This document shows positions 1 to 64,000 of a stretch of 64,000 nucleotides of DNA, in pieces (position 1 is the first letter of the stretch; each line of letters begins with the position of its first letter). This stretch comes from Micromonospora sp. WMMA1363 (lineage in GTDB: Bacteria; Actinomycetota; Actinomycetes; Mycobacteriales; Micromonosporaceae), in the NCBI RefSeq assembly GCF_030345795.1, contig NZ_JAUALB010000001.1, positions 2,227,001-2,291,000 of the forward strand, written 5' to 3'. The notes under the pieces are model-generated. The model did not search any database, was not told the DNA's origin, and saw nothing but the letters and a program-made list of their open reading frames with translations. Both the position numbers and the translations under genes were made by a program.

Positions 1-541
1 CGGCGGTGTCCACCGAGCCGATCACCCTGCGCGGCTCCATCCGGCCACTGGCCAGCAGGGCGGGAGTGGCGACCGGCCCCCAGCCCCCGCCGCCGGTGGC
101 GTCGACGAAGCCGGCGACCAGACCGAGCGGGCCGAGAAACCGCCCACGCGGGCGGCCGGCCCGCCGCTCGGCGCGCAGCGGCCGGGAGAAGCGCACCAGC
201 AGGTACACGCCGAGCGTGAACAGGATGGCTGCCATCCAGGGCGCGGCGGCTTCGGTGGAGACGGCGCTGAGGAAGGTCGCGCCGGCGAACGCGCCGAGCG
301 CACCCGGCAGTGCGATGCGGCCGACCACCCGCCAGTCGACGTTGCCGAACCGCCAGTGCGCCGCCCCCGCGGCCAGCGTGGTGCCCATCTCGGCAAGGTG
401 CACCGATGCCGAGGCGGCGGCCGGCGCGACGCCGGCGAGCAGCAGCAGTGTCGAGGAGGTGAGCCCGTACGCCATGCCGAGCGCACCGTCGACGAGTTGC
501 GCGGCGAGTCCGACGAGAGCGAGGACGAGCAGCCTGCGCAC
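1..541 (-). CDS. TauE/SafE family permease, 3' end outside window
   Basis: About 180 residues are visible, running off the left edge. Start is the GTG at 541, with GGGAGG about 6 nt upstream. The translation begins with VRRLLVLALVGLAAQLVDG and is rich in hydrophobic helices: residues about 1-20, 25-40, 70-90 and 105-120. The glycine-rich LVAGFVDATGGGGWGP segment near residue 145 is the kind of repeated half-motif seen in TauE/SafE (DUF81) membrane permeases, which export sulfite, sulfoacetate or related organosulfur anions. Codon positions fit the high-GC3 pattern in this frame only. It lies 99 bp downstream of an Rrf2-type regulator on the same strand, so the regulator may control it. The substrate cannot be told from sequence. 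Confidence 0.85.
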   Translation of the reverse strand, partial: MRRLLVLALVGLAAQLVDGALGMAYGLTSSTLLLLAGVAPAAASASVHLAEMGTTLAAGAAHWRFGNVDWRVVGRIALPGALGAFAGATFLSAVSTEAAAPWMAAILFTLGVYLLVRFSRPLRAERRAGRPRGRFLGPLGLVAGFVDATGGGGWGPVATPALLASGRMEPRRVIGSVDTA

Positions 542-640
542 GGCACCCTCCCGATTATCTAAATATCTCCTATCGACTTGGTCGACAATGCGGGACCGGT
601 GGGCGCCGGGTCAAGTCCCTGTTCGGTCGGTGGGACGCGG
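542..640 (-). promoter_or_regulatory. AT-rich spacer upstream of the TauE gene
   Basis: The 99-bp spacer between the Rrf2 gene and the TauE gene has an unusually AT-rich core at 553-575 (attatctaaatatctcctat on the plus strand) in an otherwise very GC-rich sequence. On the minus strand, TAGATAAT (554-561) resembles a -10 element and lies 12 nt before the GTG start. No -35 box at a proper distance is obvious. Rrf2 regulators usually bind AT-rich dyads, so this is the natural place for a site; that is inference. Confidence 0.3.
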
Positions 641-1111
641 TCAGGTCCAGGCGCGCGGATCGGCGGCCAGCTCGGTGACCCGCTGCGGAAGCCTCTCATC
701 GGCCACGTCCGCGATGGTGACCAGTTCGAGGATCTGCCGCTCGCTGGCCCGTAACGCGATCCACACGTCCTGCAGGGCCCGCGCCGCGCCGTGGTAGCCG
801 AGTTCCTCCGGCCGCCGCCCCCGTACGTGCGCGAGGGGTCCGTCGATCACCCGGATCACCTCGGCGAGGGAGATCTCCTCCGCCGGCCGGGCCAGCCAGT
901 AGCCGCCCTCCGGGCCCCGTTGGGCGTGCACGATTCCGCCCCGCCGCAGTTGCAGCAGAATGCTCTCCAGGAACTTCGGGGGGATATCCTGGGCGCGGGC
1001 GATCTGGTCCGCGGTGACCGGCCGACTACGCCCGGCGGTGGCGTCACCGGTCACCGACGCGAGTTCGGCGACCGAGCGGAGGGCGTAGTCGACCCGGGCG
1101 GAGAGACGCAT
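641..1111 (-). CDS. Rrf2 family transcriptional regulator
   Basis: The chosen start is the ATG at 1111, giving MRLSARVDYALRSVAELA, the usual beginning of Rrf2 proteins; an in-frame start at 1174 would add 21 unlike residues. The 156-aa length is typical. Residues about 1-80 form the winged-helix DNA-binding domain (ADQIARAQDIPPKFLESILLQL, then the QRGPEGGYWLARP wing), followed by a dimerisation helix. There are no cysteines, so it cannot bind an Fe-S cluster as IscR and NsrR do; it is more like CymR-type sulfur regulators. With a TauE/SafE permease directly downstream, a role in sulfur-compound export is plausible (inference). Confidence 0.9.
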   Translation of the reverse strand: MRLSARVDYALRSVAELASVTGDATAGRSRPVTADQIARAQDIPPKFLESILLQLRRGGIVHAQRGPEGGYWLARPAEEISLAEVIRVIDGPLAHVRGRRPEELGYHGAARALQDVWIALRASERQILELVTIADVADERLPQRVTELAADPRAWT

Positions 1112-1192
1112 GCCGGACAGGCTATCCGCCCGGTCGATCGCCCTGGCCGATCGGGCCGGGCCGCGGTCGCTCACCGGGCAGATCGACGCAGG

Positions 1193-2077
1193 TCAGGTGC
1201 CGACGCGCCGCACCAGCCCCTCCTGAACGGCGCTGGCGATCTGCCGCCCGTCCCGGGTGAACATCCGGCCGGTCGCCAGCCCCCGCGCGCCGGAGGCCGA
1301 CGGGCTCCAGCAGTCGTACAGGAACCACTCGTCGGCGCGGAACGGCCGGTGAAACCACAGTGCGTGGTCGAGGCTCGCGCCCGCCACGCCGCCGGGGCCC
1401 CAGACCTCGCCGTGCACCGACAGCACCGAGTCCAGCAGGGTCAGATCGGAGGCGTACGTCAGTGCGCAGGCGTGCAGCAGCGGATCGTCGGGCAGCTTGC
1501 CGTCGATCCGCATCCACACTCGCTGGTACGGGTCGGCAGGGCGGTCACCAGGGCGAACCCAGCCCGGCTCGCCGACATAGCGGACGTCGATCGGACGCGG
1601 GATCTGCCCCCAGATACCGAGCCGCTCGGGGTAGCGGGCGAGCCGATCGATCATCCTCGGCACCTCCTCCGGCCCTGGCACGTCCGGCGGGGCCGGCGCT
1701 TGGTGGTCCAGCCCCTCCTCCACGCGCTGGAACGACGCGGACATGAAGAAGATCGGCTTGTCGTGCTGGAACGCGACCGAGCGGCGTACCGAGAAGGACA
1801 GTCCGTCGCGCACATTCTCCACCTGGTACTCGATCGACTCGGCCGGGTCGCCGGGACGGACGAAGTAACCGTGCAGCGAGTGCACGACGCGCTCCGGGTC
1901 CACTGTCCGGCCGGCGGCGACCAGGGCCTGACCGGCCACCTGTCCGCCGAACACCCGCTGTAGTCCGATCTGCGGGCTCGTCCCCCGAAAGGCCATCTCG
2001 CCGGTGATGGTGAGGTCCAGGACCTCCAGCAGCTTGTCGACAGCGGCCTGGCCGACGACGGTCTCCGCCGCGCTCAC
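1193..2077 (-). CDS. tesB: acyl-CoA thioesterase II
   Basis: The 294-aa protein hydrolyses acyl-CoA to free fatty acid and CoA. It has the double-hotdog layout of TesB: N-terminal hotdog with FRGTSPQIGLQRVFGGQVAGQ (residues 30-50) and C-terminal hotdog containing SLDHALWFHRPF (235-246). Aligned to E. coli TesB, the active-site Asp/Thr/Gln correspond to D211, S235 (Ser for Thr) and Q285. The start is GTG, overlapping the stop of pyk by GTGA, so the two are probably translationally coupled. The pyk-tesB pairing is also seen in Mycobacterium tuberculosis (pykA-tesB1). Confidence 0.95.
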   Translation of the reverse strand: MSAAETVVGQAAVDKLLEVLDLTITGEMAFRGTSPQIGLQRVFGGQVAGQALVAAGRTVDPERVVHSLHGYFVRPGDPAESIEYQVENVRDGLSFSVRRSVAFQHDKPIFFMSASFQRVEEGLDHQAPAPPDVPGPEEVPRMIDRLARYPERLGIWGQIPRPIDVRYVGEPGWVRPGDRPADPYQRVWMRIDGKLPDDPLLHACALTYASDLTLLDSVLSVHGEVWGPGGVAGASLDHALWFHRPFRADEWFLYDCWSPSASGARGLATGRMFTRDGRQIASAVQEGLVRRVGT

Positions 2078-3522
2078 CGCAGCGACCGCGCGGACGCGAC
2101 ATCGACCAGCGAACCCAGCTGGTGCACGCGCAGCGTGTTGGTCGAGCCGGGGGTGCCGGGCGGACTGCCGGCGACGATCACGACGTGGTCACCGGGGTTG
2201 GCCCTGCCCAGGCCGAGCAGCGCCTCGTCGACCTGCCGGAACATGTCGTCGGTGTGCTCGACGAACGGCATCAGGAAGGTCTGGACGCCCCAGGAGAGCG
2301 CGAGTTGGTTGCGCACCTCCGGCACCGGGGTGAAGGCGAGCAACGGCAGGTCGCAGTGCAGCCGGGACAGCCGGCGAACGGTGTCGCCGGTCTGCGAGAA
2401 CGCGACCAGGGCCTTGGCGCCGATGGCCCGAGCGATCGACGAGGCGGCGATGGTGAGCGCACCACCGTGCGTCCGCGGGTCGTGCTGGAGCCGGGGCACC
2501 CCGATCGAGCCGGACTCGGTGGTAGTGACGATCTTGGCCATGGTGCTGACGGTCAGCACCGGGTACTTGCCAACGCTGGTCTCGCCGGAGAGCATCACCG
2601 CGTCGGCGCCGTCGAGGACCGCGTTGGCCACGTCGGAGGCCTCGGCGCGGGTCGGCCGCGAATTCTCGATCATCGAGTCGAGCATCTGCGTGGCCACGAT
2701 GACCGGCTTGGCGTTCTCCCGGCAGAGCTGCACCGCGCGCTTCTGCACCAGGGGGACCTGATCCAGCGGCAGCTCCACGCCGAGATCACCGCGGGCCACC
2801 ATGACGCCGTCGAACGCCAGCACGATCGCCTCGAGCTGGTCGACCGCCTCCGGCTTCTCGACCTTGGCCAGGACCGGCCGGTGCACGCCCTCCTCGGCCA
2901 TGATGGCGTGGACCAACTTGATGTCGTCGGCGGAGCGGACGAAGGACAGAGCCACCAGGTCGACGCCGAGACCGAGGGCGAATCGCAGGTCCTCGGCATC
3001 CTTGTCGGACAGCGCGGGGACGCTGACCGCCACGTTCGGTAGCGACACGCCCTTGTTGTTGGAGACCGGGCCGCCCTCGGTGACCAGGCAGCGGATGTCG
3101 TTGCCGGTGACGTCGGTGGCCTCGACCGCGACCCGACCGTCGTCGATCAGCAGCCGGTCGCCGGGCTTCACCTCGTGCGGCAGCTTGCGGTAGGTGCAGG
3201 AGACCCGGTCCTTGGTGCCGACGACGTCGTCGCCGGTGATCACCACGGAGTCGCCGGTACGCCACTCGTGCGGACCGTCGGCGAAACGACCGAGCCGGAT
3301 CTTCGGGCCCTGCAGATCGGCGAGGACGGCGACCGGGTGGCCGGCCGCCTCGGCCGCCTCCCGGACGAGGCGGAGGACCGCCTCGTGGTCGGCGTGGCTA
3401 CCGTGACTGAAGTTGAGTCTCGCCACGTTCATGCCCGCCTCGACGAGCCCCCGGATGCGCTCGGGTGAGGAGGTAGCGGGACCAAGTGTGCAGACGATCT
3501 TCGCGCGGCGTGTCACGCCCAT
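2074..3522 (-). CDS. pyk: pyruvate kinase
   Basis: This 482-aa enzyme converts phosphoenolpyruvate and ADP to pyruvate and ATP at the end of glycolysis. The start is ATG at 3522 (MGVTRRAKIVCTLGPATSS), matching family N-termini; the open frame extends 43 codons further without family similarity. Visible motifs are NFSHGSHADHEAVLRLVR, the substrate/Mg site KVEKPEAVDQLEAI followed by VMVARGDLGVELP, and ATQMLDSMIENSRPTRAEASDVANAV. The C-terminal allosteric domain with FSQTGDTVRRLSRL is present. Length and motif order are normal for an actinobacterial Pyk. Confidence 0.97.
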   Translation of the reverse strand: MGVTRRAKIVCTLGPATSSPERIRGLVEAGMNVARLNFSHGSHADHEAVLRLVREAAEAAGHPVAVLADLQGPKIRLGRFADGPHEWRTGDSVVITGDDVVGTKDRVSCTYRKLPHEVKPGDRLLIDDGRVAVEATDVTGNDIRCLVTEGGPVSNNKGVSLPNVAVSVPALSDKDAEDLRFALGLGVDLVALSFVRSADDIKLVHAIMAEEGVHRPVLAKVEKPEAVDQLEAIVLAFDGVMVARGDLGVELPLDQVPLVQKRAVQLCRENAKPVIVATQMLDSMIENSRPTRAEASDVANAVLDGADAVMLSGETSVGKYPVLTVSTMAKIVTTTESGSIGVPRLQHDPRTHGGALTIAASSIARAIGAKALVAFSQTGDTVRRLSRLHCDLPLLAFTPVPEVRNQLALSWGVQTFLMPFVEHTDDMFRQVDEALLGLGRANPGDHVVIVAGSPPGTPGSTNTLRVHQLGSLVDVASARSLR

Positions 3523-3945
3523 CAGGCTAGTCTCTCTCCCGGGCCGGACCGCGGGCCGACCCCTGTCGCACTGCGAACAAGTTGTCCGACGACGCGCGGT
3601 AGCGCGGCCGGCGGCGTGAACCCCGCCGGGAAACGTCGTGCGGGCGGGCATCGGCGACCGCGCGCCCGGAATCGTACCGTCCAGGGGTCAGCCGGACCGA
3701 CAGGCCCGGGTGAACGACAACCAGGCGGTCGACGAACGTCGCTTGATCCGCGCTCAGCCCCGGCTGGTCGGCGAGGTCACCGCGGAACAGATCCGCCGCG
3801 GCGCGGCGAGGGGGAAACGGGGCATCGAACACGTGGCGGACCTGGCGGGTAACGCACCTGCCGATATCTTCCGAAACGTGCACAAATTAGCCTATAAGCG
3901 GCTAGGTTGGTCTGAAACGACACATGACATTGGAGACACCAGGCG
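3523..3945. promoter_or_regulatory. divergent intergenic region between pyk and aldo/keto reductase
   Basis: This 423-bp region has no convincing gene: the open frames across it lack family-like sequence or a Shine-Dalgarno. It must hold two divergent promoters. For the plus-strand reductase, TTCCGA (3869-3874) and TATAAG (3893-3898), separated by 18 bp and lying in an AT-rich patch, form a plausible -35/-10 pair. For pyk, TAGCCT lies right before the ATG at 3522, which would imply a leaderless or nearly leaderless transcript; this is weak. Confidence 0.4.
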
Positions 3946-4833
3946 ATGGCGAACGACGGGGGCACACCACCCGCGAAGGCCTCCGGCACGTACCGGATCG
4001 GCGGCGATCTCCAAGTCGACCGGCTCGGCTACGGAGCCATGCAGATCACCGGCCCCGGAGTCTGGGGCGATCCGAAGGATCCGGCCGAGGCGGTCCGTGT
4101 CCTACGCCGGGCCATCGACCTCGGAGTGACCTTCATCGACACCGCCGACTCGTACGGCCCGTTCGTCAGCGAGATGCTGATCCGGCAGGCCCTGCACCCG
4201 TACGCCGACGACCTGGTCATCGCGACCAAGGCCGGGCTGACCCGCCCGGGTCCGAGCGACTGGCGGCCGGTCGGCCGCCCGGAGTACCTGCGCCAACAGT
4301 GCGAGCTGAGCCTTCGCCACCTCGGCCTGGACTGCATCCCGCTCTACCAGCTACACCGGGTCGACCCGACGGTACCGCTGGCGGACCAGCTCGGCGAGTT
4401 GGCGCTGCTCAGGCAGGAGGGCAAGGTCCGGCACATCGGCCTGTCCGAGGTGACCGTCGAGCAGATCGAGGCCGCCCGCGCGATCACCCCGATCGTCAGC
4501 GTGCAGAACCTCTACAACCTGACCGACCGCGGTGCCGAGGACGTGCTCGACCACTGCGAGCGCAACGACCTCGCGTTCATCCCGTGGTTCCCGATCGCCA
4601 CCGGCGACCTGGCGCGCCCCGGCGGCCCGCTGGACGCCGTCAGCACCGAGCACGGCGCGACCCCCGCGCAGCTCGCCGTGGCCTGGCTGTTGCGCCGGTC
4701 GCCGGTGATGCTCCCGATCCCGGGCACGTCCTCGGTGGCGCATCTGGAGGAGAACGTCGCGGCGGCCCTGGTGCGGCTCACCGACGACGAGTTCGCGACC
4801 CTGGCCAAGGCGACCCTCGCCAAGGCGACCTGA
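3946..4833 (+). CDS. aldo/keto reductase
   Basis: A 295-aa NADPH-dependent oxidoreductase with the (alpha/beta)8 fold expected of the family. The catalytic tetrad is visible as D65 and Y70 (FIDTADSYG), K95 (VIATKAG) and H137 (LYQLHRVD). C-terminal nucleotide-binding features are present ([17 protein letters not shown]). The extreme C-terminus carries a small in-frame duplication ([10 protein letters not shown]). The ATG at 3946 follows GGAGACACCAGGCG, a usable ribosome-binding site. It is a single gene converging on a secreted esterase and separated from it by a strong hairpin. The substrate is unknown. Confidence 0.93.
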
Positions 4834-4841
4834 GACGTCGG

Positions 4842-4875
4842 CCCGGGGCGGCCGGCGGACGCCGGCCGCCCCGGG
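4842..4875. terminator. bidirectional terminator hairpin
   Basis: A perfect 15-bp inverted repeat: CCCGGGGCGGCCGGC at 4842-4856, loop GGAC, and its exact complement at 4861-4875. It sits between the convergent stop codons of the aldo/keto reductase and the esterase. There is no T-tract, which is normal for actinobacterial terminators. Confidence 0.8.
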
Positions 4876-4885
4876 TGGGTGTCCG

Positions 4886-5671
4886 CTACACCGCGAAGCA
4901 GTTGGGTCGGATGGCCGAGTCGCGCAGCGCCTGCCGGATCACCGTGTAGGTGGTGCCGTCCAGCGCGAGCCCGAGGTGCCCGACCAGTCGCAGCGGGCAC
5001 CACGCCTGGATCAGCACGTTGGTCGCGCCGTCGGCCAACGCCGCGTTACCCACCGGACGGACCGCTTCGTCCTGCCAGGTGCGCACCGTCGTGTACCGGA
5101 CCGCGCCGGGAGTGTCGTCACCCGCGTTGAGGTCGGCGAGAAAGTCCGAGCCGATCGCCATCTGCTGACAGGCGACCACCCCCGCGCAGCTGCCGAGCCC
5201 GAGAAAGGCGAGGATGTTCGCCAGGTACGTCCCGTACTGCGGGGCTCCGAGGCTGACGTACCGGCCGATGGCACCGGTGCCGCCCAGCCGCTTCAGGTAG
5301 TAGCGGGCCACCAGGCCGCCCTGCGAGTGGCCCACGACGTCCACCGCCGTCGCCCCGGTAACGGCGCGGACCTGGTCGACGTACCCGGCGAAGTCGCGGG
5401 CGGAGGTCGGGATGTCGCCGAAGCCGAGCCCCGGCAGTTCGTAGATGAAGGTTCGGAAGCCGTCGCCACGCAGGCGGGCGGCGAGCGGCTCGTAGGCGAA
5501 CGCGAAGCCACTCGTGCCACCGACGATGATCACCGGGTTGGCGACGGCGACGCCCACGGATCGGTCGGGCACGGCGACCTCACCGGCGGGCGCCGCGGTG
5601 GCGGCCGCCGGGACGGCGAGCGCCGCGGCGAGTGCGGTGGCGAGCACGGCAGCGGTCTTTCGGAGCAGCAT
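4886..5671 (-). CDS. secreted alpha/beta-hydrolase (lipase/esterase)
   Basis: A 261-aa exported hydrolase. Residues 1-27 are a classical Sec signal peptide (MLLRKTAAVLATALAAALAV, then AAATA-A). The mature protein has the alpha/beta-hydrolase fold of bacterial class-2 lipases: oxyanion-loop region IIVGGTSGFAFAYEPLA, and nucleophile elbow GHSQGG with S116 as probable nucleophile. The acidic residue is likely in the DGATNVL region and the catalytic His in LVGHLGLALD. It has four cysteines that could form disulfides outside the cell. GGAGG lies 7 nt upstream of the ATG. Substrate chain length is unknown. Confidence 0.9.
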   Translation of the reverse strand: MLLRKTAAVLATALAAALAVPAAATAAPAGEVAVPDRSVGVAVANPVIIVGGTSGFAFAYEPLAARLRGDGFRTFIYELPGLGFGDIPTSARDFAGYVDQVRAVTGATAVDVVGHSQGGLVARYYLKRLGGTGAIGRYVSLGAPQYGTYLANILAFLGLGSCAGVVACQQMAIGSDFLADLNAGDDTPGAVRYTTVRTWQDEAVRPVGNAALADGATNVLIQAWCPLRLVGHLGLALDGTTYTVIRQALRDSAIRPNCFAV

Positions 5672-5736
5672 GGCTGCACCTCCAGGTGATGGTGGTGGGT
5701 GCGGGTGCGGGTGTGTCCGATCGACCGGTGCGAACG

Positions 5737-5766
5737 ATGATGCGTCCTTTGATTCAGATTCGTCAA
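5737..5766 (-). promoter_or_regulatory. probable promoter of the esterase gene
   Basis: Read on the minus strand, TTGACG (complement of 5761-5766) is followed after 18 bp by CATCAT (complement of 5737-5742). The surrounding 40 bp are AT-rich. It would give an untranslated leader of about 60 nt. The IS1380-type element ends about 130 bp further upstream. Confidence 0.45.
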
Positions 5767-5892
5767 TGCCAAGTTACGCATCAGTAACCCGTTGTTCCAT
5801 CAGAGGTGCATTCCGGCATTCCGGCTGCCACTCGTCCACAACCGAGAGTTGGGCGCCCGGGCATGCCTTGCCCGGTACCCTCGGCGGGCCGC

Positions 5893-5922
5893 CGCCGTCC
5901 TCAGACCCGGATCCACGGATAG
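5893..5922. repeat. left terminal inverted repeat of the IS element
   Basis: The core GACCCGGATCC and the outer CGCCGTC and inner CGGATAG are repeated in inverted form at 7576-7605. Mismatches between the two ends occur at 3 of 30 positions. The true outer tip may be at 5893-5899. Confidence 0.75.
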
Positions 5923-6057
5923 CGGAGGCGTGATCGCTACGCATCGGTGATAGGCGATGGGTGGTGTGGTGTTTCGGTGGGTGGGCATGCCGGTTTCCCG
6001 GGTGGCGCCGGGTTCGCTGGTCTCCGTGGGCTGGGACATGGCCGATGGGCCGAGTGG

Positions 6058-7473
6058 TCAGGTCCAGATGGGTAGCCGGCGGAGCCGGGCCAGGACCTGA
6101 GCCAGTAACTGTTGCCTCGGGGGTAGCCGTAGGGTGACCTGCCGGGCGTGGCGGACCAGCCGGGCGGGCACGGTGATCAGCCGGTGGCGCAGGGTGCCGA
6201 GGTGGTTGCGGCCTCGTCCGTCGCCGTCGTCGAGGCCGGCCAGTTCCTGCAGCCAGGCGGACAGGTTGACGGCCAGCAGCGCCCCCCACATCCACACCGT
6301 GTTGGCCGCCCGGCTGCCGGAGGGCAGGTGCCGCAGCGCGGCGCCGTGCTTGGCATCCCGGATGCGATCTTCGATGTCGGTGCGCATCCGGTGCCAGGCC
6401 TCCACCGCGACCGTCTTCGCCGGGGTGGACACATCCAGGTTGGTGGCGATGAACGAGTACGCGTACACGTGCCCGACCAGGCCGTCCAGGGCGAGCGTGA
6501 GTTGAGCTTTGGGGATGGTGCGCCGGCGGCGGGCGCGTGGGTCGGCCGAGATATCGGTAGCGTGGACCTTGACCCGCCGCACCACGGTCATGGTGGCGGG
6601 TGGCCAGCCGGCCGGTGCGTAGTCGCACACGGCGACCTGGGCGCCTTTCATCCGTTCGGCTTTGCGCCATGCATCGTCGGGGATCGCGGCCGCGGCTCGC
6701 CAGACCGCGGGGTTGCGGGTCACTCCGAGGGAAAAGTCGCAGCCGGCCTCCACCGCGGCCTGCGCGATGTCCTTGGCGAAGTAGCCCACATCGCCGCGGA
6801 CCTTCGGCCGGGCGGTGACCCCGGCCGCGTTGAGGGTGGCCACGCTGCGTTCGATCAGCGAGCCCGCTCCCGGGCGGGGGTCTTCATCACCGGCGAGGAG
6901 GTCCGCGGCGGTCACCACCCCGGCCTCCGCCCACGTGGCCACGTGCGGGCGCCCGGCCCGGGCGCCCTTGTAGCTGTAGGCGATCCCTTCCTTCTTGGCC
7001 CCGTACACCTCGACGTCGGTGCCGTCCAGGTCGATGGTGGCCCCACCGGTGCGCAGCACCGCCCGCCGGGCGGCCGGCAGCAAACCGACAACCCGGCAGG
7101 CGATCTCCCCGATGCCTTCCTCGATACCAGCCACCTGCGCCGGACCGAACCGAGACGCCAACTCCACCGCGGTGCTCGCCGCCGGCGTGGGCACCGCGGA
7201 CAACGCCTCACCCGCCGTATCGGCGCGGCGGCGATCCAGACCCACCCAAAACTGCGCGCCGCACATCTGCGCCTGCGCCACCGCGACCAGGAACTCTCCG
7301 CCGGACAATCCTCGATCCCGCTGCTTGATTCGGCCCACGGCGTCGTCCAGCGCGGCGGTCACGCCCAGCCGGCCGACCAACTCGGCCACCGCCACCACAC
7401 CCGAGACCGGCGTCAGCGACGCGTCCGGTGCGCCAACACGGACACGACCTGCCAAACCAGGTATCTTCTTCAC
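6058..7473 (-). CDS. IS1380-family transposase
   Basis: A DDE transposase of 471 aa from the GTG at 7473 (GGAAGGA about 11 nt upstream); the frame is open 22 codons further, to 7539. The three acidic catalytic regions are visible: IDLDGTDVEVYG (first D), PKVRGDVGYFAKD (second D) and MRTDIEDRIRDAKHG (E). The N-terminal helical part (VVAVAELVGRLGVTAALDD) fits DNA binding. No frameshift or internal stop is seen. It is the only protein in the element and acts on the flanking inverted repeats. Confidence 0.9.
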   Translation of the reverse strand: MKKIPGLAGRVRVGAPDASLTPVSGVVAVAELVGRLGVTAALDDAVGRIKQRDRGLSGGEFLVAVAQAQMCGAQFWVGLDRRRADTAGEALSAVPTPAASTAVELASRFGPAQVAGIEEGIGEIACRVVGLLPAARRAVLRTGGATIDLDGTDVEVYGAKKEGIAYSYKGARAGRPHVATWAEAGVVTAADLLAGDEDPRPGAGSLIERSVATLNAAGVTARPKVRGDVGYFAKDIAQAAVEAGCDFSLGVTRNPAVWRAAAAIPDDAWRKAERMKGAQVAVCDYAPAGWPPATMTVVRRVKVHATDISADPRARRRRTIPKAQLTLALDGLVGHVYAYSFIATNLDVSTPAKTVAVEAWHRMRTDIEDRIRDAKHGAALRHLPSGSRAANTVWMWGALLAVNLSAWLQELAGLDDGDGRGRNHLGTLRHRLITVPARLVRHARQVTLRLPPRQQLLAQVLARLRRLPIWT

Positions 7474-7575
7474 CGAACGGGTGTCCTTCCCACAGCGGCG
7501 GATTGGTGTCTCGACAACCCCAATCGTCCCTGCTGGCAAGGCATCCGTTCATCTATGCCACGCGGTGGCATATCC

Positions 7576-7605
7576 CTATCCGCGGATCCGGGTCAGAAGA
7601 CGGCG
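7576..7605. repeat. right terminal inverted repeat of the IS element
   Basis: Contains CTATCCGCGGATCCGGGTC and outer GAAGACGGCG, matching the left end in inverted orientation. The gggtcaga core includes the TGA stop (7593-7595) of the adjacent membrane protein gene, so that gene's last codons and stop lie inside or touch the element. Confidence 0.75.
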
Positions 7606-8528
7606 CGGAAGAGCAGCAGGTAGCCGCAGTAGGCGAGCGGAAGGGCGAGGAAGCAGACCAGGATGCCCAGCACGGGGTAGCGGGCCGGCATCCCGGCCGC
7701 GATGGCGGGCCTTCCCCAGCGGCCGAGTACCAGCCAGCCGGCGATCAGCGACACCGCGGGCAGCCCGGCACACGTCCAGGCGTACAGCGTGCCCAGGTCG
7801 ACCACCCCGACACCGGAGGCGAACACCATGACCAGCATCAGAACCACGCTCACGCTGGCGCAGCCGAGGTAGACCGCCGTCGCCCGCGCCACGGGCGACC
7901 AGGTCGGCAGCAGCGGCGGCCGCTGGGCCAACAGCTCGGCCTGCCGGCCGTACCGGTCGGCCTCGTCGGCGTAGCGCCGGGCCCGCTCCAACTCCGTCGC
8001 CGGGTCGACCGCACCGGCGCGCGGGCCGGGCACCCCGCCCGCCCCCGGCATCGCCAGCGCCGTCTCCCCGCCCGGGCCGCCCCCCGGCCGCCCGGGCGTG
8101 GTGGCTGTGCCGGTCGCCCCCGCCCCCGGTCCGGCGTGAGCGCCCCGGTGCGCGGCCGGCCACCCGGGATCGGGCGACGCCGGCGGGCCGCCTGTCCCCG
8201 GCGGCGACGCCCACGCGTCCGCGGTCGACCCCGGCGGCCCCACACGTCGCCCGGCGGCCGATGCCGGGTCCGGCGGCCCGCCGGCCGACCCATTCCCTGG
8301 TGCGACCGGTGAGCCCCGGTACGGCGGCTCGGCCGGTGGTACGACGCCGATCGCGCGGCCGAGTTGGTCGAGGCGCTGTCCCTGCGCGGTGAGCCGGTGC
8401 TGGAGCGAGTCGACGGCGGCGTGCAGGTCCCGTCGGCGCTCCGCCTCCACGGCGGCGCCTCGCTCACCGGCCCGGCGCTGCTCGGCGAGCAGCCGGGCCA
8501 GCGCGGCGTAGTCGGCGAAGGCGGGCAC
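7593..8528 (-). CDS. coiled-coil/membrane protein paired with FtsK-like ATPase
   Basis: A 311-aa protein of unknown function. Residues 1-60 are charged and helical (LAEQRRAGERGAAVEAERRRDL), likely coiled coil. Residues about 65-165 are a low-complexity Gly/Pro/Ala linker. A second helical stretch around residue 175 (ELERARRYADEADRYGRQAELL) precedes about three membrane segments near residues 215-240, 250-275 and 285-310. It starts with GTG 2 nt after the stop of the FtsK-like gene, with GGGGAGGG upstream, so the two are co-transcribed and probably work together at the membrane. The C-terminus ends at the IS boundary, so it may have been altered by the insertion. Confidence 0.8.
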   Translation of the reverse strand: MPAFADYAALARLLAEQRRAGERGAAVEAERRRDLHAAVDSLQHRLTAQGQRLDQLGRAIGVVPPAEPPYRGSPVAPGNGSAGGPPDPASAAGRRVGPPGSTADAWASPPGTGGPPASPDPGWPAAHRGAHAGPGAGATGTATTPGRPGGGPGGETALAMPGAGGVPGPRAGAVDPATELERARRYADEADRYGRQAELLAQRPPLLPTWSPVARATAVYLGCASVSVVLMLVMVFASGVGVVDLGTLYAWTCAGLPAVSLIAGWLVLGRWGRPAIAAGMPARYPVLGILVCFLALPLAYCGYLLLFRAVF

Positions 8529-8530
8529 GC

Positions 8531-11077
8531 TCAGCCCTCCCCGTCGTCGTCGGCGGGCTGACCGTCCCGCGCGAACGGCACGATCAGCCGGGTGCGCTGG
8601 TCGTGCCGGTCGACCAGCAACGCCCGGTCAGCGCGCGGCTGGTAGCTCAGGTCAGGCACACCCAGGTGCAGCCCGAGGTCGGCGCCGGGCACGTTCAGCG
8701 CGACCAGGCAGGTCACGTCGTCGCGATTCTGCGTGCCGCCCAGGTCGTCGGCGAGCCGACGCAGCCCGCGCCACCAGCCGAGCAGGTGCACCCCCTGCGC
8801 GGGTCCCTGTCGCAGCAGCTGCCGCAGCTCGTCGTGCCCGCTGCGGAAGGTCGCCGGGTCGGTGCTGCCGAGCACGGTGCTGGCGGCGTCCATCCCGAAC
8901 CCCACAAGGTAGGTGCGGGCGCCGGACGACGCGCCGCCGCCGTCGGTCGACGCTGCCGCCAGCTCGGTGATCCGGTCCCGCAGGGCGGGTGCGTCGACAC
9001 GGTCGACCGGATGACCGGCGGCGGCGAGCACGGCGGCGGTGTCCTCGGCGGCCGGATCGGCGGCGGCGACCAGCGGGGCGAGCAGGAACCGCGCGGTGCC
9101 CGGGGCGTGCTGGCGGGCCAGGCTCAGGGTTGCCGCGCGCAACACCTCGGCGCCGGTGGCGGCGGTGCCGAGGACAGCGAGGTGGCGGCCGGGCGTGGCG
9201 TCCAACAGGAACAGCGCGGAGGTGCCGGCCACGTCGACCGTGCGGCCGACCAGGGCGAGGGGTCTCCGGCCACCGGGGCGCAGCCCGGTGAAGGTGGGAT
9301 CGTCCTCCAGCCGTGCGGTGTCGTACCCCTTGAACACCGACGGGGGCCGTGCGCCGGCGGGGCGGGCCCGCCACAGCTCGTGGCGCAGCTGGGCCAGGTC
9401 AGCGGCGGCGGCGTGGGCGTCGGGGAAGCGCACGACGGTGTCGGCGCCGGGCGCCCCGGCGGCAGTGTTCAGCACGGCCGACCCGACCGGCAGGGTGGCC
9501 GCTGCGTCGTTGCGCGGGTCAAGCACGCCACTCCCCCCGGGCAGCGCCGCCCGGAGCGCGAACTGACCGAAGATCGCCTCGGCCCGGCCGTAGAGCGCCT
9601 CGATGCCGGTCGTGCTCTGGCTGGCCAGCACCAGGTGCACGCCGTACGAGCGGCCCTTGCGGGCCAGTTCCTCCAGCAGGTCGACCGACTCGCGGGCGAT
9701 GGCGTCGTTGCCGGTGAGCAGCACATGGAACTCGTCGACCACGGTGACGATCCGGGGCAGGGGCGACTCACGGGGCAGGTCGGCGAGCTTGGTGACGCCG
9801 TGCCGCTTGAACGTGCCGGCCCGAAGGTGCAGCTCCCGGCGCAGTTCGCGGAGCACCGCCACGCCGTACTCCCGGTCGGACTCGATGCCGACTGCCCGCG
9901 CGTGCGGCAGCCACGACGGGTCCCGTCCGGTGGGAACGAACTCGGTGAAGCTCACCCCCTCCTTGAAGTCGAGCAGGTAGAGCTGCAGTTCCGCCGGGGA
10001 GTAGCGGGCGGCCAGCCCGTAGAGCACGTCGAGCAGGAAGACCGTCTTGCCGGCGCCGGTGCGCCCGCCCACCAACCAGTGCGGGGTGGCGTCGTCGAAG
10101 GCCACGGTGACCGGGTCCCGGCCGGCCCAGCCCAGCTGGGTACGCAGTCCGGACGCGGACGACCCGACCCAGCGCCGCTCGGGCAGCAGATCCGCGAAGC
10201 GCAGCGCGGCGCCCTGCCGGACGGCGGCGCCCAGGTGCTCGGCGAGGGCGGCCACCGACGCGGCCGGCGGGTCGCCGTCGAGGCGAACGGGTACGGCCAG
10301 GCCACTGCCGTCGGCGCTGAACGCCGCGCCGGGCGGATCTCCGACGTGGGCGTGCTCCCCGGTCATCCGGACGGTGGTGGTGGCACCCAGCGTCGGTGCC
10401 TGCGCACTCCCGGCGAGCAGGACGCACACCGCGGCGGCCGGTCCGGCGTGGGTGAGCGCGGCGAGCCGGGCCGCCTCGCGGGGCGGTGGCAGGGACGCGG
10501 CAACCACCAGCAGCAGCTCCTGGTCCGCCCGGTCGGCGGCGCGGGCCGCCCGGGCATGCGCCTCGGCGGCGTCGAGCACCGCGGTGACCTCGGCCTCGGT
10601 GGTCGCCGGCGGGTCGAGCACGCCGGCGTCGAGCAGCGGGCGCAACGGCCCGAAGGTGGCGCCGAGCGCGGCCGTGTCGAGACCGGCCACCCGAACCCCG
10701 GCGGGCGGGGCGGTGGCCAGCAGGCGGAGCACGACGGCGCGCAGCAGCCCGGCGACACGCGGGTCGCGGGCGTCGACGTCGACCGCGAGGTGGTGGCCGC
10801 TGCCCAACGGGACGACAACCGGGAAGGCACCGTCCGGCTCGGCCGCGTCCCCGAGCCGTACCGGCGCCGGGCCGGCGACGAGCGGGGCGGCGCCGGGGGT
10901 CGGGGTGGCCAGTGTGTCGCCGAGCCGCGCGAGCCGGGCGAGCAGGTCGGCGACGCCGGCCGGGGCGGCCGGGGCGGCCGGGGCGGGGGCCGCGGCACGA
11001 CGGGCGGTGTCGAGGTGCGCGCGGGCCGCGCGGTGCGCCGCGACCGCCCGACCGTACGCCGACGTGAGTCTGCCCAC
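8531..11077 (-). CDS. FtsK/SpoIIIE-type ATPase with three ATPase-like regions
   Basis: An 848-aa protein. After an N-terminal helical segment and a Pro/Ala linker (residues 1-45) there is a first RecA-like region without a P-loop (about 80-290). A second domain has an intact Walker A GGRTGAGKT near residue 340, Walker B IVTVVDEFHVLL near 445 and the FtsK-typical ASQSTTGIEAL near 480. A third region (about 600-830) carries a degenerate P-loop, VLGTAATGAEV. Three tandem domains with only one intact P-loop recall EccC/EssC of type VII secretion, but there is no membrane anchor; the neighbouring membrane protein could supply it. The role is unknown. It could pump DNA or protein; the sequence does not decide. 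Confidence 0.85.
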   Translation of the reverse strand: MGRLTSAYGRAVAAHRAARAHLDTARRAAAPAPAAPAAPAGVADLLARLARLGDTLATPTPGAAPLVAGPAPVRLGDAAEPDGAFPVVVPLGSGHHLAVDVDARDPRVAGLLRAVVLRLLATAPPAGVRVAGLDTAALGATFGPLRPLLDAGVLDPPATTEAEVTAVLDAAEAHARAARAADRADQELLLVVAASLPPPREAARLAALTHAGPAAAVCVLLAGSAQAPTLGATTTVRMTGEHAHVGDPPGAAFSADGSGLAVPVRLDGDPPAASVAALAEHLGAAVRQGAALRFADLLPERRWVGSSASGLRTQLGWAGRDPVTVAFDDATPHWLVGGRTGAGKTVFLLDVLYGLAARYSPAELQLYLLDFKEGVSFTEFVPTGRDPSWLPHARAVGIESDREYGVAVLRELRRELHLRAGTFKRHGVTKLADLPRESPLPRIVTVVDEFHVLLTGNDAIARESVDLLEELARKGRSYGVHLVLASQSTTGIEALYGRAEAIFGQFALRAALPGGSGVLDPRNDAAATLPVGSAVLNTAAGAPGADTVVRFPDAHAAAADLAQLRHELWRARPAGARPPSVFKGYDTARLEDDPTFTGLRPGGRRPLALVGRTVDVAGTSALFLLDATPGRHLAVLGTAATGAEVLRAATLSLARQHAPGTARFLLAPLVAAADPAAEDTAAVLAAAGHPVDRVDAPALRDRITELAAASTDGGGASSGARTYLVGFGMDAASTVLGSTDPATFRSGHDELRQLLRQGPAQGVHLLGWWRGLRRLADDLGGTQNRDDVTCLVALNVPGADLGLHLGVPDLSYQPRADRALLVDRHDQRTRLIVPFARDGQPADDDGEG

Positions 11078-11371
11078 CCTCGTTGTCGCTCCCGTCGCCT
11101 CGCCCGTCCGGTCCGCCGAAACCCTAACCGACCTCGGTGACGAGGGGACAGTCCGAACGGGACGCGGCCCGGCGACGCGGCGCCACCGCCCGGACCGTCG
11201 TCACCGCGTCATACCGAGGCTCACCCCGGTTCCGACGGGATGGGGCCGGCGAATCCGAGCCACTCGGTGGCGGACCAGGTTCGCCGTTCGAATTCGCCGC
11301 GTGTGTCGGACCGGCCGCTGGCCGGGCGGCCGGGTTGCCCGGAACGGACCCACCGGCGGCCCGGGGTGCGG

Positions 11372-12169
11372 TCAGCTGGTGACGGCGTTCAGCGCCGGCA
11401 GGTAGCCGTGGCGGTAGCCGTCGGCGTCCGGGTGGTACGCCTCGATGACCCGGGTGACGTCCCAGATCCACGGGTCGGAAGCGCAGACGCCGTGGCCGGC
11501 GAAGTAGGGGCGGGTGTCGGCGAAGGTGGCCCCGGCGGCGGTGGCGCGGTCGGCGATGACGGCGGCCAGCACGTCGGCGGCCTCGTTGAGGAGGGTCCGC
11601 TTGTAGGTGCTCATCGCGAACAGTCCGCAGTAGGTGGTCTCGAACAGGCGCGGGTAGCCCAGCACGATCAAGCGGGCGTTCGGCGCGCGGGTGCGGATCG
11701 CCGCGTACGTCGCGTCCAGCCGCCCCGGCAGGGTGGTGGTGGCGAACGACTTGGCGTTGTTGACGGCGTTGGTGCAGCTCGACGTACTGCCGAACCTACA
11801 GGTGATCATCACGTCGACGAAGCCGGCGTCGTTACCGCCGATCGTGATGGTCACCAGAGTGGTGCTGGTGCTCAGCGCGTCCACCTGGCTGTTGATGACG
11901 TCGCCGGTGACCGCACCGCCGCAGGCCGGGAAGGCGAAGCTGGTCACCGAGTTGGCGGCGGCCCACAGCGGGGCGTACGACTTCTGGCTGCGCAGGCAGC
12001 CGGACCAGTCGTAGGGACCAGCGCCGACGCCGGAGGAGTACGAGTCGCCGAGCGCGACGTAGTTGATTGTCGCGGCCTGCGCGGTGCCGGGGACGAGCAC
12101 CGCGCCGGCGACGGCGGTGAGGACGGTGACCAGCGCGGCCAGGGCGCGGGCCAGCGGACGGTGTGGCAT
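11372..12169 (-). CDS. secreted SGNH/GDSL hydrolase (lipase/esterase)
   Basis: A 265-aa exported hydrolase from the ATG at 12169 (MPHRPLARALAALVTVL), preceded by GGAGGTCCCCC on the minus strand. Residues 1-32 form a Sec signal peptide ending in TAQA-A. SGNH blocks are visible: block I GDSYSSG with nucleophile S43, block III GGNDAGF (111-117), and block V YHPDADGY with catalytic H246. Six cysteines in the mature part would form disulfides as in Streptomyces secreted GDSL lipases. It is monocistronic. The AT-rich 60 bp upstream (12225-12290) probably hold its promoter. Confidence 0.92.
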   Translation of the reverse strand: MPHRPLARALAALVTVLTAVAGAVLVPGTAQAATINYVALGDSYSSGVGAGPYDWSGCLRSQKSYAPLWAAANSVTSFAFPACGGAVTGDVINSQVDALSTSTTLVTITIGGNDAGFVDVMITCRFGSTSSCTNAVNNAKSFATTTLPGRLDATYAAIRTRAPNARLIVLGYPRLFETTYCGLFAMSTYKRTLLNEAADVLAAVIADRATAAGATFADTRPYFAGHGVCASDPWIWDVTRVIEAYHPDADGYRHGYLPALNAVTS

Positions 12170-12346
12170 GGGGGACCTCCACAGGACAGGGGTGGTGGAA
12201 CCCGACGACCGCGCGCGTGGCCAGGGGTACAACGGTTGTTACCAGTCAGTAATGCTATCGAGATGTCTGGATAAAGTGAACAGTTGTGGGGAGACGACGA
12301 TCGGGAACAGCCCTCCGTCACCGCCGCGGCGGTCGAACCCCCTCCG

Positions 12347-13798
12347 TCACCGGCCCGGAAGCGACCGGCCAGCGCCGGCACCGGCCCGGTTGCGGGGGCG
12401 CGACGTCGCCGGCCGGCGCAACGCCCACCGGGATCCCGCGCCCCGCATGGACGGGACGATGCGCAGCACCGCCGGACGCACGACCCGCGGCACCGGACGG
12501 ACGACCCGGGCTGCGGACGTGACCACCCGGCGAGCCGGACGCCGCGCCACCGAGACGGCCAGCACCCGCGCGACCCGATGCCGCAGTCGGCGCTCCCGCA
12601 GGCGGTCGAGGACCACCCCCGCCACGACGGTGGCCAGCACCGTGACGACACCGGCCAGCACCAGGGTCTGCCGGGGGCCGACGTGCTCGGAGAGCCAACC
12701 GAGCAGCGGCGCCCCGACGGCGGCGGACACAGAGCCGGTCACCGCCAGCGCGCCGAGCACCCGCCCACGCATCGCGTAGTCGGTGTCGAGCTGGGCGCGG
12801 GTACCGACGGTGGTGTCGATGACCACCGCGGCGGCGGCCACCGGGAGGATCACGGCGGCGAAGCTCAGGGTGCTCGGTGCCAGCCCGGCACCGACCTGCA
12901 GCACGCTGGCCAGCAGCCCGGCGCCGATCAGCACGCCGTAGCCCAGATGACGACGGCGCGCGGCCACGAGCGCACCGAGCACCGTACCGACGGCGAATGC
13001 GGTGGACAGCAGCCCGTACCCGGCGGCGCCGCCGCCGAGCGGCCCGTCACTCATCGCGGCCATCGTCACCTGGTAGTTGCGGCCGAGGCTGCCCAACACG
13101 AAGGAGAGGGCCAGCGCCACCAGCACCACCGGTTGCCGCAGCAGGTAGCGGAAGCCGGCTCGGATCCCGCCGACGCCGGGTGTCGCCTCGACCGGCTCCA
13201 CGGCGTACCGGTCCCGCTCGTGAACCGCGCACAGGGCCACCACCACCGCGACGAAGCTCACGGCGTTGACGGCGAACAGCAACGCGGGCCCGGCGACGGC
13301 GACCACGACCGCGCCGGCGCTCATGCCCAGGATGCGCCCGGCGGAATTGCTGAGCGAGCCGAGGGCCAACGCGTTGCCGAGGGTCTCCCGGTCCACCAAC
13401 GTCGAGGCCCAGCGGCCCATCATCGGGCCCTCGACCGCGGACACCGCGCCGGAGGCCAGCGAGATCGCGTAGATGGCTGGAAGCCCGCCGGCACCGGTCA
13501 CGGCCACCAGGGCGAGCCCGGCCGCGAGCGCCGCGTGGGCAGCCTGCGCGGCGATCAGCAACGGGCGGGCCGGCAGCCGGTCGGCCAACGCCCCGCCCCA
13601 CGCGCTGAGCAGCAGGGTCGGGACCGCCTGGAGCAGGATGGCGAACCCCATCGAGGTCGCCGAACCGGTCTCGGCAAGCACGTACCAGTTGACCCCGAGC
13701 ACCTGCATCCAGGTGCCGATCACGGAGACGAGCCCGGCGACCGCCCAGATCCGGTAGTTGCGGTGGCGCAGCGCCGCGAAGGTGGCTCCGAACGCCAC
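12347..13798 (-). CDS. MFS transporter
   Basis: A 483-aa protein with about 12 hydrophobic segments; it starts at the GTG at 13798 (VAFGATFAALRHRNYRIWAV), preceded by GGGAGG 6 nt upstream. The FAALRHRNYRIWAVAGLVSVIG beginning and the ILGMSAGAVVVAV region are typical of the EntS/enterobactin-exporter-like MFS group common in actinobacteria. The last 60 residues are a very basic tail rich in Arg and Val (VARRPARRVVTSAARVVRPV), predicted to be cytoplasmic. It probably exports a small molecule; the substrate is unknown. Two hairpins separate it from gltD upstream. Confidence 0.9.
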   Translation of the reverse strand: MAFGATFAALRHRNYRIWAVAGLVSVIGTWMQVLGVNWYVLAETGSATSMGFAILLQAVPTLLLSAWGGALADRLPARPLLIAAQAAHAALAAGLALVAVTGAGGLPAIYAISLASGAVSAVEGPMMGRWASTLVDRETLGNALALGSLSNSAGRILGMSAGAVVVAVAGPALLFAVNAVSFVAVVVALCAVHERDRYAVEPVEATPGVGGIRAGFRYLLRQPVVLVALALSFVLGSLGRNYQVTMAAMSDGPLGGGAAGYGLLSTAFAVGTVLGALVAARRRHLGYGVLIGAGLLASVLQVGAGLAPSTLSFAAVILPVAAAAVVIDTTVGTRAQLDTDYAMRGRVLGALAVTGSVSAAVGAPLLGWLSEHVGPRQTLVLAGVVTVLATVVAGVVLDRLRERRLRHRVARVLAVSVARRPARRVVTSAARVVRPVPRVVRPAVLRIVPSMRGAGSRWALRRPATSRPRNRAGAGAGRSLPGR

Positions 13799-13824
13799 GA
13801 AGACCTCCCGACCAGGACAGCGGC

Positions 13825-13853
13825 AAACGAAAACCGGACCCACACAGGTCCGG
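13825..13853 (-). terminator. intrinsic terminator with T-tract
   Basis: On the minus strand a 7-bp stem, CCGGACC/GGTCCGG (plus-strand 13834-13840 and 13847-13853, loop of 6), is followed directly by TTTTCGTTTG. A U-rich tract after a GC stem is rare in this genome and marks a factor-independent terminator or attenuator just before the MFS gene. Confidence 0.6.
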
Positions 13854-13961
13854 CCGGCCACAAGTCTGACCGGCGTGAACCGCCTCCGCCCGGGTTCGTG
13901 AGGGGGTTCACCAGCGGGGTCGGACAGGCCACCGCACTCGGGCCGGAACCGGATGCCTGAC

Positions 13962-13991
13962 GACGCCCCGGTCCGCCGGAACCCGGGCGTC
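13962..13991 (-). terminator. hairpin after gltD
   Basis: A 7-bp stem, GACGCCC/GGGCGTC (13962-13968 and 13985-13991), continues after one mismatch with 3 more pairs. It lies 8 nt past the gltD stop on the minus strand and likely ends the gltBD transcript. Confidence 0.6.
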
Positions 13992-13998
13992 GGTCAGC

Positions 13999-15516
13999 TC
14001 AGCGGGCGGCCAGCGGCTGCGCGCCCGGGTGCACCGGTGCAGGCAACGACCCCGCACCGCCCAGATACGCGTGGATGGCGGCGGCCGCCGCCCGGCCCTC
14101 GGCGATCGCCCACACGATCAGCGAGGCGCCGCGGTGCATGTCGCCGGCGACGAAGACCCCATCGGCGTCGGTCTGCCAGTCCGGGCGGGCATCCACCGCG
14201 CCGCGCACGTTGCGGGACACCCCCAGCTGGTCGAGCAACGGCTGCTCCTCGGTGCCCTCGAAGCCGATCGCCAGCAGCACCAGGTCGGCCGGCAGCTCCC
14301 GCTCGGTGCCCGGCAGCACGGTGACGACGCGCCGGCCGTCCCGCTTCTCCACGGTCACCTCCGCGATGCGAACCGCCCGCACGGTGCCGGTGCCGTCGTC
14401 GACGAACTCCTGCACGGCGACGGCGAAGATCCGCTCACCGCCCTCCTCGTGGGCCGGGTACTCACGCAGAACCCAGGGCCAGGTCGGCCACGGGTCGCGG
14501 GCCTCGTCCCGGGCCCCGGGCGGCTGCGGGTAGAGGTCGAGCTGGTGGACGCCGGCCGCGCCCTGCCGGTGGGCGACGCCCAGGCAGTCCGCCGCCGTGT
14601 CGCCACCGCCGATGATGACGACGTGCCGGCCGGCCGCGTCGATCGGCGTGCCGTCGGGGAGCGTCGCCGGTGCCGGGCGGCTTTCCCCGGCGGCGGCGAC
14701 CACCCGGTTGGCGGCGACGAGGTGCTCCATCGCCTGGTGGACACCGCGCAGTGCCCGGCCCGGCGTCTGCGGGGTTTCCCGGCCCGCGAGCGCGCCGCAG
14801 GCAAGCAGCAGCGCGTCGTGCTCGGCGCGCAGCTGCGCCGCGGTCACGTCGACGCCGACGTTCACCCCGGCACGGAAGCGCACGCCCTCCGCGACCAGCT
14901 GAGCCAACCGGGCGTCGACGTGCCGCTTCTCCAGCTTGAAGTCGGGTATGCCGTAGCGCAGCAGGCCACCCAGGGCGTCGTCGCGCTCGTACACGGTGAC
15001 GGCGTGACCGGCGCGGGCCAGTTGCTGTGCGGCGGCGAGCCCGGCGGGACCGGAGCCGACCACCGCGACGGACCGTCCGGACGGCGCCGGCGCCGGGCGG
15101 GGCCGAAGGCCACCACGGGCCACCGCCGCGTTCGCGATCTCCACCTCGACCTGCTTGATGGTCACCGGCCGCTGCCCGCCGAGGCCGAGCACGCAGGCCG
15201 CCTCACAGGGCGCCGGGCAGAGCCGACCGGTGAACTCCGGGAAGTTGTTGGTGGCGTGCAGCGACTCCACCGCGGCGTCCCAGTTGCCGGTACGGACCAG
15301 GTCGTTCCAGTCCGGGATGCGATTACCGAGCGGGCAGCCGGCTACGTCGCTGTGGCAGAACGGGATGCCGCAGTCCATGCAGCGGGTGGCCTGCTCGCGG
15401 ATCAGCTCCTCGCCGGCCGGCGGGTACACCTCGCGCCAATCCATGATCCGCACTGGCACCGGCCGACGCGCCGGCAGTCGCCGGTCGTAGCGCAGGAAAC
15501 CGTTCGGGTCAGGCAC
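13999..15516 (-). CDS. gltD: glutamate synthase (NADPH) small subunit
   Basis: A 505-aa flavoprotein that passes electrons from NADPH to the large subunit. The N-terminal domain carries cysteines for Fe-S clusters: C46, C49, C54 and C61 in [16 protein letters not shown], and a second group in [12 protein letters not shown]. The FAD-binding motif is [20 protein letters not shown], with a second nucleotide-binding motif [15 protein letters not shown] for NADPH. The length is slightly above average for the family, with a short Pro-rich linker after the Fe-S domain. It starts 8 nt inside the end of gltB, so the pair is co-translated. Confidence 0.97.
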
Positions 15517-18500
15517 GAGCCACCTCCTGAGCGGCCCCCCGCGGGACGGGCGGCACCGGCACGGACGAATCGGACGGCGCCGAGTGCGCCGCTGAGGCGG
15601 CCGGTGCCGCCAGTGCGTTCATCACCGCGTCGTCGACGTCGTGGCCGGCGGCTTCGGCGGCCCGCATGATCTCCAGCACCCGACGGTAGTCCCGGGGCAC
15701 CACAGCCGTGAACTCCTCCACCGCCTCCGGCCAGCGCTTGAGCAGTTCCTCGGCGACCGCCGAGTCGGTCTCGGCGAAGTGTCGCTGCACCAGCCCGTGC
15801 AGCACCGCCCGCTCCTGTTCGCGCAGCGGCGTCAGGTCGACCAGCTCCGTGTTCACCCGGCGGCGGTCCAACCGCCACACGAACGCGCTTCCCCCGGACA
15901 TGCCGGCGGCGAAGTTACGCCCGGTTGGACCGAGTACCACGACCGTGCCGCCGGTCATGTACTCGCAGCCGTGGTCGCCGACGCCCTCGACGACCGCCAC
16001 CGCGCCGGAGTTGCGCACCGCGAAACGCTCCCCCACCCGACCGCGCAGGAACACCTCGCCCGCCGTCGCGCCGTACAGGATGGTGTTGCCGGCGATGATC
16101 TGGTCCTCGGCCCCGGAACCCGGGCGGGCGTCAGCGCCCGCGAACGGCGCGGCCTCGTCCGGTCGGACCACCAGCCGGCCACCGGAGAGGCCCTTCCCGA
16201 CGTAGTCGTTGGCGTCGCCGTACAGCCGGAGGGTCACCCCGCGCGGCAGGAACGCGCCGAACGACTGGCCGGCGGTGCCGCTGAGATCGAACTCGATGGT
16301 GTCGGCGGGCAGACCGGCGCCGCCGTGCCGCCGGACCACCGCGCCGCCGAGCATCGCGCCGACGCTGCGGTGCTCGTTGCGCACCGGCACCTCGACGCGG
16401 ACCCGGGTGACCTGTCCGACGTCCCTCGGCTCGGCACCGGCCGCCTCGTCCTGGGACCCCGCGGCGCGCAGCGCGGGCTCGGCGAGCGCGATCAGCTCGT
16501 TGTCCAGCGCCAGCTCCAGGCCGTGGTCCTGGGCGCGGACGCCGCGCCGGGCGGTGCCGGCGGGCAGGTGCGGCAGGTGCAACACCGGAGCAAGATCGAG
16601 ACCGGCGGCCTTCCAGTGGTCGATCGCCGGGGTGACGTCCAGCAGCTCGGTCCGCCCGATCGCCTCGTCGATCGAGTGTAGGCCCAGCTCGGCCAGGTAT
16701 CCGCGGATTTCCTCGGCAAGGAAGAGGAAGAAGTTCTCCACGAACTCCGGCCTGCCGGTGAACCGCTCACGCAGCACCGGGTTCTGGGTGGCGATGCCGA
16801 CCGGACAGGTGTCCAGGTGGCAGACCCGCATCATCACGCAGCCCTCGACGATCAACGGCGCGGTGGCGAAACCGAACTCCTCGGCCCCGAGCAGCGCCGC
16901 GATCAGCACGTCCCGGCCGGTCTTGAGCTGGCCGTCGACCTGCACCGTGACCCGGTCCCGGAGCTTGTTCAGCAGCAACGTCTGCTGTGCCTCCGCCAGA
17001 CCCAGCTCCCACGGCGTACCGGCGTGCTTGAGCGAGTTCAGCGGGGACGCGCCGGTGCCGCCGTCATGGCCCGAGATGAGGATGACGTCGGCCTTGAGCT
17101 TCGCCACGCCCGCCGCGACGGTGCCCACGCCGACCTCGCTGACCAGCTTGACGTGCACCCGCGCGGACGGGTTGACGCACTTCAGGTCGTGTACGAGCTG
17201 AGCCAGGTCCTCGATGGAGTAGATGTCGTGGTGCGGCGGTGGGGAGATCAGGCCGACCCCCGGCGTGGCGTGCCGGGTCCGCGCGATCCACGGCCAGACC
17301 TTGTTGCCAGGCAGTTGGCCGCCCTCGCCGGGCTTCGCGCCCTGCGCCATCTTGATCTGAAGGTCGTCGGCGTTGACCAGGTACTCGGTCGTCACGCCGA
17401 AGCGACCGCTGGCGATCTGCTTGACCGCCGAACGGCGCTCGGGGTCGGACAGCCGCTCGACGTCCTCGCCGCCCTCGCCGGTGTTGGACTTGCCGCCGAG
17501 GCGGTTCATCGCGATCGCGAGGGTCTCGTGCGCCTCGGCCGAGATCGACCCGTACGACATGGCGCCGGTGGCGAACCGCTTGACGATCTCGGCGGCCGGC
17601 TCGACCTCCTCGATCGGCACCGGCGGGCGGACCCCGGCGCGCAGGGTGAACAGACCCCGCAGCGAGCCCGCCTTCGCGGCCAGCTCGTCGACCTTCGCCG
17701 TGTACTGCCGGAAGATGTCGTACTGGCGGCTGCGGGTGGCGTGCTGGAGCAGGAAGACGGTCTGCGGGTTGAACAGGTGCAGCTCGCCCTCGCGCCGCCA
17801 CTGGTACTCGCCGCCAACCTCCAGCCCGTCGGTGGCCACCGCGCCCGGCGCCGGCCAGGCGCGGGAGTGCCGGGCGGCCACCTCGGCGTGGATCTCCCCC
17901 AGCCCGATGCCACCGATCTTGCTCGGGGTACCTCGGAAGTAGCGCTCGACCAGGCGGGCGTCCAGCCCGACCGCCTCGAAGACCTGCGCGCCGCAGTACG
18001 AGGAGACCGTCGAGATGCCCATCTTGGACATGATCTTCAAGACGCCCTTGCCGAGCGCCTTGACGTAGTTACGCACGGCCTTCGCGGGTTCCACCCCGGC
18101 CAGCTTCCCGGTGGAGATCATGTCCTCCACCGACTCGAAGGCCAGGTACGGGTTGACCGCCGCCGCGCCGTACCCGATCAGCACAGCCGCGTGGTGCACC
18201 TCCCGACAGTCACCCGACTCGACGATCAGCTCCACCTGGGTACGGGTCTGCTCACGGATCAGGTGCTGGTGCACCGCCGCGGTGAGCAGCAGCGCCGGAA
18301 TCGGCGCGAGGTCGGCGTTGGAATCCCGGTCGGAGAGCACCAGGATCCGGACGCCGTCCTCGATCGCCTCGGAGACGTGCCGGCAGATCTCGGTCAGCCG
18401 GGCCTTGATGCCGGCCCCGCCCTCACGGACCCGGTACAGACCGGAGACCCGGACCGCCTTGAAGCCGGGCAGGTCCCCGTCCTCGTCGATGGAGAGGATC

Positions 18501-20308
18501 TTCGCCAGCTCGTCGTTGTCGATCACCGGGTACGGCAGCACGATCTGCCGGCAGCTCGCCGGGCCCGGGTCGAGCAGGTTGCCCTCCGGGCCGATGGTCG
18601 ACGCCAGGCTGGTCACCAGCTCCTCGCGGATGGCATCCAGCGGTGGGTTGGTGACCTGGGCGAAGAGCTGGTGGAAGTAGTCGTAGAGCAGCCGCGGCCG
18701 GGTGGACAGCGGCGCGATCGGCGTGTCGGTGCCCATCGAGCCGATCGGCTCGGCACCGGCGCGCGCCATCGGCGCGAGGAGGATCTTCAGCTCCTCCTCG
18801 GTGTAACCGAAGGTCTGTTGGCGGCGCCGGACCGAGTCGTGGGTGTAGACGATGTGCTCGCGGGCCGGCAGGTCGGTCAGCTCGATCAGGCCGGCGTGCA
18901 GCCAGTCGGCGTACGGCCGCGCGGCGGCCAGCTCGGCCTTGATCTCGTCGTCGTGCACGATCCGGCCGGCGGTGGTGTCGACCAGGAACATCCGTCCCGG
19001 CTGGAGGCGCCCCTTGGCGACCACGGTGGCCGGGTCCAGGTCGAGCACGCCCGCCTCGCTACCGAGCACGACGAGTCCGTCCGAGGTCTGCCACCAACGG
19101 CCCGGCCGTAGGCCGTTGCGGTCCAGCACCGCGCCGACGATCTCGCCGTCGGTGAACGCCACCGACGCCGGTCCGTCCCAGGGCTCCATCAGGCTGGCGT
19201 GGAACCGGTAGAAGGCGCGCTTGTCGGCACCCATGTCCGGGTCGTTCTCCCACGCCTCCGGGATCATCATCAGCACCGCGTGCGGCAGGCTGCGCCCGGA
19301 CAGGTGCAGCAGCTCCAGGACCTCGTCGAAGTTGGCCGAGTCGGACGCGGCCGGGGTGCACACCGGGAAGATTCGGCGGAGGTTGCCGGGCAGGTGACCG
19401 CCGGCTACGCCGACGGCTGAGGAGGCACCGGTGAGCATCGACTCTCTTGCCTGCATCCAGTTGCGGTTGCCCCGGATGGTGTTGATCTCACCGTTGTGTG
19501 CGATGAAGCGGTACGGGTGCGCCAGCGGCCAGGACGGAAAGGTGTTGGTGGAGAAGCGGGAGTGCACCAGCGCGATCGCGCTGGCCACGCGCTCGTCGGT
19601 CAGGTCCGGGTAGAACTCGGGCAGTTGGTCCGGGGTGAGCATGCCCTTCCAGACCATCGTCCGAGCGGACAACGACGGGAAGTACGCCGGCACGCCACGC
19701 TCGTCGGACTCCCGTTCGGCCTGCTTGCGGATGCAGAACGCCACCCGATCCAGCTCGATGCCGGCCAGCCGCGAGCCGGCCGGGCCGGCCGGCGAGTCGG
19801 TGAGCCGGTGCGCGGTGAGGAAGAGCTGCCGCACCCGCGGCATCGCCGCGAGGGCCGTCGCTCCGAGGCCGGACGGGTCGACCGGCACGTCCCGCCACCC
19901 GAGCACATCGGCGCCCTCCACCAGGGCGTACTTCTCGACCACCCGACGGGCACGGGCCTCCGCGCCGGCGTCGTCCGGAAAGAAGACCAGGCCGGTCGCG
20001 TACTCGCCGGCCGGCGGGAGCGGAAAGTCCACCGCCGCGCGCAGGAACGCGTCCGGCACCTGGATCATGATCCCCGCACCGTCACCCGTGTTCGGCTCCC
20101 CGCCCCGGGCACCCCGGTGGTCCAGCCGGCAGAGCGCGGCGAGCCCGTTCGCCACGACAGTGTGCGACCGCCGGCCCCGCAGATCCGCCACGAAGGCCAC
20201 CCCGCACGCGTCGTGTTCGTACGCGGGGTCGTAGAGACCGACTGCGGGCGCTCCCGGGCCGCCGTGCTGGACCTGCTGCGAAGTGTTGTGCGGGTACGGA
20301 AAGGCCAC
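15509..20308 (-). CDS. gltB: glutamate synthase large subunit
   Basis: This 1599-aa enzyme transfers the amide of glutamine to 2-oxoglutarate. I chose the GTG at 20308 because ACAGGAGG lies 5 nt upstream; the GTG at 20326 would add six residues. A short propeptide ends before C35 ([10 protein letters not shown]), the N-terminal nucleophile after cleavage. Next come the class II amidotransferase domain, a central domain, the FMN-binding synthase domain ([54 protein letters not shown]), the [13 protein letters not shown]e-S cysteines and a C-terminal beta-helix domain. With GltD it forms the nitrogen-assimilating GOGAT complex. Promoter elements are expected in the 147 bp upstream; TAGACT on the minus strand is a possible -10. 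Confidence 0.96.
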
Positions 20309-20455
20309 CGGGCCTCCTGTCGTCACTCAGGTTGAATCTCGGTGGGGGACGACGTCGGCCCTCGGGGGTCACTTGAGTCTACGTTAGGGGGGACGGCGCA
20401 AGGCCAGTGCAGATTGATCACACCTTCCAGAGTCTGGGACGTGTAGTCTCGCGCG

Positions 20456-21301
20456 GTGGATCCGCTGCACAAGGACAGGTTCGCGCGGCTGGAGCGCTTC
20501 TACGACGCGGTGCCCCGCGACGCCGCCCGACCCGAACAGCACGGCGCCCTGGTGCTGTTCGTCCGCGATGGCACCGGTTGGCCGTTCTACGCCCGCCCCC
20601 GGCTCGACACCACCACGTCGCCCGCCCTCGCCGACGTCGCGGCCGTCCGCGAGCGCCAGCGGGAGCTCGGGCTGCCGGAAGCGTTCGAGTGGGTGCACGA
20701 GACCACCCCCGAGTTGCTCGCCGTGGCCCGCTCCGCGGGCCTGTCCGTGCTCGAGGCGCCGTTGATGGTGCTCGATCCGGCCGCCCTGCCGGAAGCGGCC
20801 ACGCTCAGCAGCGTGCCGGTACGACTGCTGGACCCGACGGACGAGGACTTCGCGGCCGCGGTGGCCGCCCGCCGAGCCGTCGCCGCGGTCGGGTTCTCCG
20901 CCGCCGGCACCGACCGCGGGCCGGCCGGGCCGGCCGAGCGCGACGCCGCGCTCACCGGGCTGGACGTCGCCGCCCTGGACGAGGAGGCGACCCGGGTCGC
21001 CGACGGCCGGCGGCTGTCGGCGCTGGCCGGCACGCCCGGCGACGGGGCACTGGCCAGCGGGATGGCGATGCGGGTCGGCGACGTCGCCGAGATAGCCGGG
21101 GTGGCCACCCTGCCGGCCGCCCGCCGCCGCGGTCTCGGTGCCGCGGTCACCGCCGCGCTGGCCCACGCGCTGCTCGCGGCCGGCACCGGCCTGGTCTTCC
21201 TCTCCGCCGGCAGCGAGGAGATCGCCCGGGTCTACCTGCGCGTCGGCTTCCGTCGCATCGGCACCGCCTGCATCGCCGAACCCGCTCCGGTCGTCCCCTG
21301 A
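20456..21301 (+). CDS. GNAT family N-acetyltransferase
   Basis: A 281-aa protein starting with GTG at 20456. The C-terminal half has the GNAT fold with the acetyl-CoA loop RRRGLGAAVTAALAHALL (motif A, near residue 225), followed by FLSAGSEEIARVYLRVGFRRIGTACIA (motif B). The N-terminal 130 residues form a second, degenerate GNAT-like half. Substrate unknown. It is divergent from gltB with 147 bp between them, and converges on the FAD monooxygenase. Confidence 0.85.
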   Translation: MDPLHKDRFARLERFYDAVPRDAARPEQHGALVLFVRDGTGWPFYARPRLDTTTSPALADVAAVRERQRELGLPEAFEWVHETTPELLAVARSAGLSVLEAPLMVLDPAALPEAATLSSVPVRLLDPTDEDFAAAVAARRAVAAVGFSAAGTDRGPAGPAERDAALTGLDVAALDEEATRVADGRRLSALAGTPGDGALASGMAMRVGDVAEIAGVATLPAARRRGLGAAVTAALAHALLAAGTGLVFLSAGSEEIARVYLRVGFRRIGTACIAEPAPVVP

Positions 21302-21447
21302 CCGCAGGCGTGCCCGTGGTGGCCGCTTCTCCTCACCGCCCGCTCTCTCCCATCGCCCGGCTTCCGGCGGCGCCGACATCCCTGTGGGTGGGTCAAGCAG
21401 CGCAACAGGGGCGATTCCTCCCTCGCGAAGCGGACGGCCCCCGCGGT

Positions 21448-21470
21448 GTCCGGCGCGGCGCGCGCCGGAC
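21448..21470. terminator. hairpin between convergent genes
   Basis: A perfect 10-bp stem, GTCCGGCGCG (21448-21457), loop GCG, complement at 21461-21470. It lies between the GNAT gene and the stop of the monooxygenase gene, so it can serve both strands. Confidence 0.65.
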
Positions 21471-21474
21471 GACG

Positions 21475-22662
21475 TCAGGTCGGGGGACGCCATTGCGCCG
21501 CGCTGACGGCGGCGGACGCGCGCAGGCGGGGACTCAGCGCGCCGAGGGCGACGTCGCGGGCGCGCAGGGCAAGCCGGCCCCGGGCCTGGAGCACCGCAGA
21601 CATCCGGCGGCTCTGTCGGACCATAGCGGCAACCCGCGGCCGGCGCACCCGGTCGTACCCGGACACGGCGTCCGGCAGCCGGGACTCGCGCAGGAGCGCG
21701 GCCAGCGTGGCGGCGTCCTCGAAGGCGAGGCAGGCGCCCTGCCCGAGGTGCGGCGGCATGGCGTGCGCGGCGTCACCGAGCAGCGCCACCCCGCCCGGCC
21801 CGGCCGGGAGCCCGTACGCGCGGGGCAACGGACGCAGCTCACGGATCTCCTGCTGCACCAGGTCCGCCGGGTCGGTGGCGTCGAGCAGGTCGGCGATCGG
21901 CGCGGGCCAGCCCGCGTACCAGCGGCGCAACAGGGCGAGCTGGGTTTCCGGCGGCTCCGGCCGGGCGGCGCCGGCGGCGGTGGCCACCCAGTAGATGCCG
22001 CCGCGGTTGGACGTCCCCGACGAGCCCCACTCACCCAACGACGCGGACACGAAGCGGTAGCCTGCGCCGAGCACCTCGCCGGTCGACGACGTTTCGGCGG
22101 ACAGCCGTGGCGCCCGGTACCAGGGGATCACCGCTCGCCAGGCGACGGATCCGGAGCTGGCCACGGCCGCCTCGGGCGCCAGCTGCCGGCGGACCACACT
22201 GTCGATGCCGTCGGCGGCGACCACCAGATCGGCCTCGATCGTGTGTCGGCCGTCGTCGACCGACGGGCGGGAACCTGGCTCGGCACGGACGGTACGCACG
22301 GTCATACCGGTCCGCAGCTCGACCGCGTCCCCAAGCCCGGCGACAAGCGCGTCGTGCAGGTCCTCCCGGTGCACCAGCACCGGCATCCGGTCCGCCGGGG
22401 CGGGACGCGGCTGCACCAGCCAGTGGCCGTCCGGTCGGCGCACGCCCCCGTCGGGCAGCGGTGTCGCGATCGTGTCCAGGCCCGCCCCGAGGCCGAGGGC
22501 GTGCAGCGCGCGGACCCCGTTGGGCCAGAGCACCACGGCCGTGGGCGCTGGACGGATCCGGTCGGCCTGCTCGAGCAGGGTGACTCGCCAGCCCGAACGG
22601 GCCAGCGCGCCGGCAACGGCGAGACCGCCGATGCCGGCACCGACCACGACCGCGCTGCGCAT
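21475..22662 (-). CDS. FAD-dependent monooxygenase
   Basis: A 395-aa flavoprotein hydroxylase. The start is ATG at 22662 (MRSAVVVGAGIGGLAVAGAL), which places the Rossmann GxGxxG motif at the N-terminus; the longer open frame upstream is Pro/Arg-rich and overlaps lgt. The DG motif (VVAADGIDSVVRRQL) and the second FAD motif (VALLGDAAHAMPPHLGQGACLAFEDAATLA) are both intact, as in PHBH-class aromatic hydroxylases. The substrate is unknown. It is 13 nt downstream of the lgt stop and could be in the same transcript. Confidence 0.92.
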   Translation of the reverse strand: MRSAVVVGAGIGGLAVAGALARSGWRVTLLEQADRIRPAPTAVVLWPNGVRALHALGLGAGLDTIATPLPDGGVRRPDGHWLVQPRPAPADRMPVLVHREDLHDALVAGLGDAVELRTGMTVRTVRAEPGSRPSVDDGRHTIEADLVVAADGIDSVVRRQLAPEAAVASSGSVAWRAVIPWYRAPRLSAETSSTGEVLGAGYRFVSASLGEWGSSGTSNRGGIYWVATAAGAARPEPPETQLALLRRWYAGWPAPIADLLDATDPADLVQQEIRELRPLPRAYGLPAGPGGVALLGDAAHAMPPHLGQGACLAFEDAATLAALLRESRLPDAVSGYDRVRRPRVAAMVRQSRRMSAVLQARGRLALRARDVALGALSPRLRASAAVSAAQWRPPT

Positions 22663-22675
22663 GCGGCGCTCCCGC

Positions 22676-23911
22676 TCAGCTGTCGCGGTCGGCGGGACGG
22701 GCGGCGTCCGTCCCCACGTCCCCGGCTGCCGCATCACCGGCCGCCCGGTGGGCCGGCTCGGGCGCCCGACCGGGTGGGTCGCCCGCCGCAGTCCCGTCGG
22801 GCCGGTCGGCGGCGGCACCCGTGGTCTCGGCGTCCCCGGGCCGGTCGGCGGCGGCACCCGTGGTCTCGGCGTCCCCGGCGCGGTCGGCTGGCGTCTCGGC
22901 GGGCACCTCGCCGGTTTCCCGCCAGTGCCGGTACTGCTCCTCGGTGACCACCCGATACCCCTCCGGCGCCACGGGCCGGGATCCCGCCTCCCGGGCGGAC
23001 AGGTCGACCTGGGAGACATCCGAGTCGGGAGCGGGGGTTCCGGTCGCGCCCACCGGGATCAGGTACTCCCGGGGGCCGCGCACCCGCACGAAGTAGAGCA
23101 GCGCGCCGAGGAAGACCACCGCCGCCGTCCAGACGTTCAACCGCACGCCGACAATCGTGTTCGCCTCGTCGGTGCGCATCATCTCGATCCAGAACCGGCC
23201 GACCGTGTAGCCCATCACGTAGAGCGCGAAGGCCCGGCCACGCCCAAGCCTGAGCCGGCGGTCGAGGACGAGGACCAGGGCGGCGACGCCCAGATTCCAC
23301 AACAACTCGTAGGCGAACGTCGGGTGGTAGAGGCCCTCCTCGAGGATGGGCCGCCCGGCGTCGTCCCGCAGCGCCTGGCCCGGGTTGTCCGGGTCCATCC
23401 GGTGGATCTCCAGCCCCCACGGCAGGGTGGTGCGGCCACCGTACAACTCGTTGTTGAACCAGTTGCCGAGCCGGCCGATCGCCTGGGCCAGCGGCAGCCC
23501 CGGGGCGAGCGCGTCGGCCACCACCGCGAACGGGATGCCGAGTTGCCGGGCGGCGATCCACGCGCCGACCGCGCCGCCGGCCACGGCACCCCAGATACCG
23601 AGACCGCCCTCCCAGATCGCGAACGCCTTCAGCGGGTCGCCGCCGGTGCCGAAGTACTTTTCCGGGGAGGTGATCACGTGGTACAGCCGGGCACCGATGA
23701 TTCCCGCGGGCACCGCCCAGACGGCGATATCGAGCACCGCTCCGGGGGCCACCCCGCGCTGGCGCAGCCGCCGCTCGGTGACCCAGCAGGCCACCACGAT
23801 CCCGACGATGATGCAGAGCGCGTACGCCCGGATCGGCACCGGCCCCAACTGCCACACGGCGGTGGTCGGGCTAGGCAGGGCCGCCAGGGGGGTCTGCGAG
23901 GCGAGGGTCAC
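22676..23911 (-). CDS. lgt: prolipoprotein diacylglyceryl transferase
   Basis: Lgt transfers diacylglycerol from phosphatidylglycerol to the lipobox cysteine of preprolipoproteins, the step before LspA (encoded at 60.4-61.1 kb). About seven membrane segments are present. The family signature is IGRLGNWFNNELYGG, and the conserved YHVITSPEKYF and HPTFAYELLWNL segments are seen. The C-terminal 130 residues are a polar cytoplasmic tail containing a tandem duplication of about 13 residues (GDAETTGAAADRP twice); such tails are usual in actinobacterial Lgt. The start GTG at 23911 is the most likely; an upstream start at 23950 exists. Confidence 0.95.
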   Translation of the reverse strand: MTLASQTPLAALPSPTTAVWQLGPVPIRAYALCIIVGIVVACWVTERRLRQRGVAPGAVLDIAVWAVPAGIIGARLYHVITSPEKYFGTGGDPLKAFAIWEGGLGIWGAVAGGAVGAWIAARQLGIPFAVVADALAPGLPLAQAIGRLGNWFNNELYGGRTTLPWGLEIHRMDPDNPGQALRDDAGRPILEEGLYHPTFAYELLWNLGVAALVLVLDRRLRLGRGRAFALYVMGYTVGRFWIEMMRTDEANTIVGVRLNVWTAAVVFLGALLYFVRVRGPREYLIPVGATGTPAPDSDVSQVDLSAREAGSRPVAPEGYRVVTEEQYRHWRETGEVPAETPADRAGDAETTGAAADRPGDAETTGAAADRPDGTAAGDPPGRAPEPAHRAAGDAAAGDVGTDAARPADRDS

Positions 23912-24012
23912 GGGTGCACAGGCTACCTCCGACTGCCCCTTTCGTGGCACCCCGGGCCGGGCAGGGTGTGGTGCGATGACTTCTGGTGGCCGTCGCCGTA
24001 GGCTCCGGTCTC

Positions 24013-24516
24013 ATGAGCGCGCTCACCTGGGCGGTCGCCGCGGTCGTCACCGACGGCGCCGGTCAGGTGCTGCTCTGTCGGCAGGGCCGGGGTGAGCGCC
24101 GGCACGCGCTGCCCGGCGGACGGCTGCGCCCGGGCGAGAGCCCGGCACGGGCGGTAGGTCGGGACATCCGGGCCGAGACCGGCTGGGAGGTCGAGTTGGT
24201 CGACCTGGTCGGGCTGTACCACCTCGCGGAGCCGGCGGCGCGGCCGGCGGGTCGGGGCGGCCCGTTACCCGACGTACTCGTGCACGTCTTCCGGGCGCGC
24301 ACCCGGGGCACGCGCCCGCACGACACGCCTGCCGGCGGCTGTCGGCTCTCCTGGCACGATCCCGCCGCGTTGCCCGAGGCGCTCACGCCGACCACCCGCG
24401 CCGCCCTCGCCGACGCCCTCGCCGGCCGCAGCGGCGTCATCCGCGACTGCCCCCCGGCGCCACCTCCCCCGACCCCCCGTACACCTTCCCCGACGACCCA
24501 CCCAGCCCACCCCTGA
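24013..24516 (+). CDS. NUDIX hydrolase
   Basis: A 167-aa protein from the ATG at 24013 (MSALTWAVAAVVTDGAGQVLL). The NUDIX box is GGRLRPGESPARAVGRDIRAE followed by TGW. The canonical REuxEExGu core reads R-D-I-R-A-E-T-G-W, so the first Glu is Asp and one of the metal-binding pair is Ala; activity may be reduced or altered. The C-terminus is a Pro/Thr-rich tail. It sits alone on the plus strand between lgt and trpA. Substrate unknown. Confidence 0.85.
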   Translation: MSALTWAVAAVVTDGAGQVLLCRQGRGERRHALPGGRLRPGESPARAVGRDIRAETGWEVELVDLVGLYHLAEPAARPAGRGGPLPDVLVHVFRARTRGTRPHDTPAGGCRLSWHDPAALPEALTPTTRAALADALAGRSGVIRDCPPAPPPPTPRTPSPTTHPAHP

Positions 24517-24552
24517 CACGTAAGCCGCCGGCTCGCCCCCCTTGGGGTGCGT

Positions 24553-24567
24553 GCTGCCGCGGGCAGC
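24553..24567. terminator. small hairpin between NUDIX gene and trpA
   Basis: GCTGCC (24553-24558), loop GCG, GGCAGC (24562-24567). It lies in the 172-bp convergent spacer, which otherwise shows nothing. Confidence 0.35.
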
Positions 24568-24688
24568 CGAGTCACCAACCCCCGACACCCGCGATCCCGC
24601 GCTCTGCGTCGCGATGGATGGGGCATCGTCCACGAAGGGGAACAGGAGGAAGCTCGGGATCGGCGCTGGGGGCTGTGGGCGGGCTGGG

Positions 24689-25492
24689 TCAGCGGGTCGG
24701 GGTACGGACTCCTTCCGCCAGCTCACCGGACAGGGCGCGGAGGGCGGACAACCCGGCGTCCTGGTCAGGTGCGTCGAGCAGGCAACGGATCAGCGCGCTG
24801 CCGACGATGACACCGTCGGCGTACCCGGCGACCGTGCCGGCCTGCGCACCGGAGCCAACCCCGAGACCGACACCAACCGGCAGGTCGGTGACCTGCCGGA
24901 CCCGGGAGACCAGGACCGGCGCCGCCGCGGAGGTCTGCGCCCGGGCGCCGGTGACGCCCATGATGGCCGTGGCGTAGACGAACCCTCGGCAGTGGGTGGC
25001 GGTCATCCGCAGCCGGGCGTCGGTGGAGGACGGCGAGACCAGGAACGTCCGGTCCAACCCGTACGCGTCCGATGCGGCCAGCCACTCGTCGGCCTCGTCG
25101 GGGATCAGATCGGGAGTGATCAGACCGGTGCCGCCGGCGGCGGCGAGATCCCGGGCGAAGGTGTCGACGCCGTACTGCTCGACCGGGTTCCAGTAGGTCA
25201 TGGTGACCACCGGGGCGCCGGCCGCCGCGACCGCCTCGACGATCCTCAGGGTGTCCGCGATCCGGACGCCGCCGGCCAGGGCGATGTCACTCGCCCGCTG
25301 GATGACGGGGCCGTCCATCACCGGGTCGGAGTACGGGATCTCCACCTCGACGACGTCCACGCCGGCCTCGACCATGGCGGTCATCGCGGCGATGCTGCCC
25401 TCGACCGTGGGAAACCCGGCCGGCATGCAGCCGACGAGCACCGCCCGGCCGTCGGCGCGGGCCTTGTCGAAGGCGGCCCCGATGCGGCTCAT
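24689..25492 (-). CDS. trpA: tryptophan synthase alpha subunit
   Basis: This 267-aa TIM-barrel enzyme cleaves indole-3-glycerol phosphate to indole, which passes to TrpB. The catalytic Glu and Asp are in VVEVEIPYSDPVMDGPVIQ. Phosphate-binding motifs GVTGARAQTSAA and VGVGLGVGSGAQAGTVAGYADGVIVGSAL are present. The start is ATG at 25492 (MSRIGAAFDKARADGRA). That ATG overlaps the stop of a 27-codon ORF filling the trpB-trpA gap, so translation is likely coupled. Confidence 0.96.
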   Translation of the reverse strand: MSRIGAAFDKARADGRAVLVGCMPAGFPTVEGSIAAMTAMVEAGVDVVEVEIPYSDPVMDGPVIQRASDIALAGGVRIADTLRIVEAVAAAGAPVVTMTYWNPVEQYGVDTFARDLAAAGGTGLITPDLIPDEADEWLAASDAYGLDRTFLVSPSSTDARLRMTATHCRGFVYATAIMGVTGARAQTSAAAPVLVSRVRQVTDLPVGVGLGVGSGAQAGTVAGYADGVIVGSALIRCLLDAPDQDAGLSALRALSGELAEGVRTPTR

Positions 25493-25572
25493 GCCACCGC
25501 CCCCCGTCGGACGGCAACGACACGAGGCCCACCGGCGAAAAATCTGACGATCCGCTCGCTGCGCTCGCTCAT
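25489..25572 (-). CDS. 27-codon micro-ORF linking trpB to trpA
   Basis: The ORF begins MSERSERIVRFFAGGPRVV. Its ATG at 25572 is 8 nt after AAGGAG, which is formed by the last codons of trpB. Its TGA overlaps the ATG of trpA (ATGA). The first codons are a GC-rich repeat (gagcgagcgcagcgagcgg). It may act only as a translational relay that lets ribosomes continue from trpB to trpA. Whether the peptide has a function is unknown. Confidence 0.45.
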   Translation of the reverse strand: MSERSERIVRFFAGGPRVVAVRRGAVA

Positions 25573-25577
25573 GCCCG

Positions 25578-26813
25578 TCACTCCTTGTCGAGGATCCCGA
25601 AGTACTCGCCGGCGGTGTGGACATCCTTGTCGCCCCGCCCGGAGAGGTTGACCACCACCACCGGCTCGCGCCCCAACTCCACGGCGAGTTTCGGGGCGAT
25701 CGCGACCGTGCCGGCGAGCGCGTGCGCGCTCTCGATCGCCGGAATGACCCCCTCGGTGCGGCAGAGCAGCTCGAACGCGGCCATCGCCTCGGCGTCGGTG
25801 ACGGGCAGATAGGTCGCCCGGCCGGTTTCGTGCAGCCAGGCGTGCTCCGGCCCGACGCCCGGGTAGTCCAGCCCGGCGGAGATCGAGTGCGACTCGACGG
25901 TCTGGCCGTCGGTGTCCTGGAGCACGTACGTCCGGGTGCCGTGCAGCACCCCGGACGAGCCACCGGTGATGCTCGCCGCATGCCGGCCGGTCGCCACCCC
26001 GTCTCCCCCGGCCTCGAAGCCGTACAGACGCACGTCCGGGTCGCCGGCGAAGGCGTGGAAGATGCCCAGCGCGTTCGAACCGCCACCGACACAGGCGGTG
26101 ACCGCGTCGGGCAGCGCGCCGGTCAGGTCGAGACACTGCTGCCGGGCCTCGTCGCCGATGCCACGGACGAAATCGCGGACCATCGCGGGGAACGGGTGCG
26201 GGCCGGCGGCGGTGCCGATCAGGTAGTGGGTGCTGTCGACGTTGGCCACCCAGTCCCGCATCGCCTCGTTCATCGCGTCCTTGAGCGTGCGCGACCCGGT
26301 GGTGACCGGCACCACGGTGGCGCCGAGCATCCGCATCCGCGCCACGTTCAGCGCCTGCCGCTGCGTGTCGACCTCACCCATGTAGACCACGCACTCGAGG
26401 TCGAACAGGGCGGCGGCGGTGGCGGTGGCGACCCCGTGCTGACCGGCGCCGGTCTCGGCGATCACGCGCCGCTTGCCCATCCGCTTCGTCAGCAGCGCCT
26501 GACCGAGCACGTTGCGCACCTTGTGCGCGCCCGTGTGGTTGAGGTCCTCCCGCTTGAGCAGCACCCGCGCGCCGGCCCGGGCGGAGAATCGTCGGGCCTC
26601 GTACAGCAGCGACGGGACGCCGGCGTAGTCCCGCAGCAGAGCGGCGAACCCAGCGCGGAACGACTCGTCGGTCATCGCGGTGCGCCACGCGTCGTCCAGC
26701 TCGTCGAGCGCGGCCACCAGGGCCTCGGGGACGAATCGGCCACCGAACCGGCCGAAGTGGCCGGCGGCGTCGGGGTACGGACCGGCCGGGGCGGCCAGCG
26801 CGTCGGCGCTCAT
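25578..26813 (-). CDS. trpB: tryptophan synthase beta subunit
   Basis: A 411-aa PLP enzyme that joins indole with serine. The PLP lysine is in [19 protein letters not shown] and the phosphate-binding loop is GGGSNALG. The region [27 protein letters not shown] is also conserved. Length and motif order are normal. The start is ATG at 26813. It is downstream of trpC by 36 nt and upstream of trpA via a micro-ORF. Confidence 0.97.
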
Positions 26814-26849
26814 CGCGGTTCCTCTCGCTACGGCTGTCTCCCGGCGCGG

Positions 26850-27713
26850 TCAGCGCGCCGGGCGGGGCGTCGCCGGGTGGTTGCCGGCGTTGACCAGCTC
26901 AGCCACCGCCTCGCGGGGACTCTTCTGGGTGACCAGGCCCTCGCCCACCAGGACCGCGTCGGCGCCGGCCGAGGCGTACCGGATGAGGTCGTGCGGACCC
27001 CGCACACCAGACTCGGCGATCTTGACGACGCTGCTGGGCAGGCCGGGCGCGATCCGCTCGAAGACCGAACGGTCGACCTCCAGGGTGCGCAGGTCGCGGG
27101 CGTTGACCCCGATCACCTGCGCGCCCGCCTCGAGCGCCCGGTCGGCCTCCTCCTCGTCGTGCACCTCGACCAGCGCGGTCATCCCCAACGACTCGATCCG
27201 CTCGAGCAGGCCCACCAGCACGTTCTGCTCCAAGGCCGCCACGATCAGCAGGACCAGGTCGGCCCCGTGCGCCCGGGCCTCGTGCACCTGGTAGCTGGAG
27301 ACCACGAAGTCCTTGCGGAGGACCGGGACGTTCACCGCGGCGCGGACGGCGGCGAGGTCGTCCAGCGAGCCGCCGAACCAGCGCCCCTCGGTGAGGACGC
27401 TGATCGCCCGGGCACCGCCGGCCGCGTAGTCGCCGGCCAGGTCGGCCGGATCGGCGATCTCGGCCAGCCGGCCCTTCGACGGCGACGAGCGCTTGACCTC
27501 GGCGATCACCGCCACACCCGGCTTGCGCAGGGCGGCGTACGCGTCCGCCGGCGGCGGGGCGGCGGATGCCAGCTCCCGGATGCGCTCCAGCGGAACCTGC
27601 TTCTGCCGCCGGGCCACGTCGTCGCGTACGCCGGCCAGAATCTCGTCGAGCACGCTGACAGGCTTCGCCGAACCGGCGTCGTCGCCCTCCGCGTGCGCAC
27701 GCTCAGCAGTCAC
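26850..27713 (-). CDS. trpC: indole-3-glycerol phosphate synthase
   Basis: A 287-aa TIM-barrel enzyme closing the indole ring from CdRP. Catalytic residues lie in [13 protein letters not shown] (Lys), [13 protein letters not shown] (Lys) and [16 protein letters not shown] (Asn/Arg region), and the phosphate site is [12 protein letters not shown] chose the GTG at 27713 because GGGGAG lies 8 nt upstream; the in-frame ATG at 27740 lacks a ribosome-binding site. The N-terminal 25 residues are less conserved. It is the first gene of the compact trpC-trpB-trpA unit. Confidence 0.94.
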
Positions 27714-28144
27714 CAACGGACTCCCCTCTCCGGGTGTCATGGACCGATGCTAGGGGGCACCACCCGAACCGGACCGCCGGGGGTATGGCGCTACTCACGA
27801 AACGGGCTGCGGCATAATGCCCGACTTCCGGTGAAGGCCGAGTCACGCAGGGCCACCGCGTCCCGTCGACGGCAGCGCTGCCGCCACCTGACGGCCGGAC
27901 CACCCCCGGCATCGACACGATGCTATCCGCCAAGCTCCGCACCCGCCCGGTCGAGGCGACAACACGGCGCCTGTCGATGCTGTGAGCAAGCTCAAGGCCG
28001 AACGGCCCTTCCCAGGTCAGGCCGGCGGACCGAGAGTTGACGTGTCGGTCACGACCGCGAAACGTGAGCGGGTGAGCATCTATCTCGGGCAGACTCGACG
28101 GGGCGTCTACCGAGTCAACACACGATCTCCGCACGAGGTTGATC
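27714..28144. promoter_or_regulatory. divergent region upstream of trpC
   Basis: This 431-bp region separates trpC from a small plus-strand gene. No tryptophan-rich leader peptide or attenuator is seen before trpC. On the plus strand, TTGACG at 28037-28042 may be the -35 box for the small gene. Segments around 27980-28030 have weak coding character on the minus strand (translated piece GLTWEGPFGLELAHSIDRR) but no start or stop fits, so it may be a gene remnant. Nothing else is recognised. Confidence 0.35.
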
Positions 28145-28390
28145 ATGAGCATTGCCGGACCGCACCAGACCATCGGCCTCACCACCATCTCCCGTACCGT
28201 CGCGTCGCTCGCCGTCGGTGTCGTGCACACCCTCGAGCGCGCCGTCATCGGCGAGGGCCGCACGCGCACCGCCCGAGGCAACGCGTGGGAGGCCGTCTGC
28301 GCCGACCGGGCCCGGGCAAACCAGCGGGCGGAGCTCGACCGCCTGGTGGCGGAGCTGGCGACGACCCGCGACCACCAGCCGGTAGGCTGA
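28145..28390 (+). CDS. small conserved-type hypothetical protein
   Basis: An 81-aa ORF beginning MSIAGPHQTIGLTTISRTV. GAGG lies 6 nt before the ATG and third codon positions are G/C-rich throughout, both of which support real translation. The sequence is helical, with a hydrophobic N-terminal half and a charged C-terminal half (CADRARANQRAELDRLVAELA). No family was recognised. It converges on the Trp-associated membrane protein gene. Confidence 0.6.
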   Translation: MSIAGPHQTIGLTTISRTVASLAVGVVHTLERAVIGEGRTRTARGNAWEAVCADRARANQRAELDRLVAELATTRDHQPVG

Positions 28391-28442
28391 TCCGGATTCG
28401 GCCACGCACCGCCCCGAACCACCCGTGGGCGCCGGGCCGACG

Positions 28443-29021
28443 TCAGTCCGCAGTCGGATCCTCGCCCCGGTCCAGCGCGTCCCACGCCTCGGTGGTCCGC
28501 CGGCCGGTCACCTGGCCGCCCCACGACCGGGGTGCGGCCACGCTCCGGGCGGACCGCTCGTACCGGGCGCCCATCGCCGGCCACCGCCGGGCGCGCAGCG
28601 CGGTCAACAGCCCGCCCGCCATCGCAAGCAGGCCACCGACCAGGCACAGCAGCGGCCACTGTCGGCTGACCACCCCGTCGAAACCGGCGAGAGACCCGTA
28701 GCCGCCGCCAGCCGCCACCGCGCCCCCGAGCAGCACCAGCAAGACACCGAACAACCGCCGTAACCGCCCCCGGGTGGCCAGCACCGCGCCCCCACCGGCC
28801 AGCGCGACCAGGGCCAGCGCCGGCAACCAGGGGAGCAGGTCGGCCCCGGTTCGGCCGACGCGGACCGGCGGCAGCGGGGTGGGGCGCGGGGTCAGTTCCA
28901 CCGTCCAGGTGCGGGTCGCCGCCCACACCGCGAGGCCCGCGCCCGCCACGCAGAGCAGCACCGCGTACGTCAGTTCGCGCCGACCCGCCATGACCGGAGC
29001 CCCGGATTCGGGGCGGGTCAT
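28443..29021 (-). CDS. Trp-biosynthesis-associated membrane protein (TIGR02234 type)
   Basis: A 192-aa protein with four membrane segments at about residues 15-35, 60-80, 85-105 and 115-140. The motif RRELTYAVLLCVAGAGLAVWAATRTW and the C-terminal WDALDRGEDPT match the actinobacterial protein encoded between trpE and trpC (M. tuberculosis Rv1610 position). The location here, 49 nt downstream of trpE, is the same. Function is unknown; transport or a structural role near anthranilate synthase has been guessed for the family. The start may be the ATG at 29021 or 28991. Confidence 0.85.
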   Translation of the reverse strand: MTRPESGAPVMAGRRELTYAVLLCVAGAGLAVWAATRTWTVELTPRPTPLPPVRVGRTGADLLPWLPALALVALAGGGAVLATRGRLRRLFGVLLVLLGGAVAAGGGYGSLAGFDGVVSRQWPLLCLVGGLLAMAGGLLTALRARRWPAMGARYERSARSVAAPRSWGGQVTGRRTTEAWDALDRGEDPTAD

Positions 29022-29070
29022 CCAGCGCACCCGCCGCCGGGCAGCGCCGGCGGGCGGCTCACCACACCAC

Positions 29071-30624
29071 TCACCGGGCCGCCCGCAGCGTCTCCGCGGC
29101 GGCGATCGCGGCCAGCACGGCGGCAGCCTTGTTCCGCGTCTCCTGATCCTCGGCGGCCGGGTCGGAGTCAGCCACGACGCCCGCGCCGGCCTGTACGTAC
29201 GCCCGCCCGTCGCGGAGCAGCGCGGTGCGGATCGCGATCGCCATGTCGAGATCCCCGCCGAAGCCGAAGTAGCCCACCGTGCCGCCGTAGAGCCCCCGCC
29301 GGACCGGCTCCAGTTCCTCGATGATCTCCATGGCCCGCACCTTCGGAGCGCCGGAGAGCGTACCCGCCGGGAAGGTCGCGGCCAGCGCGTCGAACGCGGT
29401 GCAATCGTCCCGCAGCGCGCCGACGACGGTGGAGACGATGTGCATGACGTGGCTGTACCGCTCGATGGTGGCGAACTCGGGCACCTCGACGGTGCCCGGC
29501 CGGCAGACCCGGCCCAGGTCGTTGCGGCCCAGGTCGACCAGCATCACGTGCTCGGCCCGCTCCTTCGGGTCGGTGAGCAGCTCGGCGGCGAGCCGGCCGT
29601 CGGCCGCGGGGGTGCCGCCCCGGGGACGGGTGCCGGCGATGGGGTGCAGCAGGGCGCGCCGCTGCCCGTCGCCGTCGGCGGTGACCTTGAGGTGTGCCTC
29701 CGGAGACGAGCCGACGATGTCGAAGCCGTCGAAGCGCAGCAGGTACATGTACGGGCTGGGGTTGGTGGTTCGCAGCACCCGGTAGACGTCCAGCGGGTCG
29801 GCACGGGTCGGCCGCTCGAAGCGCTGCGCCAGCACGATCTGGAAGCACTCGCCGGCCCGGATCGCCTCCTTGGCCTCCTCAACCGCCTTCAGATACCCCC
29901 CCTCGGGGGTGCGGCAGAGCACGTCACCGGCGGGCACGCGATCGACTGTGGAAATCATCGGTGGGATCGGCCGGGACAGTGCGGTGGTCATCGCGTCGAG
30001 CCGGCCGACCGCTTGGTGGTACGCCGCGGCGACCGCCGCCGCCCGGTCCGGCTCATCCGGCGCCGGCAGGATCGCGTTGGCCACCAGGATCGCCGAGCCG
30101 TCGTAGTGGTCGAGCACCACCAGGTCGGTGGCGAGCATCATCCCCAGCTCGGGTATGCCGAGGTCGTCCTCGGCATACCCGGGTAGCCGCTCGAAGCGCC
30201 GGACCAGGTCGTACCCGAGATAGCCGACCATGCCCCCGGTCAGCGGCGGCAACCCGGCGTCGGCGTCGGCGGCCGGACCGGCCAGGGCCGCCACGGTCTC
30301 CCGGAGCACCGCGACCGGATCGCCGGTGGTGGGCAGTCCGGCGGGCGGCCGACCCGCCCAGACCGCGGCGCCGCCGCGCTCGGTCAGCGTGGCGACGCTG
30401 CGGACGCCGATGAACGAATACCGGGACCAGGCCAGGCCCGCCGAGCCGACGCCCTGCTCGGCGGACTCCAGCAGGAAGGTGCCCGGGCCGCCGCCGAGCT
30501 TGCGGTAGACACCGACCGGAGTCTCCGCGTCGGCGAGCAGCCGCCGGGTGACCGGGACGACCCGCCAGCGCGCAGCCAGCTCGGCGAAGGTCGCCGCGTC
30601 GGGGCTCACCGTACCGTCGGTCAT
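29071..30624 (-). CDS. trpE: anthranilate synthase component I
   Basis: This 517-aa enzyme converts chorismate to anthranilate using ammonia supplied by TrpG, which is not in the window. Start: ATG at 30624 ([20 protein letters not shown]) with AGG about 8 nt upstream. The N-terminal domain has the feedback-site LLESAEQG (Trp-binding LLES). Catalytic chorismate-binding motifs are PIAGTRPRGGTPAADGRLAAELL, HVMLVDLGRNDLGRV, FPAGTLSGAPKVRAMEII and IRTALLRDGRAYVQAGAGVVADSDP. The presence of LLES suggests normal tryptophan feedback inhibition. It follows hisI with a 42-codon ORF between them that overlaps both genes. Confidence 0.97.
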   Translation of the reverse strand: MTDGTVSPDAATFAELAARWRVVPVTRRLLADAETPVGVYRKLGGGPGTFLLESAEQGVGSAGLAWSRYSFIGVRSVATLTERGGAAVWAGRPPAGLPTTGDPVAVLRETVAALAGPAADADAGLPPLTGGMVGYLGYDLVRRFERLPGYAEDDLGIPELGMMLATDLVVLDHYDGSAILVANAILPAPDEPDRAAAVAAAYHQAVGRLDAMTTALSRPIPPMISTVDRVPAGDVLCRTPEGGYLKAVEEAKEAIRAGECFQIVLAQRFERPTRADPLDVYRVLRTTNPSPYMYLLRFDGFDIVGSSPEAHLKVTADGDGQRRALLHPIAGTRPRGGTPAADGRLAAELLTDPKERAEHVMLVDLGRNDLGRVCRPGTVEVPEFATIERYSHVMHIVSTVVGALRDDCTAFDALAATFPAGTLSGAPKVRAMEIIEELEPVRRGLYGGTVGYFGFGGDLDMAIAIRTALLRDGRAYVQAGAGVVADSDPAAEDQETRNKAAAVLAAIAAAETLRAAR

Positions 30625-30749
30625 GGCTGGACCTGCCTCTCGTCTCCAGGACCTGCTGCCCCGGTCAGGCCGAGCCGGCGTCCATCCGCCGTCCGGCCGA
30701 AGGGCGAAGACCGGCCAGCACGTGCGGAACGGACGCCGACCTCGCTCAC
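30621..30749 (-). CDS. 42-codon ORF overlapping hisI and trpE
   Basis: The GTG at 30749 overlaps the hisI stop (GTGA) and its TGA overlaps the trpE ATG (ATGA), so a ribosome could pass from hisI through it to trpE. The peptide begins [22 protein letters not shown] at third positions is about 70%, lower than in the real genes around it, so it may exist only as a coupling ORF or by chance. Confidence 0.25.
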
Positions 30750-31177
30750 GGCACCTCGCCGCCGCTGACCGGCAGGTCGGTGTGGAAGCACGTGCGCTGC
30801 CCGGTGTGGCATGCCGGGCCGACCTGGTCGACGCTGACCAGTAGGGCATCGCCGTCGCAGTCGAGGGCGACCGACCGGACGTACTGGTGGTGGCCGGAGG
30901 TGGCGCCCTTGACCCAGTACTCGGCCCGGCTGCGGGACCAGTAGGTGGCCCGGCCGGTGGTCAGCGTGCGGTGCAGCGCCTCGTCGTCCATCCAGGCGAC
31001 CATCAGCACCTCGCCGGAATCGTGCTGACGGATCACGGCGGCGACCAGGCCGTCCGGCGTTCGCCGCAGCCGTGCGGCGATGACCGGGTCGAGGCGGGAC
31101 GGCCGAGCGGGGCCACCCGTCGGGTCCGGGCCGGGATGGGCGCCGGTGACGGGCGCGTCGGGTACGGGCACAGTCAT
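30746..31177 (-). CDS. hisI: phosphoribosyl-AMP cyclohydrolase
   Basis: A 143-aa enzyme that opens the purine ring of PR-AMP in histidine synthesis. Zn-binding and catalytic motifs are [20 protein letters not shown] and [10 protein letters not shown]. The N-terminal 30 residues are a Pro/Gly-rich extension. ATG at 31177 follows GGAG by 5 nt. Only the HisI domain is present; the HisE activity must be encoded elsewhere. It lies with trpE rather than with the other his genes at 47-55 kb. Confidence 0.95.
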
Positions 31178-31359
31178 CCATTCTCCTGCACGCCGTGGGG
31201 GAACCGACGAGGGCTCCCGCCGTCGTCCGCGCCTGACGGCCGGAGCAGCCGCGCGGGACGGCCGTCCAGGCGGTCGGCGACCGCGCCGTCCGCCAAGGTT
31301 CGGACCATGCGGACCCGGTCGTCGGAGAGGCCCGGACCGGGTGACACAACGTGCGGCAC
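31174..31359 (-). CDS. putative 61-aa ORF upstream of hisI
   Basis: The open frame starts with GTG at 31359 and ends in a TGA that overlaps the hisI ATG. Third codon positions are strongly G/C-rich, which supports coding. The sequence ([20 protein letters not shown] within it) is charged, with no recognised family. There is no good Shine-Dalgarno before the GTG. It could be a small leader protein of the hisI-trpE transcript. Confidence 0.35.
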
Positions 31360-31481
31360 CGCGCCATCGTGCCGTACGTCCCATCAGAGCGCAATGTCCA
31401 GTGCATCCCTGTCGGTTGGTTCACACCGTGGTTGATCGATCCAGGTTCCGGAGGCCGTTTCGCCGCGGCGGCGATGGGCGC

Positions 31482-31531
31482 TTGCCAGCCCGGTCGAATC
31501 TCATCTAGCGTTGAGTTCATTAGTTGATGAG
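31482..31531 (+). promoter_or_regulatory. promoter and possible TetR operator for the ABC efflux operon
   Basis: TTGCCA (31482-31487) and TAGCGT (31506-31511), 18 bp apart, form a plausible -35/-10 pair. An AT-rich dyad, CTCATC (31500-31505) ... GATGAG (31526-31531), overlaps and follows the -10. The local AT content is far above the genome average. The TetR gene downstream of the transporter is the obvious candidate to bind here (inference). Confidence 0.5.
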
Positions 31532-31547
31532 TTTGGGGAGGTAAGCG

Positions 31548-32285
31548 ATGGAGGACGCCATCGCCGTCCGCGACCTGGTGGTGGACCGGGGCGGGCGGCG
31601 GGTGCTGTACGGGATCGGCGCGGCGGTGCCGCGCGGCACCGTCACCGGCCTGCTCGGCCCGAGCGGCAGCGGCAAGACCACCCTCATCCGGGCCGTGGTC
31701 GGAGTTCAGCTGATCGCGTCCGGCACGGTGACCGTGCTGGGACGTCCCGCCGGAAGCCCGGAGCTGCGCCGGCGGGTGGGCTACCTGACCCAGGCGCCGA
31801 GTGTGTACGCGGACCTGACCGTCCAGGAGAACGCCCGCTACTTCGCGGCCCTGCACGGGCGGCGACACACCGAGGCGGACCGGGCCGTCGCCGACGTCGG
31901 CCTGCAGGACGCGGCCAGCCAACTGGTCGGCACCCTCTCCGGTGGCCAGCGCAGCCGGGCATCGCTGGCCTGCGCCCTGGTGGGCGAGCCCGAACTGCTC
32001 GTGCTCGACGAACCGACCGTCGGGCAGGACCCCGTCCTGCGGGCCGAGCTGTGGGCCCGGTTCCATGCGTTGGCCGCCACCGGCACCACCCTGCTGGTCT
32101 CCAGCCACGTCATGGACGAGGCAGCCCGCTGCGACCGGCTGCTGCTGATCCGCGAGGGGCGGCTGATCGCCGACGACACCCCGGACGCGGTGCGCGCGGC
32201 GACCGGTGTCGACGACCTGGAGGAGGCGTTCCTGCGAATGATCCGCGCGAGCGAGGCCGGCCCGGCCGGACGGGAGGCGTCGTGA
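31548..32285 (+). CDS. ABC transporter ATP-binding protein (drug-efflux type)
   Basis: A 245-aa ATPase. Walker A GPSGSGKTT (about residue 38), Q-loop YLTQAPSVYADLTVQEN, signature LSGGQRSRASLACAL, Walker B LLVLDEPTVGQDP and H-loop SSHVMDEA are all intact. GGGGAGG lies 7 nt upstream of the ATG. The GTG of the permease overlaps the stop (GTGA). The DrrA/CcmA-like layout with an ABC-2 permease and a TetR regulator indicates drug or metabolite efflux. Confidence 0.95.
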   Translation: MEDAIAVRDLVVDRGGRRVLYGIGAAVPRGTVTGLLGPSGSGKTTLIRAVVGVQLIASGTVTVLGRPAGSPELRRRVGYLTQAPSVYADLTVQENARYFAALHGRRHTEADRAVADVGLQDAASQLVGTLSGGQRSRASLACALVGEPELLVLDEPTVGQDPVLRAELWARFHALAATGTTLLVSSHVMDEAARCDRLLLIREGRLIADDTPDAVRAATGVDDLEEAFLRMIRASEAGPAGREAS

Positions 32286-33037
32286 ACCCCCGGATCCTCG
32301 CGGCCACCACCGGCCGCATCCTGCGCCAACTGCGCCACGACCCGCGTACGGTGGCGCTGCTCGTGGTCGTGCCCGCGGTGCTGCTCGCCCTGATCTACTA
32401 CATGTTCGTCGACCAGCCGTCGCCGCCGGGCCAGCCGTCGTCCTTCGACCGGATCGCGCTGGTGATGCTGGGGTTCTTCCCGTTCATCATCATGTTCCTG
32501 GTGACCAGCATCGCGATGCTCCGCGAGCGCACCACCGGCACGCTGGAACGTCTGCTCACCACCCCGCTCGGCAAGCTCGACCTGCTCTTCGCTTACGGCA
32601 TCGCGTTCGGTCTGGCCGGTGTCGTGCAGGCGGCGGTGGCGGCGGCCGTGGCGTACTGGCTGTTCGACCTCGACACCGCCGGCAGCAGCGGACTGGTCAT
32701 CCTCATCGCGGCCGTCAACGCGGTGCTCGCCGTCGCGCTCGGGCTGTTCTGCAGCGCGTTCGCCCGCACCGAGTTCCAGGCCGTACAGTTCATGCCGGTC
32801 GTGGTGGCCCCGCAACTGCTGCTCTGCGGCCTCTTCGTACCCCGGGACGAGATGGCCGGCTGGCTCCAGGCGGTCAGCGACGTGCTGCCCCTGTCGTACG
32901 CGGTAGAGGCGTTGCAGGAGGTCGGCGTCAACGCCGAGCCGACCGGCACGATGTGGCGTGACCTGGTGATCGTTGCCGGTGCCGCGGTCCTGGCACTGGT
33001 GCTCGCCGCGGCCACCCTGCGCCGACGCGGCGGCTGA
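32282..33037 (+). CDS. ABC-2 type permease
   Basis: A 251-aa membrane protein, GTG start at 32282 overlapping the ATPase gene. Six hydrophobic segments are visible, at about residues 20-40, 60-80, 105-130, 140-160, 170-190 and 225-245. The LRERTTGTLERLLTTPLGKLDLLFAYGIAF motif is characteristic of ABC-2 efflux permeases. It forms the membrane half of the exporter with the preceding ATPase. The substrate is unknown. Confidence 0.94.
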   Translation: MNPRILAATTGRILRQLRHDPRTVALLVVVPAVLLALIYYMFVDQPSPPGQPSSFDRIALVMLGFFPFIIMFLVTSIAMLRERTTGTLERLLTTPLGKLDLLFAYGIAFGLAGVVQAAVAAAVAYWLFDLDTAGSSGLVILIAAVNAVLAVALGLFCSAFARTEFQAVQFMPVVVAPQLLLCGLFVPRDEMAGWLQAVSDVLPLSYAVEALQEVGVNAEPTGTMWRDLVIVAGAAVLALVLAAATLRRRGG

Positions 33038-33120
33038 GCGGGGCGGAGCGTCACCCGGGCGGCAGCGGGCCGACGACGGGGCGGCGACGGGGCGGACCGC
33101 ACGGAGAGCGAAGGGTGGCG

Positions 33121-33744
33121 ATGGCGCGACGGACCGGACGACGACCCGGTAACCCGGACACCCGCGAGACGATCCTCGCGGCGGCACGGACAGCGTTCGC
33201 CGACCGCGGCTACGACGCGGCCTCGATCCGCGCCATCGCCACCGCGGCCGGAGTGGACCCGGCGCTGGTACACCACTACTTCGGCAGCAAGGACAAGCTC
33301 TTCCTCGCCGCGATGAACGCGCCGGCCGACCCGGGCGTGCTGGTCCCGGCCGTCATCACCGGCGACCCGGACCGGATCGGCGAACGGTTGGTGCGCACCT
33401 TCCTCAGGGTGTGGGACGCGCCGAGCGGCGCGGCGGCGGTGGCGCTGCTGCGTTCGGCGGTGAGCAACGAGTGGACCGCCAGACTGCTCCGGGAGTTCCT
33501 GACCACACAGGTGCTGCGCCGGGTGCTGGAACACCTCGACATCCCCCCGGCGGAGCTGTCCCTGCGCGGGGCGCTGGTGGCCAGCCAGCTCATCGGGCTG
33601 GCCATGACCCGGTACGTGGTCCGGCTGGAGCCGGTCGCCTCGGCGCCGCCGGAGACGCTGGTCGCCACGGTGGGGCCCACCGTCCAGCGGTACCTCACCG
33701 CACCGCTGGCGGGTAAGGAGGGGCCTCTTGTCAACGCCTCGTGA
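33121..33744 (+). CDS. TetR family transcriptional regulator
   Basis: A 207-aa regulator. The helix-turn-helix lies in residues about 15-60 (ILAAARTAFADRGYDAASIRAIATAAGVDPALVHHYFGSKDKLF). The C-terminal ligand domain is typical of TetR_C_17-like repressors in actinobacteria. The ATG at 33121 is preferred; a GTG at 33115 adds two residues. It is 83 nt downstream of the ABC-2 permease in the same direction and probably represses that operon. Confidence 0.93.
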   Translation: MARRTGRRPGNPDTRETILAAARTAFADRGYDAASIRAIATAAGVDPALVHHYFGSKDKLFLAAMNAPADPGVLVPAVITGDPDRIGERLVRTFLRVWDAPSGAAAVALLRSAVSNEWTARLLREFLTTQVLRRVLEHLDIPPAELSLRGALVASQLIGLAMTRYVVRLEPVASAPPETLVATVGPTVQRYLTAPLAGKEGPLVNAS

Positions 33745-33916
33745 GTGACGGGGTCCCCGCCCAGCTGGCCGATCGAACGCCGTGCCGGGCGCCGGCCACC
33801 GGCGGCAGGTCGAGCACGATCGCCACGTCGGAGCCATCGGTCAGCCGCAACGCAGCGGCGCGGTCGCTGACAACCGGCACCGGCAGCAACACCCTGCCAC
33901 GCCTACCAGCAGGCAC
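33731..33916 (-). CDS. putative small protein, 61 aa
   Basis: A minus-strand frame from GTG 33916 with strong G/C third positions. The translated core is VLLPVPVVSDRAAALRLTDG followed by SDVAIVLDLPP. It overlaps the convergent tetR 3' end by 14 bp. There is no clear Shine-Dalgarno and no recognised family. It may be a real small gene or the chance 3' extension of the frame antisense to the ABC gene upstream. Confidence 0.3.
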   Translation of the reverse strand: MPAGRRGRVLLPVPVVSDRAAALRLTDGSDVAIVLDLPPVAGARHGVRSASWAGTPSLTRR

Positions 33917-33954
33917 CCAGTTACGTGGAATACCAGCAGCACCCCCGGCCACGC

Positions 33955-35733
33955 CTACCTGGTCTGCTCCAACCAGGAGGCGTAGAGCAGCCCGTACACC
34001 GACTCGGGGTCGCGGACCAGCTCCTCGTGCGGGCCGCGCTGCACGATTCGGCCCCGATCCACCACGATCACCTCGTCGGCGGCCTGCGCGGTGGAGAGCC
34101 GGTGCGCGATGGCGAGCGTGGTCCGGCCCCGGGTCACCGCGTCCAACGTCCGTTGCAGCCGTACCTCGGTGGCCGGATCGACCGCGCTGGTAGCCTCGTC
34201 GAGCACCAACAGGTCCGGGTCCGCGACGTACGCCCGGGCCAGCGCGACCAGCTGACGCTCGCCGACGCTCAGCGCCTCGCCGCGCTCCCCCACCGGCGTG
34301 TGAAGGCCGGCCGGCAGCCCGTCCAACCAGTCGACCAACCCCAACTCGGTGAACGCGGCGACCAACTGCTCGTCGGTCAGTTCCGGGCGGGCGAAGCGGA
34401 CGTTCTCCGCGACCGTGGCGTCGAACAGGAACCCGTCCTGCGGCACCATCACCACCCGCGAGCGCAGCGAGGCGAACCGCACCTGCCGCAGCGGCACCCC
34501 GGAGAGCAGCACAGCCCCCTCGGTCGGGTCCATCAGGCGGGTGAGCAGCTTCGCGAACGTGGTCTTGCCGCTGCCGGTCTCGCCGACCACCGCCACCCGG
34601 CTCTTCGCCGGGATTTCCACGTCGATGGCGTGCAACACCGGCGCCCCACCCGGGTACGTGAACCCGACACCGGCGAAGCGGATGTCCAGCGGGCCCGCTG
34701 GCAGGTCCCGCCCCTGCTCGGCCGGGTCGGCGACGTCCGGCGCGACATCCAGCACATCGAGCACCCGACGCCAGCCGGCGATCGCGTTCTGCGCCTCGTT
34801 GAGCACCTCGGTGGCGATCTGCACCGGCTGGATGAAGAGGGTGACCAGGAACAGGAACGCGGTCACCTCGCCGATGCTGAGCGTACGATCGGCACCGAGC
34901 AGCACCCCGAGCACCACCACGCCGGCCAGGGCCAGCCCCGCCGCGATCTCCCCGGTCGAGCTGCCCAGGACGCTGATTCGGATGGCCCGCTGCTGAGCTC
35001 GCCGCTGGTTGTCGATCGCGTCGTCGAGCCGCCCGGCGGTCCGCCCGGCGATCCCGTACGCCCGGATCACCGGCGCGCCCACCACACTCTCGGCGATCAC
35101 GCCGAGCAGCGTGCCCGTGCGCTGCCGCACCACTGCGTACGCCCCGGCGAGGCGCCGCTGGAGGCCTCGGATCACGAACACCGCCGGGCCGAAGGCGGCG
35201 AACACCACCAAGGTCAGCTGCCAGGAGTACGCGAGCATGACGGCCGTGGTCACCACCAGCTGGCCGAGGTTGATCAGAAGGATCACGCCGCCCCACTGGA
35301 GGAACTGGGTGATCTGGTCGACGTCACTGGTCACCCGGGAGACCAGCGAGCCCCGCCGCTCGGACTGCTGGTGCAGCATCGACAGGTCGTGCACGTGCCG
35401 GAAGGCCCGCACCCGCACATTGGCCAGCGCGGTCTCGCTGACCGTGAACAGCCGGCGCATCATCAGATAGCCGCAGGTGGTGGTCACGGCGAGCACCGCG
35501 GTGGTGACGGCCACGACCGTCCACACCACGCCCAGCCGGAGACCGCCGGCGATGCCGTTGTCGATGCCCTGCTGCACCGCTACCGGCACGGCCGCCCGGC
35601 CGACCATGTAGACGAGGGCCAGACCGAGCGTGCCGGTCAGGCCGACCCGCAGCTCCGGGGAGAGCGCGAGACCGCGACGCAGCGTCCGCCAGGTTGACTC
35701 GGTCGCGTCCGGCGCCTCCAGCGCTGCGCTCAC
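33955..35733 (-). CDS. ABC exporter half-transporter, canonical Walker B subunit
   Basis: A 592-aa protein with an N-terminal six-helix exporter domain (residues about 30-320) and a C-terminal ATPase. Walker A is GETGSGKTT and Walker B is LLVLDEATSAVD with the catalytic Glu present. The signature is LSVGERQ instead of LSGGQ, thus degenerate. The partner encoded upstream has the opposite pattern, so the two should form a heterodimer with one active ATP site. The GTG at 35733 is the last start of the tandem 56-bp repeat array, and its Shine-Dalgarno (GGGGAG, 4 nt upstream) comes from the repeat. Substrate unknown. Confidence 0.94.
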   Translation of the reverse strand: MSAALEAPDATESTWRTLRRGLALSPELRVGLTGTLGLALVYMVGRAAVPVAVQQGIDNGIAGGLRLGVVWTVVAVTTAVLAVTTTCGYLMMRRLFTVSETALANVRVRAFRHVHDLSMLHQQSERRGSLVSRVTSDVDQITQFLQWGGVILLINLGQLVVTTAVMLAYSWQLTLVVFAAFGPAVFVIRGLQRRLAGAYAVVRQRTGTLLGVIAESVVGAPVIRAYGIAGRTAGRLDDAIDNQRRAQQRAIRISVLGSSTGEIAAGLALAGVVVLGVLLGADRTLSIGEVTAFLFLVTLFIQPVQIATEVLNEAQNAIAGWRRVLDVLDVAPDVADPAEQGRDLPAGPLDIRFAGVGFTYPGGAPVLHAIDVEIPAKSRVAVVGETGSGKTTFAKLLTRLMDPTEGAVLLSGVPLRQVRFASLRSRVVMVPQDGFLFDATVAENVRFARPELTDEQLVAAFTELGLVDWLDGLPAGLHTPVGERGEALSVGERQLVALARAYVADPDLLVLDEATSAVDPATEVRLQRTLDAVTRGRTTLAIAHRLSTAQAADEVIVVDRGRIVQRGPHEELVRDPESVYGLLYASWLEQTR

Positions 35734-35880
35734 CGGGCTCCCCTTTCGTTCGCGCCCGCGGGGCTCGCAAGCTCGCTCCTCGCGCTCACCGGGCTCCCCT
35801 TTCGTTCGCGCCCGCGGGGCTCGCAAGCTCGCTCCTCGCGCTCACCGGGCTCCCCTTTTCGTTCGCGCCCGCGGGGCTCG
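35731..35880 (-). repeat. tandem 56-bp repeat array with coupled mini-ORFs
   Basis: Two full 56-bp units (35731-35786, 35787-35842) are identical; a third (35843-35880) is truncated and has one extra T. On the minus strand each unit reads GTG AGC GCG AGG AGC ..., ends with AAAGGGGAGCCCG, and encodes MSARSELASPAGANERGAR then TGA. The TGA overlaps the next unit's GTG (GTGA). The chain runs from 35845 to 35789 to the ABC gene start at 35733. A related copy lies at 52786-52832. Confidence 0.85.
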
Positions 35881-35881
35881 A

Positions 35882-37768
35882 TCACCGGTCCACCTCCATC
35901 TCCAGGCCGGAGGTCACCGGCGGCATGACCTCGCCGTCGTACGTGCGCTGCTGGTCTTGCTCGGCCTCGGCCTGCTCGTACGCGGTGACCAGGTCGGCGT
36001 AGCCGGGAACGGTGGCGAGCAGCTCGGCGTGGGTGCCCCGGGCTACCACCCGCCCGTGCTGCAGGTAGATCACCTCGTCGGCGAGTGCGATCGTCGCCTG
36101 TCGGTACGCGACCACGAGGATGGACGCGGCCGCCGTCCCCCGCTCGCCCGGCGCGGCGCGCAGCCCGGCGAGGATCGCCGCCTCCACCCTCGGGTCGACC
36201 GCGCTGGTGGCATCGTCGAGCACGAGCAGGCGCGGCCGGCCAGCGAGGGCACGGGCCAGGGTGAGCCGCTGCCGCTGGCCGCCCGAGAGCGACGTGCCCC
36301 GCTCCCCCACCCGGGTGTCCAGCCCATCGGGAAGGGCGGCGACGAAGCCGTCCGCCTCGGCCAGGCGCAGCGCCGCCCAGACCTCGTCGTCGCCGATGCT
36401 CGGACGGTCCAGGGTGATGTTCGCCCGGACGGTGTCGTCGAAGACGAACGGCACCTGCGCGACCAGCGCCGCCGTTCGGGCGAGCGAGTCGGCGGTGAGG
36501 TCCCGCACGTCCACCCCGTCGATGGCGACCCTGCCGGCGCGCGGGTCGACCAGTCGGACGGCGAGGGAGGCGATCGTCGACTTGCCGGCGCCGGTCGGCC
36601 CGACCAGCGCCACCGTCGTCCCGGCCGGGACGGTGAAGCTGACCTCGCCGAGCACCTCGGCACCCGGCAGGTGCGCCTCAGCCGGCTCGTAGCCGAAGTG
36701 GACGTCGGTGAAGGTGAGCGGGGCCGGTCGGGGATCGACCGGATCGAGGACGCTGTGGCCGTACGGCATCTCGCCGGTGGCGTCGAGGACCCGCCGGACC
36801 CGGTCCCAGCCGGCGACGCTGCGCGGCAGCTCGGCCAGTACCCAGCCGATCGCCCGCACCGGGAACGCCAGCACGGTGAACAGGAACGCCACGCTGACCA
36901 GCTCGGCGACGCTGATCGCCCCCTGCCGCAGTCGGACTGTGCCGACCACCAGTACCGCGAGGGTGCCGAGGCTCGGCAGGGTCTCCAGCATCGGATCGAA
37001 GATTCCACGCAGCCGCCCGACCGACACCAGCGCGTCCCGCAGCTCCCGGGCGCGGCTGCCGAACCGGTTGGTCTCCTGCGCCTCGCGCCCCATGGTCTTG
37101 ACCACCAGAGCGCCGTCGAAACTCTCGTGGGCGATGCCGCTCACCTCCGCGCGCAGCCGCTGCGCGTGGGCCTGGCGGGGAGCCATCCGGCGGGAATAGA
37201 CCACGTTGAGCGCGAACAACGCCGGGAAGACGGCGAGACCGACCAGCGCGAGCGCCCAGTCGGTGACGAACAGCGACACCACCGCACCGACCAGCATCAC
37301 CAGGGTGCCGACCGCGAAGGGCAGGGGCGCGATCGGATGCCAGGCGGCCTCGACGTCGGAGTTGGCGTTGGACAGCAGCGTGCCGGTGGCGTTGCGGTGA
37401 TGCCAGGACAGTGGCAGGTCGAGGTAACGCCGGGTGACCCGGCGACGGTAGGCGGCCTGAAGCCGGAACTGCATGTAACCGGCGCCGAGCCGGCGGCCGA
37501 AGATGCCGACCACCCGCAGCACGCTGATGCCGAAGAGCGCGACGGCGGCCAGGGCGAGCGCACCGGTCTCCACCGACCCGTCCTCGACCGCTGGCACGAC
37601 CACGTCACCGACCACCGCGCCGACCACGTACGCGCTGGCGACGACCATCAGCCCGAACAGCACGCTGCCGGCCACCGCCACCGCGAAGATCCGCGGCTGT
37701 TCCCGGATCGCCCGGCCGAGGACGGCCAGCCCCCGCCAAACCACGTCCCGACTCGCCCTGCTCGCCAC
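35882..37768 (-). CDS. ABC exporter half-transporter, degenerate Walker B subunit
   Basis: A 628-aa exporter with six N-terminal helices (residues about 25-330) and a C-terminal ATPase. Walker A GPTGAGKST and the signature LSGGQRQR are canonical, but Walker B reads LLVLDDATSAVD with Asp in place of the catalytic Glu. This complements the partner at 33955-35733, as in TM287/288-type heterodimers. It starts with GTG at 37768, preceded by GGGGGATG. It lies upstream of its partner in one operon, joined by the 56-bp repeat array. Confidence 0.94.
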   Translation of the reverse strand: MASRASRDVVWRGLAVLGRAIREQPRIFAVAVAGSVLFGLMVVASAYVVGAVVGDVVVPAVEDGSVETGALALAAVALFGISVLRVVGIFGRRLGAGYMQFRLQAAYRRRVTRRYLDLPLSWHHRNATGTLLSNANSDVEAAWHPIAPLPFAVGTLVMLVGAVVSLFVTDWALALVGLAVFPALFALNVVYSRRMAPRQAHAQRLRAEVSGIAHESFDGALVVKTMGREAQETNRFGSRARELRDALVSVGRLRGIFDPMLETLPSLGTLAVLVVGTVRLRQGAISVAELVSVAFLFTVLAFPVRAIGWVLAELPRSVAGWDRVRRVLDATGEMPYGHSVLDPVDPRPAPLTFTDVHFGYEPAEAHLPGAEVLGEVSFTVPAGTTVALVGPTGAGKSTIASLAVRLVDPRAGRVAIDGVDVRDLTADSLARTAALVAQVPFVFDDTVRANITLDRPSIGDDEVWAALRLAEADGFVAALPDGLDTRVGERGTSLSGGQRQRLTLARALAGRPRLLVLDDATSAVDPRVEAAILAGLRAAPGERGTAAASILVVAYRQATIALADEVIYLQHGRVVARGTHAELLATVPGYADLVTAYEQAEAEQDQQRTYDGEVMPPVTSGLEMEVDR

Positions 37769-37928
37769 GCCATCCCCCGCCGTAGGCCACGGTTGTCCCT
37801 CCCATCCTTACGCGTCGGGGCGTGCTCCGCCGACCCGGGGAAGGACCTGTGACCCGACGGCCGTGACCCGTCGTCCGCGCCCCGCCCGCGACGGTGCGCC
37901 CTCGGCCGTCGACGCATACCATCGAGCC

Positions 37929-38558
37929 ATGCCGCGCTACGCCCGATCGGAGCGCCAGGCGCTCGCCGACCTTTTCCAGACGCTCGGACCGGACGCACCG
38001 ACGCTCAACGACGGCTGGACGACCCGTGACCTCGCCGCCCACCTGGTGCTCCGGGAGCGGCGCCCCGACGCGGCCGGGGGCATAGCGCTTCCGCCGCTAC
38101 GGGGGTACGCGGAACGGGTCCGCCTCCGGATCGCCGCCCGGCCCTGGCCCAGCCTGGTCGACCAGGTACGCCGGCCGCCGGCGTGGAGCCCGGTCAGCAA
38201 CCCGCTGACCGACGAGTTGGCCAACACGATGGAGTTCTTCGTCCACCACGAGGACGTCCGGCGCGGGCGGCCGGACTGGCTGCCCCGCGACCTGCCGGCC
38301 GGGCTGCACCGGGCACTCTGGAAGCGGGCGACCGCGCTGGCCCGGGTGATGCTCCGCCGCTTTCCGGCCGACGTGCTGATCCAGGCACCCGAGTATGGGG
38401 AACTGTCGGCCGGGCGGGGCGGGGAACCGGTCCGGGTGGTGGGACCGCCGGGCGAGCTGGCGCTGTTTCTCACCGGCCGGCAGCGGGCGGCGCGCGTCCA
38501 GGTCGACGGGCCGGCCTTGCTGGCAGACCGACTCCGGGCCGCCCGGCTGGGCATCTGA
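37929..38558 (+). CDS. TIGR03085-type metal-binding protein (mycothiol-dependent isomerase fold)
   Basis: A 209-aa protein with the DinB-like four-helix fold of the actinobacterial maleylpyruvate-isomerase family. Visible features are RQALADLFQTLGPDAPTLNDGWTTRDLAAHLVLRERRPDA (N-terminal helix and first His) and NTMEFFVHHEDVRRGRP (second and third His), which would bind one metal ion. Members are thought to use mycothiol. The reaction is unknown. The ATG at 37929 has only a weak ribosome-binding site. Confidence 0.85.
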   Translation: MPRYARSERQALADLFQTLGPDAPTLNDGWTTRDLAAHLVLRERRPDAAGGIALPPLRGYAERVRLRIAARPWPSLVDQVRRPPAWSPVSNPLTDELANTMEFFVHHEDVRRGRPDWLPRDLPAGLHRALWKRATALARVMLRRFPADVLIQAPEYGELSAGRGGEPVRVVGPPGELALFLTGRQRAARVQVDGPALLADRLRAARLGI

Positions 38559-38671
38559 CCCGCTGCGCGGAATCGGTGACTCGTCGCGGACGATCCACTA
38601 ACCGGACCGTCACCTTCCTCCCGTACGCTGTGCCGCGTCGCCCGCCCGGGGCGGCGCGACAGGGGGGCACC

Positions 38672-39613
38672 ATGCGGACCTTCGCGGTCTCGGCGCTTCG
38701 TGAACCCCCCTTTCCCGCCGGGCGGCACGGGGAAACCGCGCGGGTGGGGCGGGAGAGCATCGCCTGGGCGCAACGCCTCGGTCTGGTCACGAGCGGGAAA
38801 CGGCTCAGCCGGGCGGACGCCGCCGGCCTCGCCGGACGTGTCTGCCCCGCCGCGCCGGTCGAGCGGATGCGCCTGCTGGCCGATCTGATCTCCTGGCTGT
38901 TCGTCATGGACGACGCCTGTGACGAGGACGGCCTCGGCGTGGCGCCCACCCGGCTGGCCCCGACCGTCGCCGCGCTGCTCGACGTGCTGGACCGGCACGG
39001 CGACCCGCGGGCGACGCCGGCGACCGAGAGCGGGCCGCTGGGCGAGGCGCTGGCGGACCTGTGCCGGCGGGTCCGCCTTTTCGGACCGCCCGGGCTGCTG
39101 CTGCGCTTCACCAGCCAGGTCCGCGACTACCTGCTCGCGTTGCTGTGGGAGGCGGTCAACCGAGAGCACGGCCGGGTGCCGGCGGTCGACGAGTACGTGC
39201 AGATGCGCCGGCACACCGGCGGGGTCCAGCCCAGTTTCACCCTCACCGACCTCGCCGCCGGCGGGCTGCCGGGGCCCGGGCGGCGCGCCGACCCGGGGCT
39301 GGTCGCCCTCGAGTTACTCGCCGCCGACCTGGTGTGCTGGTGCAACGACCTGTTCTCCTACGACAAGGAGAACCGCGCCGGCCCGGACTCGCACAATCTG
39401 GTCACCGTGCTGGCCGAGGGGTCGGGCGGGGACGAGGAGGCCGCGCTGCGCGCAGCGGCGGACCGGTTCAACCGGGGACTGTCGGCGTACCTGGCAGCGG
39501 AGGAGGCGCTCTCGGCGCGCGGGGACGACGCGCTGCGGACCGTGCTGCGGAGCCGCCGCAACTGGATCCGGGCCACCTACGACTGGTCGCAGACGGCCGC
39601 CCGGTACGCCTGA
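38672..39613 (+). CDS. class I terpene synthase (terpene cyclase)
   Basis: A 313-aa bacterial terpene cyclase. All class I motifs are present at the expected spacing: the aspartate-rich motif DDACDE at 80-85, the pyrophosphate-sensor Arg R179 exactly 46 residues before the NSE triad, the triad N225-D-L-F-S229-Y-D-K-E233, and the C-terminal RY pair at 311-312. AGGGGGGCACC precedes the ATG. No prenyltransferase, P450 or methyltransferase gene is adjacent, so it probably uses farnesyl or geranyl(geranyl) diphosphate from primary metabolism. The product cannot be predicted from sequence alone. Confidence 0.94.
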   Translation: MRTFAVSALREPPFPAGRHGETARVGRESIAWAQRLGLVTSGKRLSRADAAGLAGRVCPAAPVERMRLLADLISWLFVMDDACDEDGLGVAPTRLAPTVAALLDVLDRHGDPRATPATESGPLGEALADLCRRVRLFGPPGLLLRFTSQVRDYLLALLWEAVNREHGRVPAVDEYVQMRRHTGGVQPSFTLTDLAAGGLPGPGRRADPGLVALELLAADLVCWCNDLFSYDKENRAGPDSHNLVTVLAEGSGGDEEAALRAAADRFNRGLSAYLAAEEALSARGDDALRTVLRSRRNWIRATYDWSQTAARYA

Positions 39614-39752
39614 CCGGAGGCGTTTCACGTCGCGAGACACCGGCCGGCGCCCGCGTGGAGGGCTAGCCGACGCCCGGGGGCAGACAATACCCTTCGGTAA
39701 CACCTATGGAGTGACAGCCGTCACGCCATCACCCCCGAAGGCGGTTGCAGCG

Positions 39753-41579
39753 ATGGCTCTCGATGTACCGTACCGTTCCATTCCTGACATGTTCCTGAAG
39801 CGTGTCGCGGCGACCCCCGACCGCCGCGCCTTCGCCTACCCGTCCCCGGACGATTCGGGACCGGTCTGGTTGACCTGGGAGCAGGTGGCCCACCGCGCCA
39901 AGGCGATCGCCGCCGGCCTGCACGGCCTGGGCATCCGCCAGGAGAACCCGGTGGCGATCCTGGCGAGCACCCGACTCGAGTGGGTGCTCGCCGACTTCGG
40001 CATCATGTGCGCCGGCGGCGCGACCACCACCGTCTACCCCACCACGGAGCCGGAAGACGCGACCTACATCGTCGCGGACTCGGGTTCCAGGGTGTTGTTC
40101 GCGGAGAACCCGGCGCAGGCGGCAAAGCTCAGCGGCGCGGACCTGCCCGCACTGACCCACGTGGTGCTCTTCGACGGCGAGGCAGACCCCACGGCGGCGA
40201 TCCCGCAGCTGACCCTCCCCGAGTTGGAGGAACGCGGCCACGCGGCGCTCGCCGCCGAGCCCGACCTGATCGACATGCTGGTCGCCGGGATCGGTCCGGA
40301 GCAGCTGGCCACGTTGATCTACACCTCCGGCACCACCGGGCAGCCGAAGGGCGTCGAGCTGCTGCACGGCGGCTGGTGTTGGGAGGGCGTCGCGCAGGCT
40401 GAGGTCGGCCTGCTGCGCGACGACGACATGCAGTACCTGTGGCTCCCGCTGTCCCACTCGTTCGGCAAGACGCTGCTCTGTGGCACCACCCACGTGGCCC
40501 TGCCGACCTACGTCGACGGCCGGGCGGACAAGCTCGTCGACCTGCTCGGTGTGGTCAGGCCGACGGTGATGTGCGCCGCGCCGCGGGTCTTCGAGAAGGT
40601 CTACAACCGCGCGGTCACCACCGCCCAGGACGCCGGCGGCGCGAAGGCCAAGATCTTCGCCTGGGGCGTCGGGGTCGGCAAGGAGAAGGTCACGCTGGAG
40701 CAGGCGGGCAAACCGGTTCCGCTCGGCCTCAGACTCAAGTACGCGATAGCCGAGAAGCTGGTCTTCAGCAAGCTCCAGGCGCGGCTCGGCGGCCGGATCC
40801 GAGTACTCGTGTCGGGCGCGGCCCCGCTCAGCCCCGAGATCGCCACCTTCTTCGCCGCCGCCAACCTGCCGATCTCCGAGGGGTACGGCCTCACCGAGAC
40901 CAGTGCCGGCAACTTCGTCAACCCGCCAGACGGGCAGCTGCGCATCGGCACGGTCGGCAGGGCGCTCGGCGACCTGGAGTGCCGGATCGACACCGACGGC
41001 GAGATCCTGGTCAAGGGCCGGCCTGTCATGCGTGGCTACCACAACCTGCCGGAGGAGACCGCCGCGGCGTTCACCGAGGACGGCTTCTTCCGCACCGGTG
41101 ACATCGGCACCCTCGAAGACGGCTACCTGCGAATCACCGACCGCAAGAAGGACCTGGTGAAGACGTCGGGTGGCAAGTACGTCGCCCCATCGCACATCGA
41201 GGGGATGTTCAAGGCGACCTGTCCGTACACGTCGCAGGCGGTGGTGATCGGGCAGGCCCGCAACTACTGCACGATGGTGGTCACCCTCGACCCGGAAGCG
41301 ATCAGCGGCTGGGCGGCCGGCACTCCGCTGGAGGGCCGCAGCTACGCCGAGATCGTCGCCTCCCCGCAGGCGCAGGCCATGGTCGAAGAGTACGTCGCGC
41401 AGCTCAACACCAAACTGAACCGGTGGGAGACGGTCAAGAAGGTCACCATCCTGCCCCGCGACCTGACGATCGAGGACGGCGAGATCACCCCGTCGCTGAA
41501 GATCAAACGCCGCGGCGTGGAGAAGAACTTCGCCACCGAGATCGACAAGATGTACGAGGGCACGCTCGCCGAGCTCTGA
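39753..41579 (+). CDS. long-chain fatty acid-CoA ligase
   Basis: A 608-aa AMP-forming acyl-CoA synthetase of the FadD15 type. The P-loop-like motif is LIYTSGTTGQPKG (188-200). Other conserved motifs are SEGYGLTETSAGNF, GEILVKGRPVMRGYHNLPEET, FFRTGDIGTLEDGYLRITDRKKDLVKTSGGKYVAP, and the C-terminal catalytic Lys in ITPSLKIKRR. The ATG at 39753 is in a frame that is open far upstream through the terpene synthase gene, but the family start fits here. The AT-rich stretch at 39690-39715 may hold its promoter. Confidence 0.95.
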   Translation: MALDVPYRSIPDMFLKRVAATPDRRAFAYPSPDDSGPVWLTWEQVAHRAKAIAAGLHGLGIRQENPVAILASTRLEWVLADFGIMCAGGATTTVYPTTEPEDATYIVADSGSRVLFAENPAQAAKLSGADLPALTHVVLFDGEADPTAAIPQLTLPELEERGHAALAAEPDLIDMLVAGIGPEQLATLIYTSGTTGQPKGVELLHGGWCWEGVAQAEVGLLRDDDMQYLWLPLSHSFGKTLLCGTTHVALPTYVDGRADKLVDLLGVVRPTVMCAAPRVFEKVYNRAVTTAQDAGGAKAKIFAWGVGVGKEKVTLEQAGKPVPLGLRLKYAIAEKLVFSKLQARLGGRIRVLVSGAAPLSPEIATFFAAANLPISEGYGLTETSAGNFVNPPDGQLRIGTVGRALGDLECRIDTDGEILVKGRPVMRGYHNLPEETAAAFTEDGFFRTGDIGTLEDGYLRITDRKKDLVKTSGGKYVAPSHIEGMFKATCPYTSQAVVIGQARNYCTMVVTLDPEAISGWAAGTPLEGRSYAEIVASPQAQAMVEEYVAQLNTKLNRWETVKKVTILPRDLTIEDGEITPSLKIKRRGVEKNFATEIDKMYEGTLAEL

Positions 41580-41629
41580 CCGGTCCGACCGACGGCCCCG
41601 CACCAGGGGTACGGGGCCGCCACCGGTCA
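41577..41629. terminator. two-tier bidirectional terminator spanning both stop codons
   Basis: Inner stem CGGCCCCG (41593-41600) pairs with CGGGGCCG (41612-41619). An outer stem TGACCGGT (41577-41584) pairs with ACCGGTCA (41622-41629). The outer arms contain the TGA of the acyl-CoA ligase and, on the other strand, the TGA of the first LtrA gene. Confidence 0.75.
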
Positions 41630-42940
41630 CAGGTAGCGCCGGCGCCATTCGGTCTGTTCGGCCTCGGCGGCCAGCTGCTCCTGCAGTGCCGTCTCGCGCA
41701 CGGTCCGCCGGTTCGGCGCGTCGGCGACCAACTGCACGACCAACAGCAGCGCGCACACCGTCGCCAGCAGCACCAGGGCCACCAGCCCCGGCAGCCGGTG
41801 GGCCAGGGTGATCAGTGGAATGAGCACCGCGACCGCGGTGACCGGCGGCCAGCGGACGTTCCGCGTCGCCACGGCGCCCAGCACCGCGAGAGCGGCCAGA
41901 TAGAGAATCACCCCGCCGTACAGGCTCACCACCTCGATGACCGGCAGGGACGCTCCCCACGGCGGCGTGTCCGGGTCCGACACGGTGTGCAGCAGCCGCT
42001 TGAGGGCCAGGGCGAACAGGATGACGCCAGCCACCATCGGCAGGTGCAGGTAGGTGTAGGCGTTCCGGGCGAGTGCCGCGCGGGCAGCGGGCATCCGGGC
42101 GCGGTGCAGTGCCTGCTCCACCCCGAGGGCCAGACTGTCGAAGTACGCCCACCACAGCACCGCGACGATCGCGATTCCCACCACCGCGGCGACGACGACC
42201 GGCGCGGTCAACGGTAGGCCGGAGACCAGTTCCGGTCCGAGCCCCAAGGAGATGATCGACTCGCCCAACGCGATCAGCACGATCAACGCGTGTCGCTCCG
42301 CCCAGTGACCAGCGGAGATCACCGTCCAACCGGTACCGGGTAGCGCGAGCCCCGCACCGTACTCGACCCCGATCGCCACGAGCCAGATGACGAGTCGGAG
42401 GGGCCGCTCCGCCCCGCCGTCGGCGACGCGCTGCGGCACCAGCCCCGCGACGACCAGCAGGGCGGTCGCGATCAGCACCGGGCCGAGCAACAGCAGCCAG
42501 CGTTGACGCAGGTCCGGATCCGACCGCACCACCCAGCCGAACACCCCTACCTGGAGGACGCGGACGAGGAAGTAACACGCGGCGAAGACCACCGGACCGT
42601 GCAGCCCGCCGGGAATCTCGACGAACGCCGACGGGATGGCCAGCGCGAGCACGAAGACCGCGGCCGTGGTGACGAACCCGACCAGCGGGATGGTCCCCTG
42701 GTCGGTGCGGACCGCGTTGCCCAGTGCGGCGAAGCCGGACCAGCACCACCAGAGCAGGGCCAGCACCAGCACGCACCGGAACAACGCCTGCCAGCTGAGA
42801 TCGGCGGCGGTCAGGTCGGTGACGTTGAGGAACGCGAAGACGAAGACGAGGTCGTAGAAGAGCTCCAGCCGGGTCGTTCGGGAACCCGGTGCGCCCGGTC
42901 GCACCGCACGCGACCAACGGATCTTGTCTTCCCGCTCCAC
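41627..42940 (-). CDS. low-temperature-requirement A (LtrA) family protein, copy 1
   Basis: A 437-aa membrane protein with about 11 hydrophobic segments. The LtrA signature is at the N-terminus (TTRLELFYDLVFVFAFLNVT) and in the middle (GHWAERHALIVLIALGESIISLGLG). The family was named from a Listeria cold-growth gene; its biochemical function is unknown. It is a clear paralogue of the gene at 42994-44304, 53 bp upstream on the same strand, with identical start offset relative to the signature. The C-terminus is charged (EQLAAEAEQTEWRRRYL). Confidence 0.92.
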   Translation of the reverse strand: MEREDKIRWSRAVRPGAPGSRTTRLELFYDLVFVFAFLNVTDLTAADLSWQALFRCVLVLALLWWCWSGFAALGNAVRTDQGTIPLVGFVTTAAVFVLALAIPSAFVEIPGGLHGPVVFAACYFLVRVLQVGVFGWVVRSDPDLRQRWLLLLGPVLIATALLVVAGLVPQRVADGGAERPLRLVIWLVAIGVEYGAGLALPGTGWTVISAGHWAERHALIVLIALGESIISLGLGPELVSGLPLTAPVVVAAVVGIAIVAVLWWAYFDSLALGVEQALHRARMPAARAALARNAYTYLHLPMVAGVILFALALKRLLHTVSDPDTPPWGASLPVIEVVSLYGGVILYLAALAVLGAVATRNVRWPPVTAVAVLIPLITLAHRLPGLVALVLLATVCALLLVVQLVADAPNRRTVRETALQEQLAAEAEQTEWRRRYL

Positions 42941-42993
42941 CTGGGCAGTTTCGCAGCCCGCCCGGTGGGCGCAGGCGACTTCCGGTTACCCGC

Positions 42994-44304
42994 TCATCCG
43001 CGCCGGCGCCACCACCGCTGCTGATCGGCCTCCAGAGCCACCTGCTCCGTCAGCGCTTCCGTGCGAGCCTGCTCGCGAAACCGGGGCGGGTGCCAGAGCA
43101 GGCTGAGCGTCACGGCGACCGTGATCAGCGCCAGCAGGCCCAGCGCGGCCAGGGCCGGCACCCGGGCAGCCAGCGGTACGGCGGCGACGATCAGGACCAA
43201 TGCCGTGACGGGGCGGGCTGTCAGCTGGCGGAACGTGCGGGCCGCGAGGCCAAGGTAGGCGGCGAGGTAGAGCAGGATGCCGCCGTAGAGGGTGGCGAGG
43301 TCGACCCCACCCAACCGGCCGCCCAGTTCGGGGCTCCGCGGGTCCGAGATGTCGGCCAGGAAGCGCTTCAGGCCGAGCGCGAACACGAGGATCCCGGCGA
43401 TCACCGGCAGGTGCAGGTAGGTGTACGTGTCGCGGGCCAGGGCACCCCGCTCGGCGCCACGGGCCCGGTGCAGCGCCTGCTCCAAACGCAGGACCAGAGA
43501 GTCGAAGTAGCTCCACCAGATCGCCGCGACGACGGCCAAACCGAGCACCGCGCCGAGCAGGACCGGCCAGGTGATCGGCAGATCACCGCCGAGGTTCGGA
43601 CCGAGACCGAGCGAAATGATCGACTCGCCGAGTGCGATCAGCACGATCAGCGCGTGCCGTTCGGCCCAGTGCCCCGGGGAGACGAGGCGCCAGCCGGCCC
43701 GCTGCACCAGCCCGCCGCTGGCGTACTCCAGCGCGACGGCCACCGACCACAGGGCGAGTCGCACGACGGTCTCGGCGCCGCCGGAGGCCACCCGCTGCGG
43801 CACCACCGCGGCCAGCACCAAGAGCGCAGCGCTCGCCAGGACGGGCGCGGCCAGCAGCACCATGCGGCGCCGGGGGCACGGCCCGGCCCGGATCACCAGC
43901 CACAGCACCGCCACCTGGAGGCCACGGACCGCGGCGTAGGCGGCCACGAAGACGACCGGGCCGAACAGGCCTCCGGGAACGTCGGTGTACGCCTCCGAAA
44001 CGGCCAGCGCCATCACGATCACCGCCGCCATCGTGGCGAACCCGACCAGCGGAATCACCCCCTGGTCGGCGCGGACCGCGTTGCCCAGGTTGGTGAAGCT
44101 GCTCCAGCACCACCACAGCAGCGCGAGCACCAGCATCGACTGCGCCAGCGCGCCGAAGTCGAGGTCCGCGGCACCCAGCGTGGTGACGTTCAGAAAGGCG
44201 AATACGAAGACAAGATCGTAGAAGAGTTCCAGGCGGGTCACCCTCGCCCCGGGCGTACCCGGCCGAATCGGATACATCCACTGGACGCCGCTACCTCCGC
44301 CCAC
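42994..44304 (-). CDS. low-temperature-requirement A (LtrA) family protein, copy 2
   Basis: A 436-aa paralogue of the preceding gene. It shares RLELFYDLVFVFAFLNVT and GHWAERHALIVLIALGES exactly, plus the same C-terminal charged motif (VALEADQQRWWRRRG). The GTG at 44304 aligns with the start of copy 1 (16 residues to the shared RPG), which supports this start over the ATG at 44277. Two tandem copies in one transcript suggest a local duplication followed by divergence, perhaps forming a heteromer (inference). Confidence 0.92.
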   Translation of the reverse strand: MGGGSGVQWMYPIRPGTPGARVTRLELFYDLVFVFAFLNVTTLGAADLDFGALAQSMLVLALLWWCWSSFTNLGNAVRADQGVIPLVGFATMAAVIVMALAVSEAYTDVPGGLFGPVVFVAAYAAVRGLQVAVLWLVIRAGPCPRRRMVLLAAPVLASAALLVLAAVVPQRVASGGAETVVRLALWSVAVALEYASGGLVQRAGWRLVSPGHWAERHALIVLIALGESIISLGLGPNLGGDLPITWPVLLGAVLGLAVVAAIWWSYFDSLVLRLEQALHRARGAERGALARDTYTYLHLPVIAGILVFALGLKRFLADISDPRSPELGGRLGGVDLATLYGGILLYLAAYLGLAARTFRQLTARPVTALVLIVAAVPLAARVPALAALGLLALITVAVTLSLLWHPPRFREQARTEALTEQVALEADQQRWWRRRG

Positions 44305-44367
44305 CAGCCGAGTCTGTCAACTCCCGTCGGACGCCGGCGGAACTTTCACCGGCCGCGACGGCCCGGC

Positions 44368-45825
44368 TCACGCGATGACCGCGGGCTCCGGCCACCGGGG
44401 CAACCCGGACCGGTCCAGGTCGTAGCGGACCGCGGCGATTCGGCCAACGGCCTCCACCAGGTCGACGGCGGGCAGTGTGAAGGGCAGCCGCAGGAAGCGC
44501 TCCAGTGTCCCGTCCAGGCCGAACCGGGGGCCGGGCGCCAGTCGTACACCGACCTCCTCGGCGGCCCGGGCAAGGGCGCTGGAGATTGGCCCGTCGAGCT
44601 CGGCCCAGAGCGTGACCCCGCCGTGCGGCACGGTCACCCGCCAGTCGGGGAGTCGCTCGGCGAGGACGCCGAGCAGTGCGTCGCGCTGGACGGTGAGCTG
44701 GGCTCGGCGGGCCGCCACGATCGTCGGGGCCTGGGCGAGCAGGTGGACGGCGACCAGTTGGTCGAGCACCGGGCTGGCCATGTCGACCCCCACCCGGGCG
44801 GCGGCGAGCCGCTGCACCTGCGGCGCGGACGCGCGGATCCAGCCGATGCGCAGGCCGCCCCAGAACGGCTTGCTCATCCCACCGACGGTGATTACCCGGG
44901 AGTGCCGGTCGAAGCTCGCCGTCGGCGGCGGCAGCACCGTGCCGTCCAGCGGCAGATCCACGAAGGACTCGTCGACGACCAGGTCGGTGCCCACGGCATG
45001 GGCGGTGGCGACCAGCCGCTCCCGCAGCTGGGCGGACATCAGGTGACCGGTCGGGTTCTGGAAGTCCGGAATCAGGTAGGCAAGCTTGGGGCGGGCCTGG
45101 CGCAGGGTGCCGAGCAGCAGGTCGGCGTCCCAGCCGGGCTCGTCCAGGGCGAGCCCGTGGGTGGTTATCCGCGCCCGGCGGGCCGAGAGGGCGGCGAGTG
45201 CGTTCGGGTAGCTGGGCGCCTCGACCAGGACGCTGCTGCCGGGGCTGTGCGCGAGCCGGAGCACCAGGTCCAGAGCGTGCTGGGCGCCGTTGGTGACCAT
45301 GATCTGCTCCGCCGAGGTGGGCAGGCCCCGCTCGCCGAACGCGCGGGCGACGGCCTCCCGCAGCTCGATGACGCCGGTCGGGTGGTATCCCGCCCCGACG
45401 AGGTAGCGGGGAAGGTCCTCGGCGGCGGCCCGGGCAGCCGGTAGCAGCTCGGGTGGGGCGGCCAGCGCGGCTACCCCGAGGTCGATCACGTCGCGGTCGT
45501 CCAGCGGGGTCCACAGCCCGGTGCCGGCCATCCGGTGGTTGCCGGGGAGCATGGTCCAGCTACCGGCACCGCGTCGGCTGGCCAGGTGGCCGCTCTCCCG
45601 CAGCTCCCGGTACGCGGCGGTGACCGTCGTCCGGCTGATCCGCAGCGCCTCGGCCAGCTCGCGTTCGGCCGGCAGGCGTACGCCCAGCGGCAGACGGCCG
45701 TCGGCGAGCAGGCCCCGAACCGCGGCGGCCAGTGCCGCGTAGTCGGGGCTACGCCGACGGCCGGGCAGTGCATGCCACTGGCCCAGCAGCCGCGCCAATT
45801 GGACTCCCCGAACCTGACTGCTCAT
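44368..45825 (-). CDS. MocR/PdxR-type regulator (GntR HTH + aminotransferase domain)
   Basis: A 485-aa regulator from the ATG at 45825 (an in-frame GTG two codons earlier at 45831 is possible). The N-terminal GntR winged helix is at residues 25-95 (LPAERELAEALRISRTTVTAAYRELRESGHL). The rest is a fold type I aminotransferase domain with NGAQHALDLVLR, DFQNPTGH and the PLP lysine in GGMSKPFWGG (near residue 320). It is divergent from a YczE-type membrane protein, the classic yczR-yczE arrangement; MocR probably controls it and itself through the ATTGG motifs between them. Confidence 0.93.
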   Translation of the reverse strand: MSSQVRGVQLARLLGQWHALPGRRRSPDYAALAAAVRGLLADGRLPLGVRLPAERELAEALRISRTTVTAAYRELRESGHLASRRGAGSWTMLPGNHRMAGTGLWTPLDDRDVIDLGVAALAAPPELLPAARAAAEDLPRYLVGAGYHPTGVIELREAVARAFGERGLPTSAEQIMVTNGAQHALDLVLRLAHSPGSSVLVEAPSYPNALAALSARRARITTHGLALDEPGWDADLLLGTLRQARPKLAYLIPDFQNPTGHLMSAQLRERLVATAHAVGTDLVVDESFVDLPLDGTVLPPPTASFDRHSRVITVGGMSKPFWGGLRIGWIRASAPQVQRLAAARVGVDMASPVLDQLVAVHLLAQAPTIVAARRAQLTVQRDALLGVLAERLPDWRVTVPHGGVTLWAELDGPISSALARAAEEVGVRLAPGPRFGLDGTLERFLRLPFTLPAVDLVEAVGRIAAVRYDLDRSGLPRWPEPAVIA

Positions 45826-45900
45826 GGCCACCCCTCAAATATTGGCACTTCCTGCTCGCCAATTGGACCCTAGGGTGGCATGCGTGACATCAATTGGCAA
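45795..45900. promoter_or_regulatory. ATTGG motif array between the MocR and YczE genes
   Basis: Four copies of an ATTGG motif occur in about 100 bp: CCAATTGG (45795-45802, within the MocR gene), ATTGGCA (45841-45847), CCAATTGG (45859-45866) and CAATTGGC (45891-45898). The region is AT-rich against a GC-rich background. A -10-like TAGGGT (45871-45876) precedes the YczE GTG, suggesting a leaderless mRNA. They are good candidates for MocR operators. Confidence 0.6.
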
Positions 45901-46519
45901 TCTCCGGTACCGACCGATACGGCGCCTGACCCAGCTCTACGTGGGGTTGGCCCTCTACGGCGCGAGCATGGCTCTGATGATCCGCTCCGGGCTTGGCCTC
46001 GACCCCTGGGACGTCTTCCACCAGGGGCTCTCGGACCGAACCGGGCTCTCCTTCGGGGCCGTGACCATCGCGGTCGGCGCCCTGGTGCTGCTCCTGTGGA
46101 TCCCGCTGCGCCAGCGGCCGGGCATCGGCACGGTCAGCAACATCGTGGTGATCGGCCTGGCGGTCGACGCCACCCTGCGGGCGCTGCCCGCGAACCTGCC
46201 GTTCGCCGCCCGGGCGACCCTGCTGGCCGCCGGGATCGTCGCCAACGGCGCGGCGACCGGCCTCTACATCGGGGCGCGGCTCGGCCCGGGACCCCGGGAC
46301 GGCCTGATGACCGGGTTCGTCGCCCGACGGCCGGGCCGCTCGATCCGGCTCGTCCGCACGGCCATCGAGATAACCGTGCTGACGCTGGGCTGGCTGCTCG
46401 GCGGCACGGTCGGCGTCGGCACCGTGGCATACGCCCTGACCATCGGCCCGCTGACCCAGCTGTTCCTCACCCGCACCACGATCCCCATCCCCAACCCATC
46501 CCGCCTCACCACCTCCTGA
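45884..46519 (+). CDS. YczE/YitT-type integral membrane protein
   Basis: A 211-aa protein from the GTG at 45884 (alternative GTG at 45875). About five hydrophobic helices are visible. Conserved features are LYVGLALYGASMALMIRSGLGLDPWDVFHQGLS and GARLGPGPRDGLMTGF, as in B. subtilis YczE, needed for surfactin synthesis by an unknown route. It is divergent from the MocR gene. Its role here is unknown. Confidence 0.9.
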   Translation: MTSIGNLRYRPIRRLTQLYVGLALYGASMALMIRSGLGLDPWDVFHQGLSDRTGLSFGAVTIAVGALVLLLWIPLRQRPGIGTVSNIVVIGLAVDATLRALPANLPFAARATLLAAGIVANGAATGLYIGARLGPGPRDGLMTGFVARRPGRSIRLVRTAIEITVLTLGWLLGGTVGVGTVAYALTIGPLTQLFLTRTTIPIPNPSRLTTS

Positions 46520-46710
46520 CCCGGCATCCCGCCATGCGCGATCTCGCGAACGTGGTCAGCCGATGACCTGTTTCATGCGCCTGTACCGGGATCAACGGCG
46601 CACGTCGACATCTCAGGAGCAGCGGGCGGAGAGTGACGAGGAGATGACGCGAGGGTGGTAGCAGCGGCCAGGGTGTTTCCTTTCACGCCGACGATCGGCA
46701 GAATCTGGCC

Positions 46711-47172
46711 ATGGGGGAGAACCGATGGCGGTGGACCGACGCCTGGATCTTCGTCTCGCTGGTGATCGCGAGCGGTGCGGGCCGGCACCGCCGCGCGGCG
46801 GCCAGCCGTCGGCCCGAAGGGGTCCGCCTCGCCGACGTGCTCTCCACCGCCGACCACCTCAACCAGGCGATCCCGGAGCGGCACGAGGTCGAGGTGGCCG
46901 TCCGCCGGCTGGTCGGGGCAGGGCTGATCACCGTCACCGACGGCTGGTTCCGGATCACGCCGGACGGCGAACACCTGTGGCGCACCCGCCCCAGCGCCGG
47001 CCTGGCCACGACCGTCGACACCGTCCACAGCGTGCTCAGCCGCCGCCACGTCCCCGGCGACGCGGCCTGGCACCTGGACGAGGCCGATCACGCGGCGGCC
47101 GTCCAGGAGTACGCGGTGCGGTCGATCCCGGCGCCACGGCGTTCCCCGGAGAACCACGTCCGCCAGAACTGA
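46711..47172 (+). CDS. hypothetical protein with winged-helix-like core
   Basis: A 153-aa protein. Residues 15-110 look like a small helical/wing fold: WIFVSLVIASG, then VRLADVLSTADHLNQAIPERHEVEVAVRRLVGAGLITVTDGWFRITPDG, which reads like a PadR/MarR-style winged helix for sensing rather than an enzyme. G/C third positions support coding. No family was recognised with confidence. It converges with hisF. Confidence 0.7.
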   Translation: MGENRWRWTDAWIFVSLVIASGAGRHRRAAASRRPEGVRLADVLSTADHLNQAIPERHEVEVAVRRLVGAGLITVTDGWFRITPDGEHLWRTRPSAGLATTVDTVHSVLSRRHVPGDAAWHLDEADHAAAVQEYAVRSIPAPRRSPENHVRQN

Positions 47173-47224
47173 CTACACGGCGATCGACATACCTGGATCG
47201 GCACGCCGGGCCGCTACGTCCCGG

Positions 47225-47992
47225 TCAACGGACGGAGTGCCCCGCCCCACGTAGCGCGTCCTTGACCTGCGCCACGGTCAGCTCGCCGAAGTGGAAGACG
47301 CTCGCGGCGAGCACCGCGTCCGCGCCGGCGCCGATCGCCGGCGGAAAGTGGCGCACCTCGCCCGCGCCGCCACTGGCGACCACCGGGACGTCGACCGCCT
47401 GCCGTACGGCGTGGATCAGCGGCAGGTCGAAGCCAGCCTTGGTGCCATCGGCATCCATCGAATTGAGCAGGATCTCGCCCGCACCCAGTTCGGCGGCACG
47501 TCGGGCCCACTCGACGGCGTCGGTGCCGGTGCCGCGCCGGCCGCCATGGGTGGTCACCTCGAACCCGCTTGGCGTGGTGCCGACCGGGGCGCGCCGCACA
47601 TCGAGGGAGAGCACCAGCACCTGCCGGCCGAACCGGTCGGCGATCTCGGCGATCAACTCCGGGCGGGCGATGGCCGCGGTGTTGACGCCCACCTTGTCCG
47701 CACCGGCGCGCAGCAGCGTGTCGACGTCACCGACCTGCCGAACCCCGCCGCCGACGGTCAGCGGGATGAAGACCGATTCCGCCGTCCGCCGGACCACGTC
47801 GAGCGTCGTGCCACGGTCGCTGGCCGAGGCGGTGACGTCGAGGAAGGTCAACTCGTCGGCACCCGCCCGGTCGTACGCCGCGGCCAGTTCCACCGGGTCG
47901 CCGGCGTCCCTCAGGTCGAGGAAGTTGACGCCCTTGACCACCCGTCCGGCGTCCACGTCCAGACAGGGGATGACTCGTACCGCGACCGTCAT
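47225..47992 (-). CDS. hisF: imidazole glycerol phosphate synthase, cyclase subunit
   Basis: A 255-aa TIM barrel that takes ammonia from HisH and PRFAR to make IGP and AICAR. Catalytic Asp residues correspond to D12 ([17 protein letters not shown]) and D131 (LSLDVRRA). Phosphate-binding motifs LTVGGGVR and [10 protein letters not shown] are present. It lies about 2.2 kb away from hisA, separated by the ohrR module and a strong hairpin, so it may have its own promoter. Confidence 0.97.
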
Positions 47993-48011
47993 GCCGCGAG
48001 CCTATCCAACC

Positions 48012-48058
48012 GGGCAGCCGCCGGCGGCCGACGCGTGGCCGGCCACCGGCGGCTGCCC
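48012..48058 (-). terminator. 13-bp stem terminator after the oxidoreductase gene
   Basis: GGGCAGCCGCCGG (48012-48024) pairs perfectly with CCGGCGGCTGCCC (48046-48058), with a 21-nt loop that itself contains CGGCCGACGCGTGGCCG. It is placed between the oxidoreductase stop and the hisF start on the minus strand. Confidence 0.65.
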
Positions 48059-48122
48059 CACCCGGACGGGGCCTTGCCGGATCCGCCAATCCTCTGCCGG
48101 ATCCGTCAAGGAGAGCCGTTCC

Positions 48123-49121
48123 TCACACCTTCACGAGCATCTTGCCGAGATTCTCGCCGCGGAGCAGGCCGAGGAACGCCGCCGGGGCGTTCTCGATGCC
48201 GTCGACGACCGTCTCGTCGTAATCGATCTTCCCGTCCCGCAGCCAGCCGGCCATCTCCCGCACGAACTGGTCGCCGAGGTGACCGTAGCCGCCGACCAGG
48301 AAACCGCGCAGGGTGAGCTGCTTGCCGATGAGCATCGCCAGGTTGCGCGGCGCGGCCGGCGGCTCGGTGGCGTTGTACTGCGCGATCATGCCGCAGAGGG
48401 CGGCCCGGCCGTTCGGGCGCAGCGCATCGATCGCGGCCTCCAGGTGCTCGCCACCGACATTGTCGAAGTAGACGTCGATCCCGTCCGGGGCCGCGGACCG
48501 CAGCTGCTCCCGCACCGGACCGTCGTGGTAGTCGAAGGCGGCGTCGAAGCCGAGCGCCACCAGCCGGTCGACCTTCGCCGACGAGCCGGCGCTGCCGACC
48601 ACCCGGGCGGCACCCTTGAGCTTGGCGATCTGACCCACCACGCTGCCCACCGCACCGGCCGCGCCGGAGACGAAGACGGTCTCCCCCGGCTGCATCGCCG
48701 CCACGTCGAGCAGCCCCGCGTACGCGGTGAGGCCGGTCATCCCGAGCACGCCCAGGTACGCGGTGACCGGTGCGAGGCCGGGGTCCACCTTCCGGGCGGC
48801 CTTGGCGTCGAGCAGCGCGTACTCCCGCCAGCCGAGCCCGTGCAGCACGGTGTCACCGGGGGCGAACCCCTCCGCCTCGCTGGCGACCACCTCGCCGACG
48901 GCCCCGCCGTCGAGCGGTGCGTCCAGCGCGAACGGCGGAACGTACGACTTCACGTCGTTCATCCGCGCCCGCATGTACGGGTCGACGGACAGGTAGGTGT
49001 TGCGAACCACAAGCTGCCCCGGCGCGGGGGTGGGGACGTCGTTGGTGACGAGTCGGAAGTTCTTCTCGGTCGGCCAGCCCTGCGGGCGGGAGGCCAGGTG
49101 GATCTCACGGTTGGTGGTCAC
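48123..49121 (-). CDS. NADP-dependent MDR-type oxidoreductase (CurA/leukotriene B4 dehydrogenase-like)
   Basis: A 332-aa Zn-independent medium-chain dehydrogenase. The N-terminus is IHLASRPQGWPTEKNFRLV, and the nucleotide-binding motif is VFVSGAAGAVGSVVGQIAKLKG with YFDNVGGEHLEAAIDAL, typical of alkenal/one reductases. GTG at 49121 follows AAAGGAC. It lies 37 nt downstream of ohr in the same direction and probably belongs to the OhrR-controlled transcript. It would reduce reactive alkenals from lipid peroxidation (inference). Confidence 0.92.
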   Translation of the reverse strand: MTTNREIHLASRPQGWPTEKNFRLVTNDVPTPAPGQLVVRNTYLSVDPYMRARMNDVKSYVPPFALDAPLDGGAVGEVVASEAEGFAPGDTVLHGLGWREYALLDAKAARKVDPGLAPVTAYLGVLGMTGLTAYAGLLDVAAMQPGETVFVSGAAGAVGSVVGQIAKLKGAARVVGSAGSSAKVDRLVALGFDAAFDYHDGPVREQLRSAAPDGIDVYFDNVGGEHLEAAIDALRPNGRAALCGMIAQYNATEPPAAPRNLAMLIGKQLTLRGFLVGGYGHLGDQFVREMAGWLRDGKIDYDETVVDGIENAPAAFLGLLRGENLGKMLVKV

Positions 49122-49158
49122 GGGTGTCCTTTCGTCAGACCAAAGGGATGGTGCGGCC

Positions 49159-49590
49159 TCACGCCGCGAGCGTCTCGCGGACACGCAACGCGACCTCGAT
49201 GTTCCCTCGGGTCGCGTTGGAGTACGGGCAGACCTGGTGCGTCTTGGCGACCAGGCCCTCGGCGACCGCGCGCGGCACGGCGGGCAGGTCGACCACGAGG
49301 GCCACGGTCAGTTGGAACCCGCCCCCGCCGTTCGGCGCGACGCCGACCTCCGCCTCGACCACCGAGCCGGTGACGTCGGCCTTCGCCCGGCGGCCCGCCA
49401 GCCGCAAGGAGGAGTGGAAGCAGGCCGCGTAGCCGGCGGCGAACAGCTGCTCCGGGTTGGCCGCGTCACCCGCCCCACCCATCTCCTTCGGCACCGCGAG
49501 ATCCAGGTCGAGGATGGCGTCGGAGGTGCGCACGTGGCCGTCCCGGCCGTCACCGGTGGCGGTGGCGTGCGCGGTGTAGAGCACCTGCAT
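49159..49590 (-). CDS. ohr: organic hydroperoxide resistance protein (OsmC/Ohr)
   Basis: A 143-aa thiol peroxidase. The two reactive cysteines are C57 (AAGYAACFHSS) and C121 (THQVCPYSNATRGN). The N-terminus MQVLYTAHATATGDGRDGHV and the motif LDLDLAVPKEMGG match Ohr rather than OsmC. ATG at 49590 fits the family; a GTG at 49599 overlaps the ohrR stop (GTGA). AAGGAG lies just before that GTG. It reduces organic hydroperoxides to alcohols. Confidence 0.96.
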   Translation of the reverse strand: MQVLYTAHATATGDGRDGHVRTSDAILDLDLAVPKEMGGAGDAANPEQLFAAGYAACFHSSLRLAGRRAKADVTGSVVEAEVGVAPNGGGGFQLTVALVVDLPAVPRAVAEGLVAKTHQVCPYSNATRGNIEVALRVRETLAA

Positions 49591-49595
49591 GGTGG

Positions 49596-50039
49596 TCACT
49601 GCTCCTTCTGTCGATGAATCGTCTCGGTGAGCCGGGTGAGCGTGTCGCGTAGCTCGACGAGGTCCGCGGCGGTGAGCCCGGTCGCCTGGGTCACCGCCTG
49701 CGGCACGTCCGCCAATCGCCCGCGCAGGGCCCGGCCCTGCGCGGTCAGCTCGACCACCACCCGCCGCTCGTCGGCCGCGGACCGCCGACGAGCCACCAGA
49801 CCCGCCGCCGCCAGCCGCTTGAGCAGCGGGGAGAGGGTGCCGGAGTCCAGGTGCAGCCGCTCGCCCAGCACGGAGACGGTGGGCGGCTCCTCGTACTCCC
49901 CCAGCACCAGAAGTACCAGGTACTGCGGATAGGTGAGGCCGAACCCGTCGAGGATGGGCCGGTAGACATCGGTCAGGGCACGCGACGCGGCGTAGAGCGC
50001 GAAGCACACCTGCCGCCGCAGCACCAGATCATCGGTCAC
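49596..50039 (-). CDS. ohrR: MarR-type organic peroxide sensor OhrR
   Basis: A 147-aa winged-helix repressor. The peroxidatic cysteine is C12 in LRRQVCFALYAASRA, and the DNA-binding part is LDSGTLSPLLKRLAAAGLVARRRSAADERR. The tyrosines that bind the cysteine sulfenate are in the DVYRP and YPQYL regions. Its gene is directly upstream of ohr. A double palindromic operator lies 13 nt before its start. It should repress the ohrR-ohr-oxidoreductase unit until oxidised. Confidence 0.95.
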   Translation of the reverse strand: MTDDLVLRRQVCFALYAASRALTDVYRPILDGFGLTYPQYLVLLVLGEYEEPPTVSVLGERLHLDSGTLSPLLKRLAAAGLVARRRSAADERRVVVELTAQGRALRGRLADVPQAVTQATGLTAADLVELRDTLTRLTETIHRQKEQ

Positions 50040-50051
50040 CGACAGACCATA

Positions 50052-50085
50052 GCGCGCGATTAAATCGCGCGCAATTCAATCGCGC
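50052..50085. promoter_or_regulatory. double OhrR operator
   Basis: GCGCGCGATT-A-AATCGCGCGC (50052-50072) is a perfect inverted repeat. An overlapping second one, GCGCAATT-C-AATCGCGC (50069-50085), has one mismatched pair. Spacing and core (ATTnAAT) resemble OhrR boxes. They lie directly upstream of ohrR, within the expected promoter. Confidence 0.8.
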
Positions 50086-50178
50086 ACAATACATCTGGAC
50101 CGGGCACTCCCGTGGGCCGGACCCGGCAACGCCCGGACAGCGCCGCCGCCCGACGCGACGGCGCCGCGCCCGCGGACC

Positions 50179-50218
50179 GAGTACCGCTCAGCCGGCGACG
50201 AGTACCGCTCAGCCGGCG
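50179..50218. repeat. 19-bp direct repeat at the hisA 3' end
   Basis: GAGTACCGCTCAGCCGGCG occurs at 50179-50197 and 50200-50218. The second copy contains the hisA stop codon at 50209-50211. It looks like a recent tandem duplication; the first copy lies just past the stop, outside the gene. Confidence 0.7.
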
Positions 50219-50934
50219 GCCAGCGTCTCCAGCGCCTCGGCCACGGTGAACGCACCCGCGTAGAGCGCCTTACCGGCGATCACACCCTCCACGCCGACCG
50301 GCTCCAACCCCGCGAGGGCACGCAGGTCGTCAAGGGTGGACACCCCGCCGGAGGCGATCACCGGGGCGGCGGTGCGGGCGCAGACGTCCCGCAGCAACTC
50401 CAGGTTCGGCCCACGCATGGTGCCGTCCTTGGTGATGTCGGTGACCACATACCGCGACGCGCCGGCCTTGTCGAGACGCTCCAGCACCTCCCAGAGGTCA
50501 CCGCCGTCCCGGGTCCAACCCCGGGCGGACAGGGTACGCCCGCGCACGTCGAGGCCGATCGCGACGCGGTCGCCGTACTCGCCGCAGACCCGGTCGCACC
50601 ACTCGGGATCCTCCAGGGCCGCGGTGCCGATGTTCACCCGGGCGGCCCCGGTGGTGAGCGCGGCACGCAACGACGCGTCGTCCCGGATACCGCCGGACAG
50701 CTCGACCCTGGCGTCGAGCCGGCCCACCACCTCGGCGAGCAGGGCGGCGTTGGAGCCGCGGCCGAAGGCCGCGTCGAGATCGACCAGGTGGATCCACCCG
50801 GCACCGTCTCGCTGCCAGGCGAGCGCGGCCTCCAGCGGGTCGCCATAGGTGGTCTCGCTGCCGGCGGCGCCCTGCACGAGGCGGACGGCCTGGCCGTCGG
50901 CGACATCAACGGCGGGCAACAGGGTGAGGCTCAC
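50209..50934 (-). CDS. priA: phosphoribosyl isomerase HisA/PriA
   Basis: A 241-aa TIM barrel that isomerises ProFAR to PRFAR and, in actinobacteria, also PRA to CdRP (the TrpF reaction). Catalytic Asp residues are D10 ([10 protein letters not shown]) and D170 ([15 protein letters not shown]). The loop [13 protein letters not shown] has the Trp used by PriA proteins for the TrpF substrate. The trp genes in this window lack trpF, which supports a dual role. GTG at 50934 follows GAGGAG. Confidence 0.93.
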
Positions 50935-50948
50935 GGTCTCTCCTCGAA

Positions 50949-51272
50949 TCAGGTACGACGGTCCAGGGCGATCACCACGATCGCCGGCAGTACGAGCAGC
51001 AGGAGTGCCACCAGCGCGATCCGCAGCGCCAGATCGTCCACGAAAGACCAGATCAGCAGGATCGCCGCCACCGTCAGCAGCACGATCGCGGCGCGCTCCC
51101 CCCGGCTGTGTCGAGGCAACCGGCCGGTCCGCCCCCGGCGCAGGGTGGGCGTCAGGCGGCGGACCAGCGCCCGCCGGCGGGCCCGCCGGGCGAGCTGCCG
51201 CTCGCGGGCCACCCGGTTGCGCGCCGCCTCCGCTTCCCGGGCCGCCCGGCGCCGCGCCCGTTCCTTGCTCAC
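50949..51272 (-). CDS. small basic membrane protein
   Basis: A 107-aa protein. Residues 1-55 are Arg-rich and helical ([20 protein letters not shown]). Residues about 60-80 and 83-102 are two membrane segments ([36 protein letters not shown]). It lies in the his cluster between hisH and hisA and 14 nt before hisA. Function unknown; the basic tail could bind lipid head groups or nucleic acid. Confidence 0.75.
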
Positions 51273-51305
51273 CGGGCACCGCCAGCGGAAGCGCCACCGA
51301 TCGGC

Positions 51306-51938
51306 TCAGCCATCAGCGGGAAGGGTGGCCAGCCAGTTACGCAGCAACGCGGCACCGGTGTCGGCGGACTTCTCCGGGTGGAACTGCGCGGCACAGAGCG
51401 GGCCGCGTTCCACCGCGGCGACGAAGTCCGCCTCGTGGTGGGCGGTGGTCACCGTGGCGCCGGCAGCGGCCAGCCCGGCCACGTCACGCACGGCGTACGA
51501 GTGGACGAAGTAGAACCGGCTGCCCTCGGCCAGGCCGGCGAAGAGCACCGAGCCGGCGGGCGGACGCACCGTGTTCCACCCCATGTGCGGCAGCCGCCGG
51601 GCCGGCAACCGCGTCACCCCGCCGGGCAGCAGCCCGAGGCCCTTGGACACCACCCCGTGCTCGTCGCCATGCTCGAAGAGCACCTGCATCCCGACGCAGA
51701 CGCCGAGCACCGGCCGACCGGCGGCGACCCGCTCGACGATCACCGGGCCGGCACCGAGCGTCTCGATCCCCGCCATGCAGGCGGCGAAGGCGCCCACGCC
51801 GGGCACCACCAGTCCGTCCGCGGCGGCCGCGGCGGCCAGATCGTCGGTGACCGTCACGTCGGCGCCGGCGGCCGCGAGCGCCCGCTCCGCCGAGCGCAGG
51901 TTGCCCGACCCGTAGTCGAGCACCACGACCCTGCTCAT
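51306..51938 (-). CDS. hisH: imidazole glycerol phosphate synthase, glutaminase subunit
   Basis: A 210-aa class I amidotransferase that feeds ammonia to HisF. The catalytic triad is C81 in VLGVCVGMQ, and His and Glu in [10 protein letters not shown]. The N-terminal [20 protein letters not shown] is typical. ATG at 51938 is preceded by GGGGGAGGG and overlaps the stop of the small membrane-protein gene upstream (ATGA). Confidence 0.97.
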
Positions 51939-52108
51939 GAGCCCTCCCCCGGAAGCAGCCACAGCCCGCCGGCGACGGCCGCCAGCACGGCGAGCAGCGC
52001 GGTGACCACGACGGCACCGCGCGGGGCCGCTTGCCGGTACAGCGACAGCACCCCGCCGGCCAGCACCCCGGCCAGGATCAGCAGCAGGATCGGCAGTAGA
52101 CCGCCCAT
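51935..52108 (-). CDS. 57-aa two-helix membrane protein in the his operon
   Basis: Start at ATG 52108 (MGGLLPILLLILAGVLAGGV), with CGGAGG 9 nt upstream; a second ATG at 52117 abuts that site and is less likely. Two membrane helices (residues 3-22 and 33-52) flank a short positive turn (LYRQ). It ends in the hisH start (ATGA). No function is recognised. Two small membrane proteins in one his operon is unusual. Confidence 0.65.
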   Translation of the reverse strand: MGGLLPILLLILAGVLAGGVLSLYRQAAPRGAVVVTALLAVLAAVAGGLWLLPGEGS

Positions 52109-52166
52109 CAGCGCCATCCTCCGGTCGCGAGCGCGGTGCTCCGCCGCGCCGTGTTCCGCGCGCTCG

Positions 52167-52778
52167 TCACAGCGCCCCCTTCGTGCTGGGCACCATCCCG
52201 GAGGAACGCGGGTCGATCGAGGTCGCCTCGCGCAGGGCCCGGGAGACGGCCTTGAACTGGGCCTCGACCACGTGGTGGGCATCCGGGTGCCCGCCGGGCC
52301 GGGCCGCCCGCAGCACGTCGACGTGCAGGGTGATCCGGGCCGCCTGGCCGAACGACTCCCAGACGTGCCGGGTCATGCTGGTCGGGTAGACCGGGCCGAT
52401 GTACGGGGCGAGCGCCGGCTCGTCGTGCACCACGTACGGGCGGCCGGACAGGTCGACGGCGGCGCGGACCAGCACCTCGTCCATCGGGACGGTGGCCGAG
52501 CCGTACCGTCGGATGCCGGCCTTGTTTCCCAGTGCCTGGTCGAACGCGGCGCCGAGGGCGAGCGCGGTGTCCTCCATCGTGTGGTGGGCGTCGATCTCCA
52601 GGTCACCGACGGTGTGCACGGTGAGGTCCATGCCGCCGTGCCGGGCGATCTGGTGCAGCATGTGGTCGTAGAAGCCGACGCCGGTCTCGATGTCAGCCTT
52701 GCCGGTCCCGTCGAGATCGATCTCGACGAGCACCTTGGTCTCCTTGGTGACCCGCTCGATCCGGGCGGTGCGGTTCAT
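52167..52778 (-). CDS. hisB: imidazoleglycerol-phosphate dehydratase
   Basis: A 203-aa Mn-dependent dehydratase. Metal-binding motifs are DAHHTMEDTALALG and PDAHHVVEAQFKAVSRAL. Only the dehydratase domain is present, with no phosphatase domain, as in other actinobacteria. ATG at 52778 follows AAAGGCAAGGC. The frame is open upstream through the intergenic repeat to a GTG at 52835 that shares one base with the hisC stop, so a 19-residue N-terminal extension is possible. Confidence 0.96.
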   Translation of the reverse strand: MNRTARIERVTKETKVLVEIDLDGTGKADIETGVGFYDHMLHQIARHGGMDLTVHTVGDLEIDAHHTMEDTALALGAAFDQALGNKAGIRRYGSATVPMDEVLVRAAVDLSGRPYVVHDEPALAPYIGPVYPTSMTRHVWESFGQAARITLHVDVLRAARPGGHPDAHHVVEAQFKAVSRALREATSIDPRSSGMVPSTKGAL

Positions 52779-52785
52779 TGCCTTG

Positions 52786-52832
52786 CCTTTCGGTCGCGCC
52801 TGCGGGGTTCGCGAACTCACTCCACGCGCCCC
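52786..52832 (-). repeat. degenerate copy of the 56-bp intergenic repeat
   Basis: On the minus strand it reads GGCGCGtGGAGtGAGtTcGC ... CCCCGCaGGCGCG ... CGAAAGG, matching the array at 35731-35880 at most positions (lower case marks differences). It fills the hisC-hisB junction and ends in the Shine-Dalgarno region of hisB. Confidence 0.7.
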
Positions 52833-52834
52833 CA

Positions 52835-53920
52835 CTAGAGCTTCTCCATCGTCAGCTTGTCCATCGCCGAGAGAAAGGCGTCGGTCTCGGCGGGGGTTCC
52901 GGCGGTGACCCGCAGCCAGCCGGGCAGGCCGACGTCGCGGACGAGAACCCCGGCACCGAGCAGGGTGCGCCAGGCGGCGGCCTGGTCACCGCCGGTGGCG
53001 AAGAGCACGAAGTTGGCGTCGCTGTCCGCCACCCGGTGGCCCCGGGCCCGTAGCTCGGCCACGATCCGATCCCGCTGGCTCATGATCGCCGAAACCGTGC
53101 CGAGCAGGGCGTCCCGCGACGCGAGGGCCGCGCGGGCGGCGGCCTGGGTGAGCGCCGACAGGTGGTACGGCAGCCGCACCAGCTGCACGGCCGCCACCAC
53201 CGCCGGGTCTGCGGCGAGGTAGCCCAGCCGCCCACCCGCGAACCCGAACGCCTTGCTCATCGTGCGGGTGACCACCAGCCGGGGGTGCCCGCACAGTACC
53301 GTGAGGGCGCTCGCCGTGCCGGGCCGGGCGAACTCGGCGTACGCCTCGTCCACCACCACCATGCCGGGTGCGGTGTCAAGCACCGCCGCCACCACCGCCG
53401 GGTCGAGCGCGGTCCCGGTCGGGTTGTTGGGCGAGCAGAGGAACACCACGTCGGGCCGGTGCTCCCGGACCTGGGCCACCGCCTCGTCGGCGGTCAGTCC
53501 GAAGTCGACCCCGCGTCGGGCGGGCACCCATGTGGTGCCGGTCCCGAGCGCCAGCAGCGGGTGCATCGAGTACGCCGGCGTGAAGCCGAGCGCGGTGCGT
53601 CCCGGCCCACCGAAGACCTGCAACAGCTGCTGCTGGACCTCGTTGGAGCCATTCGCCGCCCACACGTGGTCACCGGTGAGCCCATGCCCCAGATAGGCCG
53701 CCAGGTCAGCGCGGAGCGCCACCGCGTCGCGGTCCGGGTAGCGGTTCAGGTCACGCAGCTGGGCCGCGAGCGCCTTCGCGATCGCCTCGGCCACCGGCTC
53801 GGGCACCGGGTACGAGTTCTCGTTGGTGTTCAACCGGACCGGCACGTCCAGCTGCGGCGCCCCGTACGGGGACAGCCCCCGCAGGTCGTCGCGGATCGGC
53901 AGGTCGTCGAGCGTGGTCAC
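52835..53920 (-). CDS. hisC: histidinol-phosphate aminotransferase
   Basis: A 361-aa PLP enzyme. The PLP lysine is in [20 protein letters not shown]; other motifs are [25 protein letters not shown] and [13 protein letters not shown]. The start is GTG at 53920, overlapping the stop of hisD (GTGA). It uses glutamate as amino donor. Length is normal. Confidence 0.97.
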
Positions 53921-55239
53921 GGCGCGTCCCCTGGGAACCGCACGCCGACCGCCTGGCCGTGGGCCGGGAGGTCCTCGGCGGTGGCCAGGGCGACCACGTG
54001 CGGGGCCACCTCGCGCAGCGCCTCCCGGGAGTAGTCCACCAGGTGGATGCCGCGCAGGAACGACTGCACCGACAGGCCCGACGAGTGTCGGGCGCAGCCG
54101 CCGGTGGGCAGCACGTGGTTGGAGCCGGCGCAGTAGTCGCCGAGCGACACCGGTGACCAGGCGCCGACGAAGATCGCGCCGGCGTTGCGCACCCGCAGTG
54201 CCCACTCCCGCGCGTCCCGGGTCTGGATCTCCAGGTGCTCGGCCGCGTAGGCGTCGACCACCCGCAGCCCGGCCGTCACGTCGTCGACGAGCACGATGCC
54301 ACTCTGCTCCCCTGACAGCGCCGTGGTGACCCGCTCGGCGTGTTTGGTCGCCGGGACCTGGCGGGCCAGTTCCCGGTCGACCGCGTCGGCCAGCTCGACC
54401 GACGAGGTGACCAGCACGCTCGCCGCGAGCGGGTCGTGCTCGGCCTGGCTGATCAGATCGGCGGCGACGTGCGTCGGATCGGCGGTGTCGTCGGCCAGGA
54501 TGGCGATCTCGGTGGGGCCGGCCTCAGCGTCGATACCGACCACGCCGCGCAGCAGCCGCTTGGCGGCGGTGACCCAGATGTTGCCCGGACCGGTGATCAT
54601 GTCGACCGGGTCGCAGCGCAGCGTTTCCGTCGGGTCCACCGCCGCGCCGTACGCGAGCATCGCCACCGCCTGCGCGCCACCGACGGCGTAGACCTCGTCC
54701 ACCCCGAGCAGGGCACAGGCCGCCAGCACCCGCCGGTCGGGCAGGCCCCCGTTTTCCTGCTGCGGCGGGCTGACCACAACCAGCGAGCGCACCCCGGCGG
54801 CCTGGGCGGGCACCACGTTCATCACCACCGTCGACGGATACGTCGCCAGGCCGCCGGGGACGTAGAGGCCCACCCGGTCGACCGGCACCCAACGCTCGGT
54901 GACCGCGCCGCCCGGCACCACCTGGGTGGTGTGGTCGGTGCGACGCTGATCGGCGTGCACCCGTCGGGCCCGGCTGATCGACTCCAGCAGCGCGGCGCGC
55001 ACCTGCGCGTCGAGCGTCCCCTCGGCCCCGGCGATCGCCTCCGCGGGCACCCGCAGCACCTCCGGGGAGACACCGTCGAACCGCTCGCTCGCCTCCCGGA
55101 TCGCCGGGTAGCCACGCTCCCGCACCGCCTCCACCAACGGACGGATCCGCTCGACGGCCACGGACACGTCGAGCTGGGCACGGGGCAGCAGGTGGCGGGG
55201 GTCACCGACGCCACCGCGCAGGTCGATCCGGTTCAGCAC
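53917..55239 (-). CDS. hisD: histidinol dehydrogenase
   Basis: A 440-aa Zn enzyme catalysing the last two steps of histidine synthesis with NAD. Conserved segments are [61 protein letters not shown] and [25 protein letters not shown]. Zn ligands should be in SQAEHDP and GSNHVLP. It starts with GTG at 55239 and is the first gene of the hisDCB-X-H-Y-A unit. Confidence 0.97.
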
Positions 55240-55345
55240 GCTTGCGAGTCTAGGCGGATCCGTCCGACGCCGGCCGGCACCGCCCGCACGGCGGGACGGT
55301 GAACCGGGACACGCCGCCGAGACGAGATCGGGCTACGCTCAACGC

Positions 55346-56050
55346 GTGACTGCGCGGCTGCCGGTGTTTCCGCTCGGAACCGTCCTCTTCCCCGGTCTGG
55401 TGCTGCCGCTGCACATCTTCGAGGAGCGCTACCGCGCTCTGGTCCGGCACCTGGTCGATCTCCCCGAGGGGTCGCCACGCGAGTTCGGCGTGGTGGCGAT
55501 CCGGTCTGGCTGGGAGGTGGCCCCGAAGGCGCCGGACGGCCGCCCGTTGCCCGGCGGCGGAGACCTCACGCTGCACGACGTGGGCTGCACGGCCGAGCTG
55601 CGGCAGGTGACCGAGTTGCCAGACGGAGGATTCGACATCGTCACCGTGGGCCGACGGCGGTTCCGGCTGGGCGAGGTCGACCGAGCCGCCGCGCCCTACC
55701 TGACCGCCGAGGTCGAGTGGCTGCCCGAGCCGGACAGCCCGGACGAGGCCGCCGACCTGCTCGCCGCCCGCGTGATCGCAGTGTTCCGGCAGTACCTGAG
55801 CCTGATCCGGGCCGACCCGACGGAACTCTCCGAACAGCTCCCGGAGGACCCGACGGTGCTGTCGCACCTGGTCGCCGCGACCGCCGCGCTGACCGTCGCC
55901 GACCGGCAGCGGCTGCTCGCCATCGGCGACACCGCGGCCCGGCTCCGCGCCGAGCTGCGGCTGCTCAACCGCGAGGCGGCCCTGCTGCGCCAGGTGCGGG
56001 CGGTTCCGGTTCCGCTGGGGGAGTTGGCCTCACCGCCGACCCCCAACTGA
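55346..56050 (+). CDS. LON peptidase substrate-binding domain protein
   Basis: A 234-aa protein that is only the N-terminal LAN domain of Lon, without ATPase or protease: LPVFPLGTVLFPGLVLPLHIFEERYRALV, FGVVAIRSGWEVA, DVGCTAELRQVTELPDGGFDIVTVGRRRFRL. The C-terminal half is helical. Divergent from hisD. Such proteins are widespread; their function is unknown, perhaps substrate binding. Its last 86 bp overlap the 3' end of the convergent membrane-protein gene. Confidence 0.92.
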   Translation: MTARLPVFPLGTVLFPGLVLPLHIFEERYRALVRHLVDLPEGSPREFGVVAIRSGWEVAPKAPDGRPLPGGGDLTLHDVGCTAELRQVTELPDGGFDIVTVGRRRFRLGEVDRAAAPYLTAEVEWLPEPDSPDEAADLLAARVIAVFRQYLSLIRADPTELSEQLPEDPTVLSHLVAATAALTVADRQRLLAIGDTAARLRAELRLLNREAALLRQVRAVPVPLGELASPPTPN

Positions 56051-56837
56051 CGCCCGGCCCGCCGGGTAGCTCCGGCTCCGGATGCAGCGACGGCCACCGG
56101 GACCAGCCGGCCAGCAGGGTGTACGCGACGGCTGCCCCGAACGCGGGTAACAGCACGTTGCCGTACGGCACGGGTAGCACGCCCAGCACCCACTCGACGC
56201 CGCCGGCCCGCAGGTCAGCCGGCTTGCCGAAGGCCCGGCCCTCCGGCGCGGTCGCCAACAGCCGCTCGTAGTCGGCGAGCCCCACCCGGCGGCCGACCTG
56301 CCAGGCGACCAGTGCGGCGCCGAGCCCGCCGAGCACTGCGGCGACCAGTCCAACCGGCCCGCGCGCCCGGCGCAGCACGAACCAGAGCAGGGCCGCCGCC
56401 AGGAGACCGAAGCCGAGGCCGAGCAGGCTGAACCACCCGTCCGCGGCGATCGGCTGCTCGGGCTGCGGCTCGCCGTAGATGGCGCCCGCAGCGGTCTTCA
56501 CCACCGGCGTGTCCGGCGCGACCGCGGCCCAGAGCAGCCCGAGTGGCACGCCGAGCACGACCAGTCCGAGCGCCGCCGCCACGGCCCGCACGATCCGTGG
56601 CCGGCGCGGCGCCGCCGGCCAGGTCGGGGGCGGTCCGCCGTACCAGGCCGTCGGGTACGGCGGGTCGGGCGTCTCGCTCGCGGAGGGCGCCACCGGGCCG
56701 GCGGGCCCGGCCGGTGCGATCGGGGCCGTCGGGTCAGGCGCGTGCCCGGGGGGCGGGGTGGCCTGCGCCGGCGGACCGGCGAACGGCGGCACGGCCGCGG
56801 GACGGGGCCGGTCGGGATCGGGGGTGTCCGCGCTCAC
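55965..56837 (-). CDS. actinobacterial membrane protein, function unknown
   Basis: A 290-aa protein from the GTG at 56837, with GGGAGG 8 nt upstream. Residues 1-95 are Pro/Ala/Gly-rich and likely cytoplasmic. Four membrane segments follow (about 100-122, 155-175, 180-200, 240-260). A loop between the first two (APDTPVVKTAAGAIYGEPQPEQPIAADGWF) and the loop with DYERLLATAPEGRAFG are probably external. It resembles DUF2567-type proteins, but I am not certain. The 3' end overlaps the convergent LON-domain gene by 86 bp. Confidence 0.75.
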   Translation of the reverse strand: MSADTPDPDRPRPAAVPPFAGPPAQATPPPGHAPDPTAPIAPAGPAGPVAPSASETPDPPYPTAWYGGPPPTWPAAPRRPRIVRAVAAALGLVVLGVPLGLLWAAVAPDTPVVKTAAGAIYGEPQPEQPIAADGWFSLLGLGFGLLAAALLWFVLRRARGPVGLVAAVLGGLGAALVAWQVGRRVGLADYERLLATAPEGRAFGKPADLRAGGVEWVLGVLPVPYGNVLLPAFGAAVAYTLLAGWSRWPSLHPEPELPGGPGVSWGSAVRPTPPAEPEPPAPGAAGPPRG

Positions 56838-56892
56838 CCCGTGATCCTCCCAGGCGCGACGACCCCGCGGGGCGCCGGTGGGCGACACCCCC

Positions 56893-58269
56893 TCAGCGGG
56901 CGAACGGCTCCAGCATCACGGCGGCCGCGGCCAGCCATGCCTCCCGGGTCGCCGAATGGAGCTGGTAATACTCGATCGAGGAGCCGGACTCCAGCACCGG
57001 GTCGTACGGCACCACGGTCACCGCCCGGGTTCGGGTAGCGAAGTGACGCTCCAGGTCGGCCTGGAGGTCGGTGCGGCCCGGGGTGGGGCAGGAAATCAGC
57101 GTCACCGCGTTGTCGGCGAGCTCACCCATCCCCACCTCGTGCAGCAGATCAAGCATCCAGTCCGCGCTGAACGCGGCGTCCTCCCGGGGCACCGTGGTCA
57201 CCACGAGTTGGTCGGCGGCCTGCATGACGGTACGCCAGTTGGCACTCTCCACGTTGTTGCCGGTGTCCACGCAAACCACGTCGTGGGTCCGCCGAAGCAG
57301 CTCCAGCACCCGCCGCACGGTGAACTGGTCGAGGCGCTGGGCGAAGCGCGGGCTCTCCTCGCCGGCCAGCACGTCGTACGAACCGTCCGAGGCGTGCCTG
57401 AGGTAGTCGTCCAGGACGTCCAGCAGCTCCGGCCCGTCCTTGATCTCGATGTGCGCGAGGTCGCCGATCAGGTGCCGGATGGTGCGCGCGTGCCGGGCGC
57501 TGCCCGCGCGCAACCCCAGCGTGCCGCGCAGCTCGTTGTCGTCCCAGGCCAGGACACCGCGTCCGCGCACGCCACCGACGGTCGCCGCGGCCAGCACGGT
57601 CGCGGTGGTCTTGTGCACACCGCCCTTGGGGTTGGCGAACGCGAGCACCCGGGGGCCGCCCAGGTCGCGCCGAAGCACCGAGGCGGCCCGCTCCCGCTCG
57701 CTCTCCACCGCCTGCGCGCGCCACTCCACCCGTGCATAGCCCCGGTCGACGGCCGACGGAGCGTACGCGGGCTCGGGCTGGTACCCGTTCCCCGCCGGCG
57801 CGTGATGCTGCTCGGCCGGCGCGTGCCGGTAGCCGTTGTCGAGCAGTGCGTACCGCGACTGCACAGGCGGCGGCTCGGGCTCGCCGTACCGTGGTTCCGG
57901 GGCCGGCGCCCGATACGCAGGGTCCGCCCGATACGCAGGGTCCGCCCGATACGCAGGGTCCGGCCGGTAGGTCGCCTCGGCGCGGTGGCCCACGTCGCCC
58001 CGCGGGTTCGTCTCGTAGGGCGGGGCCGCCGCGCCGTACGACAGCTCGGCGGGGGGTCCGCCAGCCGGTGCCCGGCCGGCGTGGCCGGCACCGCGCCGTC
58101 GCGCCGGCTCGGGCGGCGAGGCGTCGGCCCGCCGGTCCGGCTCGCCCTGCTCGGCGGAGCGGCCACCCAGCCGCGCCCGGTCGAGCAGCGCCCGCCACCT
58201 CGGTGCCGGTTCGGCCGGCCGTCCCCAGCCGGTCTCGCTGCCCTCCACGGCTCGCCCTCCCGACGCCAT
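56893..58269 (-). CDS. ParA/MinD-like ATPase with long N-terminal linker
   Basis: A 458-aa protein. Residues 1-190 are a Pro/Arg/Tyr-rich disordered region with a triple YRADPA repeat. Residues 205-455 are a MinD/ParA-type ATPase: deviant Walker A FANPKGGVHKTT with both Lys, switch region VLAWDDNELRGTLGLR, and Walker B DVVCVDTGNNVESANW. The last part has SCPTPGRTDLQADLERHF. It may position a partner in the cell, as TadZ or Flp/secretion-associated ParA homologues do. The gene upstream is the broken membrane-anchored one. Confidence 0.88.
   Translation of the reverse strand: MASGGRAVEGSETGWGRPAEPAPRWRALLDRARLGGRSAEQGEPDRRADASPPEPARRRGAGHAGRAPAGGPPAELSYGAAAPPYETNPRGDVGHRAEATYRPDPAYRADPAYRADPAYRAPAPEPRYGEPEPPPVQSRYALLDNGYRHAPAEQHHAPAGNGYQPEPAYAPSAVDRGYARVEWRAQAVESERERAASVLRRDLGGPRVLAFANPKGGVHKTTATVLAAATVGGVRGRGVLAWDDNELRGTLGLRAGSARHARTIRHLIGDLAHIEIKDGPELLDVLDDYLRHASDGSYDVLAGEESPRFAQRLDQFTVRRVLELLRRTHDVVCVDTGNNVESANWRTVMQAADQLVVTTVPREDAAFSADWMLDLLHEVGMGELADNAVTLISCPTPGRTDLQADLERHFATRTRAVTVVPYDPVLESGSSIEYYQLHSATREAWLAAAAVMLEPFAR
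57911..57964. repeat. 18-bp tandem repeat inside the ParA-like gene
   Basis: Unit CGATACGCAGGGTCCGCC occurs three times (third copy ends GGC). It encodes the DPAYRA repeats of the linker. Copy number may vary between strains. Confidence 0.85.
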
Positions 58270-58393
58270 CCTGCTCCGCCTGACAGGCTACGAACGAAAT
58301 CCGATTCGGGCTACACCGACCTACGCATTCGCCGGGCCGCCCACTGTCCGCAGGTGGGCTCCAACGGCCCGCCGTCACCGACGTTCGTCGAGG

Positions 58394-59403
58394 TCACTGC
58401 CGGGGCAGGGTGCCCGGCGGCAAGGTCGGATCCAACGGAACTGGTGATGAATCCGTCACCTCCGGTGCCGGTCCGGAGCGAGTACCGACACCGGGCGCCG
58501 ACCCGACGGGTGGGGTCGGGGCCGGATCCACCGACGGTGACGCGGGTGTCAGCACCGGTGCGGGCAGGGCACTGTCGGTCGGTGGACTCACGATCTCCTC
58601 CTGCTCCGGTAACGGCGGTGTGAAGACCGTGCGGTCGAGCCGACGCACCTCCGGCGCTGGGTCCACCACCCGCACCCCCGGTCGAGACGCCACCCGGCGC
58701 AGGGCGGCCGGTTCCGCACGGACCACCGCGGCGTAGACGCAGGCGCACCCCGCGCGGAATGCGGCGGCCTCCGCCGCCACCTGGGCGCCGCTGACGTACA
58801 ACCGGCGCAGCTCGCGGATCTCGGGCCCGCTGCCGGTCAACGCGGCTGCCCGGGTCCGGTAGTCGGCCGCCTTCCGGTCCTTGCGGTCAGCGACGTCGGC
58901 CATCGCGGCGACCGCGTCGTCCGGCAGCCGCTGCACGTCGATGCGAAGGAGTTCGGTCTGCCACTCGGGCAACGGCACCCGCCCGAAGACGGCGGCGACC
59001 GGCACGTCGCCGAGGACGGCGGCGGTCGACTGCGGGATCAGATACGCCGAGAGCGACACCAGCGCGTACATGCCGTCGCCGGCCGGCGGGTGGGGGCCGA
59101 CAGAGCCGCCAGGTCGGTGGCGGCGGCCCGGACGTAGCCCGGGATGGATTCCCCGCCGACCACCCCGACCCTGGTAACCTCGCCCACCGTTCGGTCGCCC
59201 ACCATTCGGTCGCCCACCATTCGGTCGCTGACCGGCCGGTCGGCGGTGACCCACCCGGCAGCCAGCAACACGGCGACGCAGGAGAGCAACGCGGCCGTGG
59301 GCAGCATCGGGGGCCGGGTCCGGCCGTGGCCCGGCCGACCCACGGCACCGACCAGGCGGGGCGGCGGCTGCTGGTCCACCTGACGCAGGTCACCGGCGCG
59401 CAC
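58394..59403 (-). pseudogene. membrane-anchored protein gene broken by a 1-base frameshift
   Basis: The upstream part starts at GTG 59403 (GGGGGA nearby) and encodes VRAGDLRQVDQQPPPRLVGA, a membrane helix (LPTAALLSCVAVLLAAGWVTA) and GVVGGESIPGYVRAAATDLAAL. The downstream part, from about 59090, encodes GDGMYALVSLSAYLIPQ, the LPEWQTELLRIDVQRLPDDA region and a Pro-rich tail ending at 58394. The two are in different frames; restoring one C in the C5 run (plus-strand G run 59092-59096) joins them into a 336-aa protein. It may be a true frameshift or a sequencing error. Tandem 15-bp repeats at 59188-59233 encode VGDRM repeats. It is upstream of the ParA-like gene and downstream of rluD. Confidence 0.8.
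59188..59233. repeat. 15-bp tandem repeat (CATTCGGTCGCCCAC)
   Basis: About three copies, first one with a G variant. They encode the VGDRMVGDRMVGDRT stretch of the frameshifted membrane-anchored protein. Confidence 0.7.
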
Positions 59404-59450
59404 GGGCGAAGGTCCCCCTCGTCGGATCGGCTGGGCGGTCGCCGCCGCGG

Positions 59451-60395
59451 TCAGTCCCGCAGGAGCGCCAGCGCGCGGCCCAGATCGTCTGGATAGTCGC
59501 TGACGAAGCGCACCTCGTCCCCCGTCCCGGGATGACGGAACCCCAACTCCCGCGCGTGCAGCCATTGCCGATCCAGGCCGAGTCGGACGGCGAGGGTGGG
59601 ATCGGCGCCATACGTGAGGTCGCCCACGCAGGGGTGACGCAAGGTCGAGAAGTGCACCCGGATCTGGTGGGTACGGCCGGTCTCCAGCCGGACGTCGACG
59701 AGGCTCGCCGCCGGGAACGCCTCCAGGGTGTCGTAGTGGGTGATGCTCGGCTTGCCCCCGGAGACCACCGCCCAGCGGTAGTCGTGGTGCGGGTGCCGAT
59801 CGATCGGGGCGTCGACGGTGCCGCGCAGCGGGTCCAGATGACCCTGCACCACCGCGTGGTAGCGCTTCTCCACCTCGCGGTACTTGAACGCCCGTTTCAA
59901 CACCGTGTACGCCTGCTCGCTCTTGGCCACCACCATGATGCCCGTGGTGCCCACGTCGAGGCGGTGCACGACGCCCTGCCGCTCGGCCGCACCGCTGGTC
60001 GAGATGCGGTGGCCGATCGCGGCGAGCCCGCCGACCACGGTCGGGCCGGTCCAACCGGGGCTGGGGTGGGCGGCGACGCCGACCGGCTTGTCCACCACGA
60101 CGATGTCGCCGTCGGCGTACACCACCCGCAGGCCGGGCACCGCGCGCGGCACCACCGCGGGGGGTGCTGCCGGCGCGGGCAGTGTCACCTCCAGCCAGGA
60201 CCCGGCCCGGACCTTGTGCGAGTTGGCCCGGACCACGCCGTCCACCAGCGCGGCGCCGGCGTCGACCAGCGCCGCGGCGGTCGTCCGGGAGAGTCCGAAG
60301 AGCCGGGCGACGGCCTGGTCGAGCCGCAGGCCGTCCAGGCCGTCCGGCACCGGCAGCGAGCGGTGGTCGCCGCCAGTCGCGTAGGCCGAGGTCAC
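59451..60395 (-). CDS. rluD: RluD-type ribosomal pseudouridine synthase
   Basis: A 314-aa RNA-modifying enzyme. The N-terminal S4 RNA-binding domain is residues about 15-75 ([31 protein letters not shown]). The catalytic Asp is in [22 protein letters not shown], and other motifs are [14 protein letters not shown] and [13 protein letters not shown]. It starts with GTG at 60395, overlapping the lspA stop. It probably modifies 23S rRNA helix 69 (family knowledge). Confidence 0.95.
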
Positions 60396-61102
60396 GGCCG
60401 CCCCTGCGGCTGTTCGCCGGCCGGCGAGGGCCCGTCACCGGCCGGGAGGGCCGGATCACCGGCCGTCGTGGGGCGCCCGTCCCGGCCAAGCCGGCTGCCG
60501 TCCCGCTGTCGACCGGTCAGCTCGAGCAGCACCGCGAGGATCACCCCGCAGACCAGGGCACTGTCAGCCACGTTGAACACCGGCCACACCCGCCCGTACG
60601 GATCGAAAAGGCTAACCATGTCGACCACATGGCCGACGAACCAACCCGGGGCGCGGAAGATCCGGTCGGTCAGGTTGCCGAGGGCCCCGCCGAGCACCAG
60701 GCCGAGCGAGATCGCCCAGGGCAGGGAGCGCAGTCGTAGCGCCATCCAGAGGATCCAGCCGACCACCCCGACGGTGATCAGCGGGAAGACCCAGGTGTAG
60801 TCGGCACCGATACTCCACGCCGCGCCGCTGTTGCGGGTGAGGCTGAGGTAGACCAGGCCGCCGAGCAGCTCGACCGGCTCCCGGTCCTCCAGCGTCCGCA
60901 GCGCCAGATGCTTGGTGAACAGGTCGACGGCGAAGGCCGTCAGCCCCACGCCGAGCAGGACCGCCACGGCACGCCGCCGTGGCGGGCGCCTGCCCTGCGG
61001 GTCCGACGGATCGGCCGGATCGGCGGGCCCGGCGTCACCGGCGGGCCCGTGCTGGCCGGCCGTCTCGGCGCGACCGGATCCGGGGGTCGGTCCTGCGGTC
61101 AT
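60392..61102 (-). CDS. lspA: lipoprotein signal peptidase II
   Basis: A 236-aa membrane aspartyl protease that cleaves prolipoproteins after Lgt action. The two catalytic aspartates are in [12 protein letters not shown] and [12 protein letters not shown]. Four membrane segments are seen; both termini have Pro/Gly-rich extensions (about 40 residues at each end), common in actinobacteria. Overlaps rluD by 4 bp. Confidence 0.96.
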
Positions 61103-61168
61103 CTGCTCCCCATCGACGCTCGCGGCGGCGCCGGGCGCCGCCTTCTCTCCGCCGCTGGGCAGCGGGCC

Positions 61169-61588
61169 TCAACGCCGCTCCGCCAGCTGCTTGCAGGTCA
61201 CGCAGAGGGTGGCCGACGGGAAAGCGGCGAGCCGCTCCACCGGGATCGGCGTGCCGCACCGCTCGCACCAGCCGTAACCACCCTCGTCGAGCCGCTCCAG
61301 CGCCCGCTCGACCTGCGTGATCCGTTCCAGGATGCTGTTGGCGAGGGAGATCTCCTGCTCCCGCTCGAACGTTTTGGTGCCGGTGTCGGCCTGGTCGTCC
61401 CCGGCCGAGTCGGTCAGCCGGTCGCGCTGCAGCTCGGTGATCTCACTCAGCGTCTGATCGTACTCGGCGCGCAGCTCGTCGCGCCGCGCCGCCAGGGCCG
61501 CTCGGATCTTCTCGGTCTCCGCCGCGCTGCGGGTGGCCTTGACCACCGGCTTACGGCCGGCGGTCCTGGTGTCGGCTGGCTTCGCCAT
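61169..61588 (-). CDS. TraR/DksA-type zinc-finger protein
   Basis: A 139-aa protein. A coiled coil (residues about 25-90: TEKIRAALAARRDELRAEYDQTLSEITELQ) precedes the C-terminal zinc finger with CERCGTPIPVERLAAFPSAT and CVTCK. ATG at 61588 is preceded by GGGAG. Members bind RNA polymerase, often as a DksA substitute, but this actinobacterial group is less studied. It is 66 nt upstream of lspA and likely co-transcribed with it. Confidence 0.92.
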   Translation of the reverse strand: MAKPADTRTAGRKPVVKATRSAAETEKIRAALAARRDELRAEYDQTLSEITELQRDRLTDSAGDDQADTGTKTFEREQEISLANSILERITQVERALERLDEGGYGWCERCGTPIPVERLAAFPSATLCVTCKQLAERR

Positions 61589-61859
61589 CGTCGCTCCCTC
61601 GGCCGCGGAGCCGCGGCGGACCGCGGCACCTGGACAGGGGTCGCCGCGTTCGGCGCCCCCAGGTACGAAACGGGCGCGCCACCACAGGCGACGCACTCCG
61701 GAGGTTGGCAAGGATACGGAACGTACAGGCGTCCGACAACGTGCCGCACCGACGCCTCGCCGCACGACCCTGCGTTATGCCATTTCAGGGCAAAAGGAAC
61801 GCTAGCAGATCAAGTATCGTGATCCGCGCCGTACTCACCAAACCACCGGCCAGGCGGTC
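61589..61859. promoter_or_regulatory. region upstream of the dksA-like gene
   Basis: This 271-bp spacer shows no gene. It is less GC-rich around 61790-61835, where the minus strand reads TTGATC...TAGCGT and CATAAC; a promoter for the dksA-lspA-rluD transcript is expected there, but I cannot place it with confidence. Confidence 0.3.
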
Positions 61860-62109
61860 CTACCGGCTGACCGCACGCAGCCGTCGCTCCGATTCGTCCC
61901 GCACCCGTGCGTCCACGATCAGCAGGCTGTCACCGGTCCCGGGTGTCCAGCCCCGACACGAACCCCGCTCCGTCGCGCAGCATTAGCGTCACCGCCACGC
62001 CCAGCGGCAGCCACAGCTCAACCACGCGCACCCCGGCCAGCCGGTATACCAGCTGCCTGGATCAGGTCCATGCCGGGCGTCACGGGCGGTCCGCGTCGGC
62101 CGCACTCAT
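61860..62109 (-). pseudogene. decayed small gene downstream of the YggU-type gene
   Basis: On the minus strand an ATG at 62109 overlaps the YggU stop (ATGA) and opens MSAADADRP, then hits TGA. Further coding-like pieces follow in shifting frames: QLVYRLAGVRVVELWLPLGV, then LMLRDGAGFVSGLD, then TPGTGDSLLIVDARVRDESE to TAG at 61860. The pieces join to a protein of about 82 aa if three indels are allowed. Codon bias in each piece is that of the genome. The original family is unknown. Confidence 0.65.
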
Positions 62110-62438
62110 CCGTCGCGGAGGCGGCGCAGCACCCCGATCAGGTCCCGGGTGACTCCGTCGACGAGGAACAGCTTGTCGCGGCTGGCCGCACCGGCGCGCA
62201 ACGCGACCGCCGCTGGGCGAACGCCCAACGCGTCGGCCACCGCCCGCCGGGCCGCCTCGGTGGCTCGGCCGTCCACCGCGGGGGCGGTCACCGCGACGAC
62301 GAGGGCGGGACCGTGCGGGCCGTCGAAACGGCCACCGACACGGGCACGGGCGGAGCCCGGCTTGACCCGGACCGCGACGGTAAGCGGCTCACCGGAATCC
62401 GGCGCGGCGCGGCCGGCCCGCGGGTCAGCCACCCGCAC
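62106..62438 (-). CDS. DUF167/YggU family protein
   Basis: A 110-aa protein with VAVRVKPGSARARVGG and GRATEAARRAVADALGVRPAAVALRAGAASRDKLFLVDG, the hallmark of the YggU fold (nucleic-acid-binding-like, function unknown). The GTG at 62438 (or 62432) overlaps the 3' end of the upstream gene. Members often lie next to yggT and division genes, as here. Confidence 0.88.
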   Translation of the reverse strand: MRVADPRAGRAAPDSGEPLTVAVRVKPGSARARVGGRFDGPHGPALVVAVTAPAVDGRATEAARRAVADALGVRPAAVALRAGAASRDKLFLVDGVTRDLIGVLRRLRDG

Positions 62439-63024
62439 CGCCGCTGGGGAGCCACCCACCCTCGGCCAGCGGGGCGGCGGCCGGTCCACAGCTGGCGCAG
62501 GGCGTGAAGCCGAGCTCGACGGCCTCGGCCACCGGTAGCGGCTCGTGCGCCCACCCGTCGAGGTTCGGACACCCGTCACGGTGGTACCGGGGGCGCCCAT
62601 CGATCACCCGCACCTGATGGTCGAGGCGGGCCAGCCGCGCGGCGTTCTGTGGAGGGACCTCCTGCACGGCCGGCTCGTCACCGGTCGGTCGGCCCGAGGG
62701 CGGGGTGTCGGCAGCCGGCGGATCGGGTGGTTGCCGCCACCCGACGCCGCCGTCGTCCGTTGCTTGAGGAACGGGTGGGGCGGGGATGCTCGAGCCCGGG
62801 CCGGTCCCGTGCCCGTCGGCCGTGGTGGGCTGGCGGGTGCGGGACCGGATCCGCTCCGCCGTCGCCCGCGCCGCGGCCACCTGGCGGGCACCCGCGACCA
62901 GCGCGACGGCGGCCAGCAGGCTGGCCGCGATGGAGACGACCAGCAACAGGCTGGTGCCGCTGGCCAGGCCGATCACCAGCAGCACCACCGCGAGAAGGAT
63001 GAGCAGGAGACTGGCGATTATCAC
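62425..63024 (-). CDS. membrane protein with C-terminal Cys motif, unknown
   Basis: A 199-aa protein. Two adjacent membrane helices at residues 2-45 (MIIASLLLILLAVVLLVIGL, then SLLLVVSIAASLLAAVALVAG). A Pro/Thr-rich linker follows. The C-terminal part has one Cys (RYHRDGCPNLDGW) and a CASC pair (GFTPCASCGPA), a possible zinc-binding site. It lies between divIVA and the YggU-type gene. Family not recognised. Confidence 0.8.
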   Translation of the reverse strand: MIIASLLLILLAVVLLVIGLASGTSLLLVVSIAASLLAAVALVAGARQVAAARATAERIRSRTRQPTTADGHGTGPGSSIPAPPVPQATDDGGVGWRQPPDPPAADTPPSGRPTGDEPAVQEVPPQNAARLARLDHQVRVIDGRPRYHRDGCPNLDGWAHEPLPVAEAVELGFTPCASCGPAAAPLAEGGWLPSGGAGG

Positions 63025-63084
63025 GGCTCACCCCCGCCGCGTCGCACCGATGCGCCGAGGCCGACGACCGTCGCCGGCCGGTGA

Positions 63085-63888
63085 TCAGCGACCGGATTCC
63101 AGGGCGCCGGAACGACCGCCACCGTAGGAGTTAGCGAGACCGGCCGTGGCGAGGCCGTTGCCGCCAGCGACACGACCGCCACTGTCGGTCCGGTTCATCT
63201 CGACATCCAAGCCCTGGCCACGACCGTCGAGGTCACGCAACTGACTCTCGAGGTAGGCCTTGAGGCGGGTGCGGTACTCGCGCTCGAACTGCTTGAGCTC
63301 CTCGATGTGCTTCTGCAGGGCGGTGCGCTTGGCGTCGAGACCACCCATGGCCTCCTGGTGCCGCTGCCGGGCGTCACGCTCGAGGGCGTCGGCCTTGGCG
63401 CGCGCCTCACGGGTGACCTCCTCGGCCTTGGTACGGGCCTCGGAGAGCAGCTGGTCAGCCTCGCGGCGGGCGTCGGAAACGTGGTCGTCTGCCGTCCGCT
63501 GAGCCATCATCAGCACCCTCAGCGCCTGCTGCTCGCCGTCGGCACCCGCCGCCGGGCCACCGCCGGCGCGGACCTGCTCCAGCTCCGCCTGCATCGCACG
63601 GGCAGCCTGCTCGGCGGCGGCCTTGTCCCGCTGCACCCGGTCGAGCTGGGTCTTGACCTCGTTGAGCTCGGCGGCGAGCCGGGCATCGCCACCGGGACCG
63701 GCGGGGGCGCCGCCGCGGCCGCCGCGCTCCACCTGGGCGCGCAGTTCGTTGTTCTCCTCGATGAGACGGGCGAGCTCGCGCTCGACCTCGTCCAGGAAGG
63801 CGTCGACCTCCTCCTCGTCATACCCCCGCTTGCCGATCGGCGGTTTCTTGAAGGCGACGTTGTGTACGTCGGCCGGGGTCAGCGGCAT
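63085..63888 (-). CDS. divIVA: DivIVA / Wag31 polar growth protein
   Basis: A 267-aa coiled-coil protein marking growing cell poles. The N-terminal DivIVA domain is [20 protein letters not shown] followed by [34 protein letters not shown] Gly/Ala linker and a long second coiled coil (residues about 115-225) follow, and the tail is Gly-rich. ATG at 63888 follows GAGGAGTTTCG and matches the Wag31 N-terminus. The frame also starts at 63933 (ATGA overlap with the upstream gene), which would add 15 residues. Confidence 0.96.
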
Positions 63889-63932
63889 CGAAACTCCTCG
63901 GGTCAGTTGCGGCCGCGAAAGCGCGTCGGTCA

Positions 63933-64000
63933 TCAGGCGGTCCTGATGATCGCCGGTTCTAACACAAACCTCATCAGCACGAACAGGATAACCAGGAGCA
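63933..64000 (-). CDS. C-terminus of a YggT-like membrane protein (partial)
   Basis: The last 21 codons, [20 protein letters not shown] plus one residue, end at TGA 63935-63933. The hydrophobic helix and the place immediately before divIVA fit YggT, which lies there in other actinobacteria. It contains a TTA leucine codon, rare in such genomes. The rest is outside the window. Confidence 0.5.

Follow-up and report, generated by a model that had tools for sequence, protein, structure and literature searches.

The window, a stretch of 64,000 nucleotides from Micromonospora sp. WMMA1363, carries on its minus strand two neighbouring genes for ABC exporter halves with a tandem repeat of period 56 bp between them (35726-35880; 2.8 copies, 98% match by TRF). 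The features of this junction, and a further copy of the same element elsewhere in the window, are the following.

35882..37768, minus strand: ABC exporter half 1, the upstream gene, 628 aa, with stop codon TGA at 35884-35882 (ORF list; Pfam ABC_membrane 2.9e-34, ABC_tran 1.4e-27)
35846..35885, minus strand: truncated first unit, 40 bp, with GTG at 35885-35883 (sequence)
35730..35885, minus strand: 51-codon frame from GTG 35885 to TGA 35732-35730, predicted to carry ribosomes directly from exporter 1 on to exporter 2 (translation)
35790..35845, minus strand: full 56-bp unit A, with mini-ORF 35845-35786 (TRF, sequence, covariance-model match G000:C1:2262802-2262847)
35734..35789, minus strand: full 56-bp unit B, with mini-ORF 35789-35730 (TRF, sequence, covariance-model match G000:C1:2262746-2262791)
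33955..35733, minus strand: ABC exporter half 2, the downstream gene, 592 aa, with start codon GTG 35733 (Pfam ABC_tran 2e-28, ABC_membrane 7.8e-27)
52790..52835, minus strand: second copy of the element in the window, degenerate (covariance model, 36.8 bits; sequence)

The original prediction of a tandem 56-bp repeat at this locus was borne out, the two full units (35845-35790 and 35789-35734, minus strand) being identical with 0 of 56 mismatches, and so was its account of the unit itself. The GTG of each full unit starts a 60-nt, 19-codon frame, VSARSELASPAGANERGAR followed by a stop, whose TGA overlaps the next GTG as GTGA, and a Shine-Dalgarno (SD)-like stretch, AAAGGGGAG, was recognised in the unit by eye. 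A 27-nt part of the unit, allowing up to 3 mismatches, was matched twice in the window and never in 100 shuffled versions. The frame of the second full unit ends on the GTG of exporter 2 at 35733, so that the proposed chain of starts from 35845 through 35789 to 35733 is correct in its last two links. The link to exporter 1 runs differently, through a truncated third unit (35885-35846, 40 bp) that had been overlooked when only the two full units were described. Its GTG overlaps the stop codon of exporter 1 (TGA 35884-35882) and opens a 51-codon frame that passes GTG 35845 in a different phase, joins GTG 35789 in frame and ends on the GTG of exporter 2, its links to both exporter genes being 4-nt overlaps. 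As GTG 35845 lies 36 nt away from the stop codon of exporter 1, the link from that gene bypasses it. Even with the deletion in the first unit, the whole array measures 152 bp, which is 2 modulo 3. A consensus scan of positions 35600-38200, of the sigma-70 type and perhaps unsuited to this host, detected no promoter or terminator around the array. Exporter half 2 was matched in all 61 genus genomes searched.

A dispersed repeat family and its position among genes

The tandem unit of the window is one array of a dispersed family, not a local repeat. Its 19-nt core, with up to 2 mismatches, was matched 29 times in the genome of the strain and 0 times by the reversed control and, with 1 mismatch allowed, was found in 60 of 61 genomes of the genus, this one included; a family-wide draw found it in 43 of 121 genomes and 19 of 44 genera. 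Further versions of the core occur in the family, namely a second one, GTGCAGCGMAGCGGAGC, with 3 additional nucleotides and a third with 5. Named genome records contained at least 120 matching stretches and, among the 80 matches listed with titles, 67 belonged to Micromonospora, 4 to Salinispora, 5 to Micromonosporaceae, and 1 each to Plantactinospora, Catellatospora, Promicromonospora and Nocardioidaceae. A covariance model (R1) built from 48 aligned units (A2) gave 71 matches in the strain's genome at E≤0.01, 69 of them on the main contig, where they form 34 arrays of 1 to 6 units, and the remaining 2 on a 3-kb contig resembling an assembly duplicate of the gap-pgk site. Tandem periods in the family span 53-62 bp. 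The class-wide model search matched 4 of 148 genomes, with 42 scored units each in the strain's genome and in one congener and one weak match apiece in the other two. Rfam returned 0 matches at gathering score in five sources (the window, L029, L094, L021 and L129). The literature search, which spanned titles and abstract openings with thin coverage of subscription journals and is weak evidence of absence, yielded no recognised account of such an element in Micromonospora or Salinispora and no match to its peptide or to two of its DNA words.

Gene frames around the arrays were called through third-position GC, a rough method. In 201 non-duplicate arrays with flanks (213 minus 12 with short flanks, the 20 mycobacterial loci being excluded from every array count), both neighbours pointed the element's way in 142 (++, 12 of them without a called start), the others being scored -+ (43), +- (10) or -- (6). 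Copies tabulated against genes are thus mainly codirectional with both neighbours and not mainly convergent or outside operons, in agreement with the original prediction. The upstream stop coincided with the element's first TGA, with a gene start called downstream, in 102 of the 201 arrays, all ++, a set that leaves out arrays whose stop is off the element's TGA. Of the 153 clusters in the first set (166 minus 5 in which no core copy had fewer than 2 mismatches and 8 with short flanks), 101 were ++, and in 70 of these the stop lay exactly at the element's TGA, the next commonest offset accounting for 4 clusters; 18 duplicate clusters had been removed from the early distance count. In the strain's own genome, the script scored 25 of the 34 arrays as ++, 8 as -+ and 1 as +-, with the stop at the TGA in 18. 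The exporter array itself was scored -+ there, the truncated unit probably disturbing the upstream window.

Neighbours named by best family match at five sites were nuoC/nuoD, gap/pgk, argB/argD, pyrR/pyrB and purK, the naming having used 200-aa partial proteins, so that several scores fell under the curated cut-off. Some copies are read in frame and extend N- or C-termini (purE, argB); argB reads in frame across a pair of units spaced 54 bp apart and ends on the ATG of argD. Copies also lie away from junctions, antisense upstream of a gene that we take to be prfB and in frame inside a gene presumed to be pyrC.

Phase of the units and occupancy of orthologous junctions

In single units with the stop in place (n=71), the gene start lay at a distance of 2 modulo 3 from the first GTG, the phase of a 4-nt overlap, in 64, of 0 (in frame) in 6 and of 1 in 1, and the counts became 64, 6 and 0 of 70 when fewer start codons were allowed. 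The lone phase-1 unit, L025, sits on a suspect contig (C12). An early reading in which distances other than 56 had no phase preference was dropped, since single units with a coinciding stop almost never show the third phase. Single-unit lengths (70 arrays) were 56 in 41 and 59 in 21, the others being scattered. The overlap geometry, predicted to be kept whenever units are added, was found in 61 of 89 tandem links; 20 others are in-frame fusions and 8 are neither, namely 1 early stop and 7 in the third phase, of which 5 stop no more than 20 nt past the next start and 2 before it. Counted by array, links in phases 2, 0 and 1 numbered 36, 14 and 5 of 55. Of the 72 links with core 24, 36 have period 56 and the others do not, and core 27 goes with period 59 in 21 of 24; core 29 goes with period 59 in 5 of 8 links, with 62 in 1 and with 60 in 2, the longest core thus tending toward a shorter tail. 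Core 25 gives period 57 (3 of 3) and core 28 gives 58 (2 of 2), neither of which is 2 modulo 3.

An unbroken route to the gene start exists in 90 of the 102 arrays; it consists of 4-nt overlaps alone in 78 and involves in-frame fusion in 12, and the remaining 12 have neither. The relay invoked to keep the two exporter subunit genes coupled therefore has a real and recurrent geometry, its link to exporter 1 passing, however, through the truncated unit absent from the original description. Deleting 1 nt in silico kept the route in about 14 of 102 arrays and deleting 2 nt in about 86, nearly all as fusions. The 2-modulo-3 phase is partly a founder effect, because the ancestral units of these copies already measured 56 or 59 bp, and the phase counts are not independent events, since length is inherited and orthologous sites recur across species. 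A loose relay simulation, accepting links of -16 to +12 nt, passed 130 of 130 arrays and also 90% of shuffled interiors; it did not discriminate and was given no weight. Nor is an open mini-ORF frame special by itself, for it is open in 192 of 200 units and the three minus frames in 189, 194 and 192. Of 130 arrays, 118 had an SD-like match of at least 4 nt ahead of the gene start, versus 63% when the same windows were shuffled; the corresponding count for windows inside genes was 34 of 130.

Junctions were read at 30 nuoD loci and 30 exporter loci. By eye, 19 of the 30 nuoC-nuoD junctions were empty, the genes overlapping there as GTGA (...CCAGTGA, 15) or ATGA (...CCAATGA, 4), and 11 were occupied, with a single insert of exactly 56 bp in 5 and of 59 bp in 4, both 2 modulo 3, and a composite one in 2. 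The exporter junction, likewise read by eye, was empty in 11 genomes, degenerate in 1 and occupied in 18, with 0 full cores in 12, 1 in 9, 2 in 8 and 3 in 1 (n=30 species-level genomes). On the tree of a single gene, nuoD, occupancy of nuoC-nuoD is patchy, with 8 changes, at least 5 of them forced by well-supported branches; as read from these sequences, the pattern is one of patchy gain or loss at one site. Three insert types are found at this same site, one with arms GTGAGCG, one with arms GTGATCGG and a third with a longer core, and their differences suggest several insertions.

The empty nuoC-nuoD sites shown carry GGAGG 8 nt before the start codon, a stretch that faces the GTG of the mini-ORF once the element is inserted, and the usual order at an occupied site is GTGA, paired arms around the core, SD-like stretch and start codon. 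Among ++ arrays, 22 have ends of the form GTGA...ATGA versus 72 of the form GTGA...GTGA; because the left end stays GTGA at genes that start with ATG, this GTGA probably belongs to the element. For the same reason a target-site duplication was set aside as the simplest reading, a later change of start codon being possible. A leaderless start was also rejected as the general target, TANNNT being located 5-8 nt upstream in only 3 of the 31 -+ arrays that have a start codon there and in 0 of 121 ++ arrays.

Proposed mechanism and alternatives

Taken at the level of sequence, these data are best described by a dispersed Micromonosporaceae repeat that is found mostly between genes of its own direction, that begins exactly on the upstream stop codon in roughly half of the arrays, and whose mini-ORF likely lets ribosomes cross the insertion and restart downstream, a reading that we consider probable. 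Crossing and restarting in this way would leave the two genes coupled. After insertion, the native SD of the gene would serve the GTG of the mini-ORF, and the mini-ORF would hand the terminating ribosome to the SD-like stretch of the element and to the gene start. If this proposal holds, the insertion would be tolerated because the relay operates, and the element may spread as a low-damage selfish repeat, with extra units arising through unequal recombination between copies and adding relay steps. This analysis gave no sign of the relay being a regulator recruited for the exporter.

The 7-nt arms that flank the core bear on a different account. REP elements are short dispersed hairpin repeats without a transposase gene of their own, and RAYTs are Y1 transposases. 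The Micromonosporaceae element is likewise a short dispersed hairpin repeat lacking its own transposase gene, and it may be a REP-like structured repeat in which the hairpin is what functions, in mRNA stability or processing or as a recombination substrate, the stop/start site being merely where it does least harm. In junction copies the arms GTGAGCG/CGCGAAC form five standard pairs, which flank a tandem G-A mismatch; elsewhere, including at copies away from junctions, they are often different yet complementary, as in GCGCGGG/CCCGCGC upstream of the presumed prfB or, one column off the common register, in GCGACATC/GATGTCGC of the Nocardioidaceae record. Over 81 distinct units, 63.3% of arm cells pair versus 55.6% after shuffling, the covariation score is 0.241 versus 0.123, and 53 cells are changed on both sides versus 24.4, with 0 of 500 shuffles as high in each case, and the true arm register ranks best of seven on both pairing and covariation score. 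Reducing the set to one row per distinct 5' arm preserves the excess (37 rows, 4.16 of 7 positions paired versus 3.49 shuffled), as does leaving out the GTGA arms (31 rows, 4.16 versus 3.41), with 0 of 2000 shuffles as high in both. Among the 37 junction-type units there are 16 G-T and 3 A-C pairs, an excess that a fold of the sense strand would give, whereas the ratio over all 81 units is only 30 to 22. Nothing stood out on the two measures that relatedness inflates least according to the tool: there were 7 pairs changed on both sides versus 5.8 after shuffling, a value reached in 79 of 500 shuffles, and 16 further pair types versus 15.3, reached in 231 of 500. RNAalifold did not predict the arms. 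We conclude that the flanking arms tend to pair, as judged from their sequences, and that they probably serve mobilisation or fold in the mRNA. As an explanation of the element, however, a REP-like hairpin leaves the 64:6:1 phase bias and the SD-like stretch unpredicted, and the element differs from REP in sitting sense-oriented at stop/start overlaps with the phase kept. Neither the Rfam search of the five sources nor a search of the strain's genome for Y1_Tnp (PF01797; 0 matches there, positive in 5 of 14 control genomes) lent it support, and a Y1 transposase was rejected as the mobiliser. On balance we regard the REP-like account as unlikely.

Two further alternatives concern what the units might do for their hosts. 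Copy number varies from 0 to 3 full cores at the exporter junction and from 1 to 6 units among the arrays of the strain's genome, as it might if selection on unit number adjusted the proportion of the two exporter halves, but the element is dispensable there, 12 of 30 exporter junctions having no full core, and it also stands between unrelated housekeeping genes, so that such an adaptive tuning module appears very improbable. That the mini-ORF peptide is itself functional is scarcely credible. Its frame is open in 192 of 200 units. Changes in this frame among the 37 junction-type units (20 synonymous, 47 nonsynonymous and 0 stops) fall between those in the other two frames (11, 49 and 7; 28, 39 and 0), by which a conserved peptide was rejected, and the apex variants encode differing peptides.

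Comparison with mycobacterial and other repeats

The original prediction held that no element with this logic had been described, which proved mistaken in view of the mycobacterial MIRUs. In the passages of a 2025 review that deal with them (PMC12548453, citing Supply et al. 1997 for insertion and coupling), MIRUs appear to be mobile and to insert at start codons, with an internal ORF coupled to the gene at a spacing of -4 nt, both the movement and the mini-ORF relay being put there only as appearance or likelihood. Parts of a second source give unit sizes of 46-101 bp and 41 loci in one reference genome, and state that MIRUs underlie the standard tuberculosis strain typing scheme (PMC3914561). 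As far as these sources go, the Micromonosporaceae element is similarly a small repeat dispersed as single or tandem copies at start codons, with an ORF overlap of -4 nt; its periods fall within the MIRU size range (PMC3914561), its arrays share the orientation of the flanking genes (the 142 ++ arrays), its ORFs overlap the flanking stop and start by 4 nt (the 78 exact chains), and it occupies sites whose 19 empty counterparts at nuoC-nuoD are existing stop/start overlaps.

As a positive control, a MIRU word was searched exactly and occurred in 11 of 200 genomes of the order, all of one genus, presumably Mycobacterium. Among the 20 loci fetched, 12 had DTGA within 32 nt upstream of the word; in 8 of the 20 the mini-ORF ended on the next DTGA and 4 others continued as longer frames. 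Counted as the mini-ORF without its 4-nt overlap, the 8 coupled units measure 50, 53 or 77 bp, lengths that are 2 modulo 3 as are 56 and 59, and one of these units stands before a response-regulator gene whose N-terminus resembles RegX3. Homology is where the two elements part: the MIRU word was absent from all 29 Micromonosporaceae genomes searched, and R1 found nothing at E≤0.1 in 5 MIRU-bearing genomes, an empty answer that alone shows little. The Micromonosporaceae family also differs from MIRU in its several core lengths and in the pairing tendency of its 7-nt arms. By eye, MIRU units, for example in L254, look complementary at GCGCCG/CGGCGC in many copies. By analogy, the logic is that proposed for the mycobacterial MIRUs, in an element not found in five MIRU-bearing genomes; the two would work alike and share the same arithmetic, and the sequence searches do not indicate kinship.

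What appears to be new, as far as the searches reach, is the Micromonosporaceae family with its empty and occupied junctions, its main 2-modulo-3 length classes and its paired arms. A bolder reading, in which our confidence falls a little short of even, is that it represents a second lineage, unrelated to MIRU in sequence, of start-codon-seeking mobile hairpin repeats that has come to the same solution, with main lengths of 2 modulo 3, a GTGA of their own, a mini-ORF and an SD, so that they can enter the stop/start overlap of any operon and let ribosomes pass through. Were this true, ribosome relay would be a general way for transposon-like DNA to inhabit operons, and the paired arms, in any case a concrete feature for seeking the mobilising machinery, may point to an enzyme recognising the stop/start overlap. 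Since related species have the same junction in empty and occupied form, the relay is open to direct test, with natural alleles of 0 and 1 unit at nuoC-nuoD and of 0 to 3 units at the exporter junction.

Rickettsia palindromic elements are palindromic repeats able to lie in frame inside genes. Some copies of the Micromonosporaceae element are also in frame inside genes, whereas most of its arrays lie between genes. Such in-frame copies call for care in annotation, as they can add termini and could shift called start codons.

Copies at a gene boundary and within open frames

A degenerate second copy of the element lies inside the window between codirectional genes. Sequence reading places the TAG stop of the upstream gene immediately before this copy, and the GTG at the copy's start in the same frame as the downstream ATG. 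Two further copies on the main contig (C1) of the WMMA1363 genome (G000) were read within open frames. The three copies are:

Window 52790-52835, minus strand: degenerate second copy of the element
G000:C1:519424-519469 (locus L301): diverged copy, in frame within a putative pyrC open frame
G000:C1:2896551-2896596 (locus L027): copy with GTGA replaced by GGGA

The open frame holding the L301 copy was named by eye, and we take it for pyrC. At L027, the upstream and downstream frames make up a single open frame.

Sites away from stop/start junctions

At nine loci (L090, L094, L102, L112, L114, L133, L141, L149 and L174), the element was found off any stop/start junction according to the gene calls. 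These loci apparently represent one orthologous site, with the flank CGACGGTACACCGTG in those displayed. A different arrangement was read in the WMMA1363 genome:

G000:C1:5283715-5283814 (locus L308): hairpin copies of the element, antisense to the downstream gene

From its N-terminus, we presume this downstream gene to be prfB. Copies resembling those of L308 were found in related species at L116, L118, L123, L144, L150 and L157, with different, largely complementary arms.

Related core and a probable assembly artefact

A related core, GATGAGCGAGCTTGCGAGC, was found repeatedly in other Micromonosporaceae genera, for instance in genomes G105 and G160, and the repeats carrying it may constitute a sister family. 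The short contig G000:C12 (3022 bp), probably an assembly artefact, contains the gap-pgk junction twice, in inverted copies near-identical to C1:2165708.
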